From positions 1 to 41,317 of the IMG/VR virus record IMGVR_UViG_3300047319_000683: a stretch of 41,317 nucleotides of DNA. One strand, written 5' to 3'. Positions 1 through 41,317 of the stretch are shown here, piece after piece (positions within the stretch are counted from its first letter, which is position 1; every line of letters starts with the position of its first letter). Origin of the DNA: a virus. The notes under the pieces were generated by a model. That model had not been told where the DNA came from and did no database searches. It saw only the letters and a program-made list of their open reading frames with translations. The translations under genes were made by a program, and so were the position numbers.

Positions 1-8
1 CCCCGCCG

Positions 9-1325
9 GTGCAGAAACACGGACGCCGTAATACCTATAGCGAACTGTCGCTACCCATCTCCCCGATTGCTGTCTCGCGAGAGAGTTCCGATAAGCCCCC
101 CTACCAGGTGCCGAGCATGGCGGAGATCAGTGCGATTCCGTGGAACGGCTACACGGCTATCTCGACGTTTAGCGGCTGCGGCGGATCTTCACTCGGCTAC
201 AAGCTGGCCGGATTCCGGGTCGCCTGGGCGAATGAGTTCGTGCCAGCAGCTCGGGACACCTACCGGGCGAATGCGCCTGAGACGATCCTTGATCCGCGCG
301 ACATTCGGGAGATTACCCCGGAGTCGATCCTCGCCGCGCTCGGTCTAACGGTCGGTCAGCTCGATGTGCTTGATGGCTCGCCGCCCTGCGCGTCGTTCTC
401 TACCGCTGGCAAGCGTGAGGCAGGCTGGGGCAAGATCAAGACCTATTCCGACACGAAGCAGCGTACCGATGATCTCTTTTTCGAGTACGCGCGACTCGTG
501 CGAGGAATCCAGCCGAGAATCTTCATTGCGGAGAATGTCTCTGGCCTCGTGAAGGGTACGGCGAAAGGGTATTTCAAAGAGATTCTGCGCGAACTTAAAG
601 AGTGCGGTTATCGGGTCGAAGCGCGTTTACTCGATGCGCAATGGCTCGGAGTTCCGCAGATGCGCCAGCGCGTGATCTTCTTCGGCGTGCGCGAGGATCT
701 CGACGCAACTCCCCGTTTCCCGAAGCCGCTACCGTATCGCTATAGCGTGCGCGACGCGCTACCGTGGATCATTGCGCAGGGGGACAATGGTGGCTTTGGG
801 CACGGAAGTCTCCCGGAGACTTCCGTGCCCAGTCCAACGATCGGCGCCGGACCACAGACCGGCAATGGGGCCTACCCCCCCTCGCTGGTGTCCGCGCGTG
901 CCATGAATGACACGCGCGGACAGGCATCCTATAGCATGGGTGATGTGACAGATATTCCTGCTCCATCAATAGTTGCAAGTGGGCACCATCTATGGGTCGA
1001 AGAGGCGAATGGTCTCAACTCGCAAGGACTCGGTCCTGGCGAGCAATCCGATAAGTATTACTCGCTGGTGCGAACTGATCCAGAACGCCCGAGCCCAACG
1101 GTTACCCAGCGCGGGGGTGATGGTGGCGACGCCACCATCACCCATCCGACTGAACGGCGGAAATTCACGATTGCAGAACTCAAACGGATCTGTGCTTTTC
1201 CGGATGACTTCGTGCTGACCGGCACCTACGCCCAGCAATGGGAACGGCTCGGACGCGCGGTGCCACCCTTGATGATGGCAGCCATTGCCGAGCAGGTGCG
1301 TGTAGTGCTGGAGGAGATTCCCTAA
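9..1325 (+). CDS. C5-cytosine DNA methyltransferase with altered motif X; candidate DNA carboxymethyltransferase
   Basis: C5-cytosine DNA methyltransferase. Numbering from the GTG at 9, motif I is FSGCGG (54-59), motif IV is GSPPC with catalytic Cys127, motif VI is ENV (175-177) and motif VIII is QRVIFFG (220-226). The target-recognition region (about 240-380) has repeated PSPT-like units. Motif X reads LGRAVPP, with Arg416 where the family has an almost invariant Asn (GNAVPP). That position is the one I recall being changed to Lys in engineered M.MpeI to accept carboxy-SAM. The frame is open to the window's left edge, so the start may lie upstream; ATG 117 (MAEISAIPWNG) is also plausible and lies just before motif I. 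The stop overlaps the next start (TAATG), and a CmoA gene follows two genes on. Family is certain; use of carboxy-SAM is inferred. An ordinary 5-methylcytosine enzyme remains possible. Confidence 0.93.
   Translation: MQKHGRRNTYSELSLPISPIAVSRESSDKPPYQVPSMAEISAIPWNGYTAISTFSGCGGSSLGYKLAGFRVAWANEFVPAARDTYRANAPETILDPRDIREITPESILAALGLTVGQLDVLDGSPPCASFSTAGKREAGWGKIKTYSDTKQRTDDLFFEYARLVRGIQPRIFIAENVSGLVKGTAKGYFKEILRELKECGYRVEARLLDAQWLGVPQMRQRVIFFGVREDLDATPRFPKPLPYRYSVRDALPWIIAQGDNGGFGHGSLPETSVPSPTIGAGPQTGNGAYPPSLVSARAMNDTRGQASYSMGDVTDIPAPSIVASGHHLWVEEANGLNSQGLGPGEQSDKYYSLVRTDPERPSPTVTQRGGDGGDATITHPTERRKFTIAELKRICAFPDDFVLTGTYAQQWERLGRAVPPLMMAAIAEQVRVVLEEIP
798..830. repeat. Perfect inverted repeat, 16-bp arms, 1-nt centre
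   Basis: The left arm GGGCACGGAAGTCTCC (798-813) and its exact reverse complement (815-830) are separated by one base. It lies inside the coding sequence for the target-recognition region of the C5-methyltransferase, in frame and without a stop. It could form a strong mRNA hairpin or a DNA cruciform. Confidence 0.9.
889..922. repeat. Perfect inverted repeat, 12-bp arms, 10-nt loop
   Basis: The left arm TGTCCGCGCGTG (889-900) pairs exactly with 911-922. This is the second of three perfect palindromes within 350 bp of the methyltransferase target-recognition region. Confidence 0.88.
1115..1143. repeat. Perfect inverted repeat, 14-bp arms, 1-nt centre
   Basis: The left arm GGGTGATGGTGGCG (1115-1128) pairs exactly with 1130-1143 around a single A. 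This is the third palindrome in the same coding region, and its near-zero loop matches the layout of the one at 798-830. Confidence 0.88.
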
Positions 1326-2692
1326 TGTGCGGTATAGCCGGGGGATATGGTGCGGGCCTGGCGCGGATGCTTCCGCTACTCCGCCACCGAGGGCCAGATG
1401 CCGAAGGGTGCCAGCAGATCGGTCCGCTGATGCTGCTCCATACCCGTCTCGCGATCATCGACTGCCACCCGCGCAGTAATCAGCCGTTTACCTATGGACA
1501 GACGACTATTAGCTATAACGGCGAGCTCTGGAATTTCCGCGAGGTGCGGGCTCTCCTCGCGCAGGAGGGCTGCTCGTTCCAGACGAACGGGGATACGGAA
1601 GTTATGGCTGCTGCCCTGGACCGATGGGGCGCGGCGGCGCTCCCCCGATTCGATGGCATGTTTGCTGTGGCCTGGACCAAGGATGGTCAGGAGGTCTCAC
1701 TTGCGCGGGATCGCTATGGCGAGATCCCCCTCCACTGGGCACCGGGGGCCTTTGCCTCGGAACGCAAAGCCCTGCTGGGAATGGGGATCGCGGGACATCT
1801 TATTCAGGATGTCCCGCCCGGTGGTCTCCTCACCCTCTGCCCGTCCGGTGCTCGCATCACGACGTGGTATGCCCTCCCTGCCAGAGAGCAGAGAATCGAC
1901 CGTCTGACCGCAGCGGATCGGCTACGAACCCTGCTGGAGGAGGCCGTCACGGCGCGGCAGATCGCAGATGTCCCTCTCGCTACGCTATTCTCCGGGGGAT
2001 TGGATAGCGCCACCATTGCCGCAATCCTCGTCCGCTCCTTCCCCGGTATCCCGTCCTATATCGCGGTCTATGATCCCCGCTCCCCGGACCTGCGGGCGGC
2101 CCGCATCGGTGCGGAGGCGCTGGGCCTGACTCTGCGGGAGGTCCGCGTTCCATCCCCCACGGCGGACGACCTCGCCGGGGTCGTCCGGGTGATTGAAATG
2201 TCATCAAAGGCTCAGGTCGAGATCGGCTGGCCCTGTTTGGCGCTGGCCCGTGCCATGCAGGCAGACGGCATTCGTGTGATCTTCAGCGGAGAGGGGAGTG
2301 ATGAGCTCTGGGCGAGTTACGGATTCTCCTACCACGGTATTCAGCAGGAGGGCTGGGGGCCGCATCGGCGGAAGCTGATCCGCGCCCAGGCTGCCAAGAA
2401 TTTCGCCCGCTGCAACAAGATTTTCATGGCGGCCGGGATTGAGTGCCGCCTACCGTTCCTCTCCCCGCCATTAGTCGAATATGCACTTTCCCTACCACAG
2501 GCTACCGTGCAGGACCGGGGGCGGCCGAAAGCCGTGCTCCAGGATGCTGTAGGGGACTGGCTCCCCTCCCGTCTGCGGGACCGTCCGAAACTCGCCTTTC
2601 AGGATGGGCTCGGCATGAAGTCTGCTGCTGCCCAGGCCGTGGCCCAGCCGGCCCGTTTCTATCGTCAGGAATATGCCCGCACCTTTGGGTGA
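1325..2692 (+). CDS. Asparagine-synthetase-like glutamine-dependent amidotransferase (AsnB family)
   Basis: Two-domain class II glutamine amidotransferase of 455 aa. The start at ATG 1325 puts Cys2 at the mature N-terminus (MCGIAGG), as this family requires. Glutaminase motifs follow: RHRGPDAEG (20-28), RLAIID (41-46), YNGE and NGDTE. The synthetase domain has the PPi loop SGGLDS (223-228) and SGEGSDE (321-327), whose Glu is catalytic in E. coli AsnB. Known members adenylate a carboxylate and replace AMP with ammonia from glutamine. Length is a little short of E. coli AsnB (about 550 aa). It overlaps the methyltransferase stop and precedes the CmoA-like gene by 15 nt, so I infer that its acceptor is a carboxymethyl group on DNA. 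Making free asparagine, or modifying a tRNA or sugar, are alternatives. Confidence 0.92.
   Translation: MCGIAGGYGAGLARMLPLLRHRGPDAEGCQQIGPLMLLHTRLAIIDCHPRSNQPFTYGQTTISYNGELWNFREVRALLAQEGCSFQTNGDTEVMAAALDRWGAAALPRFDGMFAVAWTKDGQEVSLARDRYGEIPLHWAPGAFASERKALLGMGIAGHLIQDVPPGGLLTLCPSGARITTWYALPAREQRIDRLTAADRLRTLLEEAVTARQIADVPLATLFSGGLDSATIAAILVRSFPGIPSYIAVYDPRSPDLRAARIGAEALGLTLREVRVPSPTADDLAGVVRVIEMSSKAQVEIGWPCLALARAMQADGIRVIFSGEGSDELWASYGFSYHGIQQEGWGPHRRKLIRAQAAKNFARCNKIFMAAGIECRLPFLSPPLVEYALSLPQATVQDRGRPKAVLQDAVGDWLPSRLRDRPKLAFQDGLGMKSAAAQAVAQPARFYRQEYARTFG
1790..1817. repeat. Inverted repeat, 10-bp arms, 8-nt loop
   Basis: GCGGGACATC (1790-1799) pairs exactly with 1808-1817. It lies inside the AsnB-like gene near the glutaminase/synthetase junction. 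There is no T-tract, so it does not look like a terminator. Confidence 0.7.
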
Positions 2693-2707
2693 GGAAGGAG
2701 CCTTCCT

Positions 2708-3427
2708 ATGTCTGCAAGTAGTCTCGGCCATCTTCCAACCGGCGATCACTGGGCATTCGACGCATCGGTTACGGAGGTGTTCGATGATATGCTCACCCGC
2801 TCGATTCCAGATTATCTCGAAATGCGCGCACTCGTGCTGGATCTCGCCTCGCGCTTCCAGCAAGACGGTACCGATATCGTTGACCTCGGCTGTTCGCGTG
2901 GCGAAGCGATGGCCTCACTACTCGCGCGATTCTACGGTCGCAATCGGTTCGTCGGGGTTGAGGTTTCTGAGCCGATGCTTATTGCTGCACGGGATCGCTT
3001 CGCTCGGGAAATCGACCGCGGTCTCGTTGCAATCCAGCATCTTGACTTACGTGAGACCTATCCGCAGGTGAATGCTTCCGTCACGCTCTCGGTGCTGACC
3101 TTGATGTTCGTGCCACTCGAGCATCGGGCGCGCGTCGTTCGCGATATGTACGACCATCTCCTACCTGGTGGCGCACTGCTCCTTGTAGAGAAGATCCTCG
3201 GTTCCTGCCCCGCGCTCGATGAGCGGATGGTTGCATCCTATTACGATTTCAAGCGGCGCAACGGCTACAGTCAGGAGGAGATCACGCGCAAGCGGCTAAG
3301 TCTCGAAGGAGTGCTAGTGCCAGTGACGGCCGCGTGGAATGAGGACCTTCTTCGCATGGCCGGCTTTACGATGATTGACACCTTCTGGCGTTGGCAAAAT
3401 TTTGCCGGCTGGGTCGCGGTTAAATGA
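2708..3427 (+). CDS. CmoA-like carboxy-S-adenosylmethionine synthase
   Basis: Class I SAM-binding protein of 239 aa that aligns with E. coli CmoA (247 aa) over nearly its whole length: WAFDASVTEVFDDMLTRSIP near the N-terminus, SAM motif VDLGCSRGEA (58-67), LLPGGALLLVEK, and FKRRNGYSQEEITRKR (181-196). Arg196 matches CmoA Arg199, the residue that contacts the transferred carboxylate in carboxy-SAM, as I recall. CmoA converts SAM plus prephenate to carboxy-SAM, which CmoB then uses on tRNA uridine 34. No CmoB is present in this window, but a DNA methyltransferase with a basic substitution in motif X lies two genes upstream. ATG 2708 has a GGAAGG-type ribosome site. The stop overlaps terS (ATGA). 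A related SAM methyltransferase is the main alternative. Confidence 0.9.
   Translation: MSASSLGHLPTGDHWAFDASVTEVFDDMLTRSIPDYLEMRALVLDLASRFQQDGTDIVDLGCSRGEAMASLLARFYGRNRFVGVEVSEPMLIAARDRFAREIDRGLVAIQHLDLRETYPQVNASVTLSVLTLMFVPLEHRARVVRDMYDHLLPGGALLLVEKILGSCPALDERMVASYYDFKRRNGYSQEEITRKRLSLEGVLVPVTAAWNEDLLRMAGFTMIDTFWRWQNFAGWVAVK
3393..3406. repeat. 14-bp perfect AT-centred palindrome
   Basis: GGCAAAATTTTGCC is self-complementary. It lies in the last codons of the CmoA-like gene, about 20 nt before the terS start. It could be an operator for the packaging genes or simply coding sequence. Confidence 0.4.
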
Positions 3428-3915
3428 GCGGGAAGCCGGGCCGCAGTGGACGTCGCCCACAGCCGACCACCCTCAAGCTATTGAACGGCAACCCCGGCGG
3501 GCGCCCACTCCCCACCAATGAGCCGAGGCCTACGCCGAAGCTGCCGCCGGTGCCGTCCTACCTGTCCGACGTGGCCAAGGCAGAATGGCGCAGGACGGGT
3601 AAGCGGCTGCTCGCTATGGGGATCATGACGGAGCTCGACAGCAGCGCCCTGGCGGCCTACTGCCAAGCGTATGCCCGCTGGGTCGAGGCCGAGGAGATGC
3701 TGAACAAGCACGGCGTGTTGTGGAAGCTGAACGACAAAGACGGCATCGCCATGTTCAACCAGAGCCCGTACCTGTCCATTGCCAACAAAGCCTTAGAGCA
3801 GATGCAAAAGCTTCTCGTAGAGTTCGGCATGACGCCCAGCGCGCGGGCTCGGGTGAAGGCGGTGCCGGTCCCTGAGAAGGACGAGTTCGAGAACTTCCTT
3901 GCCCGCAACAACTAG
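3424..3915 (+). CDS. terS: Terminase small subunit, P27 family
   Basis: 163 aa. The N-terminus has the P27-family signature: a basic GRSGRRPQPT stretch, then LKLLNGNPGGRPLP, then a helical body with AKAEWRRTGKRL and LAAYCQAYARW. Small terminase subunits recognise the packaging site and recruit the large subunit. ATG 3424 overlaps the upstream stop as ATGA, so translation is probably coupled to the CmoA-like gene. The last codons overlap the terL start by 17 nt. Confidence 0.93.
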   Translation: MSGKPGRSGRRPQPTTLKLLNGNPGGRPLPTNEPRPTPKLPPVPSYLSDVAKAEWRRTGKRLLAMGIMTELDSSALAAYCQAYARWVEAEEMLNKHGVLWKLNDKDGIAMFNQSPYLSIANKALEQMQKLLVEFGMTPSARARVKAVPVPEKDEFENFLARNN

Positions 3916-5662
3916 GAAACGCCCCCCGGTAGCCGCACTACCCGCGCACCCCGTCACGCAGTACGCGCAGGACGTGCTGGCGGGGCGTATCCTCGCGGGT
4001 CGAGCGGTCCGACTCGCCTGCCAACGCCACCTGGACGACCTCGAGCACGGCGCCGAGCGCGGGCTGTGGTTCGATGAGGCGGCCGCGGATCGGGTGGTGA
4101 CCTTCTTCTCCCATCTGCGGCTGTCGGAAGGCGAGCACGCCGGCAAGCCGTTCACCCTCCAGCCCTGGCAGGTATTCGTGGTGGGTTGCCTGTTCGGCTG
4201 GAAGGGGGCCGATGGCTTCCGTCGTTTCCGATATGGGTATATCGAGGTCGGCAAGGGAAACGGTAAAAGCCCGATGGCGGCGGGGATCGGCTTGTATCTG
4301 CTCTGCGCTGATGGAGAAGCGTCGGCCGAGGTTTATACCGCCGCCGTGACGCGGGATCAGGCGCGGATCAGCTTCCGCGATGCGCAGCGCATGGTCGAGA
4401 ACAGCCCCGCGCTCAGCAAACGCATTAACGTGCTGGTCAACAACCTGGCGCACGATGACTCGGGGTCGTTCATGCGCCCGCTCAGTTCCGAGGGGCGGAG
4501 CCTGGACGGCAAGCGCCCGCATGGGTTCGTGATTGACGAGATTCACGAGCATCCCAATGCGACCGTAGTCGATAAGATGCGGGCGGGCACCAAGGGTAGG
4601 CGGCAGGCGCTCGGGGTCGGGATCACCAACAGCGGCTATGATCGCAACTCCGTCTGTTTCCAGCAGCACACCTACACGCTGCAAGTGCTGGAGGGCGCGC
4701 TCGCCAACGATGCCTGGTTTGGCTACGTCTGTCAGCTCGACGTGTGTGAGGAATGCCGAGCGGCCGGCAAGCCGAGCCCGACCGAGGGCTGTCCCGACTG
4801 TGACGATTGGCGCGATGAGTCGGTATGGCTGAAGGCGAACCCGAATCTCGATGTGTCCATCACGCGCAAGTATTTGCGTGAGCAGGTCGATGAAGCGGTG
4901 GGGATGCCCGCCAAGTCTGGCATCGTCATGCGCCTCAACTTCTGTATCTGGACCCAATCGCTGATGAAGTGGCTGCCCATCGATCGCTGGCAGGCGGGCA
5001 ACACGCCGTTCACGCGGGAGTCGATGAAGGGGCGGCGCTGCTATGGGGGGCTCGACCTCGCGCGGGTACACGACCTCAGTGCGTTCGCTCTGGTGTTCCC
5101 CCCGGTGGAGGACGGCGAGCGGTGGAAGTGCTTGCTGCGCTTCTGGTGCCCGGAGGAGGACATCCCAGGACGCGCTCAGCGGGATCGCGTGCCCTATGAC
5201 CTGTGGGCGCGGCAGGGCTGGCTGGAGCCGACCGATGGCAATACGACCGACTTCGGGTTTATCGAGAAGGCGATTGTCGAGGACGCCAGCTACTTCCGCA
5301 TCGAGGAAGTGGCCTTCGACCGCGCGTTTGCGGATTCGCTGGTGCAGACATTAGCCGACAAGCATGGGCTCACTATGGTCGACTTCGGCCAGGGGTTCAT
5401 CTCGATGGCGGCGCCCACGATGGAGCTGGAGCGGATGGTGCGCAGTGCGGAGCTCCAGCATGGTGGCAACCCGGTGCTCGATTGGTGCGCGAGTAATGTG
5501 GTGGTCAGGACCGACCCCGCCGGGAATCTCAAGCCCGACAAAGAGGCCAGCCCCGAACGGATCGACGGCATCGTTGCGCTCATCATGGGGTTGGCGCGCG
5601 CCAAGGTGGCGGTGCCGCAGGAGTCGGTGTATGCCGAGCGTGGCATCCTGGTGTTCGGCTGA
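3899..5662 (+). CDS. terL: Terminase large subunit
   Basis: 587 aa ATPase/nuclease that cuts concatemers and drives DNA packaging through the portal. Walker A-like motif GKGNGKS is at 118-124 and Walker B VIDEIHEH at 211-218. The nuclease domain begins around residue 385 with YGGLDLARVHD, and a second acidic cluster lies at EEVAFDRAF. A Cys-rich stretch (CQLDVCEECRAAG...CPDC) near residues 280-300 may bind metal. The start is TTG 3899 inside terS; no better start exists near the N-terminus. The stop overlaps the next start (TGATG). Confidence 0.95.
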   Translation: MPATTRKRPPVAALPAHPVTQYAQDVLAGRILAGRAVRLACQRHLDDLEHGAERGLWFDEAAADRVVTFFSHLRLSEGEHAGKPFTLQPWQVFVVGCLFGWKGADGFRRFRYGYIEVGKGNGKSPMAAGIGLYLLCADGEASAEVYTAAVTRDQARISFRDAQRMVENSPALSKRINVLVNNLAHDDSGSFMRPLSSEGRSLDGKRPHGFVIDEIHEHPNATVVDKMRAGTKGRRQALGVGITNSGYDRNSVCFQQHTYTLQVLEGALANDAWFGYVCQLDVCEECRAAGKPSPTEGCPDCDDWRDESVWLKANPNLDVSITRKYLREQVDEAVGMPAKSGIVMRLNFCIWTQSLMKWLPIDRWQAGNTPFTRESMKGRRCYGGLDLARVHDLSAFALVFPPVEDGERWKCLLRFWCPEEDIPGRAQRDRVPYDLWARQGWLEPTDGNTTDFGFIEKAIVEDASYFRIEEVAFDRAFADSLVQTLADKHGLTMVDFGQGFISMAAPTMELERMVRSAELQHGGNPVLDWCASNVVVRTDPAGNLKPDKEASPERIDGIVALIMGLARAKVAVPQESVYAERGILVFG

Positions 5663-5856
5663 TGTGGCGAGTGCTGATTTCCATTGTCGAGGCGCTGGCG
5701 TTGGCCGCGCTGGCGGGCATCTTTGCGGTGCTCGGTTGGTTGGCGGGCGAGCGTGGTCAATGGGGGCAGGTCGTGCTGTGTGTGGTGGTGTTCGGGCTGA
5801 CCACGATGGGCGAACTGTCGGCTATCGCGGATCTGGTGGAGTGGCAACATGCGTGA
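5662..5856 (+). CDS. Small two-helix membrane protein
   Basis: 64 aa with two hydrophobic segments (about 5-27 and 36-54) separated by GERGQWG. It overlaps the terL stop by one base and the neuB-like start by eight bases, so it is co-translated with both. I do not recognise the family. It could be a membrane factor linked to the sugar cassette or a small phage membrane protein of other function. Confidence 0.7.
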   Translation: MWRVLISIVEALALAALAGIFAVLGWLAGERGQWGQVVLCVVVFGLTTMGELSAIADLVEWQHA

Positions 5857-6757
5857 ACTGATGATCGGCGGGCACCGCATCGCGGATGACGAACCGGCCT
5901 TTGTCGTGGCTGAGATTGGCTGTAATCATCAGGGGTCGGTGCAGACCGCTTGTGAATTGATGCGGGCAGCGGCGGAGTGTGGATGCGACGCGGTGAAGTT
6001 TCAGAAGCGCGACCTCGACTGGTGGGCTGAGCGTGATCCGAAGTGGAACGAGCCCTACCACTCCGAGCACGCCTTCGGCCCCACCTACGGCGATCACCGG
6101 GCGGCGTTGGAGTTCGGGGCTGATGAATACGAGTTCCTGAAGCTCCGAGCGGAGAATCTCGGGCTGATGTTCCTGGCGACCGCGTTCGATGTGCCGAGTG
6201 TGGGGTTCCTGTCGGATCTCGGGGTGCCGGCGCTCAAGATCGCCAGCGCCTCCATCGTCAATCGCCCGCTGCTCGAGGCGGCCGCGTTCACCGGGCTGCC
6301 GTTGATCGTAAGCACCGGGGGCGCGACCGTACAGGAGGTTGACGACGCGCAGAGATTGATCTATTACAACCCCCACCATCCTCCATTGGCATTGATGCAC
6401 TGCGTCAGCTCATATCCCTGCGAAGCAAGGGATATGCAGCTCCGTGTGATTGAGAGTCTGAGGGCGTCCTACCCGGAAACTGTCATCGGGCTGTCGGATC
6501 ACTACAGCGGCATTCTGACCGGCCCGCTCGGCTGGATGCTGGGTGCAAGGATCTTTGAGAAGCATTTCACCCTGCATCGGGGCTGGAAGGGGTCCGATCA
6601 AGCCTGGAGCCTGGAGCCGCACGGACTGCGCTCACTGGTGCGGGATCTCAAGCGTACCCGTGAATCGCTCGGGGATGGGGTCAAACGGCGATTGGACATC
6701 GAGGTCGCGCCGTTGGTCAAGATGGGGCGCACGGATTTATTGGAGGTGGCACCCTGA
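5849..6757 (+). CDS. neuB: NeuB-like nonulosonate (sialic acid family) synthase, TIM barrel without SAF domain
   Basis: 302 aa. Motifs run in NeuB order: VVAEIGCNHQGS (19-30), AVKFQ (48-52), ALKIASASI, LIVSTGGAT (152-160), MHCVSSYPC, GLSDHYSG (214-221) and EKHFTL (237-242). The two metal-binding His are His218 and His239. NeuB enzymes condense PEP with an N-acylated hexosamine to make sialic, legionaminic or pseudaminic acid. Family members are about 340-350 aa with a C-terminal antifreeze-like SAF domain; here the chain stops right after the barrel (KMGRTDLLEVAP). It begins inside the small membrane gene, and its stop overlaps a CTG-started cupin gene. The exact sugar cannot be told from sequence. 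Confidence 0.9.
   Translation: MRELMIGGHRIADDEPAFVVAEIGCNHQGSVQTACELMRAAAECGCDAVKFQKRDLDWWAERDPKWNEPYHSEHAFGPTYGDHRAALEFGADEYEFLKLRAENLGLMFLATAFDVPSVGFLSDLGVPALKIASASIVNRPLLEAAAFTGLPLIVSTGGATVQEVDDAQRLIYYNPHHPPLALMHCVSSYPCEARDMQLRVIESLRASYPETVIGLSDHYSGILTGPLGWMLGARIFEKHFTLHRGWKGSDQAWSLEPHGLRSLVRDLKRTRESLGDGVKRRLDIEVAPLVKMGRTDLLEVAP
6411..6436. repeat. Inverted repeat, 9-bp arms, 8-nt loop
   Basis: CATATCCCT (6411-6419) pairs with 6428-6436 inside the neuB-like gene. There is no T-tract. It is another intragenic hairpin like those in the methyltransferase genes. Confidence 0.6.
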
Positions 6758-7155
6758 CGACGATTAGCGCCTATATCCCCCGCACACTGGAGCGGGATTG
6801 GGGAACGGAAGAGATCATTGCCGAGGGGCCCGGGTACTGCGGCAAGATCCTGAAGTACACGGCAGGGAAGGCGGGCGGACTCCAGGCGCATACCTGGCGC
6901 GTGGAATCCTTCCATCTGGTATCGGGCGTTGCCTATGTCGATTCCGATAATGGAGAGGGGAGACTCACACGCATCCGTATGATGGCGGGGCAGACCCTCC
7001 ACATTCCGAGCGGCGCCGCTCATCGCTTCGTGGCGATTACCGATTGTGTGGTGTTCGAGGTGAGCACCAGCGCAGACGCCGACCGCGTGCGGATGGAGAC
7101 CCAGTACGGCGAGTCCGAGGTGGGTGGACTGCCGAGTACGGAGGCATATGCCTGA
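6754..7155 (+). CDS. Cupin-fold protein of the sugar cassette, CTG start
   Basis: 133 aa with a single cupin domain. Motif 1 is GGLQAHTWRVESFHLVSG, with one His of the usual HxH replaced; motif 2 is GQTLHIPSGAAHRF. The N-terminal WGTEEIIAEGPGYCGKIL resembles cupins encoded beside neuA/neuB genes, which may act as sugar isomerases, epimerases or binding proteins. No ATG, GTG or TTG opens this frame before residue 50, but CTG 6754 lies 6 nt after GGAGGT and overlaps the neuB stop as CTGA. That is the same layout as the other coupled starts here, so I prefer CTG. The exact reaction is unknown. Confidence 0.78.
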   Translation: MTTISAYIPRTLERDWGTEEIIAEGPGYCGKILKYTAGKAGGLQAHTWRVESFHLVSGVAYVDSDNGEGRLTRIRMMAGQTLHIPSGAAHRFVAITDCVVFEVSTSADADRVRMETQYGESEVGGLPSTEAYA

Positions 7156-7879
7156 GCGCATCGTGGCCCTGATCCCCGCTCGGGCGGGCAGCAAACGTAT
7201 CCCTGGCAAGAATACCCGCGAACTGGCGGGGCATCCGCTGCTCGCCTATGCCATCGCCGCCGCGCAGGAGGCTGGGATCTTTGAGCGCATCGTGGTGAGC
7301 ACGGACAGTGGGGTGACCAGGGATCTAGCGATCCAGTATGGAGCGGTGGCAATCGCACGTCGCGCGGAACATGCGCAAGATTACAGCCCGGATCTCGACT
7401 GGGTAGAACATGCTATGACTTGGGAGATGTACAACGAGTCGGCCGAGGCCTTCTGCATCCTGCGCCCGACCTCCCCCTTCCGTCGTGGTGAGTGGATCAA
7501 GGCCGCGTGGGACTGCTTCCGCCAGTACGGACGGGCTGACAGCCTGCGCGCCATGCGGCCGGTGTCCGAGCACCCTGGCAAGATGTGGCGAGTCGAGCGG
7601 GTGACGAGCAGCGTGCCGTTGCTGCCGTTCAGCGGGGATCGTGCCCCCTGGCACAGCATGCCGACGCAGGAGCTGCCCCCGGTATTCGTGCAGACCGCCG
7701 CGCTGGAGATCGCGTGGACGCGGGTACTTCCCGACTCCATCAGCGGCAGTGTGGTGCTGCCGTGGGTCTGTGCCAAGGATGACCCAATGGCGCTCGACAT
7801 CAACACGCCCGAGGATTGGGCACGAGCTGAGCAGATGGCGGCCGAGCATCCCGAGTGGCTACCGGAGGTGCGGCGGTGA
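7148..7879 (+). CDS. neuA: CMP-nonulosonate synthetase (NeuA-like cytidylyltransferase)
   Basis: 243 aa. The N-terminal IPARAGSKRIPGKN (9-22) is the nucleotide-binding signature of NeuA/KdsB-type CMP-sugar synthetases. VVSTDS, LRPTSPFR and a C-terminal ALDINTPEDW also fit NeuA/PseF/LegF. The reaction couples CTP to a nonulosonic acid to give CMP-sugar for a glycosyltransferase. ATG 7148 has GGAGG just upstream and overlaps the cupin stop by 8 nt. No NeuC-type epimerase is in the window, so the hexosamine precursor probably comes from the host. Confidence 0.92.
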   Translation: MPERIVALIPARAGSKRIPGKNTRELAGHPLLAYAIAAAQEAGIFERIVVSTDSGVTRDLAIQYGAVAIARRAEHAQDYSPDLDWVEHAMTWEMYNESAEAFCILRPTSPFRRGEWIKAAWDCFRQYGRADSLRAMRPVSEHPGKMWRVERVTSSVPLLPFSGDRAPWHSMPTQELPPVFVQTAALEIAWTRVLPDSISGSVVLPWVCAKDDPMALDINTPEDWARAEQMAAEHPEWLPEVRR

Positions 7880-8229
7880 GGGCAGGGGATCATTACGCGG
7901 TGGATCTAGACGGCGTGCTGGCTCATGCCGCAGACACGCACTATGTGCCTGGGTGGATCGGCCCCCCGATCCCGGCAATGGTGGATCGAGTCAAGGCGTG
8001 GCGCGCGCAAGGGATCCCCGTGGTGATCTTCACGGCGCGGGTGTCGAAAGAGGGGCGATCCCCCATCTGGCGAGAGTATCCCGCCATCGAAGCGTGGTGC
8101 CTGGAGCATCTGGGCGAAGTGCTGCCGATTACCTGCGAGAAGTCGTGGCGCACGGCCCGTATCTACGATGATCGGGCTATTGCCGTGGAGCGAAACACCG
8201 GCCGACTATTGAGTGAGGAGCCTGCATGA
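7876..8229 (+). CDS. Small HAD-family hydrolase
   Basis: 117 aa. HAD motif I is VDLDGVLA (Asp10 and Asp12), motif II region is VVIFTARVS, and motif IV is IYDDRAI followed by VERNTGRLL. This compact form, with IGPPIPAMV and AWCLEHLG between the motifs, is frequent in phage genomes. The start is GTG 7876, seven nt after GGAGG and overlapping the neuA stop (GTGA). In this place it could remove a phosphate from a sugar intermediate, but that is only context. Confidence 0.83.
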   Translation: MRAGDHYAVDLDGVLAHAADTHYVPGWIGPPIPAMVDRVKAWRAQGIPVVIFTARVSKEGRSPIWREYPAIEAWCLEHLGEVLPITCEKSWRTARIYDDRAIAVERNTGRLLSEEPA

Positions 8230-9029
8230 TTACAGCGCGGGAGCGGACCAGGATCTACGACGTGGGGCTGGTGGATTATGAGCCCGCCCACATAGAGATG
8301 TTCCTCGAGCCGGAGAACGCCTACCAGGGGCCGCTCCGTCGTTTGCGGCAGAACTGCTGTGAGAAGGAGCCGTTTACGGTCGCCTTCATCGAGAGCATCC
8401 CCCCGGGCGGCGTGCTGTACGACGTGGGCGCCAACGTGGGCGGCTATTCGCTGGTGGCGGCGGCGCGGGGATTGCAGGCGGTCGCCTTCGAGCCGATCCC
8501 ACAGAATGCAGAGATGCTGCTGGCGAATCTCCAGCTCAACGGCTGGACAGATCGCGTCATCGTGATGCAGCAAGGGCTCGCTACCGTCTCGGGGCTGGTT
8601 TGGGTCCACTACGCCGATACCCGCCCCGGCTCAGCCACCTTTGCCTGGGGCGAGGTGAAGCCGAATCAACGGCCCGGCTTCGGCTGGCACTCGGTGCTGA
8701 TCCCGGTCTCGCCCCTCGATGAGCTGGTGGGGCGCTACCATTTGCCGCCCCCTACGCATCTGAAGATCGACGTCGACGGCAATGAGCAGGCCGTGCTGGG
8801 CGGGATGTCGCAAGTGCTGGCGCTCCCCTCGCTGGTGGGCATCATGATCGAGCTCCAGCCCGACCGAGAAGCCGAGATCGTGGGTATGCTGAACGCGGCG
8901 GGGTGGAGCATTGTCGAGCGGTGGGATGTGCGCAACATCGCCTACGCGCGCCTGGAGCGGGTGGTGGAGGAGCCTACGGCAGAGGAGATCAAGCCCAGTC
9001 GGCGGAAGAATGGTCACGTAAAGAGTTGA
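8226..9029 (+). CDS. FkbM-family SAM-dependent methyltransferase
   Basis: 267 aa. Motif I YDVGANVGGYSL, then AFEPIPQN, and the FkbM hallmark LKIDVDGNEQAVLGGM are all present. FkbM enzymes O-methylate sugars and polyketides. It is the last enzyme of the neuB-neuA cassette and overlaps the HAD gene (ATGA), so methylation of the sugar or glycan is the likely role. The C-terminal tail (VEEPTAEEIKPSRRKNG) is charged and probably disordered. Confidence 0.88.
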   Translation: MITARERTRIYDVGLVDYEPAHIEMFLEPENAYQGPLRRLRQNCCEKEPFTVAFIESIPPGGVLYDVGANVGGYSLVAAARGLQAVAFEPIPQNAEMLLANLQLNGWTDRVIVMQQGLATVSGLVWVHYADTRPGSATFAWGEVKPNQRPGFGWHSVLIPVSPLDELVGRYHLPPPTHLKIDVDGNEQAVLGGMSQVLALPSLVGIMIELQPDREAEIVGMLNAAGWSIVERWDVRNIAYARLERVVEEPTAEEIKPSRRKNGHVKS

Positions 9030-9055
9030 CACCCAGCCTTCGTATTCGGTATCGT
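9026..9055 (+). promoter_or_regulatory. Candidate sigma-70-type promoter before the structural genes
   Basis: TTGACA (9026-9031) and TATCGT (9050-9055) are separated by 18 nt, placing a start near 9062. The -35 hexamer is perfect but coincides with the TTGA stop/start overlap, so chance is possible. Confidence 0.35.
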
Positions 9056-9277
9056 ATCGCTGGGAGAGGTGTCTCCCGCGCCACCGGCAACCTTGCCCGG
9101 TGGCTTTTTCATGCCCTCCGCGAATCCATTACCAACCTGATCCTGTTCGCCAGTCTCGCGCTCATCGTGCGGGGCTGTGCACTGATCTCCGAGGCCCTCG
9201 CCTTCTTAGTGGCGGGGGCTTTTTTGTTTGCCATCGGTCTGCTCCTCACCTTCAACGAGAGGGGCGGCCACCGCTAA
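9026..9277 (+). CDS. Small membrane protein between sugar cassette and portal
   Basis: 83 aa. The N-terminal 35 residues are basic, followed by a hydrophobic hairpin (about 37-75: NLILFASLALIVRG, then ALAFLVAGAFLFAIGLLL). Small hydrophobic proteins with similar spacing are common next to phage portal genes. No ATG or GTG lies upstream in frame; TTG 9026 overlaps the FkbM stop as TTGA, matching the coupled starts around it. Two terminator-like hairpins lie inside its coding sequence. The start is uncertain. Confidence 0.6.
   Translation: MTPSLRIRYRIAGRGVSRATGNLARWLFHALRESITNLILFASLALIVRGCALISEALAFLVAGAFLFAIGLLLTFNERGGHR
9080..9109 (+). terminator. Terminator-like hairpin with T5 tract
   Basis: GCCACCGG (9080-9087) pairs with CCGGTGGC (9097-9104), followed directly by TTTTT. 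It lies inside the small membrane gene, so it may act as an attenuator rather than a gene-end terminator. Confidence 0.5.
9194..9225 (+). terminator. Second terminator-like hairpin with T6 tract
   Basis: GCCCTCGCC (9194-9202) pairs with GGCGGGGGC (9211-9219), with one T-G wobble, followed by six T. It also lies within the small membrane gene, about 65 nt before the portal start. Confidence 0.5.
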
Positions 9278-9289
9278 GGAGCCGCCCCT
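9260..9289 (+). promoter_or_regulatory. Hairpin enclosing the portal ribosome binding site
   Basis: AGGGGCGGC (9260-9268) pairs exactly with 9281-9289, ending one base before the portal TTG start. The AAGGAG site (9276-9281) falls in the loop and stem edge, and the upstream stop TAA (9275-9277) is in the loop. Ribosomes finishing the upstream gene would open it, suggesting translational coupling. Confidence 0.55.
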
Positions 9290-10546
9290 TTGGGTTCGAT
9301 TCTCGCCCCGGTCATGAACGCGCTGCCCCTCCAGAGCATTGGCGGGCTCACCAGCGGCAAGGTGCTGGAGCTGTTCGCCGGCCCATCCGCTACCAGTGGC
9401 GTGCGGGTCACCCAGGAGACGGCGCTCGGGGTGTCCGCCTGGTACGCCAGCGTGCGGGTGATTTCCGAGAGCATCGCGGTGCTGCCGCTGTTCCCCTTCG
9501 AGCGATTGGAGCCGCGCGGCAGGCGACAGGCCACCGAGCATCCGCTGTATCGCCTGTTGCATGAGGCTCCGAATCCCTGGATGACCTCCTATCAATTCCG
9601 GGAGATGATGGGCGGGCATCTCTGTACACGCGGCAATTTCTTTGCGGAGATCGAACGCGACGGACGAGGGCGACCTGTGGCGCTCTGGCCCCTACGGCCA
9701 GACCATATGCGAAAACCGGAACTGAGCGCATCAGGGGAACTGATCTATTCCTATCAACTCCCGGACGGGGGGATGGTGGATCTCCCGCAGAATCGGGTGC
9801 TCCACGTGCGGGGGATCTCCGACGATGGACTCTGGGGCTATGCACCGCTGACCTTGCACCGCGAGACGGTCGGGCACGCCATCGCCACCCAGGAGTATGG
9901 CGCACGCTTCTTCGCGCAAGGGGCGCGGCCGGGCGGCGTGCTCCAATCCCCGACGCGGCTGACCCCGGAAAGCTCCGAGCGGATGGCCCATAGTTGGGTG
10001 AGCGCGCACCAGGGGCTCAGCAACGCCCATCGCATCGCGGTGCTCGAGGAGGGCGTAACCTGGGCCTCGACCGGCATGTCCAACGAGGATGCGGAGTATC
10101 TGGACTCGCGTAAGTTCAGTGTGGCCGAGATCGCCCGTATCTTCCGCATCCCCCCGCACATGATCGGGGATGTTGACCGCTCAACCTCCTGGGGCACCGG
10201 CATCGAGCAGATGACCATTGGGTTCGTTCAATTTACGTTGATGCCGTGGCTCACCAGGATCGAGCAGCAGATGCAAAAGGACTTACTGACCCCGGCTGAG
10301 AAGTCTCGCTTCTACATCAAGCATGTCGTAACCGGCCTCCTGCGCGGAGATGCGGCCAGTCGGGCGGCGTTCTACACTGCGCTATGGGACCGCAACGTAT
10401 TTAGCGCCAATGACATCCGCGACTTTGAGGATTTGAATCCCATCCCCGAGGCAGACGGCGGCGAGGACTACCACTACCCCAGCAACTTCGCCATTGCCGG
10501 ACAGGAGGTCCCCGTGACGAATCCCGGACCGGCGGTGCCCGCATGA
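9290..10546 (+). CDS. Portal protein, HK97 family
   Basis: 418 aa. Typical portal features include TALGVSAWYASVRVISESIAV-like N-terminal helices (ETALGVSAWYASVRVISES), HPLYRLLHEAPNPWMTSYQFRE, then HVRGISDDGLWGYAPL and the central FSVAEIARIFRIPPHMIGD. The portal forms the dodecameric DNA channel at one capsid vertex. The start is TTG 9290, eight nt after AAGGAG; ATG 9314 is a weaker alternative with no ribosome site. The stop overlaps the protease start (ATGA). Confidence 0.95.
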   Translation: MGSILAPVMNALPLQSIGGLTSGKVLELFAGPSATSGVRVTQETALGVSAWYASVRVISESIAVLPLFPFERLEPRGRRQATEHPLYRLLHEAPNPWMTSYQFREMMGGHLCTRGNFFAEIERDGRGRPVALWPLRPDHMRKPELSASGELIYSYQLPDGGMVDLPQNRVLHVRGISDDGLWGYAPLTLHRETVGHAIATQEYGARFFAQGARPGGVLQSPTRLTPESSERMAHSWVSAHQGLSNAHRIAVLEEGVTWASTGMSNEDAEYLDSRKFSVAEIARIFRIPPHMIGDVDRSTSWGTGIEQMTIGFVQFTLMPWLTRIEQQMQKDLLTPAEKSRFYIKHVVTGLLRGDAASRAAFYTALWDRNVFSANDIRDFEDLNPIPEADGGEDYHYPSNFAIAGQEVPVTNPGPAVPA

Positions 10547-11565
10547 GCTACCTAGCAGAGGGTGGCATTATGGCAAATGGAACCTTCCCCCTGCGCGGTG
10601 AAAATGGCTGCGAGCTCGTCATACCACTGGACAGCTTGAGGCGTCGCGCATTGCGCCCGCCCGCCATCGACTTGCCCTCGGCTGAGCTTATCGACCGCAT
10701 CCGCCAGTCCACGCCGCAACTGCGCACCGGGGCCGCGGACCTCCGCATCGAGAACGCTGCCGCCGAGACGGCTGATGTCTACATCTACGATTTCATCGGC
10801 TTCGATGGCCTGTCCGGCATCGGGGCGATGGAGTTCGCCCAGGACTTCCGCGCCATCACCGCGAAGAATATCACCCTTCATCTCAACAGCCCCGGCGGGG
10901 ATGTGTTTGATGCCATCGCCATCTATAACGCCATCAGGGATCACTCATCGAATGTCACCGTGCGTGTGGAGGGGATCGCGGCATCGGCTGCGTCCTTTAT
11001 TGCAATGGCGGGCGATGAGGTGCTGATGGCGCCGCACGCGATGCTGATGATCCATGACGCCTGGGGGCTTGTGAAGGGGCCAGCCGCGGACATGCGCGCT
11101 CAGGCTGACGTGCTCGATTCGATCTCCAATACCATCGCCAGTATCTACGCCGAGCATGCCAGCGGCCCTCGTGGTGGCAGTAAGGGCACCACGGCGCAGT
11201 GGCGGGAGCGGATGATCGCCGAGTCCTGGTACACCGACGAGGAAGCCGTGAGCGCCGGACTGGCCGATGGGATCGACCGGGCGGCCTCGGCAGCGAAAAA
11301 CACCTTTGACCTCTCCGCATTCCGCAACGCCCCCGAGCATCTGCTTACCGCAGAGGCGACCGCCGCGGGCGACCAACCACTGACCGAACGTGACGCCGAG
11401 CAAGCCCTGCGAGACGCTGGGTACTCCCGTCGTGAAGCCAAAGCGATCCTGTCCGAAGGCTACGGTGCACTTACTCTGCGAGACGCTGAGGAGCCGTCCG
11501 TACCAGAGGGAACGATCAGCCTGGCGCGGGCACGGCTGCGCATGCAGCACTACGCAATCAAGTAG
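10543..11565 (+). CDS. Prohead protease, ClpP/S14 family
   Basis: 340 aa. The ClpP-like core (about 78-245) has NSPGGDVFDAIAIYNAI, the nucleophile site GIAASAAS (Ser148) and MLMIHDAW (His171). In HK97-type phages this enzyme matures the procapsid by cleaving scaffold or capsid N-termini. A C-terminal tail includes EQALRDAGYSRREAKAIL, which resembles small helical DNA- or peptide-binding motifs. ATG 10543 is coupled to the portal stop; ATG 10570 is a possible internal start. Confidence 0.93.
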   Translation: MSYLAEGGIMANGTFPLRGENGCELVIPLDSLRRRALRPPAIDLPSAELIDRIRQSTPQLRTGAADLRIENAAAETADVYIYDFIGFDGLSGIGAMEFAQDFRAITAKNITLHLNSPGGDVFDAIAIYNAIRDHSSNVTVRVEGIAASAASFIAMAGDEVLMAPHAMLMIHDAWGLVKGPAADMRAQADVLDSISNTIASIYAEHASGPRGGSKGTTAQWRERMIAESWYTDEEAVSAGLADGIDRAASAAKNTFDLSAFRNAPEHLLTAEATAAGDQPLTERDAEQALRDAGYSRREAKAILSEGYGALTLRDAEEPSVPEGTISLARARLRMQHYAIK

Positions 11566-11579
11566 AAGGAGTATCTATC

Positions 11580-12836
11580 GTGCCGAATAGTCGAGACCTG
11601 CGCGATGAGCGCGGGCACATCTGGGATCGGATGCAGGAGATCGTGGACACCGCCGAAGCGGCGGGCCGCAATCTTTCTGCCGAGGAAACGGCGAATTTCA
11701 ACGCGGCAGATGCCGAGCTCAACGAGATCACCGCGCGCATCGAGCGTCTGGAGCGGATGGAGACCACCCGCGCGGATGTGAACACCACACAGAACTCCGC
11801 GAGCGCGCGGTTTACGGGCTTGCCCGAGGACAGCCAGCGCACTTCGACCACGGTGCAGGATGCCGCCGAGCGGCAGGCAGATCACCAGCGGCTCATCACC
11901 AACTACCTGCGATACGGCACGCAGGAGATGGATCCCCAGGATCGCGCGGGGTTGCGCCAGTATTTCGCCGCCCTCCAGACCGTCAGCGGTGGTGGTGGTG
12001 GCTATACCATCGCGCCCCAGTGGCGGAATGAGATCGTCGAGGCCATGAAAGCCTACGGCGGGATGCGGCAGGCGGCGACGGTCATCACAACCGACAGCGG
12101 CGCGGATCTACCCTTCGTGACCAACGACGACACCGGCAATGTGGGCGAGCTGCTGTCTGAGTCGGGGACCGCTTCCGAGCAAGATACTTCATTCGGGCAG
12201 CGCGTCTTGAAGGCGTATATGTACGACTCCAAAGTCGTGCGCGTATCCTTCCAGCTCTTGCAGGATTCCGCCTTCGACCTGCCCGGCTACCTCACCAGTC
12301 TCTTCGCTACCCGCCTGGGGCGCATCACCAACACCCACTACACCACGGGCACCGGCGGCAACATGCCGAACGGCATCATTCAGGATGCCACTAGCGGCGT
12401 GACGGCGGCGGGTCAGACAGCGGTGACCTACGATGAGCTGATCGACCTTGTACACAGTGTCGATCCGTCCTATCGGAACATGCCGGGCGTCGGGTTCATG
12501 TTCAATGACACCACGCTCCGTAGCCTCCGCAAGCTGAAGGATGGCGAGGGCCGCTATCTCTGGTCGTCGGGCACGCAGCTCGGAGCACCGGATCGCATCG
12601 CGGAATACCCCTACATCATCAACCAGGATCTCGCCACGATGGCGACTACCACCAAGTCGATCCTGTTCGGTGGTCTCGGCTCGTACTACATCCGCGACAC
12701 CTCGGACATGATGGTCTTGCGGTTGGAGGAGCTCTACGCGCTCCAAGCGCAGGTCGCATTCGTGGCATTTATGCGCACCGATGGTGCCCTGATCGACGCC
12801 GGCACCCATCCGGTCAAGTACATCACAATGGCCTAA
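11580..12836 (+). CDS. Major capsid protein, HK97 fold
   Basis: 418 aa, GTG start with AAGGAG upstream. Residues 1-100 form a charged coiled-coil scaffold (delta-like) domain (LRDERGHIWDRMQEIVDTAE, then ELNEITARIERLERME). The HK97 core follows, with FVTNDDTGNVGELLSE, VVRVSFQLLQDSAFDLPGYL and a C-terminal LFGGLGSYYIRD region. The position after the ClpP-type protease supports cleavage of the N-terminal domain during maturation. Confidence 0.95.
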   Translation: MPNSRDLRDERGHIWDRMQEIVDTAEAAGRNLSAEETANFNAADAELNEITARIERLERMETTRADVNTTQNSASARFTGLPEDSQRTSTTVQDAAERQADHQRLITNYLRYGTQEMDPQDRAGLRQYFAALQTVSGGGGGYTIAPQWRNEIVEAMKAYGGMRQAATVITTDSGADLPFVTNDDTGNVGELLSESGTASEQDTSFGQRVLKAYMYDSKVVRVSFQLLQDSAFDLPGYLTSLFATRLGRITNTHYTTGTGGNMPNGIIQDATSGVTAAGQTAVTYDELIDLVHSVDPSYRNMPGVGFMFNDTTLRSLRKLKDGEGRYLWSSGTQLGAPDRIAEYPYIINQDLATMATTTKSILFGGLGSYYIRDTSDMMVLRLEELYALQAQVAFVAFMRTDGALIDAGTHPVKYITMA

Positions 12837-12851
12837 GTCCTCGCTGAGGAC
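12837..12851 (+). promoter_or_regulatory. Short hairpin after the capsid gene
   Basis: GTCCTC and GAGGAC flank GCT, immediately after the capsid stop. There is no T-tract. It may protect the abundant capsid mRNA 3' end or slow readthrough. Confidence 0.35.
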
Positions 12852-12872
12852 GCAGGAGAAAGGATTCACTCC

Positions 12873-13298
12873 ATGAACGGTGATCGACTCAGCGAGCGGA
12901 CCGTGATTCAGGGCACCGCGGCCTCCGGCATCACGGGCAACGTCAAGACGCCCGTGCTCGACATGTCTATCTGCGATAGCGTCATGTTCGTCGCCATCGC
13001 CAGCGCCAGCAACTCCAGTAACCATCTCGCCTTCCGCATGGGCACCGCGAGTGCCTCTGGTGGTCTCTCTGACGCGACGGGGCACGTCGCACAGACGACC
13101 TCGGGCGCACTGGTGCTGGATGTGTACCGCCCCATCAAGCAGTTCGTGCAGGGGCGCTACAGTGCGTCTGGTGCGACCGGCGCGGCAGTGGCCGTGGTGG
13201 CGATTCAGTACGGCGCGCGGGCGGTCCCGACCACGCAGCCAGCGGCTACCCTGGTGACCCGGCTCTACTCGCCGGGCAGCGGCACCGCTTCCGGCTGA
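12873..13298 (+). CDS. Probable virion protein, small and beta-rich (unknown)
   Basis: 141 aa, with AGGAGA eight or more nt before ATG 12873. The sequence is rich in Ala, Ser, Thr and Gly with alternating hydrophobics, as in small capsid decoration or connector proteins. I do not recognise a family. Its place directly after the capsid gene suggests a head decoration protein. Confidence 0.72.
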   Translation: MNGDRLSERTVIQGTAASGITGNVKTPVLDMSICDSVMFVAIASASNSSNHLAFRMGTASASGGLSDATGHVAQTTSGALVLDVYRPIKQFVQGRYSASGATGAAVAVVAIQYGARAVPTTQPAATLVTRLYSPGSGTASG

Positions 13299-13316
13299 TC
13301 CTGATTCAATGAATGG

Positions 13317-13352
13317 CGGGGCGGGGGTGCAGCACCTCCGCTCCCCGCCCCG
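13317..13352 (+). terminator. GC-rich hairpin in the intergenic region
   Basis: CGGGGCGGGG (13317-13326) pairs exactly with 13343-13352. No T-tract follows, so it is either a weak terminator or an mRNA stability element between two virion genes. Confidence 0.45.
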
Positions 13353-13378
13353 TCACATCCTCAGTCTAGGAGGTAACT

Positions 13379-14041
13379 ATGGCAACCGATCCTACGTATG
13401 GCGCCCGCGTTTACATGAAGCAGGGCGCAACTGAATTCGTGATCGACAACGGCGGTACGCTCACGGTGGCAGCCGGCGCGGTGGTCAATGGTTTGACCAA
13501 TGCGATTGGCAACCTGGCGACCGGCACGATTGACCTCGGCTCGCATCTGTTCAATGCCCGAGAGCTGTCCTCGGGCGATAACTTCGCGTCCGGCTCCACG
13601 GCGCCGACCCTGTTCTTCGAGGGCGTGCTGGGCAAGGACACGACGCCCTCCTTTGGCAACGTATCCTCGGGCGATCAGACCTTCGTGCTCCAGTGGGCCA
13701 GCAATAACACCGACACCATCAAGCTGCCCCCTATCGCGTTGCCGGCGGACTTCAGTACGGCGGGCGGCGTGCGGGTGGACATCCTGGGCGAGTCGGTGGG
13801 CACCGGCACCGCATCGGATGCCATCGCTGCCATCCAGATTCGCGCGTGGTGTGGATTCGGCGGCGGCGACCTGGGCAGCACGCATGCGAATTTCACCAGC
13901 ACCCCGAGTTACCAGACCGTGAGCCTCTCGACCGGCAATCTCGCTACCACGGTGCTCAACCTCACGCTGACCGCGCAGGCCCACGCAGGTCGCCCGATCA
14001 ACGTCTATGGTCTGCGCGTCAGGTATACCCGCACTACGTAA
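13379..14041 (+). CDS. Probable virion protein (unknown)
   Basis: 220 aa, ATG with a near-perfect AGGAGGT site. It is low-charge and beta-strand rich (repeated TVAAGAVV, GTIDLGSHLF, FVLQWASNNTDTIKLPP). Similar proteins occur downstream of capsid genes in metagenomic siphophages, but I cannot name the family. A role in head decoration or head-tail joining is a guess from position. Confidence 0.75.
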   Translation: MATDPTYGARVYMKQGATEFVIDNGGTLTVAAGAVVNGLTNAIGNLATGTIDLGSHLFNARELSSGDNFASGSTAPTLFFEGVLGKDTTPSFGNVSSGDQTFVLQWASNNTDTIKLPPIALPADFSTAGGVRVDILGESVGTGTASDAIAAIQIRAWCGFGGGDLGSTHANFTSTPSYQTVSLSTGNLATTVLNLTLTAQAHAGRPINVYGLRVRYTRTT

Positions 14042-14050
14042 GGTTTGGTA

Positions 14051-14074
14051 GAGTAGTTGCGGATTCAACTACTC
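14051..14074. repeat. Inverted repeat, 9-bp arms, in a promoter-sized gap
   Basis: GAGTAGTTG (14051-14059) pairs exactly with 14066-14074 around a 6-nt loop. The preceding TTTGGTAGAG (14044-14053) is repeated exactly at 34078-34087 upstream of another gene, so a shared regulatory site is possible. Confidence 0.4.
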
Positions 14075-14093
14075 CAAGCGCCAGGAGGGATGT

Positions 14094-15308
14094 GTGCCGG
14101 GTTTTCGGGAAGAGCTGGGGAACAAGCTACGGGCGGTCATTGTCGGCTTCTGTCAGACGAGCAGGGAATGGACGAACTATGCCGACCCCGACGCCGAAAT
14201 CTGGGGCCTCAATCGCGGGGCCTTATTCATGCCCAAGGCGCATCGCTGGTTTGATCTCCACTCCCCCACCATCCGCACCTGGCAGCAACGGCGACCGGGC
14301 GATCATCAGGAGTGGCTGAAGAAGTTCCCCGGCCCCGTATTCCTCCACGCTGCCGAGGAGGAATTGCCCAACTCGGTCACCTACCCCTTCGATGAGGTGT
14401 GGGAGCCCATTGCCCCCTTATGCGAGCGGCTCCATGAGGACGGCACCCGGACGCCTGCCGAGCCGTACCTGACCTCCTCTATCGCGGATGAGATCGCGCT
14501 GGCAGTCTTAGAGGGGTTCCCCGAAATCTGGGTACTGGGGGTCGATCTCAACACCGAGTCGGAATACTTCAAACAAAAGCCAGGGGTTGAGTTCTGGCTA
14601 GGGGTGGCCATTGGGCGCGGTCAGAAGGTGGTACTGCCCGATAATTGCCCCTTGCTGGAGGGACGCCCCTACGGACGCGCCTACCTCGAAGGGGAGGGCG
14701 AATCCTTGAGCTACGAACAGCTTGAGCAGCGGCTCCAGGCGGTCACCCGTCAGCGGGATCAGTTGACCATCCAGCAGCAAGAGCTGATCGGCGCCAAGCG
14801 GGAGAACGAATTTCTCTGTGAGCAGATCGTGCCCGGGATCGACCATACCGCGTTCAGCCAGCGTCTGCACGATATGGAGCACGCCGAGGAAGAATACGAG
14901 CAGCACGACGCAATGGAGACGGGGGCCTATGAACAGACCCTTCGGATGGTGCTCGCCAAGCGAAAGGCGAAGCTGGCCGAGGCCAAGTCGCAATTGGCCC
15001 AGGAGGTCGGCGCCCGTAAGGAGATCACGCTCTATCTCCAGCACATGCCCGGCGGCATCTGGCAGGAACGGCTGGAGGATCGGCGCAAGAAGATGGACGA
15101 TATCATCGGCACGCTGAGTGCCGGAGTTCATCAATTGCACGGCGCGATCAAGGAGCTCGTGTACTGGATTCACCAGACCCCGGACGGCGAGCGCGGCGAA
15201 GTGCTACCACCCTTTGAGGATGATCGCCCCGAGCAGTACGCCGATGGCGACGATACGGCCTTTGGCTTGCTGAGTGAACCCGAGCGAGAGTTGGCAGGCG
15301 TTGCCTAA
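14094..15308 (+). CDS. Phage protein with GT42/Maf-like N-terminal domain and long coiled coil; candidate glycosyltransferase
   Basis: 404 aa, GTG start with AGGAGGG upstream. Residues 13-195 carry RAVIVGF, DAEIWGLNRGALFMPKAHRW and YLTSSIADEIALAVLEGF then PEIWVLGVDL (125-152). The last block resembles the TSG...AI..GY.EI...GID segment of GT42 sialyltransferases and Maf flagellin glycosyltransferases. Residues 205-365 are highly charged and probably coiled coil (LEQRLQAVTRQRDQLTIQQQ). It sits among structural genes, and the same genome encodes CMP-nonulosonate synthesis, so transfer of that sugar to a virion protein is plausible. The family resemblance is weak and related proteins occur in phages without neuA/neuB. 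Confidence 0.6.
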   Translation: MPGFREELGNKLRAVIVGFCQTSREWTNYADPDAEIWGLNRGALFMPKAHRWFDLHSPTIRTWQQRRPGDHQEWLKKFPGPVFLHAAEEELPNSVTYPFDEVWEPIAPLCERLHEDGTRTPAEPYLTSSIADEIALAVLEGFPEIWVLGVDLNTESEYFKQKPGVEFWLGVAIGRGQKVVLPDNCPLLEGRPYGRAYLEGEGESLSYEQLEQRLQAVTRQRDQLTIQQQELIGAKRENEFLCEQIVPGIDHTAFSQRLHDMEHAEEEYEQHDAMETGAYEQTLRMVLAKRKAKLAEAKSQLAQEVGARKEITLYLQHMPGGIWQERLEDRRKKMDDIIGTLSAGVHQLHGAIKELVYWIHQTPDGERGEVLPPFEDDRPEQYADGDDTAFGLLSEPERELAGVA

Positions 15309-15343
15309 AACCGCCTGACGAGCGGCTGCCCCTCTCTCCCTCG

Positions 15344-15380
15344 CCCCTGGCCGGAGTTGCTACCCGGCCAGGGGTTCTTT
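15344..15380 (+). terminator. Intrinsic terminator
   Basis: CCCCTGGCCGG (15344-15354) pairs exactly with 15364-15374 and is followed by TTCTTT. It is placed after the coiled-coil gene and before the next ribosome site, consistent with partial termination inside the late operon. Confidence 0.7.
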
Positions 15381-15406
15381 GTAGCACGATCAAAAGGAGA
15401 CGCCTG

Positions 15407-15838
15407 ATGTCAATTGTCAAACGATTACAGGTCGCAGCGACGGTGACCGCCACCGGCGGCGCCTCTCAGGCGTTCTTCACCAATCCCATCGTCGGCGGGC
15501 AGATCGAGTCCATCCGCTATCGGCGCGGGGCAGTCTTGACGGGAGCCGCGACCACCAGCGGATTCGCCACGGTCGCTCACGTAAACATCACCGGCGCGCT
15601 GTCGGGCATCACGATCATCACCGCGACCGCCACGGGCGATGTGACCTGGTATCCCCGCGCGGGGGCGATGGATGTCAGCGGAGGGGCGCTCGGCTACAGC
15701 TCGGCCGGCACTCCGCCCTCTATCCCGGTGCCGATCTCCATTGCCGAGGAGCGGATCAAGATCGAGGTGACCTCCGGGGGCGCCGCGAGTAATGGCGGGC
15801 TGCACAGCATCTTCGAGATTTACTACACGGGGATGTAA
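15407..15838 (+). CDS. Probable virion protein, small and beta-rich (unknown)
   Basis: 143 aa, ATG with AAGGAGA upstream. It is Ala/Thr/Gly-rich with GGASQAFFTNPIVGGQIESI and a C-terminal FEIYYTGM. It resembles in style and length the 141-aa protein at 12873. No family recognised; a role as a capsid or tail accessory protein is inferred from position only. Confidence 0.7.
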   Translation: MSIVKRLQVAATVTATGGASQAFFTNPIVGGQIESIRYRRGAVLTGAATTSGFATVAHVNITGALSGITIITATATGDVTWYPRAGAMDVSGGALGYSSAGTPPSIPVPISIAEERIKIEVTSGGAASNGGLHSIFEIYYTGM

Positions 15839-15840
15839 CG

Positions 15841-16410
15841 GTGGCTAATGAGATCGGACACCATCCTCACCGCTCCTATATGGGGCAGGATGGTGCGTTC
15901 CACGTCAATGGGGCATCGTTCTATGATGATGATGGTAATGATATTTCCGATGATTTGGGCTCGGTGAAGACCACTACCGTGATCCTGACCGACGCGCAGA
16001 TCAAGGGTTTACCGAATGACACGATCACCCTGGTACAGGCACCAGGGTTGGGGAAGGCACTGCTCTTTCTCGGGGCATATTTCCAGGGGCATTTTGACTC
16101 GCCCACTACCTATATCGGTGTGGACACAAATAGTACCATTGGCATCGACAATGTGCAGATCAACATGGCAGTGTTACCCTCTGCGGCTATACCTGGGAAC
16201 ACCTCCTATACTGATTGGGCCATCTACATTCCACCGGGCGTCGCCAGTGTCTCTGACGGTGTAATGAGCATAAATCCTGCGAGTTGGTGGGAGAATCTAC
16301 CCTTCCGTATGTTCATGAATCAGGATGATACTGGTGACGATCTCACCGGCGGCGATCCTGCAAACACGTTGCAGGTCACCGTGATCTATTGCGTCATAGA
16401 TGTGTCCTGA
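15841..16410 (+). CDS. Hypothetical virion-region protein, more AT-rich than its neighbours
   Basis: 189 aa, GTG start three nt after the previous stop. It opens with a hydrophilic Asp/His-rich stretch (GHHPHRSYMGQDGAF, then DDDGNDISDD) and continues with beta-rich sequence. Codons often end in A or T, unlike adjacent genes, suggesting recent acquisition or exchange. I do not recognise the family. It could be an exchangeable capsid or tail decoration protein. Confidence 0.72.
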   Translation: MANEIGHHPHRSYMGQDGAFHVNGASFYDDDGNDISDDLGSVKTTTVILTDAQIKGLPNDTITLVQAPGLGKALLFLGAYFQGHFDSPTTYIGVDTNSTIGIDNVQINMAVLPSAAIPGNTSYTDWAIYIPPGVASVSDGVMSINPASWWENLPFRMFMNQDDTGDDLTGGDPANTLQVTVIYCVIDVS

Positions 16411-16429
16411 TATGAGAGAGATTGATTAA

Positions 16430-17269
16430 ATGCCCAATTTCTACCTCGACCGCTATAGCGCCAAGAAGGCGCTCAGCATTCCCGTGACATCGACCGCCGA
16501 CGATGCGGTGCTCGACACGGTGATCGAGGGCGTCTCGCGGCTGATGGACGATTACGTGGGCTTCCCCTTGTTCGCCAGCCTCGATACCCAGTTCTATACC
16601 GCCTCCGATGCGCGCTGCCTGGTGCTCGATCAGCCCGTGACCGACCTGACCAGCGTGGCGCTCGATCCGGGTGGCACGCGCACCTACAGTCAGACGATGG
16701 GCGCGACCTGCTACGACCTGACCGGCGCGGGGGCGGATTACAACGTGCGCACCAACAGCCCCCCCCAGCCGTTCTGGGAAGTCCATACCCGCTGGACCTC
16801 GAGCGCGGTGTTCCCCGAGCGCACTCCGAAGGGCGTCCAGCTCACCGGCACCTGGGGCTACACCAACCAGACGCGCACGCTGGCGGCGACTCCGACCACC
16901 GTAAGCGGCTGGGATGCCACCAGTACGAGCCTCAACTTTGTCAACGCCAGCACCATCGCGCCGGGTCAGACCCTTCTGGTGGATAGCGAGCAGTTGTTCG
17001 TGAAGGACGCGGTGAGTACCAGCGGCTTTTACGTGGAGCGGGGCGTGAACGGCACCAGTGGCGCGGTGCATACCAGTGCGGCGGTGGTCAAGGTGTACGA
17101 GTACCCCGTGATCTCGGAGGCGTGCCGCTTTCAGATCGCGCTGACCTGGCGGGCGAAGGACATGAGCGGCTACGGCGGTGACCAGGGCGTGCCGAGCCGG
17201 GCGCCGAGCGGCGGGCTTCACCCCTTCACGAAATCCATGCTGACCATGCGCAGCCCGGTGGCGAAGTGA
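16430..17269 (+). CDS. Head-tail connector (gp6-like) with embedded beta domain
   Basis: 279 aa. The N-terminus (YSAKKALSIPVTSTADDAVL, then IEGVSRLMDDYVG) is the helical pattern of phage head-tail connector/DNA-packaging proteins that form a ring under the portal. An internal block (about 165-225: APGQTLLVDSEQLFV, then YVERGVNGTSGAVH) looks like an inserted small beta domain. The C-terminal helix has SEACRFQIALTWRAKDM. It overlaps the next gene (GTGA). Confidence 0.78.
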   Translation: MPNFYLDRYSAKKALSIPVTSTADDAVLDTVIEGVSRLMDDYVGFPLFASLDTQFYTASDARCLVLDQPVTDLTSVALDPGGTRTYSQTMGATCYDLTGAGADYNVRTNSPPQPFWEVHTRWTSSAVFPERTPKGVQLTGTWGYTNQTRTLAATPTTVSGWDATSTSLNFVNASTIAPGQTLLVDSEQLFVKDAVSTSGFYVERGVNGTSGAVHTSAAVVKVYEYPVISEACRFQIALTWRAKDMSGYGGDQGVPSRAPSGGLHPFTKSMLTMRSPVAK

Positions 17270-17712
17270 CCACCCGCGCGGCGGTCTGTACCGGGATCAA
17301 GGCTCGGCTCGATGCGGCGAACATCGCTGGCCTTACCGTCCAGAGTCGCTGGCCGAAGGTACTCAGCCCCGGCCTCGCTGGCTGTCTCTGCGTAGTGGAC
17401 GCCACCGAGATCGAATACGGGTTGGTGTTTGGTTCGACGGACCGCTCGAGACTGACGATACAGCTCGCCCTGTTCGTCTCAATGGCGGGCGGCATCGACA
17501 ATGCTGACGAGTTGATCGACCCCTACCTCAGCAACACCGGCAATCAATCCATTCTGCAAGCCATCCGAGGCGACGCCTACCTGAATAACTCCGTCCAATA
17601 CGCGCTGCCCCCGACTGGCGTGTCCGAGATCGGGGTGCGGCACTTTGGCCCGGACGATGCGGGCTTTGATCTGTATGGCGCGACCATCGCCATGACCGTG
17701 GAGGTGATATGA
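17266..17712 (+). CDS. Probable tail terminator / head-tail joining protein
   Basis: 148 aa, GTG coupled to the previous stop. The layout of short N-terminal helix (AAVCTGIKARLDAANI), strand-rich middle and final YGATIAMTVEVI resembles tail completion proteins that cap the tail tube. The position between the connector and the tail tube genes supports this. Assignment is mainly by context. Confidence 0.65.
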   Translation: MTTRAAVCTGIKARLDAANIAGLTVQSRWPKVLSPGLAGCLCVVDATEIEYGLVFGSTDRSRLTIQLALFVSMAGGIDNADELIDPYLSNTGNQSILQAIRGDAYLNNSVQYALPPTGVSEIGVRHFGPDDAGFDLYGATIAMTVEVI

Positions 17713-17978
17713 CCAGATACCGCGCACTCGTTGATCTCACTTATCCGACCGACCCCGAAATCATCGCGCGCCTCCTGGCTGGCGACTTCATCCCGCCCGA
17801 GAAGCGCGGCCCGGTGCGGAATGTGACGGCCGGCGAGATCGTCGACGACATCCCCGAGACCAGCATCCGGGGGCTCCTCCAGAAGGGGCGCGTCGAGGAA
17901 GTGGGGCCGACCGCGCGCACCCGGCGGCCACGGTCGGCCCCGGAGGAAGAACCGGCCGAGCCAGAGGAGGAAAGCTAG
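17709..17978 (+). CDS. Small hypothetical protein in the tail region
   Basis: 89 aa, ATGA-coupled to the upstream gene. The first half is ordered (YPTDPEIIARLLAGDFIPPEKRG), and the last 25 residues are Glu/Pro-rich and probably disordered. Small proteins of this kind are common before tail tube genes, but no function is assigned. Confidence 0.7.
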   Translation: MTRYRALVDLTYPTDPEIIARLLAGDFIPPEKRGPVRNVTAGEIVDDIPETSIRGLLQKGRVEEVGPTARTRRPRSAPEEEPAEPEEES

Positions 17979-18716
17979 ATGACCGTTAGGGGATCTGCGG
18001 ATGTCAGTCTCTTTGCGGTGGGCGGCTACGACCTCCTGTCGAGTCTAATGGACATCACCGTCGGCCAGGAGGCGATCACCGAGAATACGAAGGCGCCCTT
18101 CGGCACCGGCTGGGATACGCACGCCTGGGTCAACATGAAGACCGGCAGTATCGGGCATACCGGCTACTACGATGACGGGGTAAACAGCGCCCATGAGGCG
18201 CTCAGTGCCAATCTCGCCCAGGTGAAAGTGCTCTGTTATGCCGATCAAGGCACGGCCACCGGCAGCGAGTTCACCGGGTTCAGTGGGGCGATCACCACGC
18301 GGTATGTCAAGGCCCCGAAACGGGGGGAGCTTACCAAGGCGGAGGGCGTCTACAAGGTCACCGGGCAGATCGACAAGGGCCAGATGTTGCATACGATGAA
18401 GGCGGCCACTGCCAGTGGCCGGTTTAACTCGGTGCTCTCTGCCACGGTCAGCAGCACCGGCGCGGTCGGCTACCTGCAAGTGCCCAGCATGACGCTCCTA
18501 TCCCACGCGACGGTCAAGATCCTGCATTCAAGCGACGACATCACCTACACGACGCTCCTCACCTTCGCTGCCTGCACCGCCAGCAATACGCCGACGGCGC
18601 AGCGAATCACGACCACCGGCAAGGTGGAGCCCTACGTCGCGGCAGATGTGACCTTCGCCTCGGCCAGCAGCACGGGGGCATCCATTACCTACTTCGCGGG
18701 GATCTCCCGCGTTTGA
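17979..18716 (+). CDS. Tail tube-like protein 1
   Basis: 245 aa starting one base after the previous stop. It shares landmarks with the next protein: a GYYDDGVNSAHEAL block matches GFYDDVATGPIAHYG, and APKRGELTKAEGVYKVTG matches LPKRGELTRWRGTFRPTG. A C-terminal extension (about 150-245) looks like an Ig-like domain. It forms or decorates the tail tube by position, two genes before the tail chaperones. Confidence 0.75.
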   Translation: MTVRGSADVSLFAVGGYDLLSSLMDITVGQEAITENTKAPFGTGWDTHAWVNMKTGSIGHTGYYDDGVNSAHEALSANLAQVKVLCYADQGTATGSEFTGFSGAITTRYVKAPKRGELTKAEGVYKVTGQIDKGQMLHTMKAATASGRFNSVLSATVSSTGAVGYLQVPSMTLLSHATVKILHSSDDITYTTLLTFAACTASNTPTAQRITTTGKVEPYVAADVTFASASSTGASITYFAGISRV

Positions 18717-18743
18717 TCGAGTACCAACTACGGGAGGTTTACA

Positions 18744-19172
18744 GTGGCCAATTTCGGACAGGCCGATGTTCACATCTTTATCGCCAGTGCGACGGGCGCC
18801 AATGCGACGGTGACCGAGATCAGCACCTACTGTGACACCATCAGCGGGTTCACGGTCGAGGCCCTCACCCAGCAAACCGATGGGTTCGGGGATACGTGGC
18901 AGGAGCATCTCTGGACTTCCATTCGGCGGATGGATGACATCGTGGTCGAGGGCTTTTACGATGACGTGGCGACCGGACCCATCGCACACTACGGCAACCT
19001 CAGCGCACTGGGGAGTGTACGGAATTTCGAGATCAACGTGGCCGGCGGCTCCAGCGATCTGCTAAATGGCGCCTGTATCGTGATGAAGATCGACCGCTTG
19101 CCCAAGCGCGGCGAGTTGACCCGCTGGCGCGGCACCTTCCGCCCCACCGGCGTTATCGGGACCGCCTCCTAA
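18744..19172 (+). CDS. Tail tube-like protein 2
   Basis: 142 aa, GTG start after GGGAGG. It is a shorter relative of the preceding protein without the C-terminal domain. EHLWTSIRRMDDIVVEGFYD and the PKRGELTRWRGTF block are typical of siphophage tube subunits. Two tube-like proteins may build one mixed tube, or one may be a tube-end protein. Confidence 0.72.
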   Translation: MANFGQADVHIFIASATGANATVTEISTYCDTISGFTVEALTQQTDGFGDTWQEHLWTSIRRMDDIVVEGFYDDVATGPIAHYGNLSALGSVRNFEINVAGGSSDLLNGACIVMKIDRLPKRGELTRWRGTFRPTGVIGTAS

Positions 19173-19207
19173 CATTCGGAATACCCCAACGCACCCAAGG
19201 AGGAGCC

Positions 19208-19684
19208 ATGCTGACCAGCAAGGTCAGAGAGAAGATCGAGCTACCCCACGAGCCGGGCCAGTGGATCGAGATCCGCCAGCTATCGGCTCAGCACTTCCAG
19301 GAGGCCCGAGAGACCCGCGCGGAGACCAACCTCCGCGCGGGTCGCCGCTTCTTCGAGATGCTCCAAATGCGCAAGGTAGCCGGGCTCGATGATGCGCCAG
19401 TCGCCCCGGTCGAAACGCCGGTCGAGGCGGAACCCGTCCCCGTACCCGAGTCTGATCCGCTGCTCGACTTCGATGCCTTTACGCTGCTCAAGTACGGCAT
19501 CGTGGCGTGGTCCTACTCCGAGCCGGTCAATGTGGGCAACATCGCGGATCTCGATGAGGAGACCGTCGATCTCATCGCCCGGCGGCTGACGCCGCGTGCT
19601 CGCAACGAGGAAGAACGAAAAAACGGATCGACGAGCTCCACGAAGCCCTCGAAGGTCGCGGAGGCGCTCCCGACTACTGGCTAA
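19208..19684 (+). CDS. Tail assembly chaperone, short form (gpG-like)
   Basis: 158 aa, ATG after AAGGAGG. The position between the tube genes and the tape measure, and a frameshift signal near its 3' end, mark it as the lambda gpG analogue. The central part is Pro/Glu/Val-rich (VAPVETPVEAEPVPVPESDP). The zero-frame tail after the slip site (GSTSSTKPSKVAEALPTTG) is low-complexity. The chaperone binds the tape measure during tail assembly. Confidence 0.85.
   Translation: MLTSKVREKIELPHEPGQWIEIRQLSAQHFQEARETRAETNLRAGRRFFEMLQMRKVAGLDDAPVAPVETPVEAEPVPVPESDPLLDFDAFTLLKYGIVAWSYSEPVNVGNIADLDEETVDLIARRLTPRARNEEERKNGSTSSTKPSKVAEALPTTG
19618..19624 (+). promoter_or_regulatory. -1 programmed frameshift slippery heptamer A AAA AAC
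   Basis: In the zero frame the codons are CGA AAA AAC (19616-19624), giving the classic slippery heptamer. A -1 slip continues at CGG 19624 into a long open frame ending at 19941. This is the expected G/GT arrangement of siphophage tail chaperones. Confidence 0.88.
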
Positions 19685-19941
19685 TCTCGCGCATCCTTGA
19701 GGAAGGGTTGGCCGCTAGCGTGAATGATGCGATCCAACAGCCGCTCGACCTCTGTCTCGACATTCTCGAGGGGCGAGCCTATGCCGAGGCGCACGCATTG
19801 GTCAAGCGCACGGCGGATGAAAGTCAACTCCCGGATACACCGATGATCGAACGCGCGCTCGAATATCAGTATGCGCACGCAGCCGAGGTCTTCCAACAGA
19901 AGAAGGCCGCTCAGGAGGCCCGTAAGGCGGGCAAGAGGTAA
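19624..19941 (+). CDS. Tail assembly chaperone, frameshift extension (gpT-like)
   Basis: This is the 105-aa -1 frame segment expressed by fusion to the upstream gene, giving a protein of about 244 aa (139 + 105). It starts RIDELHEALEGRGGAPDYW and ends in a basic AQEARKAGKR tail. The segment has no start with a ribosome site of its own that would explain its first residues, which supports expression only as a fusion. Confidence 0.85.
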   Translation, partial: RIDELHEALEGRGGAPDYWLISRILEEGLAASVNDAIQQPLDLCLDILEGRAYAEAHALVKRTADESQLPDTPMIERALEYQYAHAAEVFQQKKAAQEARKAGKR

Positions 19942-19944
19942 ACG

Positions 19945-20427
19945 ATGGCCGGCACCTGGAAGATTGACATCGAGGTCTCCGGTTTCGACCGATTACGGCG
20001 GAAGATCCGCGAAGATCCCCCCTTCGTGGCTCCTGTCTGGAAACAGGTAGTGGAGAAGGCGGGCCAGATCGGGGTGCGGGAAGCCCAGCAGCGGGCCCCC
20101 CGCCGCTCGGGACTCCTGGCCGCCTCGCTCATTTCCACTGCGCAAAAGAAGCCGATGCCGAGCTGGGTGCGGGTCACCGATACGGCGCGCGCACGCGGGC
20201 GACTCTACAAGCGCCAGAGCAAAAAGGCGCAGGCGGGGCTAGTGGCGATGAAGTACACGAAAGGGTACTCGTATCCCGCGTGGCAGAACTACGCCATCCC
20301 CAAGGGCAAGCGGCGGGGCTCTCCGCATAGAGGCTGGTTCACGCAGGCCATGCAGTCCACCCAGACGCGCATCGGCCCTCTCCTGTCGCTCGCCGTCAAG
20401 CAGATCGAAGCCGAGTGGTATCGCTAA
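19945..20427 (+). CDS. HK97 gp10-like minor tail/head-tail protein
   Basis: 160 aa, ATG three bases after the previous stop. FDRLRRKIRE, QRAPRRSGLLAASL and the middle LVAMKYTKGYSYPAWQNYAI followed by HRGWFTQAM are the usual landmarks of HK97 gp10-like proteins. Such proteins help join or complete the tail. Its place between the chaperones and the tape measure is less usual than next to the connectors. Confidence 0.75.
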   Translation: MAGTWKIDIEVSGFDRLRRKIREDPPFVAPVWKQVVEKAGQIGVREAQQRAPRRSGLLAASLISTAQKKPMPSWVRVTDTARARGRLYKRQSKKAQAGLVAMKYTKGYSYPAWQNYAIPKGKRRGSPHRGWFTQAMQSTQTRIGPLLSLAVKQIEAEWYR

Positions 20428-20443
20428 CTAAGGAGACATCCCC

Positions 20444-23400
20444 ATCGCCTTCGGACAGAATGCCGATCTCGGGGCCATTCTTCGTTTCGGTGTCAGTGGA
20501 CAACAAGAATGGAAGAACGCCGAGCGTGATGCTGCCCAGTTCGAGCGGTCGCTCACCAATGTAGGAGCCGCCAGCAAGATCGCCTCAGCCGGCTTGACTG
20601 CCATGACGGCGGCGGTCGGCACGGCAGCGGTGGCGATGGGAGCCTTCACGGCGGCCATGACCGTGGGGGTCAAGCAGGCGTCTGACCTCCAGCAGGCGGT
20701 CGCCAACATCAAGTCGATCAAGCCCGAGATCGATTCCTCCAAAGTGTTCTCTGCACTCAACTTGATGCAGACGCAGGTGGCCCAGTCCAGTAAGGACATG
20801 GCAGCCAGTCTTTACAACATCTTCAGCTCAATGGATATTGGGGCAGAGGATGGGTTGAAGCTGGTCGAGAAGTTCGCGCGCGGCGCCACCGCTGCCATGA
20901 CCGATGCGAACACCTTCGGGACCGCCATCCTTGGCGTGTTGAATGCCTATAAGCTCGGCGTGGCCGATGCGGACCACGTGAGTGATGTCTTCTTTAACAC
21001 CGTTAAAGTCGGCGTGGTCAATGGGCAGGAGTTGGCTGCCAATCTCGGACTGGTCACCCAGAGCGCGAAGCTGGCCGGAGTCTCACTGAATGAGCTCGGC
21101 GCCATGATTGCGGGGGTTACGAAAGAGGGCGGACCGGCCGCCCAGAATATCAATAATCTCAATAACCTGTTCCTCAAGATCAACACCAAGGAAGCCGCCG
21201 CCGGGTTCAAAGAGCTTGGTATTCAGGTGTTCGATTCGTCCGGCAAGATGCGCCCGGTGATGGATCTTCTCTCCGATCTGCGCGATAAATTGGTCACTTA
21301 TACCGAGAAGGCGGCGGCCGCAGCGCTGCAGAAGATATTCCCGGACCTGCAAGCGCGCGCCGGCGCATCGGTGCTCATCAATGAGCTGGCTACCGTGCGA
21401 TCCGCATTGGAGACCAATGAAACCACCAGCGGCTCAGCGGCGGATGCCTATGAGACGATGGTCAATACCTTCGAGAACCAGAGCAAGATTCTTGGCCAGA
21501 CCATTCAATCGGTTCTGATCTCGGGTGGTATGGCCCTCCTTCCGGCGCTCCAGGCAGCCGTACAAGGGGTGAAGGGGTTCGTGGCCGAGACCGCGCCGCA
21601 GTTCGATGCATGGCAAACGCGCATTGGCAAAGCATTCCAGAGGGGCGGATTTGATGCGTGGTTGAAAGAGGTTGGAGAGGTCGCGGGTGAGTTAGGAAGG
21701 CAGATCGAGAAGTGGGCGCCGCAGTTCGTTTCCTGGGCAGGGCAGGCGAAGGAACGGCTGACGACCGTCCTCGGAGAGGTGTGGGGTGGCACCATTGTTC
21801 CTTGGATTGAACGTAAGGCCGATGAACTCAAGACCTTCTTCACCGAGGTCTGGTTACCCGCCCTGATCGACTGGTGGAACAGCGGAGAGACACAAGCCGC
21901 GCTCACCGCAAAAATGGATGCCTTCGGAGTCTTTGTGAAGGACTGGGCGGGAGAGGGCGGCGCTGGCAATCTGGCGGTCAAAGAAGCCGGCACCTCGCTC
22001 GGCGGGTCGCTGGTCAACTCACTCCAACAGGGCGCAGTGGATGCCTTCGCCCAGCTCCCCCAGTGGCTGCAGGACGTTTTGCGCGGCAAGTTCAATGTGT
22101 TTCCCCAGGTCACGCCCGGGACGGGCGGCGGCTCGAGCGAAGCAGCGCCGGGGGTAGCGCCCGGCTCGATGGCACCGGGACAGACCCTCTCCCCGATCAT
22201 CTCATCTTCCGCGCTCGGACCTTCTGCCGTGAGCGGAGCGGCGGGAGCGGCCGCCGGACGGACGTTCAGCCCATTCGATGAGGTATTCCGTAAATACGCG
22301 GGCGCGCTGGCGAATGATGACCAGTTCATCGCCATCGTGGCGGCCGGGGTTAAGGCGGAATCGGGCTTCGACCCTAACCGCGTGGGCGACCAGGGGCACT
22401 CGCTCGGCTTGTTCCAAATGCACGACCAGGGCGCGGGGGCGGGCATGGGAGCCTCGCGGGCGAATCCCGATGCCGCCAGTGCCAGGATGGTTCCGGCCTA
22501 TGTGACTGCCTATCGAGAAGGGCTCGGGCTTGGTCTGAGTGGCGCGGCACTGGCGAGTTACACCGCTCGCTACGCAGAGCATCCCTTCGACTATGCCAAC
22601 CCGAACAGCCAGGCCGGCCAGAACTACACGGCAGCCTATAACGCCGTGATTGGCGGGACCGCACCGAGCAGTGCTTCATCACGCGCGACGATGCCTGGTC
22701 AAACCCTCAGTGTTCCTCTGGGAATGGCCGGGAATTATGTAGGTGGCGGTTTACGAGACATTGCCGGAGCGGGTGAGGCCGCAGCACCCAGCACCTCGGA
22801 CGTGATAGGGGGCGGAACCCTCGATCCGTATGCGCTCACCAAAGAGAAATTGGATGCCGCACTGGGGGGTGCTTCCGCGCAAGCGGCGGCGGGGGCCAAG
22901 GGGCGGGCGCTCATCAAGGCGTTTGATGATGCCATCGAGAACGAAAAGCCGCAGGCGCTCGAAACCCTCACCACCACGATGTACGAACTTCGTGATGCCC
23001 TCCTGAATGATCCGCAGCTTTCGCCCGAAACTGCGCAGGCGCGTTTTGCCGAGGTCACTCAGGTGATCTCTGACGCCCTGTTGGATGGCTCAGATGAGGC
23101 CCAGGATGCGGCGCGGAAATATATCGCAAGCATTGAAACCGGACTGGCCATTGATAAGGTGGTCGAGGAAACCTCGAAAAAGTCCAACATCGTCATTGAG
23201 AATGCGCAGGTAGCGATCACAGCTGCCTTTGTCGCACGAGACAAACAGATTGCCGCCCTCTCGACCAAGAAGGAAGAGGCCATTGTTGACCGCGATCTGC
23301 AGCAGGCGGAGGCGGATCGCATTGCAAAGGCGGTGGAGGGCGCGCAGCAATACGTCAAAGCGCAGGAGGATTCACTCGCGGCACTGCATGACCTCCAGAA

Positions 23401-24304
23401 GCAGGACCGCGATTTTTCGGATCAGGTGGCCAAAGCGGACCTGATGTATATGGAAAAGATCGCGGAGTTCCAGACGAAGAAGCAGCAAACGGCGACGGCG
23501 AGCACCTCGTTTGCGGTGGGCATGGGCGGGGTGGCGACTACCTCGCATACCGATCCGCAAGCCGCGATCAATCAGCAAATCAAGGATGCGGTGCAGGCAC
23601 ACAATGTCGATATGTTCAACATCGCACAAGAGCAATCCATCAAAGCGGCCAATCACACGCAGGATGTAGCGTGGAAGCTCGAGGAAACTGCGCTTGCCTC
23701 CACCCTGAAGGCAACCATCCTAGAGCCCACCGCCGAGACCGCCCGCGCAGCGTCGAATGCATGGAAAGACGCCTACGATAAGACCGTGGTTATCCCCCGC
23801 GAGGCAGCGGCCTATATGGTGACTACCCAAACCAGCATTGATAAGATCAATACCGATCTAGGAGCGGCGCTCACCGGGATTCGCAACGAGGGGGACACGG
23901 CGATTGCCCGTATTCATGCGCTCTCGGCAATAGAACTTCCCCTAGTGCAAACGGCGGCGGGCACCGTGATGGACCCCGCTATTGCGGATGCGAACACCTG
24001 GGTTGGCATCCTGCGGGAAGGCGCGGCTATTTTGGGGAGCGCGGCGAGTGGAGGAACCGCTCCGCCGCCGCCCCCCCCGACCCTGCTGCCAGATCAGGGC
24101 ATCACTGCGATGGCCAGCGGCGGGATCGTGCGGCGTCCCACGCTGGCACTGGTGGGCGAGAGCGGCCCCGAGGCCGTAGTGCCACTGAATCAACTCGGTG
24201 GAGAGATCCACGTCCACGTGGAGATCGGCGGCAAGGAAGTGCAGCGTTATGTGATCGACACCGTGCAGCAGGCGAATCGACGGGGCGAGGTTCTCACCCG
24301 GTGA
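20444..24304 (+). CDS. Tape measure protein with lysozyme-like domain; probable ATC start
   Basis: About 1286 aa. It sets tail length and is threaded through the tube. The N-terminal part has the usual phage tail tape measure core (QASDLQQAVANIKSIKP, then NELGAMIAGVTKEGG). Near residues 610-740 a lytic transglycosylase-like domain carries VKAESGFDPN with a catalytic Glu, and HSLGLFQMH. Long charged helices follow, and the C-terminus MASGGIVRRPTLALVGESGP is typical. The frame is open to ATC 20444, eight nt after AAGGAG. From there the N-terminus reads like a tape measure start (AFGQNADLGAILRFGVSG). The first common start, TTG 20594, has no ribosome site. Confidence 0.93.
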   Translation: MAFGQNADLGAILRFGVSGQQEWKNAERDAAQFERSLTNVGAASKIASAGLTAMTAAVGTAAVAMGAFTAAMTVGVKQASDLQQAVANIKSIKPEIDSSKVFSALNLMQTQVAQSSKDMAASLYNIFSSMDIGAEDGLKLVEKFARGATAAMTDANTFGTAILGVLNAYKLGVADADHVSDVFFNTVKVGVVNGQELAANLGLVTQSAKLAGVSLNELGAMIAGVTKEGGPAAQNINNLNNLFLKINTKEAAAGFKELGIQVFDSSGKMRPVMDLLSDLRDKLVTYTEKAAAAALQKIFPDLQARAGASVLINELATVRSALETNETTSGSAADAYETMVNTFENQSKILGQTIQSVLISGGMALLPALQAAVQGVKGFVAETAPQFDAWQTRIGKAFQRGGFDAWLKEVGEVAGELGRQIEKWAPQFVSWAGQAKERLTTVLGEVWGGTIVPWIERKADELKTFFTEVWLPALIDWWNSGETQAALTAKMDAFGVFVKDWAGEGGAGNLAVKEAGTSLGGSLVNSLQQGAVDAFAQLPQWLQDVLRGKFNVFPQVTPGTGGGSSEAAPGVAPGSMAPGQTLSPIISSSALGPSAVSGAAGAAAGRTFSPFDEVFRKYAGALANDDQFIAIVAAGVKAESGFDPNRVGDQGHSLGLFQMHDQGAGAGMGASRANPDAASARMVPAYVTAYREGLGLGLSGAALASYTARYAEHPFDYANPNSQAGQNYTAAYNAVIGGTAPSSASSRATMPGQTLSVPLGMAGNYVGGGLRDIAGAGEAAAPSTSDVIGGGTLDPYALTKEKLDAALGGASAQAAAGAKGRALIKAFDDAIENEKPQALETLTTTMYELRDALLNDPQLSPETAQARFAEVTQVISDALLDGSDEAQDAARKYIASIETGLAIDKVVEETSKKSNIVIENAQVAITAAFVARDKQIAALSTKKEEAIVDRDLQQAEADRIAKAVEGAQQYVKAQEDSLAALHDLQKQDRDFSDQVAKADLMYMEKIAEFQTKKQQTATASTSFAVGMGGVATTSHTDPQAAINQQIKDAVQAHNVDMFNIAQEQSIKAANHTQDVAWKLEETALASTLKATILEPTAETARAASNAWKDAYDKTVVIPREAAAYMVTTQTSIDKINTDLGAALTGIRNEGDTAIARIHALSAIELPLVQTAAGTVMDPAIADANTWVGILREGAAILGSAASGGTAPPPPPPTLLPDQGITAMASGGIVRRPTLALVGESGPEAVVPLNQLGGEIHVHVEIGGKEVQRYVIDTVQQANRRGEVLTR

Positions 24305-27300
24305 TAAGCTGGCTCACCCTCCACGTGGAGGTCGATTGGACCGGCGCCGGTTGGGGAAGCGCGGCCGATATTGTGGCCGATGTCTGGGCGCTCGAATGTC
24401 AACGCGGGATCGGCTCCAGCGCCCAGCAGGGGTTTGTAGCCTCCGCCGGACAGTTGTCGGTTACCCTCAATAACGAGAGCGGAGACTATAGCCCCAACAA
24501 CGCGAGCGGCCCTTATTTCGGCTACGTCAAGAGCAAGGCGCCGATCCGGTTGCGACTCAGCAATCCACTGAGTACGGTGTTCTGGGTGGGTCGCATTGAC
24601 CATATCCAGATCGGCGCACAGGTAGGAAACATCCCTACCGTCACCCTGAGCGGGACTGGAAATTTCATCCGTCTGAGCGATAGCCGCAAGGTGACGCCCA
24701 CCGCGAATGCGGGCGACACCACCGATGTCATATTGGCGGCGCTACTCGATGCGTCGGGGGTGGCTACCGCGGATCAGGCGCTCGCAACGGGAGAGATCAC
24801 TACCGGAGTCTGGTCCCCGGTCGAAGTGGTCCCGATGGAAGAAGCGCGCCGCATCGTGAGCACCGAACTCGGACGGTTCTATGAAGCCAAGGATGGCTCG
24901 TTCACCTTCGAGAATCGCCACTATCGCCGTGACACCACGCGCAGTAATACCGTCCAGCTCACCATCTCCGATAATCCCAGCGACAACGATCTCTACCGTT
25001 ATCGGCAGATCGACCAGCTCAATCCTGACGAGAATATCTACGATCTCGTCACGGTGAACTTCACGCCCTTCTTCACGTTGGACGCTGGCATCGACCCCGT
25101 CCCCATCTGGGAGTTCGGCGGCACGCTGATCTCATCCATCGTGGTTCCGCCCGGCGGCAGTCGCATAGTGACCATTGCCCCCTTCAACTACCCCTACCTA
25201 TCCCCAACCTCTGACCAGTCCATCAGCTCGAACTTCTGGAACTACTCCATTGTCGAATTCGTAGACCCCACGGTATCGGGCGGTGACCCCGATCTCGTGG
25301 TAGTCGGCAGTCCTTACGCGGCGCAGTCATCGCTCAGCATCAGCAACATCACGCACACCGCCCACAGCGTAACATTCACCCTCTCGAACAGCGATCCCAG
25401 CCTGAATCTGGTGATGGGGAGCATTCGTCTGATCGGGCGGCGGGGCGTCACGGGGGCGCCGGTGCGCTCAGTGGTGGGGAGTGGCTATCGGGAGTACCCG
25501 CTACCCGGACCCTACTACCCATCCGCAGGCCCGGCTAACACGGCCGCTCGGTGGCTTTATGACTATTATTCCTCCCCGCGCGATCTGTTGGAGATTGAGA
25601 TCTCCGCCATTCGGAATAGCACCATCTTTACCGCGCTCATGCAACGGGAGATCAGCGACCGCATCCACGTCACGGCGGCGGGGGTCCAAACCAAACTCGG
25701 ACTTACGGCAGAATTCTTCCTCGAAGGCATCCGTTGGACTTTCACCCGCGAGGGCGACATCCGCGCGGTGCTCTCACTCTCGGCGTGCTTGCCCAATACG
25801 CACGACACCGAGGACGACACGGGCTTGCCCACGGGAATGTCGCCGTACTATGCCTTCGAGGAGGCGAGCGGCCCCATCGTGGACGTGGTTGGCACCTATG
25901 ACCTGGGTAATCATGGCAGCACCGCGGCGGTGGGCATCATCGGGCGGGCGCGCGACTTCGACGGGGCGAGCAACCAGTATGCGCTCAATAGCTCAGCGGG
26001 CATCCCCGACACCGACGTCAGCAACACCCACGAGTGGAACGGCTGGGTCAAGGATGGCGGCGCCTGGACCGATGACCAGGTGCTCTTGCAAAAGGACATC
26101 GGCGAGGATTTCGCCTATCGCGTGTTCGTCCATCAGGGGTCGGGCTTACGCTACATCCAGGCGAGCATCACGACCGATGACGGCATCTTTACTACGCTCG
26201 GCTCCGATGATCTGAACGACGGCAACTGGCATTTCTGGCGCTTCGTCCACGACGCCGACCTCCTGCGCATCGGCACCCAGCTGGACCTCGGGCCGTGGGT
26301 ATACGAGACCTACACCGGCACGCCACTGACCTTCACCGATGGCCTGGTGCTGGGCGGCACCGGCTCGAGCACCGGGGGCGGCACGCCCACTGCGGGCGAC
26401 ACCACCACCTACACGCGCAAACTGACTATCTCGCCGGCTACCAGCCTGACCGAGAGCTTCACCAATACGAGCGGGGATTTCCTCCTGGTGGGCATCACCT
26501 ATGCGCGAGGGGTGGGGTCGGGCATCACTAGCATCACCTATGATGGGGCGCCGCTGACCTTTCTTTACAACGCCTTCTCGGGCTCCGGCACGAACGATAT
26601 GTACGTGGGGACCAATAGCCACTATCACGCGGTAGCCTATCTGGTCGCCCCTTCGACGGGTGCGCATAATCTGGTGTTCAGCTTCGGCGGCACCGATGTC
26701 ACCCGCATCACCGTCGGGGCGCGCACCTTTATCGGGGTGGATCCCCTCACGCCCTTCAGTCATTCGGCCTTCGCGCAGGCGGATTCGACGGCTCCGAGCG
26801 TCACGGTCACCAGCGCGACCGGCGAGCTGGTGGTGGATACGGTGGGCACGGGGATGCACCTCCTATCCTCCGTAGACACCATCACCGGCCACGGCGCGGG
26901 GCAGACCCAGCAATACAACCAGCAAGACGATGCCAGCGTCAACGGCACCAATGGGGCAGGCTCCTACAAGGACGGCGCGGCCTCGGTCACTACGAGCTGG
27001 ACAATTGACCATAGCATCGGCTGGGTGAGCGTTGGCATCTCGCTGGTCGGCACCGGGGGCAGCATCCTGCCCTTGAATTGCACGCTCGATGAGACCGGCT
27101 ATATGGCCGCGCGCCTCCTGACCGATGCCGAGGCGGCCGAGCGGTGGAATGGGGGCGCGGGCAGTACGGCCACCGGGGGCAGCGGCAATGTGTTCGTGCC
27201 GCAACAGCCCAGTAACCCGCCGGTGATGATTCCCTCCGGCCCCACCAGTGGACGTCCGGGTGCGCCGCTGACGGGGGCGCTGTACTTCAACACCGACACG

Positions 27301-27987
27301 AATCAATTTGAATACTGGGACGGCGACTCGTGGAATCCGGCCGCCGATCCGGTGGGGGCCGACATCCCCTACAGCATCATCGACGCCAAGGGCGACCTGA
27401 TCGCGGGCACTGCCGACAACACGGCGGCACGAGTGGCGGTCGGCAGTAATGGCAAGGTGCTGACCGCCGACTCGGGCGTCAGTGCGGGCGTAAGCTGGCA
27501 GACGCCCTCGACCGGAGCTCCCGCCGACGCCCACTACATCACCACCCAGGCGGAGAGCGGTCTCTCTGCGGAGGTGGTACTGGGCACGGGCGTCATCATG
27601 TATGGCGTGGTAGGCTCGCGCCCCTCCGCGAGCATCGCCGGCCGATTGTACTTCGCCACCGACGTGACCGGCGGCACGTGGTATCGGGACAACGGGGCGA
27701 CCTGGGACACCGCCAGCCTGGGACTATCGGCCCTGGCCAGTTATGCCCTGACCTCGGACCTCGCCAACTACATCGCCAAGAGCACCGGCACCGCCAAGGG
27801 CGACCTGCTGGTATTTACCGCATCGGGAACGGTGACGCGGCTGCCCGTGGGCGTCGACGGTCAGGTATTGGTCGCGGACAGCAGCGTGGCGGAAGGCGTG
27901 CGCTGGTCGAACTCGGGGGATATTTCCAACGGCGGCAACCCCTCGGTCAACAATGGCTGGGTCGTCACCCTCGCCGATGTCTGGTAA
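24301..27987 (+). CDS. Large tail-tip/fibre protein with interrupted LamG-like domain
   Basis: 1228 aa, GTG coupled to the tape measure stop. The N-terminal 500 residues look like a distal tail/minor tail protein (LTLHVEVDWTGAGWG, VTLNNESGDYSP). From about 514 a concanavalin/LamG-like domain begins (YYAFEEASGPIVDVVG, then NWHFWRFVHDADLLRIG). It is broken at about 689-917 by another beta domain (SLTESFTNTSGDFLLVGI, then FIGVDPLTPF), after which the LamG end appears (TLDETGYMAARLLTDAE). The C-terminus has two fibre repeats, KGDLIAGTADNTAARVAVG and KGDLLVFTASGTVTRLPVG. It probably binds host glycans. Confidence 0.88.
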   Translation: MISWLTLHVEVDWTGAGWGSAADIVADVWALECQRGIGSSAQQGFVASAGQLSVTLNNESGDYSPNNASGPYFGYVKSKAPIRLRLSNPLSTVFWVGRIDHIQIGAQVGNIPTVTLSGTGNFIRLSDSRKVTPTANAGDTTDVILAALLDASGVATADQALATGEITTGVWSPVEVVPMEEARRIVSTELGRFYEAKDGSFTFENRHYRRDTTRSNTVQLTISDNPSDNDLYRYRQIDQLNPDENIYDLVTVNFTPFFTLDAGIDPVPIWEFGGTLISSIVVPPGGSRIVTIAPFNYPYLSPTSDQSISSNFWNYSIVEFVDPTVSGGDPDLVVVGSPYAAQSSLSISNITHTAHSVTFTLSNSDPSLNLVMGSIRLIGRRGVTGAPVRSVVGSGYREYPLPGPYYPSAGPANTAARWLYDYYSSPRDLLEIEISAIRNSTIFTALMQREISDRIHVTAAGVQTKLGLTAEFFLEGIRWTFTREGDIRAVLSLSACLPNTHDTEDDTGLPTGMSPYYAFEEASGPIVDVVGTYDLGNHGSTAAVGIIGRARDFDGASNQYALNSSAGIPDTDVSNTHEWNGWVKDGGAWTDDQVLLQKDIGEDFAYRVFVHQGSGLRYIQASITTDDGIFTTLGSDDLNDGNWHFWRFVHDADLLRIGTQLDLGPWVYETYTGTPLTFTDGLVLGGTGSSTGGGTPTAGDTTTYTRKLTISPATSLTESFTNTSGDFLLVGITYARGVGSGITSITYDGAPLTFLYNAFSGSGTNDMYVGTNSHYHAVAYLVAPSTGAHNLVFSFGGTDVTRITVGARTFIGVDPLTPFSHSAFAQADSTAPSVTVTSATGELVVDTVGTGMHLLSSVDTITGHGAGQTQQYNQQDDASVNGTNGAGSYKDGAASVTTSWTIDHSIGWVSVGISLVGTGGSILPLNCTLDETGYMAARLLTDAEAAERWNGGAGSTATGGSGNVFVPQQPSNPPVMIPSGPTSGRPGAPLTGALYFNTDTNQFEYWDGDSWNPAADPVGADIPYSIIDAKGDLIAGTADNTAARVAVGSNGKVLTADSGVSAGVSWQTPSTGAPADAHYITTQAESGLSAEVVLGTGVIMYGVVGSRPSASIAGRLYFATDVTGGTWYRDNGATWDTASLGLSALASYALTSDLANYIAKSTGTAKGDLLVFTASGTVTRLPVGVDGQVLVADSSVAEGVRWSNSGDISNGGNPSVNNGWVVTLADVW

Positions 27988-27999
27988 GGAGATAGGAAT

Positions 28000-28806
28000 A
28001 TGGGCGTCTGGCCCGCCGCGCAACCCTCACGCTATAGCGACGATGACGCCGCCACCTACAGCACGGCGGTCAACCCCAATGCCTCGGCGAATACCAAAGG
28101 CAGTTGGGTGACCCTGATTGCCACTACGGCATTCCCGGCGCAGGGAGTGCTGATGACCCTGGTGACCGGCAGTGTCAACATCGACTACCTCTACGATCTC
28201 GCCATCGGCTCGGCCGGCAACGAACAGACGATTGCATCGAATCTGCTACTGGCGGTCTACGAGATCGGGGTCGAGGGCTACTACCTGCCCATCGGTCTCC
28301 CGGCTGGCGTGCGCCTCTCCGCGCGCTGTCAGGCCAACGGCGCGAGTAAGGTGGGGGCCGTCAAGCTGCAACTGATCGGCGGCGGCTATCGCGGCCAGTC
28401 CTACACGCGCAGTGAGAGTTGGGGTCCAAACACCGCGGACTCCGGCGGTACGTCCATCGACCCCGGTGGCTCGGCGGGCACCAAGGGCTCGTGGGTGCAA
28501 TTAGTCGCCTCGAGCGCCTTCCCGGTCCGTCAACTGCTGGTGGCGGCGGGGGGGCAGGCCAACCTGGCGCGGACTAATGCGACCCATACGGTAGACATCG
28601 GGATCGGCTCGGCTGGCAATGAGCAGGTCATCGTGCCGAACCTCACCTACTGGTCCGACGCCAATGCGGACCATGTGCTGCCGGGGTTGTATGGGCCGCT
28701 CCCGGTGATGATCCCGGCTGGCACCCGAGTCTCGGCGCGATCGAAATGCAGCATCACCGATGCGACGGACCGACTGCTCGACATTGTGGGCTACGGCATC
28801 GGTTAA
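28000..28806 (+). CDS. Tail-associated protein with tandem duplicated domain
   Basis: 268 aa, ATG after AAGGAG. Two halves repeat: TKGSWVTLIATTAFP / TKGSWVQLVASSAFP, IGSAGNEQTI / IGSAGNEQVI, and LPAGVRLSARCQ / IPAGTRVSARSK. Each half is about 120 residues and beta-rich. Placement after the fibre protein suggests a tail fibre or receptor-binding accessory. Confidence 0.78.
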   Translation: MGVWPAAQPSRYSDDDAATYSTAVNPNASANTKGSWVTLIATTAFPAQGVLMTLVTGSVNIDYLYDLAIGSAGNEQTIASNLLLAVYEIGVEGYYLPIGLPAGVRLSARCQANGASKVGAVKLQLIGGGYRGQSYTRSESWGPNTADSGGTSIDPGGSAGTKGSWVQLVASSAFPVRQLLVAAGGQANLARTNATHTVDIGIGSAGNEQVIVPNLTYWSDANADHVLPGLYGPLPVMIPAGTRVSARSKCSITDATDRLLDIVGYGIG

Positions 28807-28815
28807 GGAGAGCAC

Positions 28816-29181
28816 ATGACCATTACCGTCAAATCCAGCGGATCGCAGACGGCGACTCTCGACACTACCCATACGCTGCTGACCACCACCGACTCCGGGG
28901 TCTACGTGCTGACCGTGGACATCGCGGCCATGCTGGTCAACGTTGCCGCCAGCGTCGGCACCGGCGAGATAGTCGAACTGACCATCTTGAAGAAGACAAG
29001 GACGGGCGACACCGTGCGCCAGGTGTTCTCTGCGACTTACGTGGCGGGCGTGGCGCCCGACGCTATTGTGCAATCTATACCCGTGGTGGCGCCCTTCGGG
29101 GCCGACTTCAAGTTAAAACAACCGACCACCACGGGGGCCACCGGGCGGGCGTTTCCGTGGTCGGTGGATCAGTTGGCGTGA
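28816..29181 (+). CDS. Small tail-region protein (unknown)
   Basis: 121 aa, ATG after AAGGAGAG. It is Thr/Val-rich and beta-like throughout (SGSQTATLDTTHTLLTTTDS). It follows the duplicated-domain protein and is likely another tail accessory. The family is not recognised. The stop overlaps a tiny membrane gene. Confidence 0.68.
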   Translation: MTITVKSSGSQTATLDTTHTLLTTTDSGVYVLTVDIAAMLVNVAASVGTGEIVELTILKKTRTGDTVRQVFSATYVAGVAPDAIVQSIPVVAPFGADFKLKQPTTTGATGRAFPWSVDQLA

Positions 29182-29261
29182 TGACCGACCGCGCCCTCCT
29201 CTGGCTCGTGCTGCTCGGGCTCGCCGTCCCCTGGCTGCTCGCGCTGATGCGGGGAGGCTGA
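29181..29261 (+). CDS. 26-aa membrane peptide
   Basis: It consists of one hydrophobic helix (LLWLVLLGLAVPWLLALM) with a short charged start. It is chained to the genes before and after by one-base stop/start overlaps (TGATG). It may be a lysis helper or a translation-coupling peptide. Confidence 0.5.
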   Translation: MTDRALLWLVLLGLAVPWLLALMRGG

Positions 29262-29264
29262 TGG

Positions 29265-29525
29265 GTGGGTTTCGAGCAATTCGTCGACAAGCTGGCCGGT
29301 CCCTATGGCGTAATCGTGCTCGGCGCCGCCATCGCCGTCGCCTTCTATCTGCGGTTGGTGGTGCCGGGCACGTGGTGGCGAACCGAACGAGCCGCTCGAC
29401 TGCGGGCGGAAGCGAGATGCAATCGGTTAGTGCTGACGCTCGGTCGCGTCACGGGGGCGTCGGAGACGTTCCTGGATGCGCTGCGGGAAGCGCCGGGCGA
29501 GGTGGAAGCGAGCGAGCCGACATGA
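29265..29525 (+). CDS. Membrane-anchored small protein
   Basis: 86 aa, GTG start preceded by GGGGAGG. A single membrane segment (about 13-32: YGVIVLGAAIAVAFYLRLVV) is followed by a basic helical cytoplasmic tail. This layout resembles spanin- or holin-associated proteins, but no family is certain. It ends in an ATGA overlap with the next gene. Confidence 0.65.
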   Translation: MGFEQFVDKLAGPYGVIVLGAAIAVAFYLRLVVPGTWWRTERAARLRAEARCNRLVLTLGRVTGASETFLDALREAPGEVEASEPT

Positions 29526-29818
29526 GCAGATTAGGGAGGTGGTGGGCCATCGTGAAAGGTTGGTTTCGTGAAGTGCGACCCCCCATCCCGGATACGAAGG
29601 GGCTCGAGGCGTCCGAGGCGGTGCAGGACCGGGTGATCGAGAAGCTGGAGACCCACGCCGACGCGATCATCCAGCGGGCCATCGAACAGGAGCCAGGGCT
29701 CGCCCCTCGGGTGGAGGATGCCGTGCGCCGTCGCCAAACGGAGCTCGACGTGTACGTGGACACCATTCGGGAAAATCGGAATGAGGACGATGGGCGATCT
29801 ACTCGCCGCGCTGTTTAA
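29522..29818 (+). CDS. Soluble helical protein (unknown)
   Basis: 98 aa, start chosen by ATGA coupling at 29522. It is mostly helical and acidic (ASEAVQDRVIEKLETHADAI). The first residues (RLGRWWAIVKGWFREV) are amphipathic and could bind membrane. The 3' end overlaps the next gene by 29 nt. Confidence 0.62.
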   Translation: MSRLGRWWAIVKGWFREVRPPIPDTKGLEASEAVQDRVIEKLETHADAIIQRAIEQEPGLAPRVEDAVRRRQTELDVYVDTIRENRNEDDGRSTRRAV

Positions 29819-30197
29819 CATCTCCTGGGGTTCCGTGGGGCTGGTAGAGCTCCTGTGGACACTGGGGGCACTGGTTGCGATGTGCGTCACGTTCATGGCG
29901 ATCTGGCGCTCGCAGCGGCGTAGCGGCTCCCTGCACGGCATCGACGACTACACGCGCCGATGGGCGAATCGCTCTATTCTGGTACGTAACGGGTTCCTGG
30001 GCGTGGTGTTAGAGGTGACGGTGTTCGTTGGCATCTGGGCGCTGCTCGACCCGCCGGGGGATGAGGTGACGGTCGGGGCTGCTGTCAGTGGGTTCGTGCT
30101 CTGGCTTCTGGAGATCGCGGTGATCATTACCGTGCTGTACGAGGAATTTGCCAACCAGCGCATACGCGGGCATCTCGCCCGATCATGGCGGAGGTGA
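29790..30197 (+). CDS. Three-helix membrane protein
   Basis: 135 aa starting at ATG 29790 (29781 possible). Hydrophobic segments lie at about 15-38, 68-87 and 93-117. A basic loop (WRSQRRSGSLHGIDDYTRRW) separates the first two. It could be part of the holin system given the nearby endolysin. Confidence 0.65.
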   Translation: MGDLLAALFNISWGSVGLVELLWTLGALVAMCVTFMAIWRSQRRSGSLHGIDDYTRRWANRSILVRNGFLGVVLEVTVFVGIWALLDPPGDEVTVGAAVSGFVLWLLEIAVIITVLYEEFANQRIRGHLARSWRR

Positions 30198-30200
30198 CCT

Positions 30201-30380
30201 GTGAGCATGGAAATCCTGCGTAGTGCCGTTCGACCCATCGTTACCCTGCTCATCTCGGCTGGCATCGTGGCCGGCTTCTTCCTCGGCAAGCTGAGCGCCG
30301 AGCAATTCATGTCAGTTGCTATGCTAGTCGTGGGTTTCTATTTCGTGGATCGGTCCGCATCGAAGAAGCAAGGAGGATAG
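30201..30380 (+). CDS. Holin-like small membrane protein
   Basis: 59 aa, GTG start. ILRSAVRPIVTLLISAGIVA, a GKLSAEQFM turn and MLVVGFYFVDRSASKK give two membrane helices with a positively charged tail. This matches a common type of small phage holin found before endolysin genes. The AAGGAGG site of the next gene lies in its last codons. Confidence 0.65.
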   Translation: MSMEILRSAVRPIVTLLISAGIVAGFFLGKLSAEQFMSVAMLVVGFYFVDRSASKKQGG

Positions 30381-30384
30381 ACCC

Positions 30385-30513
30385 ATGATGCACCTCGGAT
30401 TGTTGATCGCCGCTGTCATCCTGGCCGTGCTGGCGGCTATCCCGCCGCTGCCCTATAGCGGCAGTCTGCTAGCCGCGTCTCTCGCCTGCTTCGAAGCGGC
30501 GAGCCTGACCTAA
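30385..30513 (+). CDS. 42-aa membrane protein
   Basis: ATG 30385, nine nt after AAGGAGG. Hydrophobic throughout, with a PPLPYSGS turn. Short proteins of this pattern are frequent near phage lysis genes. The stop overlaps the next start (TAATG). Confidence 0.6.
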   Translation: MMHLGLLIAAVILAVLAAIPPLPYSGSLLAASLACFEAASLT

Positions 30514-30650
30514 TGGAAGAATATCTCCGCCAAGCATTCGAGGATGAGCACGACCACTACTACACCGTGGGATTCCTGCACGGGGCGATGGCGGGACTCG
30601 TGACCGCCGCCGGACTGATCCTAGTTGCCTATCTGCTCGGTTGGATCTGA
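30513..30650 (+). CDS. 45-aa membrane protein
   Basis: An acidic N-terminus (MEEYLRQAFEDEHDHYY) is followed by one membrane helix (VTAAGLILVAYLLGWI). It is coupled at both ends by TAATG and TGATG overlaps. The function is unknown. Confidence 0.58.
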   Translation: MEEYLRQAFEDEHDHYYTVGFLHGAMAGLVTAAGLILVAYLLGWI

Positions 30651-30766
30651 TGACCCGCCAGGACTGGATTGAGGCGCTCAGCATCGCGGCGCTGATCGTG
30701 ACCGCCGCCGGCTTACTCGGAGCCGCCTGGGTGATCGCCAATGATCTGACCCGGTGGGGGAGGTAA
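30650..30766 (+). CDS. 38-aa membrane protein
   Basis: It has one membrane helix (IAALIVTAAGLLGAAWVIA) and a basic C-terminus. It shares the VTAAGL stretch with the preceding peptide, which hints at a local duplication. It precedes the CAP-domain gene by four bases. Confidence 0.55.
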   Translation: MTRQDWIEALSIAALIVTAAGLLGAAWVIANDLTRWGR

Positions 30767-30770
30767 TCCC

Positions 30771-31442
30771 ATGCAACGACTCTGGTATCTCCCGCTCATC
30801 CTGCTGCTATTCACCGGCTCCCTGGTCCACGCGCAAGGCTCACCCACCCCCCAGCTCGAGGCCGCGGTCAACGATGCCCGCGCTTCGGTGGGGGTGGCGC
30901 GGCTGCACGTCGACGCTCGCCTCGAGACCTCAGCTCAGGGGAAGGTCGCGCACATGCAGTCTTCGCACTGCTACCTGCCGCGCTGTGTCAACGAGTTCAC
31001 GGCAGCCGAGCGAGCCAATGCGGCGGGCTACCCCGGCGGGTTCGTCGCGGAGCTGCTGGACACCGACCATGCGACGGTGCCGGAGGTGGTCAGCCAATGG
31101 ATGACCGAGGGCAGCGGTGATCGTTTCCTCCTGACGCTCGACCGCTTTACGGATCTCGGTTGTGCCTCGGGCATGGATGGCAGCACCCCGCTGTGGGTGT
31201 GCGACTTCGGGCAACAGACCGGCGGCGCCACCAGTACGCCAATCCCCCCTACGGCCACGCTACAGCCCCTCACAGCCACGTTGACGTCCGTACCGCCTAC
31301 CAGTACCACCGTACCGCCTACGGCTACCATAGGGCCGGATGAGCCGCTCGGGGAGTGCGCGCGGGTGTGGTACGACCCGAATGGCGGATCGGCGGCTCGC
31401 TTCTTCGGGCGGATGACCCAATTCGCCTGCGTGGGATTCTGA
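30771..31442 (+). CDS. Secreted CAP (SCP/PR-1-like) domain protein
   Basis: 223 aa. A signal peptide (about 1-21, ending VHAQ) is followed by a CAP-like domain (LEAAVNDARASVGVARLHVD, then ETSAQGKVAHM and VVSQWMTEG). A Thr/Pro-rich linker (about 152-190) leads to a short Cys-containing C-terminal region. CAP proteins are secreted and bind lipids, cell walls or metals in many organisms; they are rare in phages. Lying between the holin-like and endolysin genes, it may act at the cell surface during lysis or after infection. The linker style is common in Chloroflexota secreted proteins. Confidence 0.75.
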   Translation: MQRLWYLPLILLLFTGSLVHAQGSPTPQLEAAVNDARASVGVARLHVDARLETSAQGKVAHMQSSHCYLPRCVNEFTAAERANAAGYPGGFVAELLDTDHATVPEVVSQWMTEGSGDRFLLTLDRFTDLGCASGMDGSTPLWVCDFGQQTGGATSTPIPPTATLQPLTATLTSVPPTSTTVPPTATIGPDEPLGECARVWYDPNGGSAARFFGRMTQFACVGF

Positions 31443-31443
31443 G

Positions 31444-31773
31444 GTGATGATGCTCCGACAGGACGACCTCCTAATGTTTCAGATCATGCAGGAGTTCAAG
31501 ATCACCGAGGACCAGATCATCCGACTTATGCTCCTGCGCGAGCGCAACGATGCCGCTTCGCTGGAGATCACGACCGAGCAGGCCCGGCTGATCTTCGCCC
31601 GGTGGCAGTATCTCGCGGGGAGGATGTCTGAGGGTGGCGGCCCGTGGATAGCGCCGAAGATTGACGAGCTATTGCGCGCCATCGACTTTGCGGGCGGCGC
31701 CCAGGACCGGCAACCCGATTACACTGGAGGCGGGTCCGCTCGCCCAGCTAATGAATGGGAGCCACCCGTATGA
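31444..31773 (+). CDS. Hypothetical helical protein
   Basis: 109 aa, GTG one base after the CAP stop. The first 60 residues form amphipathic helices (FQIMQEFKITEDQIIRLMLL), and the C-terminal 25 are disordered. It is not recognised. It may be a small regulator or lysis accessory. Confidence 0.6.
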   Translation: MMMLRQDDLLMFQIMQEFKITEDQIIRLMLLRERNDAASLEITTEQARLIFARWQYLAGRMSEGGGPWIAPKIDELLRAIDFAGGAQDRQPDYTGGGSARPANEWEPPV

Positions 31774-31783
31774 TGGAGGTGGC

Positions 31784-32020
31784 ATGGGAATCCCACATGT
31801 AGGCCCCTGGGAACGATTGAGCCCTCGCCAGCGGCAAGTGCTGCGGCTGATTGCGCAGGGGGTAGACCGCCAGGAGATCGCTGCCCAACTCAGCATCACG
31901 TCAGCCACCGCGAGGATGCACATTGCGAACATTCGCAGTCAGCTCGGGGTCCGCACGCAGGCAGCGGCAGTCCATAAGGCGCACGTGCTGGGGATTCTGA
32001 GCGTCGACGATCCCACGTAA
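31784..32020 (+). CDS. LuxR/GerE-type HTH DNA-binding protein
   Basis: 78 aa, essentially only the HTH: LSPRQRQVLRLIAQGVDRQE, then IAAQLSITSATARMHIANIR and SQLGVRTQAAAVHKA, which fits the LuxR C-terminal domain very well. No receiver or autoinducer domain is present. The start is ATG 31784 just after GGAGGT. It may control late or lysis transcription, possibly through its own upstream region. Confidence 0.85.
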   Translation: MGIPHVGPWERLSPRQRQVLRLIAQGVDRQEIAAQLSITSATARMHIANIRSQLGVRTQAAAVHKAHVLGILSVDDPT

Positions 32021-32031
32021 GGAGGATAAAT

Positions 32032-32244
32032 ATGGCGAATGCAGCGATTGAGAAGCGGCGCACCAATATGGAAGCGCGAGGACTCGACCCGGGCCCGAAC
32101 CAGGGCCCCGAGATTTCCACCAGCCGGCGGATCGAGCAGCCCACGCTGTATGGGACATTTGTGGCGTACACGGGGCAGGATGAGGCGTGGTTCTATCCTG
32201 ATGTGGAAAGCCTCGCCCGGTTTCGATCCAGTCCCGGACAGTAG
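32032..32244 (+). CDS. Small hypothetical protein before endolysin
   Basis: 70 aa, ATG with a strong AAGGAGG site. Hydrophilic N-terminus (EKRRTNMEARGLDPGPNQGP), then PTLYGTFVAYTGQDEAWFYP. It overlaps the predicted endolysin start by 44 nt in another frame. Function unknown. Confidence 0.65.
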   Translation: MANAAIEKRRTNMEARGLDPGPNQGPEISTSRRIEQPTLYGTFVAYTGQDEAWFYPDVESLARFRSSPGQ

Positions 32245-33184
32245 CGAGCCGGGGGTATCACAACTCGACCAACTCTGGGCCGCGTGTGAAGCATTGCGCG
32301 GCACCCCATACGTATTCGGCGGAAAGGATGTGGAGCGCGATGGCGGACTCGACTGTAGCGGGTTTGTGGTCAAAGTCTTCGCTGACATTGGTATCAACCT
32401 GGGCGACCCCGATTACACCAGTGCTCAGAGAATATGGGACGGCGCCGAAGACACTGGTGATTCGGTACTCCCCGGCGACGTCATCTGCTTTACGCAGACC
32501 TACGCGCCGGCCGACGTCGTAACGCACATCGGAGTGATCCGGGATCCGCGGCCAGTCGGGGCGATGTGGAATGCCAACCCCAAGGGAGGCGTGACGGTCA
32601 CCGATTACAAAGAGGACTACTGGGTCGAACACTATTACGGCCATCGGCGCATCCCCGGCCTCGAGGCACCACCTCTCACCGGCTCGCCCTGGACTATTGA
32701 GCAGATCGCGGCCGCGACGGGTGCGCCAGCCGATGCGGTAACCGCGAACTGGCCGCTCATCATGACTGCCCTCCAGAACGTCGGAGCGGGCAGCACAGCC
32801 TCGTTAGCGGGGGCGCTGGGTACTATTGCCATCGAGACGGCCTCGACCTTCTCCCCGCTGCATGAATATGGCACGCCGGCAGATTGGGCGGGCTACGATG
32901 GCGGCAGCGACTATGCGGGGCGCGGATTCATCCAGCTCACCCACAAATACAACTACCAGGCGGCGGGCGATGCGCTGGGCCTTGATCTGGTGGGGAATCC
33001 TGATCTGGCGATGAACCCTTGGGTCGCCGCCCGTATCCTCGCGTGGTACTGGCAGGCTCATGGTATCGCCTCACTCGCGGATGCCGGGGACTGGAATGCG
33101 GTACGGCAAGCGGTGGTGGGGCATGTCGCCAACCCGCCGGGTCTCGACCGACTCATCAGTATCGTTACCGCGCTGGTCGGCTAG
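32201..33184 (+). CDS. Endolysin: NlpC/P60 peptidase plus GH19-like lysozyme/chitinase domain
   Basis: 327 aa from ATG 32201 (ATG 32180 also possible; neither has a strong ribosome site). The NlpC/P60 domain has LDCSGFV (Cys52) and VVTHIGVI (His109), with PGDVICF before it. The C-terminal domain has IAIETASTFSPLHEYG (Glu212) and YAGRGFIQLTHKYNY, hallmarks of GH19-type glycosidases used as phage lysozymes. It would cut both peptide and glycan bonds of peptidoglycan. No signal peptide, so it needs a holin for release. Confidence 0.9.
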   Translation: MWKASPGFDPVPDSSEPGVSQLDQLWAACEALRGTPYVFGGKDVERDGGLDCSGFVVKVFADIGINLGDPDYTSAQRIWDGAEDTGDSVLPGDVICFTQTYAPADVVTHIGVIRDPRPVGAMWNANPKGGVTVTDYKEDYWVEHYYGHRRIPGLEAPPLTGSPWTIEQIAAATGAPADAVTANWPLIMTALQNVGAGSTASLAGALGTIAIETASTFSPLHEYGTPADWAGYDGGSDYAGRGFIQLTHKYNYQAAGDALGLDLVGNPDLAMNPWVAARILAWYWQAHGIASLADAGDWNAVRQAVVGHVANPPGLDRLISIVTALVG

Positions 33185-33192
33185 CCCCACGC

Positions 33193-33399
33193 CTAAGCCA
33201 CGGTCACCACGCGCCGGGCAATCTGTAGCAGCGCATCGTAATTCTCGGCTCGAGCGGCTTCGTCATACCAATCCTCCGCCGCTCGGATGCCGACGTGCGC
33301 CCTGAGCATTTTGCCTACACTGGCAAAGAGCAAGTACCCATCCCCATATTCTCCGGGCCGAACCGCGATCTGCGGATACTTTATGGCCTGCTCGTTCAT
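33193..33399 (-). CDS. Small minus-strand protein (unknown), operon gene 3
   Basis: 68 aa on the minus strand, convergent with the endolysin (8 nt between stops). IAVRPGEYGDGYLLFASVGK and AARAENYDALLQIARRV look like a folded small protein. The start lies one base after the stop of the gene upstream on this strand. No family recognised. Confidence 0.65.
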   Translation of the reverse strand: MNEQAIKYPQIAVRPGEYGDGYLLFASVGKMLRAHVGIRAAEDWYDEAARAENYDALLQIARRVVTVA

Positions 33400-33400
33400 C

Positions 33401-33667
33401 TCACGCTCCCTGCTGCTCCGTCCGCTCCCAGGCGTCATACGCCAACAGCGCCAACCCTCGCGCGCATGAATCGCCCCACTCCGATGGGCGCTGTGCAATC
33501 AACGCCTCATCAATCCGATACGACCAGCGGGCAGTATCCATGATACCCATGAGCACGCGATCCGCTGTCCCTTCGAGGGGCCGGGTATACACGCGGAGAT
33601 AGACCGCGCTGGGCAACAGCTCCCGCAGATGGCCGACGAAACAGGACAGGAACGCATCAGTCTGCAC
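33401..33667 (-). CDS. Small minus-strand protein (unknown), operon gene 2
   Basis: 88 aa, GTG directly after the stop of the preceding minus-strand gene. It contains three Cys (residues 9, 68 region) and alternating helices and strands. Not recognised. A role in early control is possible from its separate orientation. Confidence 0.62.
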   Translation of the reverse strand: MQTDAFLSCFVGHLRELLPSAVYLRVYTRPLEGTADRVLMGIMDTARWSYRIDEALIAQRPSEWGDSCARGLALLAYDAWERTEQQGA

Positions 33668-33787
33668 CTAGCCAGTCACCCCCAGCCGCCGGCGCATGAA
33701 GTTGCGCGCGCGCTCCTGGTGGATGCCGATGGCCCGCCCGATGATCCCGCTGGCGATGATGGCAGCTCCGACGATGAGGTATTCCAC
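33668..33787 (-). CDS. 39-aa minus-strand membrane protein, operon gene 1
   Basis: GTG 33787 lies six nt after a perfect AGGAGG. One membrane helix (YLIVGAAIIASGIIGRAIGI) precedes a strongly basic tail (ERARNFMRRRLG). It could act in superinfection exclusion or membrane signalling, which is speculative. Confidence 0.65.
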   Translation of the reverse strand: MEYLIVGAAIIASGIIGRAIGIHQERARNFMRRRLGVTG

Positions 33788-33817
33788 GATTGCCCTCCTG
33801 CAATTTGCTCAACACAT

Positions 33818-33847
33818 TCTATACGCCATCTGGTAAAATTGTGTCAA
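33818..33847 (-). promoter_or_regulatory. Minus-strand sigma-70-type promoter
   Basis: On the minus strand, TTGACA (33847-33842) and TATAGA (33823-33818) are separated by 18 nt, about 30 nt before the GTG of the three-gene operon. The perfect -35 and its position in a divergent, AT-rich gap make it convincing. Confidence 0.65.
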
Positions 33848-33873
33848 GCCTATCATGCGAATCAGGAGGAGAT

Positions 33874-34053
33874 TTGTCAGAACTTGTACCCGTCACGATG
33901 CTCGGCTACCATTGCAAACGTTGCGGCCATGAGTGGATTCCGCAGGGGTCGCTCGGTCGTCCGCCGCTGATCTGCCCCAACGGGAAATGTAAATCTCGGG
34001 CCTGGGATTCGGATGTGAAACCCCGACGGGGGCGAAAGCCGAAACCCTCTTGA
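33874..34053 (+). CDS. Small zinc-ribbon protein
   Basis: 59 aa, TTG start after AGGAGGA (ATG 33898 is an internal option). CKRCGHEW and CPNGKC form a four-Cys zinc ribbon, and the C-terminus RRGRKPKPS is AT-hook-like. It is divergent from the minus operon. A nucleic-acid-binding regulator is likely. Confidence 0.7.
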   Translation: MSELVPVTMLGYHCKRCGHEWIPQGSLGRPPLICPNGKCKSRAWDSDVKPRRGRKPKPS

Positions 34054-34078
34054 TTTCCATTACCAGACGTGGTAATAT
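34050..34078 (+). promoter_or_regulatory. Promoter with palindromic operator between -35 and -10
   Basis: TTGATT (34050-34055) and TAATAT (34073-34078) have a 17-nt spacer. The palindrome ATTACCA / TGGTAAT (34059-34065 and 34070-34076) covers the spacer and part of the -10. A repressor bound there would block transcription of the following early genes. Confidence 0.6.
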
Positions 34079-34106
34079 TTGGTAGAGCAAGTCAGGAGGC
34101 GCACCG

Positions 34107-34298
34107 ATGACCGAGACCAAGGGATACAAGCCATTCGCCAAGCGGTACACCGTCAAGACGATTTCCTACTACGGACCCGGCGCCGAGTCTTGGACCGTCT
34201 GGGATCGCGCACAGTGCTGTGAGGTCGGGTGGCCGAGTCTCGACCGCAAAGAGATCGTAAGACAGGCGCGCGAAGCGAACCAGGCGGCAGTCGCATGA
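34107..34298 (+). CDS. Small early protein (unknown)
   Basis: 63 aa, ATG after CAGGAGG and the promoter/operator. The middle (ISYYGPGAESWTVWDRAQCC) is strand-like and the end helical. First gene of a coupled chain (ATGA with the next). Not recognised. Confidence 0.65.
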   Translation: MTETKGYKPFAKRYTVKTISYYGPGAESWTVWDRAQCCEVGWPSLDRKEIVRQAREANQAAVA

Positions 34299-34462
34299 CC
34301 GACGTACAGATCACTCACTGCCCACGGCACGGCTACGTCGTCATGTGGTTCGGGCAGGCGCACGGGCTGCCGCATGTCAAGCCGGAGGATGCCGAGCAGC
34401 ACGCGCAGGCGCTCCGGGACGCGGAGGATTGGGATAAGGCCCAATGGCGGGGATGGCGATGA
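34295..34462 (+). CDS. Small early protein with Cys/His motif (unknown)
   Basis: 55 aa, start chosen by ATGA coupling. HCPRHGYVVMWFGQ opens the protein, followed by an acidic helix (KPEDAEQHAQALRDAEDW). A single Cys makes a full zinc site unlikely. Confidence 0.6.
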   Translation: MTDVQITHCPRHGYVVMWFGQAHGLPHVKPEDAEQHAQALRDAEDWDKAQWRGWR

Positions 34463-34689
34463 GCGAATACCGAATGGTCTATCTCAATGATCGGCGGACT
34501 ATCCGTTTGCGCCTCGAAAGAGAGACCCCGGAATTCGTTATTGGGGTTCAAGTCAAGAAGGATGGCGACGAATTTACCCGTCAGGGTGTGGATGAGGTTC
34601 GACACATCATCGATGTCGCGGCCATCCGCACCGTCAAACGGCTCGACTGGAACCTCATATATGCCGAACTTCAGGAGATGGGCGAGTGA
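34459..34689 (+). CDS. Small early protein (unknown)
   Basis: 76 aa from ATG 34459, coupled by ATGA. The first half is strands (YRMVYLNDRRTIRLRLE) and the second has DEVRHIIDVAAIRTVKRLDW. Not recognised; coupled to the secreted 3D-domain gene by GTGA. Confidence 0.6.
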   Translation: MSEYRMVYLNDRRTIRLRLERETPEFVIGVQVKKDGDEFTRQGVDEVRHIIDVAAIRTVKRLDWNLIYAELQEMGE

Positions 34690-35021
34690 AGCGAGCCCTG
34701 CTGGCCGCGCTGCTGGCGCTCTCCACCAGCCACGCCCACGCGCAGGCGCCTTCAGAGAGCGGCACGTTTCGGGTAACCGCATTCTGTCTTCAGGGGCCAA
34801 TGCGCACCGGCGAGTGGACCCGCTGGGGTGCGGTCGCCACCGATCCCCGCGTGATCCCGTTGTACTCCACCGTGGAGATCGCCGGCACCAGCCGCTCATT
34901 TACCGCGCTGGACACTGGCGGTGGGGTGGTGGGTAATCACGTGGACATCTGGATGCCGGATTGCGGGGACGCGATCAACTGGGGTAGCCAAACCAGAACC
35001 GTCGAATGGAGTACGCCATGA
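34686..35021 (+). CDS. Secreted 3D-domain protein (lytic-transglycosylase-like double-psi barrel)
   Basis: 111 aa. Signal peptide (about 1-19, KRALLAALLALSTSHAHA), then a 3D-type domain: VTAFCLQGPMRTGEWTRWG, DPRVIPLYSTVEI, TALDTGGGVVGNHVDIWM. The three Asp of the 3D signature are present. The domain is found in MltA-like and YabE/Rpf proteins that act on peptidoglycan. GTG coupled to the upstream stop. It may remodel the wall early in infection. Confidence 0.85.
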   Translation: MKRALLAALLALSTSHAHAQAPSESGTFRVTAFCLQGPMRTGEWTRWGAVATDPRVIPLYSTVEIAGTSRSFTALDTGGGVVGNHVDIWMPDCGDAINWGSQTRTVEWSTP

Positions 35022-35212
35022 GCGCGCCGACTATCCCCGCTCTCAACGACGCCGAGATTCTCGTCTCGCAACTTGCTTACACGCTCGTCGAGATCAAGAC
35101 CCACAGCACGCTCGAATGGTTCTCTGCGCAGGATCTTCAGGACGCGCTAGACGCCGCGCTCGACTGTCACCATCACCTCACGACGCTCCAGATGCGGCTG
35201 AAAAGGAGGTGA
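35018..35212 (+). CDS. Small early protein (unknown)
   Basis: 64 aa, ATGA-coupled. Mostly helical (ALNDAEILVSQLAYTLVEIK), with His-rich CHHHLTTLQMRLKRR at the end. Not recognised. The following 80 nt gap (35213-35294) shows only a GAGGAGA ribosome site. Confidence 0.58.
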   Translation: MSAPTIPALNDAEILVSQLAYTLVEIKTHSTLEWFSAQDLQDALDAALDCHHHLTTLQMRLKRR

Positions 35213-35294
35213 TGCCGACGCAATCCCCCGCGACCAGAAACGCAGAGACGGCCGAGCTGTAGTTACCAGCCCGACCGTCAAGAGGAGAAAGAAC

Positions 35295-35552
35295 GTGGAA
35301 CGTGATCCAATCGTCAGTGTACCAGACCTCGAAGCCGAGGAACGCGCGACCTATTACACGGCCCGCAGTGTGCCCGTGGACAGCGCGGCGCTCTATGAGG
35401 CCGTCAACGCCTATGTGCATCTGATCGCGGTGGATCATTGGAATATGCCCGCGATAGATGCCGCCCACAAGCGAGTGATGGCCGTAGCCTATGCCCTCGC
35501 CCAATCCCGCTATGAACAGCGCCACGCGCAGCAGACGGAGGCGGGGAAGTGA
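35295..35552 (+). CDS. Small early protein (unknown)
   Basis: 85 aa, GTG after GAGGAGAA. Helical, with DLEAEERATYYTARSVPVD and AHKRVMAVAYALAQSRYEQR. Coupled by GTGA to the zinc-ribbon gene that follows. Function unknown. Confidence 0.6.
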   Translation: MERDPIVSVPDLEAEERATYYTARSVPVDSAALYEAVNAYVHLIAVDHWNMPAIDAAHKRVMAVAYALAQSRYEQRHAQQTEAGK

Positions 35553-35731
35553 GCACTGATCCACGACTCTGCCCATCCTGTGGCTCGGACGTGTGCGGCA
35601 TCGAACTGTTTGACGACGTGGCTGGCCGTCTTGATCAACTGGACGAGTACCGCCGCTGTCGCAAGTGCGGCGCTCGCTGGGTGGCTCGCTATCAGGTGCT
35701 CAGCGTGATGCTGTTGGATCCCCAGCCATGA
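35549..35731 (+). CDS. Small zinc-finger protein
   Basis: 60 aa, GTG start. CPSCG (8-12) and CRKCG (36-40) form a treble-clef or ribbon zinc site. Coupled to neighbours on both sides. Probably a nucleic-acid- or protein-binding adaptor. Confidence 0.68.
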   Translation: MSTDPRLCPSCGSDVCGIELFDDVAGRLDQLDEYRRCRKCGARWVARYQVLSVMLLDPQP

Positions 35732-36051
35732 GCGCCCATCTGATCTACCGTGATGGCTACCCCGTGCTGGCTGCCAGAGCCATCACCGCGCGCTCCTGGG
35801 GGCTATGCGCCATCCAGCCGGCCCACGAGGCTGAGTTGCATGACGGGCTCTGTGAGACGCATCTGGCGCAGGTCTACCGCGACCCGCTGGTGATCCATCG
35901 ACGGCGCCGGCTGACGCGCGAGTGGCTCCGGCACTGGTGGCATCAGCATTGCCTGCTGGTGTCGACGCTTGTGCTCCTGGTCACCTGGGTGCTGCTGGTA
36001 TGGGAGCTCGGGGCGCTGTGGGCGACGGTGCAGGGGGTGTGGGGATGGTGA
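35728..36051 (+). CDS. Small protein with C-terminal membrane helix
   Basis: 107 aa, ATGA-coupled at 35728. A Cys/His-containing N-terminal half (LCAIQPAHEAELHDGLCETH) is followed by a basic segment and one membrane helix (LLVSTLVLLVTWVLLVWELG). A C-terminally anchored early protein of unknown role. Confidence 0.62.
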   Translation: MSAHLIYRDGYPVLAARAITARSWGLCAIQPAHEAELHDGLCETHLAQVYRDPLVIHRRRRLTREWLRHWWHQHCLLVSTLVLLVTWVLLVWELGALWATVQGVWGW

Positions 36052-36374
36052 ATGAAGCAACCGCACACGAACTCGAGACGATTCAACGGGCACTCGATGA
36101 CGCTCAACTGAGCCTGCTCGGTGAGCAACTGCTGATCCTGCAGCGCATCGAGCGCAGCATGGAGATGCTCGTCAACTATAGCTACAGCCAACTGATTCAG
36201 CCCGAGGCAACCCCAACCCCGAGCAGCGTGGAGATTGGGCGCAATGCAAAGCACGAGCCGGTCTGGACCGTCAAGGTGTATTGCGCCGTGGGCGAGGAGC
36301 AACAGGCCTTAGAACGCGCCCTGGCGCTGGAGAAACGACTCCAGGATGAGTACGGAATGGCGGGCCTGCCATGA
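36045..36374 (+). CDS. Helical early protein (unknown)
   Basis: 109 aa from ATG 36045; GTG 36048 (GTGA coupled) is equally good. Long helix (QRALDDAQLSLLGEQLLILQ), a PEATPTPSS linker and a C-terminal helix-rich region. Not recognised. Confidence 0.58.
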   Translation: MVNEATAHELETIQRALDDAQLSLLGEQLLILQRIERSMEMLVNYSYSQLIQPEATPTPSSVEIGRNAKHEPVWTVKVYCAVGEEQQALERALALEKRLQDEYGMAGLP

Positions 36375-36514
36375 CCGCTGAGCAATTCGCGCGCATCTGT
36401 GCCGAGGCCGGCGCTCGCCTGCGGGATGATCCGCAGTTCGCCGCCTACCTCGACGCCCGCGCGGCAGCCCAACGCCGCATCCTGGGGCTGCCACCGAAGG
36501 AGACGAAATCGTGA
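36371..36514 (+). CDS. 47-aa early protein (unknown)
   Basis: ATGA-coupled start and GTGA-coupled end. Helical and charged (AEQFARICAEAGARLRDDPQ). Its C-terminal codons carry the AAGGAG site for the next gene. Confidence 0.55.
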   Translation: MTAEQFARICAEAGARLRDDPQFAAYLDARAAAQRRILGLPPKETKS

Positions 36515-37440
36515 GCCAGAACGGACCGATTGAAACAACCGCGGTTGTGCTATCCGAGCCGATCCGCGAAGTGCTGATGCTCCCGGACCGTGCCACCCTT
36601 CAGCGAAAACTGGCAGCCGTGCGGGATTTTCAGACGCTAGTCAAGTCCCAAATGATCCAGGGGCACGATTACGGCGTGATCCCCGGCACCGACAAGCCCA
36701 CCCTACTCAAACCCGGCGCAGAGAAGATCGCCAAGCTGCTCGAACTGGCGGACACCTACGAGGTGATTGAGCAAACGGTGGACTGGGATCGGCCCTTCTT
36801 CCACTTCCTTATCCGTTGCCGTTTGGTGACGATGGGTAGCGGCATCACGGTGTCCGAGGGGGTGGGCGAGTGCAACAGCTACGAGAGTAAATACCGCTAT
36901 CGGTGGGTGTTCGACTCGGGGCTTCCTCCCGGGCTTGATAAGAGCGCACTCCGCACGCGCACGATCAATACCAAACGGGGGCAAGCCAAGCAATACCAAA
37001 TGGAGAATGAGGACATCTTCAGCCAGGTGAACACGCTGCTCAAGATGGCGAAGAAACGCGCCCTGGTGGACGCCTCGCTCTCGGCAGGCCGGCTTTCCGA
37101 TGTGTTCACCCAGGACATGGAAGACCTCGGACCCATCGAACCTCCACCTCCCCATGTCGAGCCCGCCACCGGCGAGATCATCGAGGCTGAGCCCGAATCG
37201 AGCCACGCCAACTTTGCGCCATCGGTGATGGTTCCCCTCCAGGACGAGGATCGCCCACCTACCGCTGAGGAAAAAGCCGATTACACCAGAGGGCTCGACC
37301 GGGCGAAGGCGCTCGGGATGGATACCAGTTACTACGCCGTGGAGCCCGACACCGGCTGGCTGGAGATGCGCAGCCTTCGCCGGCGGCTGATGTTGGCCAT
37401 CACCACGCAGGAGCAGGCCCAGCAGAAGCTCCCCGTTTAG
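36511..37440 (+). CDS. Conserved phage/plasmid DNA-metabolism protein (RecT-neighbour type)
   Basis: 309 aa, GTG coupled. GHDYGVIPGTDKPTLLKPGA, ESKYRYRWVF and NTLLKMAKKRALVDASLSAG then SDVFTQDME are conserved blocks seen in proteins of phages and plasmids, often annotated only as hypothetical. Their place beside replication and recombination genes suggests a DNA-binding or annealing role. The C-terminal 90 residues are acidic with a final helical domain. The name is a context inference. Confidence 0.72.
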   Translation: MSQNGPIETTAVVLSEPIREVLMLPDRATLQRKLAAVRDFQTLVKSQMIQGHDYGVIPGTDKPTLLKPGAEKIAKLLELADTYEVIEQTVDWDRPFFHFLIRCRLVTMGSGITVSEGVGECNSYESKYRYRWVFDSGLPPGLDKSALRTRTINTKRGQAKQYQMENEDIFSQVNTLLKMAKKRALVDASLSAGRLSDVFTQDMEDLGPIEPPPPHVEPATGEIIEAEPESSHANFAPSVMVPLQDEDRPPTAEEKADYTRGLDRAKALGMDTSYYAVEPDTGWLEMRSLRRRLMLAITTQEQAQQKLPV

Positions 37441-37452
37441 CACGAACCAGAA

Positions 37453-37482
37453 GAGGGGGCAGCTTGTGACGGCTGCCCCCTC
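37453..37482 (+). terminator. Strong hairpin after the 309-aa gene
   Basis: GAGGGGGCAGC (37453-37463) pairs exactly with 37472-37482. No T-tract on the + strand, so it may be a factor-dependent or processing site at the end of the early chain. Confidence 0.5.
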
Positions 37483-37512
37483 CCGTATCCAAAGCAGACA
37501 GGAGCAGCGCAC

Positions 37513-37764
37513 ATGGCACCCCTTAGCAGCGGTCAACGGACGCTACTCGAGCAACTCGCGGCGGATGGCGCGCGCGTGTGGCGCAGCCCCAAAGGCTTCC
37601 ACCTCATCCGTCCCATCGGTGACTGGGTGACCCTCCCGGAGGGGACCGTGATGGGGCTCGTGCACTACGACTACCTGCGTCAGGTGGAGACCTACGGGCG
37701 AGATCGTGGGCTCTATGAGATCACCGATGTGGGCCGCCAGACCCTTGCACTCACACGTGTGTGA
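37513..37764 (+). CDS. Small protein with possible winged-helix pattern
   Basis: 83 aa, ATG after ACAGGAG. SGQRTLLEQLAADGARVWRS and a final YEITDVGRQTLALTRV resemble winged-helix regulators seen in phages. Placed just before the replication genes. Assignment is tentative. Confidence 0.6.
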   Translation: MAPLSSGQRTLLEQLAADGARVWRSPKGFHLIRPIGDWVTLPEGTVMGLVHYDYLRQVETYGRDRGLYEITDVGRQTLALTRV

Positions 37765-37787
37765 TTCTCTTTCGTGTGTGTTAAAAT
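37752..37787 (+). promoter_or_regulatory. CACACGTGTG palindrome and AT-rich element before the initiator gene
   Basis: CACACGTGTG (37752-37761) contains the same CACGTG core as the iterons inside the initiator gene. It is followed by TAAAAT (37782-37787), a -10 candidate without a clear -35. The gap 37765-37928 otherwise shows only a short unassigned frame (37867-37932, 21 codons). Confidence 0.35.
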
Positions 37788-37928
37788 ATCAGAACATCCC
37801 CAATACAAGGAAAGGCGCCCGCGGTGTTGCAAGCACCCGGACGCCCGACCGCACGAGGTAGAGCTCATGCGCGTATCTGATTTTACCACGTCCAGCCCCG
37901 CGTTCTCCTCTCCCCGAGGGTGCCGCGC

Positions 37929-39071
37929 GTGACCTGGATCGAGTCTCACGCCAGCCTCGCCCGTCATCCCAAGACGATCCGTCTGGCTAAGACACTCGAT
38001 ATTTCTGTGCCCTGCGCCATCGGGCATCTGCACCTTCTCTGGTGGTGGTCGCTCGAGTATGCCCAGGAAGGCGACCTCAGCGGATTTGACCCCGAGGAGG
38101 TGGCCGAGGCCGCGGGCTACGACGGCGATGGTGAGGCGTTCGTTGCAGCACTCCAGCGCGCTCGCTTCGTAGATGATGACGGACAGCTCCATGACTGGCA
38201 GGACTACGCCGGACGGCTGATTGAACGCCGGCAGGCGAACACCGAACGCATGCGTGCCGCACGTGCGCAGCGGGCATCTTCCATTAAAGCACCACGTGCG
38301 CAGCACGTGCATGACACGTTCGATGCACGTGCAGGGGCTACCGTACCTAACCGTACCGTACCTAACCGTACCGTACCTAACCAGAGTACGGGCGCTGACG
38401 CGCCGCCCGCTCCGAAGAAAACACGCGAGAAAAAGGCCATTGAGCCGATAGACGATCTCTACCTCGAGCAGCTCATCACGGAATTCGCGCCACTTATGGG
38501 CGGACCGTCCGCGGTCCGCCATTCGATTCAGAAAGCAATGAACCATGCCACTGCCCTGCCCCGATCCAAAGACAAACGATTGCGTCTGCGTCATTGGCTA
38601 GAAGATGACATGGGCAAATATCAGCCCCCCCAGGAGCGAACCAATGGAACCCAACAGCGAAGTGATGGAGCGAACGAGCCTTCCCGATTCGACCAGTACC
38701 GCGACGGGCGCGAGCTCATGGCCGAGCAATTCCGAAAGCGAGACGCCGAGCGAGCCGACGCCGGTGATCCGGAGCCTGTTCGCGCAAGCCTTTCAGGTGC
38801 GGGAGATCATCGAGGAGGAGGATCCCCCGCAGCGATTGGGGCCGCGTCCAGACTGCGACGTGTGCGGCGGGCACGGTTGGGTTCGGCGGAATGTGCCGAC
38901 CGATCATCCCGACTTCGGGAAGGCGTTCCCCTGCGCCTGCGCCGAGCCAATTTTTCGCCAACATCGGTTGGATCGCATCTTCGGCAAGGCGCAGATTCCA
39001 GACGAAGAATTCGGGAAGGTCAGTTTCTCTACCTACGCGCTTTTGCCCGATGGGGACCAGATGGCGCGTGA
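37929..39071 (+). CDS. Replication initiator / replisome organiser (lambda O-like)
   Basis: 380 aa from GTG 37929 (GTG 37920 is another option). The N-terminal domain (TWIESHASLARHPKTIRLAK, then FDPEEVAEAAGYDGDGEAF) is the winged-helix domain of phage replisome organisers. A linker with TVPNR repeats follows, then a helical C-terminal domain (LEQLITEFAPLMGG). The final 428 nt overlap the helicase-loader gene in another frame; beyond about residue 290 the sequence is Arg/Ala/Gly-rich and looks like overprinted code. Iterons inside the gene suggest the origin lies here, as in lambda. Confidence 0.82.
   Translation: MTWIESHASLARHPKTIRLAKTLDISVPCAIGHLHLLWWWSLEYAQEGDLSGFDPEEVAEAAGYDGDGEAFVAALQRARFVDDDGQLHDWQDYAGRLIERRQANTERMRAARAQRASSIKAPRAQHVHDTFDARAGATVPNRTVPNRTVPNQSTGADAPPAPKKTREKKAIEPIDDLYLEQLITEFAPLMGGPSAVRHSIQKAMNHATALPRSKDKRLRLRHWLEDDMGKYQPPQERTNGTQQRSDGANEPSRFDQYRDGRELMAEQFRKRDAERADAGDPEPVRASLSGAGDHRGGGSPAAIGAASRLRRVRRARLGSAECADRSSRLREGVPLRLRRANFSPTSVGSHLRQGADSRRRIREGQFLYLRAFARWGPDGA
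38259..38382. other. Candidate replication origin: CACGTGC iterons and 15-bp direct repeats
   Basis: CACGTGC occurs at 38260-38266, 38293-38299, 38304-38310 and 38326-38332. Directly after, TACCGTACCTAACCG is repeated three times (38339-38353, 38354-38368, 38369-38382, the last one base short). An A-rich stretch (about 38417-38440) follows. Iterons inside an O-like gene mirror lambda ori. Confidence 0.6.
38499..38520. repeat. Inverted repeat, 9-bp arms
   Basis: GGCGGACCG (38499-38507) pairs with 38512-38520 around TCCG, downstream of the iterons and inside the initiator gene. It could be part of the origin. Confidence 0.45.
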
Positions 39072-39534
39072 GATGGTCGAGCAGTGGGCTAGTGACGGCG
39101 AGGGGTCTGTATTCCTATGGGGAAACGTGGGCCGCGGCAAGACTGGACTCGGCATCTGCGCCCTGCGGCATCGGGTCGAGGTGCAGGGATGTGACGCGCT
39201 GTATCGGTACGTGCCGGAGTTGTTGGATGACATCCGTCGCGGCTTCGACCGCGATTTAGGCGGACTCTCGAGCGGGGAGATTCTGGACGCGATCCGCGAA
39301 ACGAATCTCGTGCTCCTAGATGACGTCGGGAAGGAGAACCCGACCCCATGGGTGCGGGAGACCTTCCACAAGCTGATCGATTATCGCTGGCGGCACCATC
39401 TCCCGACCATCTTCACGAGCAATGATCCGCTGACCAAACTCGAAGGGCGAATGGGCGAAGCGGTTGCGAGTCGCGTCAAGGCGATGTGCTGGCCGAATGT
39501 ATTGGAGGTGCAGGGTGATGTCGATCTTCGCTAA
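38644..39534 (+). CDS. Helicase loader, DnaC/IstB-type AAA+ ATPase (lambda P analogue)
   Basis: 296 aa. ATG 38644 has AGGAG seven nt upstream. The first 40 residues are Ser/Thr/Pro-rich and lie in the overlap with the initiator gene. A Cys cluster (CDVCGGHGW ... CACAEP) is a zinc site. Walker A is GNVGRGKTGLG and Walker B is LVLLDDVGKE, followed by FTSNDPL and a C-terminal Arg finger region. DnaC-type proteins load the replicative helicase at the origin, here probably the host DnaB. Confidence 0.88.
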   Translation: MEPNSEVMERTSLPDSTSTATGASSWPSNSESETPSEPTPVIRSLFAQAFQVREIIEEEDPPQRLGPRPDCDVCGGHGWVRRNVPTDHPDFGKAFPCACAEPIFRQHRLDRIFGKAQIPDEEFGKVSFSTYALLPDGDQMAREMVEQWASDGEGSVFLWGNVGRGKTGLGICALRHRVEVQGCDALYRYVPELLDDIRRGFDRDLGGLSSGEILDAIRETNLVLLDDVGKENPTPWVRETFHKLIDYRWRHHLPTIFTSNDPLTKLEGRMGEAVASRVKAMCWPNVLEVQGDVDLR

Positions 39535-39546
39535 CGGAGACCGCAA

Positions 39547-39726
39547 ATGATCTACACGCCGATTCGGGAAGCCAAGGCGGACGTGACCTACTGGCTCGAG
39601 GAGCTCCAGCGCCTGCTCCGGGAGCCGAGCCGGGATTGGCGCTGGCACGAGCGGTGGATGGAAACGCATGAGCGATGGGTGGCGAGTCATGCGCGGTACG
39701 AGATGCTGATGCGGAGGCGCAACTGA
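39547..39726 (+). CDS. 59-aa basic helical protein (unknown)
   Basis: ATG 39547 after ACGGAG. Trp/Arg/Glu-rich helices (LREPSRDWRWHERWMETHER). Its end overlaps the next gene, and GGAGG for that gene lies in its last codons. Not recognised. Confidence 0.58.
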   Translation: MIYTPIREAKADVTYWLEELQRLLREPSRDWRWHERWMETHERWVASHARYEMLMRRRN

Positions 39727-40364
39727 GCTGGCCGTACTACGAGCGCGGCGGCATCACTATCTACCACGGCGATGCGCGTGACATCGTGCCGAGCCTTGAC
39801 TTCGACGTGGTACTTACGGACCCGCCCTACGGGACTGGCCAGAAGATCGCCTATCGCCCGTACAAGGACACGATGGACAACTGGGTGGAGTTGATGGCCT
39901 GGCTGCTCGCCCTGCCGCAGCCGATGGCATTCACGATGAGCCATACGCGGCTATTCGACTTGCCGGTGCGCCCGCAGTGGATGGGCTGCTGGGACAAAGT
40001 ATTTACGGGCGGGATCGTGCATATCGGAGCATCTCCATCTTGGGAGCCGATCTGCTTCTACCACCTGCCAGCGGGCGACCGCGGACGCCCTCGGTGGGAT
40101 GACATCTTCCGCGTGCCCGTAAATGGGCACGCGGAAGGCTTTGTCTCGCAGATGGCTATCGCGCATCCCTGCCCCAAGCCGGTCAACCTCTACCGTCGGC
40201 TAATCGAGGTGCTGCCGGAAGGCGTGATCCTCGATCCCCTGATGGGCTCCGGCACGACCCTGCGCGCAGCGAAAGACCTCGGCAGATCAGCTATCGGCAT
40301 CGACCTATCCGAGGCGTACTGCGAGATCGCTGCCAAGCGATTAGCCCAGGATGTGCTGCTATGA
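39723..40364 (+). CDS. DNA adenine/N4-cytosine methyltransferase (beta-type motif order), CTG start
   Basis: 213 aa. Motif IV DPPYGTG (33-39) precedes motif I-like DPLMGSGTTLRAA with GIDLSE near the C-terminus, the order of beta-class amino-methyltransferases. DPPY favours N6-adenine, but N4-cytosine cannot be excluded. The best start is CTG 39723, five nt after GGAGG and overlapping the upstream TGA as CTGA; no ATG or GTG with a ribosome site fits. No matching restriction enzyme is nearby, so it is probably an orphan used for protection or regulation. Confidence 0.9.
   Translation: MSWPYYERGGITIYHGDARDIVPSLDFDVVLTDPPYGTGQKIAYRPYKDTMDNWVELMAWLLALPQPMAFTMSHTRLFDLPVRPQWMGCWDKVFTGGIVHIGASPSWEPICFYHLPAGDRGRPRWDDIFRVPVNGHAEGFVSQMAIAHPCPKPVNLYRRLIEVLPEGVILDPLMGSGTTLRAAKDLGRSAIGIDLSEAYCEIAAKRLAQDVLL
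40106..40137. repeat. Perfect inverted repeat, 13-bp arms, 6-nt loop
   Basis: CTTCCGCGTGCCC (40106-40118) pairs exactly with 40125-40137 in the middle of this methyltransferase gene. Its right arm (GGGCACGCGGAAG) resembles the left arm of the palindrome at 798-830 in the other methyltransferase gene. Confidence 0.85.
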
Positions 40365-40393
40365 GCGCGGCGGGCGCGGAGGGGAGGGGGTAG

Positions 40394-40765
40394 ATGGCGC
40401 TGACCGATGAGCAGCGGCTCCTGCGCAGCGTGAGCGAGGCGGCATGGCAGAAACAGGTCGAGCAGACGTTGGCGCTCTGCGGGTTCGACCTGATCTACCA
40501 CACCCATGACAGCCGGCGGTCACAGGCCGGGTTCCCTGATCTGGTGGCGATTCGCCGTGATCCTGATGGCGTGACGCTATTCGTGGGCGAGTTGAAACGA
40601 GAAAACGGACGGATCACCGCTGAGCAAAGCGCGTGGCTCATAGGATGGCTGAGGATGCAGGCTGCTCTGATCTATCAGCCGGTGCTAGGACTGCGCATGA
40701 TCGTGGGCGTGTTCCGCCCGAGCGATGCCGAGCGACTCTGGCAGATGTTGCAGGAGGAGAGATGA
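40394..40765 (+). CDS. VRR-NUC domain nuclease
   Basis: 123 aa. SEAAWQKQVEQTLALCGF, SQAGFPDLVAIR and FVGELKRENGRITAEQSAWL are the VRR-NUC motifs, with the PD...ExK catalytic residues at PDLV and ELK. Stand-alone VRR-NUC proteins in phages are thought to resolve or trim DNA junctions during replication or packaging. ATG 40394 after GGGAGGGGG. Confidence 0.9.
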   Translation: MALTDEQRLLRSVSEAAWQKQVEQTLALCGFDLIYHTHDSRRSQAGFPDLVAIRRDPDGVTLFVGELKRENGRITAEQSAWLIGWLRMQAALIYQPVLGLRMIVGVFRPSDAERLWQMLQEER

Positions 40766-40938
40766 TGATGACCGACGAGCGGCTACTAAGCGCGGATCGA
40801 CTCGCAGGGATTAAGGACTATTTCTCGCGTCGTGGGCAGCTTAACGGGCTGCTGGTGTTGTCTCTGCTCGGCCACATCGACGCGCTGGCCGCTGAGAATG
40901 CGCGACTCCGGGCGGCGCTGGAGGAGCAGAATGGCTGA
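40762..40938 (+). CDS. Small coiled-coil protein 1
   Basis: 58 aa, ATGA-coupled to the nuclease gene after AGGAGGAG. The C-terminal HIDALAAENARLRAALEE is a leucine-zipper-like helix. Related to the next two small proteins by this motif. Confidence 0.6.
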   Translation: MMMTDERLLSADRLAGIKDYFSRRGQLNGLLVLSLLGHIDALAAENARLRAALEEQNG

Positions 40939-41197
40939 CATAGGGGGGCTCTACGTGGGGGGCAATGAGCGCCAGTTGGTGGAGTACCAGCAGCAGATCA
41001 GGGAGCTGACCGCTGAGAACGCGCGACTGAGGGCGGCGCTGGAGAAACTAGCCGATGCGGTTGAGCCGTTGAGCGTGGTGGATTTTCTTGGTCGCAGTCG
41101 GCTGGTGAGCCATCTCGATGATGGCTTTCCACCACTGACCGAGGCCCGAGCGGCGTTGGGTGGGCGCGCGACGGGGGAGAGGGGGACTGATGGCTGA
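40931..41197 (+). CDS. Small coiled-coil protein 2
   Basis: 88 aa, starts within the preceding gene. QQQIRELTAENARLRAALEK repeats the zipper motif of its neighbour. The C-terminus (TEARAALGGRATGERG) is probably disordered. Function unknown. Confidence 0.6.
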   Translation: MADIGGLYVGGNERQLVEYQQQIRELTAENARLRAALEKLADAVEPLSVVDFLGRSRLVSHLDDGFPPLTEARAALGGRATGERGTDG

Positions 41198-41317
41198 GGG
41201 GCAGGGCGCGCGGCTGCTCCCGCAAGAACTGGACACCATTCGCCAACATCGTCAGCAGACATCGAATAGTTCAAGCCTGATATTGGCGGCGCTGCTTGCT
41301 GACCACGACGCGCTGGC
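41190..41317 (+). CDS. Small protein 3 of the coiled-coil series, cut by window end
   Basis: ATG 41190 overlaps the preceding gene. The visible 42 residues include LILAALLADHDAL, parallel to LLVLSLLGHIDAL in protein 1. The gene continues past the window, so the zipper part is not seen. Confidence 0.5.
   Translation, partial: MAEGQGARLLPQELDTIRQHRQQTSNSSSLILAALLADHDAL

Follow-up and report, generated by a model that had tools for sequence, protein, structure and literature searches.

Introduction

Yang et al. (Nat Commun, 7 December 2025; PMC12783734) described a CmoA-CmoX-CmoY system in Synechococcus phage S-B43, in which CmoA makes carboxy-SAM (Cx-SAM) and CmoX writes 5-carboxymethylcytosine at GC motifs; wild-type SpCmoX was found to accept only Cx-SAM and not SAM. 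The S-B43 CmoY is an asparagine-synthetase homologue that ligates glycine to 5-carboxymethylcytosine, and the virion DNA has the glycyl form (PMC12783734). Protection from restriction was shown solely for the S-B43 enzyme, against HhaI and in vitro (PMC12783734). The same authors surveyed 5,615 CmoX candidates and found 4,257 CmoA genes and 2,251 ligase genes around them; the second largest ligase cluster bears a glutaminase domain, for which ammonia derived from glutamine was predicted as the substrate and no soluble enzyme was obtained (PMC12783734). Here, we describe a viral locus whose ligase is of this glutaminase type.

Results and discussion

Layout and genome setting of the cassette

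The window, that is, the whole stretch of DNA that was analysed, is the complete IMG/VR record IMGVR_UViG_3300047319_000683 (41,317 bases). Three genes, cmoX, cmoY and cmoA, lie head to tail on the + strand at 9-3427, immediately ahead of the terminase genes, with the following features:

9..1325, + strand: cmoX, DNA cytosine-C5 carboxymethyltransferase homologue (PF00145, E 4.5e-56)
387..389, + strand: codon of the catalytic Cys129 of CmoX (S126-P-P-C129; equivalent to SpCmoX Cys98), by alignment
1254..1256, + strand: codon of Arg418 of CmoX (equivalent to SpCmoX Arg350; Asn304 in M.HhaI), by alignment of ERLGRAVPP with ERVGRMVPP
1325..2692, + strand: cmoY, glutaminase type, with a class-II glutamine amidotransferase domain and an ATP-pyrophosphatase (AsnB-like) synthetase domain (PF13522/PF13537/PF00733)
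2207..2221, + strand: codons of the altered aspartate pocket of CmoY, K295-A-Q-V-E299 (AsnB V320-T-T-I-R324), by alignment
2708..3427, + strand: cmoA, carboxy-SAM synthase homologue (TIGR00740, E 4.2e-47)

The cmoX frame (3-1325) is open at the first base of the record and its first in-frame start codon is the GTG at 9; because the frame is open at the record edge, the true start is uncertain and may precede the record. Despite this uncertainty, the catalytic domain is present in full. The ATG of cmoY overlaps the TAA of cmoX (TAATG), cmoA starts 15 nt past the end of cmoY, and at 3424 the 3' end of cmoA runs into the gene for the terminase small subunit. The coordinates thus bear out the original prediction, which had described adjacent genes for a C5-cytosine methyltransferase, an AsnB-family amidotransferase and a CmoA-like protein with this overlap and this gap; all three are intact + strand frames. 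A second contig starts at window base 1361, carries cmoY and cmoA, and is identical across the 8,064 bases compared.

The genome is of the siphophage type. The cassette is followed, in order, by the terminase small and large subunits, portal and head protease, and the siphophage gene order continues with the major head protein, major tail protein, tape measure, endolysin, replication initiator and DnaC-like loader. Several other genes were observed in the window. Between the terminase and portal genes, the region 5849-9029 contains a NeuB family gene (PF03102, E 3.8e-66), a CMP-sugar-type cytidylyltransferase gene (PF02348, E 7.8e-19) and an FkbM methyltransferase gene, which together are a nonulosonic (sialic-like) acid cassette; by tblastn, NeuB relatives are encoded by only 3 of 50,697 phage records. 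Towards the far end of the record, at 39675-40364, lies another DNA methyltransferase gene, this one of the N6/N4 type (PF01555, phrog_67). A CAP/SCP-domain protein (cysteine-rich secretory family) is encoded at 30771-31442, upstream of the endolysin gene.

Comparison with described cassettes

The window resembles S-B43 in that the three homologous genes stand side by side, with an AsnB-family ligase gene and cmoA adjoining cmoX, and in that its CmoX has the SPPC motif and the Cx-SAM-binding Arg. The two loci differ in gene order, which is X-Y-A in the window and A-Y-X in S-B43. In addition, the S-B43 CmoY is a 271-residue synthetase domain that lacks a glutaminase and adds glycine, whereas the window CmoY has 455 residues and a glutaminase domain. 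The domain make-up and the order X-Y-A are the same in gp123-125 of the isolated Streptomyces phage TurkishDelight. This phage has ParB-like genes upstream of its cassette, whereas the window record begins inside or at cmoX; the gene upstream of cmoX is off the record, and ParB (PF02195) was not found in the window. The protein A0A7T0Q3R0 may be that of TurkishDelight. The glutaminase-type CmoY cluster listed under this accession (PMC12783734) has the same domain make-up as the window CmoY.

A reading of the locus as a novel system was rejected, since CmoA-CmoX-CmoY has already been published (PMC12783734). It is instead well supported that the window cassette is a further member of the published system, from the ligase branch whose chemistry is a prediction. 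The original prediction, which held that carboxy-SAM is used to write 5-carboxymethylcytosine and that the AsnB-like enzyme then amidates it, had left open whether such a system had been described; it had, in December 2025 (PMC12783734). This proposal was correct in outline and not new: its carboxymethylation part agrees with the biochemistry of homologues and with the CmoX residues described below, and its amidation part stands as a prediction in the published work (PMC12783734).

Overall, we read the three genes as a CmoA-CmoX-CmoY DNA hypermodification cassette that produces 5-carboxymethylcytosine, amidated to 5-carbamoylmethylcytosine, and give this reading a probability of about 0.8.

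CmoY is a predicted glutaminase-type ligase with an altered aspartate pocket

The window CmoY is 50% identical to TurkishDelight gp124. It shows the traits of a glutaminase-type CmoY, namely joined glutaminase and synthetase domains and neighbouring cmoX and cmoA genes, and it is not a stand-alone synthetase of the glycine type; the glutaminase domain is complete, with the glutaminase Cys at residue 2. An AlphaFold model of the protein (pLDDT 84.3) was most similar to E. coli AsnB (1ct9), with a Z-score of 42.3 and an rmsd of 2.3 over 438 residues, followed by beta-lactam synthetase with a Z-score of about 36.7.

Upon comparison of CmoY with E. coli AsnB (numbered from Cys-1), we found the overall fold to be shared and the catalytic residues to be kept in both domains: C1, R49, N74, E76 and D98 of the glutaminase, and D238, E348, D351, R387 and K449 of the synthetase, including the adenylation residues. 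In contrast, the residues of the aspartate pocket are replaced. In particular, D319, T321, T322, R324 and D384 of AsnB correspond to S, A, Q, E and N in CmoY, and the AsnB stretch D319-V-T-T-I-R324 reads S-K-A-Q-V-E. Mutation of AsnB R325 (numbered from Met-1) is known to affect aspartate binding (PMC12018205), and by our own matching of the sequences this residue would correspond to R324 in the Cys-1 numbering. Because the aspartate pocket is lost while the glutaminase and adenylation residues are kept, and because of the linkage to cmoA, 5-carbamoylmethylcytosine is most likely the product of the cassette. We also consider it likely that the cassette writes this base through a glutamine-dependent amidotransferase acting directly on DNA, with the aspartate pocket rebuilt around Lys-x-Gln-x-Glu.

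An explanation that keeps the same pathway but has CmoY join another amine, such as glycine or another amino acid, with the glutaminase vestigial or regulatory, appears unlikely. The sole CmoY tested does ligate glycine (PMC12783734), and 53 of 80 phage relatives carry Thr instead of E76 (NGT for N74-G75-E76; set L192-L269), so that conservation of the glutaminase site is incomplete. However, the tested CmoY has no glutaminase domain, and the pockets of the two types differ, with the short CmoYs lacking E348, R387 and K449. Moreover, the window CmoY and its relatives retain the nucleophile Cys together with R49, N74 and D98, and the window CmoY also has E76. Among the short CmoY-like ligases, two (L055 and L066) have His or Gln in place of the conserved pocket Glu and may perhaps use another amine substrate.

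Phage CmoY homologues are distinct from bacterial AsnB

In a further comparison, 80 IMG/VR phage relatives of the window CmoY were set against the 80 best bacterial AsnB homologues. K320, Q322, E324 and N384 were present in all 80 phage relatives. The bacterial homologues had R324 in 79 of 80 and D319 in 78 of 80 cases and never had K320; D384 is a less clean discriminator, as N occupies this position in 8 of the 80. The phage set typically shows the pattern xKAQ[VI]E, which does not occur in the bacterial set. The Lys at the first position of the motif was also found in every short CmoY examined and is therefore a mark of the entire CmoY group, where it probably serves the shared substrate, 5-carboxymethylcytosine.

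The co-occurrence of the three genes, which the original prediction had proposed to search for in phage genomes, was evident from the retrieved DNA: cmoA was present at 76/80 and cmoX at 70/80 phage loci, the exceptions lying mostly at contig ends, and neither gene was present at any of the 80 bacterial AsnB loci. These counts indicate that the grouping of cmoX, cmoY and cmoA is not due to chance. At two loci (L264:1313-2695 and L266:6001-7416), a glutaminase-type CmoY with KxQxE is encoded and neither cmoX nor cmoA was found within the limits set by the contig ends. At CmoX-CmoA loci without CmoY, the commonest neighbour cluster was ParB-like, in agreement with the published work, and the next-commonest neighbours, as judged by eye, resemble terminases and other phage genes.

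The window CmoY scores 269.2 bits against the asparagine synthase model TIGR01536, slightly over the cut-off of 267.1, so a reading of the family model alone would name it AsnB, and its overall fold is also that of AsnB. Nevertheless, we regard it as very improbable that the gene encodes an ordinary asparagine synthetase for phage protein synthesis that simply neighbours a DNA-modification pair, because the aspartate-recognition residues are lost, with the change of R324 to Glu seen in every phage relative and in no bacterial control, and the linkage to cmoA and cmoX is almost invariable.

CmoX carries marks of a carboxymethyltransferase and CmoA is a carboxy-SAM synthase homologue

The closest solved relative of the window CmoX is SpCmoX (8YF3, E 9.4e-69), followed by M.HaeIII (E 1.9e-24); the protein is 56% identical to TurkishDelight gp123 and 38% identical to SpCmoX. 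In SpCmoX, R350 contacts the carboxylate of the carboxymethyl group of Cx-SAM (PMC12783734). The SpCmoX residues checked (F25, E47, F48, D69, S95-P-P-C98 and R350) were all kept, with the Cx-SAM contacts F25, E47, F48 and D69 corresponding to F56, E78, F79 and D100 in the window protein. The window methyltransferase therefore has the residues that set CmoX apart from ordinary C5-methyltransferases. M.MpeI N374K, as cited in PMC12783734, is an engineered carboxymethyltransferase in which the equivalent position holds a basic residue that likewise allows a C5-methyltransferase to use Cx-SAM; as cited there, it differs from CmoX in being engineered, in having Lys instead of Arg and in its CG motif.

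We then examined 166 CmoX homologues from IMG/VR and reference phages and found Arg at the position of SpCmoX R350 in 160 of them. The other six comprise two sequences that stop short of this position, one with an apparent frame-shift (L062), and three (L077, L093 and L094) that have Leu or Met and for which the retrieved DNA contains no cmoA. Arg occurred with cmoA in 152 cases and without it in 8, and other residues in 1 and 3 cases, respectively (Fisher p 9e-4, an indicative value, as related sequences were counted as independent). It is possible that L077, L093 and L094 are natural 5mC-writing relatives of CmoX, which would make them useful controls.

The window CmoA matched TIGR00740 over its full length; its score of 160.8 bits falls short of the curated cut-off (193.3), which is set for the equivalog of the bacterial tRNA pathway, and we therefore call it a CmoA homologue rather than a member of the equivalog. 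It matches the CmoA structures 1im8 and 4gek end to end (E about 5e-32) and is 41%, 29% and 26% identical to the CmoA proteins of PaBG, S-B43 and TurkishDelight, respectively; SpCmoA is active although it is just 29% identical to the window protein. An active-site Arg was dropped as a criterion for CmoA, since SpCmoA is active and yet has a residue other than Arg at the site aligned with the Lys-Arg of E. coli CmoA.

Genes for tRNA modification are common in phages, and the family of the methyltransferase is, overall, that of C5-methyltransferases; both points would fit an ordinary SAM-using 5mC writer accompanied by a CmoA that serves tRNA modification or SAM depletion. This explanation is nonetheless most improbable, as Arg418 occupies the Cx-SAM-selecting position for which wild-type SpCmoX is the precedent (PMC12783734), relatives with Leu or Met there have no cmoA nearby, and no CmoB-like gene was seen among the window proteins scanned, a subset of the open reading frames in a scan not specific for CmoB.

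Proposed pathway

In the proposed CmoA-CmoX-CmoY pathway, CmoA would carboxylate SAM with host prephenate to give carboxy-SAM. CmoX would flip out the cytosine of its target motif, Cys129 would attack C6, and the carboxymethyl group would be moved onto C5 while Arg418 holds the carboxylate of the cofactor. CmoY would then use ATP to adenylate the new carboxylate on the DNA, and its N-terminal domain would free ammonia from glutamine, which would attack the acyl-AMP to yield 5-carbamoylmethylcytosine (computed nucleoside [M+H]+ of 285.119). The CmoA and CmoX steps are predicted from the biochemistry of homologues and the conservation of residues. The domain make-up, the catalytic residues, a pocket unfit for aspartate and the gene linkage suggest the use of ammonia and the amide as the product in this phage. 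The modified genome would presumably withstand host nucleases that recognise cytosine in its unmodified or simply methylated form. In a literature search that left out preprints and most subscription journals, we found neither a demonstration of 5-carbamoylmethylcytosine as a DNA base in any organism nor an assay of a glutaminase-type CmoY.

The window CmoY is a candidate for a ligase assay, as its sequence differs from that of the enzyme that failed to express. Lys-x-Gln-x-Glu offers a simple rule that separates glutaminase-type CmoYs from asparagine synthetases, the name given to them by standard models. If the amidation is confirmed, a neutral amide base would join the carboxymethyl route of DNA modification, and glutamine amidotransfer would be extended onto DNA itself.

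Follow-up and report, generated by a model that had tools for sequence, protein, structure and literature searches.

A cmoX-cmoY-cmoA gene set at the start of a phage sequence

The window analysed here, a stretch of 41,317 nt (positions 1 to 41,317 of the IMG/VR virus record IMGVR_UViG_3300047319_000683), opens with three adjacent genes on the plus strand. The product of the first, at 9–1325 (+), matched PF00145 with an E-value of 4.5e-56, which identifies it as a C5-cytosine methyltransferase (C5-MTase). We annotate it as a putative cmoX-type DNA cytosine-C5 carboxymethyltransferase with the C5-MTase fold, since SpCmoX (PDB 8YF3) was its best PDB match both by sequence and by fold. Residue numbers are counted from the GTG at position 9; the reading frame is open to the first bases of the window, which leaves the start codon in doubt, and the gene may in truth begin upstream of the window. 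The second gene, at 1325–2692 (+), overlaps the stop of cmoX by one base and encodes a CmoY-type amide ligase, composed of a glutaminase (GATase) domain and an asparagine-synthetase-like AMP-forming domain (PF13522, PF13537 and PF00733; match to 1CT9).

The third gene, at 2708–3427 (+), encodes a homologue of the carboxy-SAM synthase CmoA, as judged from TIGR00740, matches to 4GEK and 1IM8, and alignment. Its match to TIGR00740 was full-length (E 4e-47) but scored 160.8 bits, under the curated cut-off of 193.3, and we therefore file the protein as a CmoA homologue and not as a formal TIGR00740 member. Alignment placed its Arg196 (3293–3295) on Arg199 of E. coli CmoA, which forms a salt bridge with the carboxylate of carboxy-SAM (Cx-SAM) (PMC3663124). 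The E. coli CmoA and AsnB reference sequences used in this work are consistent with the PDB alignments. The CmoA-like proteins encoded beside CmoX in related loci (L001, L046, L059 and about 40 others) mostly have Glu at the Arg199 position, preceded by a Lys that hardly varies; the active SpCmoA has Glu, too.

Directly downstream of cmoA, genes for the small and large terminase subunits occupy 3424–5662 (+; PF05119, PF20441 and PF03354), which marks the window as part of a phage genome. Terminase genes were frequent neighbours in the relatives as well, with TerL matches in 61 loci. Between terminase and portal (5849–9029, +) lie genes for a NeuB-type nonulosonic acid synthase, a PseF-like cytidylyltransferase (7124–7879) and an FkbM methyltransferase (8226–9029), which perhaps serve virion glycan synthesis; among all fetched loci, NeuB gave one weak match only (L288). 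A second DNA methyltransferase, of the N6/N4 type (PF01555, E 4.8e-21), is encoded near the other end of the window at 39675–40364 (+).

An Arg in motif X and the match to SpCmoX

The closest solved protein by sequence was 8YF3 (E 9e-69), i.e., SpCmoX of Synechococcus phage S-B43. It was also the top hit of a fold search (Z 38.5, rmsd 2.6 over 312 residues; runner-up Z 32.6) with a predicted model of the window CmoX, whose mean pLDDT is 75, with low values over its N-terminal stretch, at residues 257–335 and in some of the catalytic loop. SpCmoX, described in December 2025, moves the carboxymethyl group from Cx-SAM onto cytosine C5; its Arg350 contacts the carboxylate of Cx-SAM, the wild type takes Cx-SAM only, and the R350N variant takes neither SAM nor Cx-SAM (PMC12783734).

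Motif IV of the window enzyme reads S124-P-P-C127 (378–389, +) and aligned with SPPC of SpCmoX and PPC of M.HaeIII, Cys127 being the catalytic residue. Motif X, at 1251–1268 (+), reads G-R416-A-V-P-P (codons GGA CGC GCG GTG CCA CCC), with Arg416 at 1254–1256. Pairwise phmmer alignments matched Arg416 to Arg350 of 8YF3 and, in M.HaeIII and mouse DNMT1, to the Asn of GNAV. By its place in the PDB sequences, the motif X Asn has the number 374 in M.MpeI (GNS) and 304 in M.HhaI; the rows for these two enzymes were taken from the database, in a comparison made with an M.SssI query. Translation and alignment thus agree with the original prediction, according to which GRAVPP carries Arg in place of Asn, residue 416 corresponds to M.MpeI residue 374, and the engineered M.MpeI N374K variant alters this same conserved Asn. 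The accompanying statement that nearly all C5-MTases have Asn at this position was too broad for phages, where 105 sampled viral MTases, forming a separate family, have Met there and no CmoA.

An origin of GRAVPP by chance or through a frameshift was ruled out, because the frame is open and Arg416 sits in a conserved motif: ER-x-G-R-(A/S)-VPP was present in every Arg-type homologue with a readable motif, and Glu412 was likewise always kept. Glu175 of the ENV motif and Arg219/Arg221 were invariant in the alignment of the window enzyme with SpCmoX, in the active site of which a Glu and an Arg point toward the cytosine ring (PMC12783734).

The modules of the window and of S-B43 have in common the C5-MTase fold, SPPC, the motif X Arg, and an adjacent CmoA and AMP-forming ligase. 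However, CmoX identity is only about 40%, the gene order is X-Y-A in the window and A-Y-X in S-B43, and SpCmoY, which ligates glycine (PMC12783734), has no glutaminase domain, whereas the window CmoY has one. Furthermore, the equivalent of Arg199 is present in the window CmoA but is replaced by Glu in the alignment row of SpCmoA. The order CmoX, GATase-type CmoY, CmoA is found in gp123–gp125 of Streptomyces phage TurkishDelight, with 56% CmoX identity and the KAQVEI motif of the window ligase (see below). That module is uncharacterised and, in contrast to what can be seen here, is preceded by two ParB-like genes, a region that for our locus lies beyond the window.

Linkage of motif X Arg to CmoA

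The published survey of this enzyme family retained Arg-containing sequences only (PMC12783734). We gathered relatives by similarity, from the CmoA side, and by DNA patterns for other motif X residues, defined the close clade by a profile score >400, and removed the loci obtained with CmoA queries (L166–L243) before the association test. Among the close homologues from residue-blind viral scans, CmoA was nearby for 126 of 131 Arg types and for none of 16 non-Arg types (Fisher 2e-17; this value and all Arg/CmoA counts treat related sequences as separate). With the pattern-found relatives added, the comparison became 126/131 vs 0/57 among the matches listed, and for loci flanked by 3 kb or more on each side it was 46/47 vs 0/13. 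A second collection, consisting of bacterial and archaeal genomes, had CmoA at 22 of 23 Arg loci and at no Asn locus. Searching the whole contigs of 26 non-Arg relatives and of the five Arg exceptions (31 records) returned no CmoA, in a search that had no positive control of its own; a profile from the same CmoA alignment matched 215 ORFs locally. No natural Lys at motif X appeared among the matches listed from a scan with an Asn/Lys DNA pattern.

Many Arg homologues that lack a cmoA partner and make 5mC had been named in advance as evidence against the use of carboxy-SAM. Arg homologues lacking CmoA in the available sequence were rare, amounting to 5 of 131 viral and 1 of 23 genomic cases, and they may be explained by a host CmoA, by contig ends or by another activity. 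The homologue SpCmoX and the association with CmoA both support the proposal that Arg at the position of M.MpeI residue 374, next to a cmoA-like gene, signals carboxy-SAM use. Ligase genes were near 46 of the 126 Arg loci with CmoA and near none of 54 Asn loci. Arg and Asn types have other recurrent neighbour families in common, suggesting that the module changes within one kind of phage locus.

Whether the motif X residue had switched more than once was addressed with a tree of 169 rows. Arg and Asn types were interspersed on it; the best tree had 8 changes, and no fewer than 4 changes fell on branches with strong support. The tree is slightly informed by the trait itself, since the motif X columns were left unblanked in 22 of the 169 rows and residue 128 in all. 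Independent pairs followed CmoA, an average of 3.9 out of 4 supported pairs changing in the same direction and none in the opposite one (p 0.125; with only four supported independent switches, a sign test cannot reach 0.05).

Several CmoX copies, with CmoA adjacent where examined, were present in single assemblies of Verrucomicrobia (G032–G034; L482, L484, L485, L490 and others). At L485, the one locus whose surroundings were examined, CmoX has terminase and portal genes as neighbours. These loci likely represent many related prophages, a simpler explanation than a bacterial, non-phage carboxymethylation, which we considered and set aside given the terminase and portal genes of L485.

A second residue that changes together with motif X

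Column-by-column comparison pointed to further positions that differ between the two types. Of 131 Arg types, 130 had Ala or Ser at the position of Ala128 (390–392, +), the residue next after the catalytic Cys and the equivalent of Gln82 in M.HhaI; the 54 Asn types all had Gln, Val or Thr there. Ser147 in the catalytic loop (447–449, +) was shared by all 131 Arg types, whereas Asn types mostly had Glu or His at this position, and the column of Thr153 held mostly Asn or Gln in the latter. The two main positions have both been targets of engineering. M.HhaI Q82A/N304A is an engineered pair that accepts extended or bulky SAM analogues (PMC10666283); the equivalent positions, A128 and R416, are replaced naturally in the window enzyme, whereas M.HhaI Q82A/N304A has Ala and not Arg at motif X and was used with synthetic side chains (PMC10666283). 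M.MpeI N374K gained Cx-SAM use through a single basic substitution, and the SpCmoX authors themselves draw the comparison with it (PMC12783734). It has a basic residue at the identical motif X position, but it is artificial, the residue is Lys instead of Arg, and the catalytic Cys is followed by Gln (PCQ). Ala or Ser after the catalytic Cys may give space for a larger donor. A small residue at the Gln82 position is probably insufficient alone, because a separate phage family with Ser at this position and Met at motif X has no CmoA; the motif X Arg stays the diagnostic residue.

Additionally, we identified other combinations of the two residues. Asp after the catalytic Cys together with Leu or Met at motif X occurred on three separate contigs, in the CmoX relatives L053 (976–2007, +), L070 (7863–9143, +) and L562 (− strand). 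CmoA was not found for L053 and L070, and since these two are not neighbours on the tree, the pair of residues may have arisen twice; the use of another cofactor by this type is possible. In L293 (1106–2173, +) and about 100 other loci, most of them obtained by a pattern scan, the catalytic Cys is followed by Ser and motif X has Met (GMSVPP). This family is often located beside a conserved ParB-like gene and terminase, and a search within 3 kb found neither CmoA nor any other widely common enzyme. A single protein, L086 (220–1257, +, on a contig of 2980 bases), has Asp at motif X (GDSVPP) and Gln after the catalytic Cys and is the sister of an Asn-type protein.

A glutaminase-type ligase between cmoX and cmoA

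A pathway role of the intervening gene (1325–2692), the co-change at A128 and the prior publication of the family had not been part of the original prediction. The window CmoY keeps all of the GATase residues C1, R49, N74, E76 and D98 as well as the SGGLDS loop, and the five residues are kept in nearly all of 17 aligned CmoY relatives. It has the two-domain architecture and the glutaminase and PPi-loop residues of E. coli AsnB (1CT9), and it scored 269.2 against TIGR01536 (cut-off 267.1). According to mutagenesis work, the TTIRAS segment of AsnB (Thr322, Thr323 and Arg325) serves aspartate activation. This segment is absent from the window CmoY, in which KAQVEI (2207–2224, +) takes the place of AsnB VTTIRAS; KxQxEI was present in 17 of 17 aligned GATase-type CmoY proteins. 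Unlike asnB, moreover, the window gene lies in a DNA-modification operon. With a catalytic-Cys glutaminase and an AMP-forming domain, encoded beside CmoX and CmoA, the window ligase belongs with the published glutaminase-type cluster. In the ligase survey this was the second-largest cluster, with glutamine-derived ammonia as the predicted substrate, and the authors' trial of it failed as no soluble protein was obtained (PMC12783734).

Proposed pathway and alternative readings

The three genes of the window very likely form a phage cmoX-cmoY-cmoA operon whose products hypermodify cytosine. CmoA (2708–3427) would convert SAM and prephenate to carboxy-SAM, an activity known for its homologues. 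In CmoX (9–1325), Cys127 would attack C6 and the carboxymethyl group would go to cytosine C5; Arg416 would form a salt bridge with the donor carboxylate, a role known for SpCmoX, and the small Ala128 beside Cys127 would make room for the larger donor. CmoY (1325–2692) would use ATP to activate (adenylate) the new carboxylate and would then amidate it with glutamine-derived ammonia, giving 5-carbamoylmethylcytosine. Glutamine is the most likely source of the ammonia because CmoY retains a full glutaminase domain. The modified base would protect the phage DNA from restriction, as suggested by the finding that 5cxmC in DNA confers HhaI resistance (PMC12783734). Judging from sequence, we predict with considerable confidence that the window proteins have the activities of their homologues, and Arg416 serves well to indicate the cofactor that the window enzyme is predicted to use. 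A primary amide formed from ammonia is, from the domain content of CmoY, its somewhat favoured product.

A variant of the same pathway, less probable but well worth considering, has CmoY join an amine other than ammonia, e.g., glycine as in S-B43, or leaves part of the 5cxmC unamidated. The acceptor of AMP-forming ligases varies, idle glutaminases can occur in the asparagine-synthetase superfamily, and that of the window could be one of them. SpCmoY does ligate glycine (PMC12783734), but it has no GATase domain, whereas the window ligase keeps Cys1, Arg49, Asn74, Glu76 and Asp98, and the survey assigns ligases of its cluster to glutamine-derived ammonia (PMC12783734).

It is improbable that the window CmoX uses both cofactors and yields 5mC in addition to 5cxmC: the gain of Cx-SAM use by M.MpeI through one substitution (PMC12783734) speaks for such an enzyme, but Ala128, Ser147 and Glu412 fit the pattern seen in Arg types, an exclusive class of enzymes, and SpCmoX R350N lost both activities (PMC12783734). 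Most improbable of all is that the window CmoX is an ordinary 5mC methyltransferase that tolerates the Arg, cmoA being a chance neighbour or a tRNA gene. Phage motif X is not always Asn, as the Met family without CmoA illustrates; however, CmoA stood beside 126 of 131 Arg types and none of 57 non-Arg types among the matches listed, the second collection agrees, and wild-type SpCmoX rejects SAM (PMC12783734).

Beyond the carboxymethylation pathway itself, we tentatively raise a wider proposal, as a possibility rather than as the expected outcome. R416 and A128 might together be one setting of a two-position cofactor selector that has been flipped repeatedly in phage C5-MTases with gain or loss of CmoA, the setting of the window feeding a glutaminase-type ligase and thus leading to 5-carbamoylmethylcytosine; Asp with Leu/Met (three proteins) and Ser with Met (about 100) may then mark other donors.

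The cofactor role of the motif X Arg is already published, and the window is a further cmoX-cmoY-cmoA module of the published family. In the main texts of open-licence PubMed Central papers we did not find three of the present results: the comparison with Asn types and the repeated linked switching that it revealed, the post-Cys residue that switches along with motif X, and the KAQVEI signature of the glutaminase-type ligases. Others may nevertheless have reported them. As far as found in the literature searched, 5-carbamoylmethylcytosine, the base to which the glutaminase-type ligase points, is without a reported measurement. The R350N variant alone was dead with SAM, and natural Asn types also have Gln, Val or Thr at the post-Cys site. 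One readable residue, checked against Asn controls absent from the published survey, predicts which cofactor is used by a phage enzyme that modifies DNA cytosine, and the post-Cys residue adds a stricter annotation signature as well as a design test for cofactor choice.

Follow-up and report, generated by a model that had tools for sequence, protein, structure and literature searches.

What does a phage do with a carboxy-SAM synthase (CmoA) when it carries no CmoB, the partner with which E. coli CmoA modifies tRNA to cmo5U34? This question is raised by the virus record IMGVR_UViG_3300047319_000683, a linear sequence of 41,317 bp, possibly a fragment, which was analysed in full and is called the window here. 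An earlier note, made from the sequence alone, had identified cmoA and suggested a DNA methyltransferase as the carboxy-SAM user.

The cmoA gene and its surroundings

The cmoA gene is a 239-aa ORF with an ATG start, located exactly at positions 2708–3427 of the plus strand. A ribosome-binding site, GGAAGGAG, is read directly in the sequence at 2693–2700 of the same strand, 7 bases 5' of the ATG. The predicted carboxy-SAM synthase matches positions 14–239 of the 239 positions of the NCBIfam CmoA profile TIGR00740 (160.8 bits, E 4e-47) and the phage family phrog_4752, annotated as 'tRNA methyltransferase' (240 bits, E 3e-71). The closest solved structures are those of the CmoA proteins 1im8, 4gek and 4iwn (E 5e-32 to 6e-30). 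In a BLASTP alignment of 233 columns, 35% of the positions are identical to E. coli CmoA, and the phage CmoAs of phrog_4752 are nearer to the window protein than the E. coli enzyme is. The near end-to-end match described in the earlier note is thus borne out, and the family matches over the full length rule out a chance ORF or a misannotation. The window CmoA falls short of the curated equivalog cut-off of TIGR00740 (193.3 bits); however, the CmoA of Synechococcus phage S-B43, whose activity was measured, scores only 115.6 bits and is also under it, so this cut-off cannot be taken as a definition of phage CmoAs.

Arg196 of the window CmoA (3293–3295, plus strand) aligns with E. coli CmoA Arg199, as the note had indicated; Arg199 is the sole residue touching the carboxylate of carboxy-SAM (PMC4482062). 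In the same alignment, Arg is absent from this position in the CmoAs of S-B43 and Streptomyces phage TurkishDelight, and its presence is therefore not strictly diagnostic. A CmoA phylogeny, as proposed in the note, was built. Among the phage proteins its deep forks have poor resolution, and E. coli CmoA pairs with the very long branch of Pseudomonas phage SM1 (L122), so no origin is claimed.

A search of the 41,317-bp record, possibly a fragment, with the CmoB profile TIGR00452 was negative, while the same search was positive in 14 of 14 control genomes. The cmoB gene is also absent from the 20 further phage records searched. The missing CmoB, on which the note had based its expectation of another carboxy-SAM user, was therefore found to be missing from the whole record.

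The cmoA gene is the last of a three-gene operon, cmoX (9–1325), cmoY (1325–2692) and cmoA, all on the plus strand. The stop codon of cmoX overlaps the ATG of cmoY (TAATG), 15 bases separate cmoY from cmoA, and the TGA of cmoA overlaps the next start, that of the small terminase gene. Genes for terminase, portal, protease, capsid and tail proteins lie beyond it. The C5-methyltransferase gene is located 1.4 kb upstream of cmoA on the same strand; the amidotransferase/ligase gene between them had escaped the note. Third-position GC is 0.63–0.71 in cmoX, cmoY and cmoA versus 0.79–0.85 in the terminase, portal and capsid genes, which hints at a separate acquisition of the three genes. The order X-Y-A is shared with TurkishDelight and no fewer than five further viral loci (L034, L055, L031, L036 and L109), and the contig IMGVR_UViG_3300047311_000312 is 100% identical to the window from cmoY through fkbM.

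Between the terminase and portal genes (5849–9029), the window encodes a NeuB-type synthase, a cupin, a CMP-sugar cytidylyltransferase (PseF-like), a small HAD-like protein and an FkbM methyltransferase. This cassette suggests nonulosonic acid or surface glycan chemistry. A role for it in DNA modification was considered and rejected: among the fetched CmoA/CmoX loci, only the near-identical L002/L107 has it. A second DNA methyltransferase, of the N6/N4 type, is encoded at 39675–40364.

CmoX and the arginine of motif X

A phage pathway that uses carboxy-SAM without CmoB was described by Yang et al. (Nat Commun, December 2025; PMC12783734). In S-B43, CmoA supplies carboxy-SAM to CmoX, a C5-cytosine carboxymethyltransferase, and CmoY extends the product. 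Carboxy-SAM synthesis, transfer to C5, amide formation by CmoY and the final base in virion DNA were all shown, and the crystal structure of CmoX (SpCmoX, 8YF3) was solved (PMC12783734).

The window cmoX (9–1325, plus strand; the true start may be the ATG at 117) encodes a protein of the C5-methyltransferase family (Pfam DNA_methylase, E 4.5e-56), predicted to be a DNA cytosine-C5 carboxymethyltransferase. Its catalytic Cys lies in the SPPC motif (GSPPCASF) at residue 127 of the ORF counted from position 9 (387–389, plus strand) and is invariant in two alignments. Ordinary C5-methyltransferases have GN(A/S)V in motif X, whereas the window CmoX has GRAVPP instead of GNAVPP. An alignment with 8YF3 and HaeIII indicated that the window motif, ERLGRAVPP, corresponds to ERVGRMVPP in SpCmoX, HaeIII having Asn, and that Arg416 (1254–1256, plus strand) is the counterpart of SpCmoX Arg350 and HhaI Asn304; this Arg is also invariant in two alignments. 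Arg350 is a SpCmoX residue to which the carboxymethyl group of carboxy-SAM binds, and the R350N substitution abolishes the activity of the enzyme (PMC12783734).

Among solved structures, 8YF3 is the best sequence match of the window CmoX (E 9e-69; the next match has E 2e-24) and also the best fold match of its predicted model (Z 31.2, rmsd 4.9, 275 aligned residues, 42% identity). HhaI reaches Z 29.3; the lead of 8YF3 in Z is small, and the argument is carried by the motif X Arg and the sequence score. The target-recognition region of the model (219–347) has low confidence, and for this reason nothing is said about the sequence specificity of CmoX. The observed/expected ratios of GpC (1.07) and CpG (1.09) in the window give no hint of a modified motif, since neither dinucleotide is depleted.

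The linkage between the motif X residue and CmoA was examined in the 116 loci for which this column of motif X could be read. CmoA is located nearby in 89 of the 97 C5-methyltransferase loci with Arg at this position versus 8 of the 19 with other residues (Fisher p 4e-6); some of the loci were chosen by similarity to the window itself and their contigs are related, so the counts are descriptive and the events are not independent. Five of these eight non-Arg loci have the canonical Asn and lie beside the ParB-methyltransferase fusion described below, two belong to Staphylococcus phages with Gly, and one is a broken ORF. Conversely, no CmoA was found in the whole records of three CmoX-like C5-methyltransferases with Leu or Met at the Arg position (L079, L095 and L096), nor in that of Flavobacterium phage tooticki (L112), which has Met there. 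The former three are natural contrasts for finding what decides the cofactor.

C5-methyltransferases with the motif X sequence VVGGV, in which Gly takes the place of Arg or Asn, were noted near CmoA at L027:4980–7498 (Staphylococcus phage vB-SscS-F1) and L119:3983–5682 (SPbeta-like); in L027, a CmoY-like ligase is encoded between CmoA and this enzyme. Possibly, such proteins bind carboxy-SAM in a different way. A further observation concerns Alcaligenes phage Afa-NA1 (PV550095; L023/L120–L121), whose CmoA is 47% identical to that of the window. Its 78-kb record, possibly incomplete, contains no C5-methyltransferase; it encodes a dTMP kinase, a thymidylate synthase and two proteins annotated as DNA adenine methylases.

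The expectation of the note that a DNA methyltransferase uses the carboxy-SAM is supported by the motif X Arg, by 8YF3 as the nearest solved relative and by the S-B43 precedent. Its wording implied a single such enzyme; the window has two, and the C5-type one is the candidate.

Like the window, S-B43 has CmoA, a C5-methyltransferase with SPPC and the motif X Arg, an adjoining asparagine-synthetase-like ligase and no CmoB; unlike it, S-B43 has the gene order A-Y-X. The corresponding genes of TurkishDelight (gp123-124-125) are in the same order as in the window and encode a glutaminase-type CmoY, with CmoX being 56% and CmoY (gp124) 50% identical to the window proteins; however, the CmoAs of the two share only about 26% identity, and TurkishDelight has two ParB-like genes upstream, whereas no ParB_N partner was detected in the window. 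The E. coli CmoA shares the family, the length and Arg199 with the window protein but has CmoB as a partner, and the target expected here is DNA, not tRNA. The engineered carboxy-SAM user M.MpeI N374K (cited in PMC12783734) also has a basic residue in place of the motif X Asn; in contrast to the window CmoX, this residue is an introduced Lys, and no dedicated CmoA gene is involved. The specificity of M.MpeI N374K is CG.

CmoY, the predicted base and the alternatives

The cmoY gene (1325–2692, plus strand) encodes an asparagine-synthetase-like amidotransferase with a class II glutaminase domain (GATase_6/7 and Asn_synthase matches; AsnB 1ct9, E 6e-43). The synthetase half (Asn_synthase, E 9e-42) retains SGGLDS and SGEGSDE as well as the late Lys that is conserved, and RLAIID, YNGE and GDTEV, motifs of an AsnB-like glutamine site, are found in the glutaminase half. 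Cys2 (1328–1330, plus strand), which follows the initiator Met in MCGIAGG, is presumably the N-terminal nucleophile of the glutaminase domain, as in class II amidotransferase chemistry. Judging by its sequence, the window CmoY belongs to the second, glutaminase-bearing CmoY cluster (A0A7T0Q3R0-type), which is distinguished by the N-terminal Cys. A count that includes redundant contigs puts glutaminase-domain CmoYs in 12 of the 111 CmoX-type loci. For this cluster, Yang et al. proposed glutamine-derived ammonia as the substrate and obtained no soluble enzyme (PMC12783734).

The best explanation of the locus is the following pathway. CmoA would convert SAM and prephenate, the latter presumably supplied by the host as the note had assumed, into carboxy-SAM. 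The SPPC cysteine of CmoX would attack C6 of cytosine and the carboxymethyl group would pass to C5, with 5-carboxymethylcytosine in phage DNA as the product. CmoY would then adenylate the carboxylate with ATP and most likely add glutamine-derived ammonia, yielding 5-carbamoylmethylcytosine; ammonia transfer is the most likely outcome because the glutaminase domain with its N-terminal Cys is kept. The modified cytosines would probably protect the phage DNA from host restriction. That the window proteins act like those of S-B43 is suggested by homology and the key residues at moderate levels of identity (38% for CmoX, 29% for CmoA and 20% for CmoY, the last over the synthetase domain only). For the first two steps, taken together with some form of amide ligation by CmoY, we estimate a probability of about 0.87. 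Conversion of 5-carboxymethylcytosine into the neutral amide 5-carbamoylmethylcytosine by the glutaminase-bearing CmoY is the somewhat bolder part of the prediction and still the probable one, since the domain is intact. We know of no demonstration of 5-carbamoylmethylcytosine in natural DNA.

If the CmoA and CmoX steps are the same, CmoY might instead add glycine or another amine, its glutaminase domain being degenerate or otherwise used. Such a product is suggested by SpCmoY, the sole CmoY tested so far, which ligates glycine (PMC12783734). However, SpCmoY (271 aa) has no glutaminase domain, unlike the window protein, which keeps Cys2 and all three glutamine-site motifs, and the ammonia proposal of Yang et al. 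concerns precisely the glutaminase cluster; a glycine-type product is thus rather unlikely here. The classical role of CmoA offers a very different explanation, in which the phage enzyme boosts carboxy-SAM for the CmoB of the host and thereby increases cmo5U34 in tRNA during infection. Many hosts do have CmoB. Nevertheless, cmoB was found neither in this nor in the 20 further phage records, and cmoA is placed in one operon with an Arg-type C5-methyltransferase and an amide ligase; we consider this role very improbable.

The other methyltransferases of the window, the FkbM-type enzyme (8226–9029) and the N6/N4-type enzyme (39675–40364), also belong to SAM-dependent families and could in principle use carboxy-SAM. 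Neither gene is in the operon, though. The N6/N4 enzyme has relatives in 460 phage records, versus 83 records with CmoA; for the FkbM enzyme, the near-identical sister contig is the one fetched CmoA/CmoX locus with a relative. With no linkage to CmoA, both were rejected as the main user, a role that is extremely improbable for either. Equally hard to credit is the view that CmoA chiefly drains SAM and blunts SAM-dependent host defence: this possibility was raised by Yang et al., and SpCmoA is a fast enzyme (PMC12783734), but such a role leaves the linked Arg-type CmoX and CmoY unexplained. The preferred reading thus remains DNA carboxymethylation by CmoX followed by amide formation by CmoY.

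A ParB-methyltransferase fusion linked to phage CmoA

Several CmoA records lack any C5-methyltransferase, namely L005, L008, Gordonia phage Evaa and Pseudomonas phage SM1. All four encode, on the same strand, a protein of about 515 aa with a ParB-like N-terminal domain and a class I SAM methyltransferase domain, which corresponds to phrog_5475, annotated as 'unknown function'. The fusion is located at L008:1683–3233, L005:3171–4691, L004:4083–5597, L026:702–2237 (Evaa gp2) and L122:3348–4904 (SM1 gp52), and also in L135–L214. Its predicted model has a mean pLDDT of 90.9; the N-terminal part matches ParB-CDP structures, and residues 240–473 match class I methyltransferases, for example METTL6 (Z 14.4, rmsd 3.5, 192 aligned residues).

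A search of viral contigs with the fusion protein, not CmoA, as the query revealed 291 encoding stretches, of which 88 loci were examined. In 87 of them, the strand of the fusion gene also encodes CmoA, typically about 400 bp downstream, while an Arg-type C5-methyltransferase was found in none of the 88. A CmoY-type ligase is likewise absent from all 88, versus its presence in 31 of 111 CmoX-type loci. Near-full-length fusions are present in 14 records of the named-phage collection (Evaa, Aeromonas phage HJ05 and 12 SM1-like Pseudomonas phages), and the CmoA matches without CmoX in named phages come from the same kinds of phage. On the CmoA tree (85 rows), the CmoX and fusion partner types are interleaved, with at least 15 changes by parsimony and weakly resolved forks. 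A small HAD-like ORF beginning MI(I/V)LLDLNYTL (for example, L008:5505–5990 and L123:7567–8013) was also noted in 83 of the 88 ParB-methyltransferase/CmoA loci versus 0 of the 111 CmoX-type loci.

Yang et al. linked no N6 or N4 carboxymethyltransferase candidates to CmoA and named ParBc proteins only as neighbours (PMC12783734), and a full-text search found no other literature on the link with CmoA. The lead therefore looks new, and the phrog_5475 fusion is a candidate for a second carboxy-SAM user in phages.

The window system itself is most likely of the CmoA–CmoX–CmoY kind already published, here with the less studied glutaminase-type CmoY. It provides an independent phage that supports CmoA without CmoB as a mark of DNA carboxymethylation, and it adds a compact three-gene operon in which CmoY is expected to take ammonia, not glycine, as its substrate. 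Its CmoY is a further candidate enzyme for the branch that Yang et al. were unable to assay. If the ParB-methyltransferase fusion also uses carboxy-SAM, phages would have at least two unrelated types of carboxymethyltransferase.
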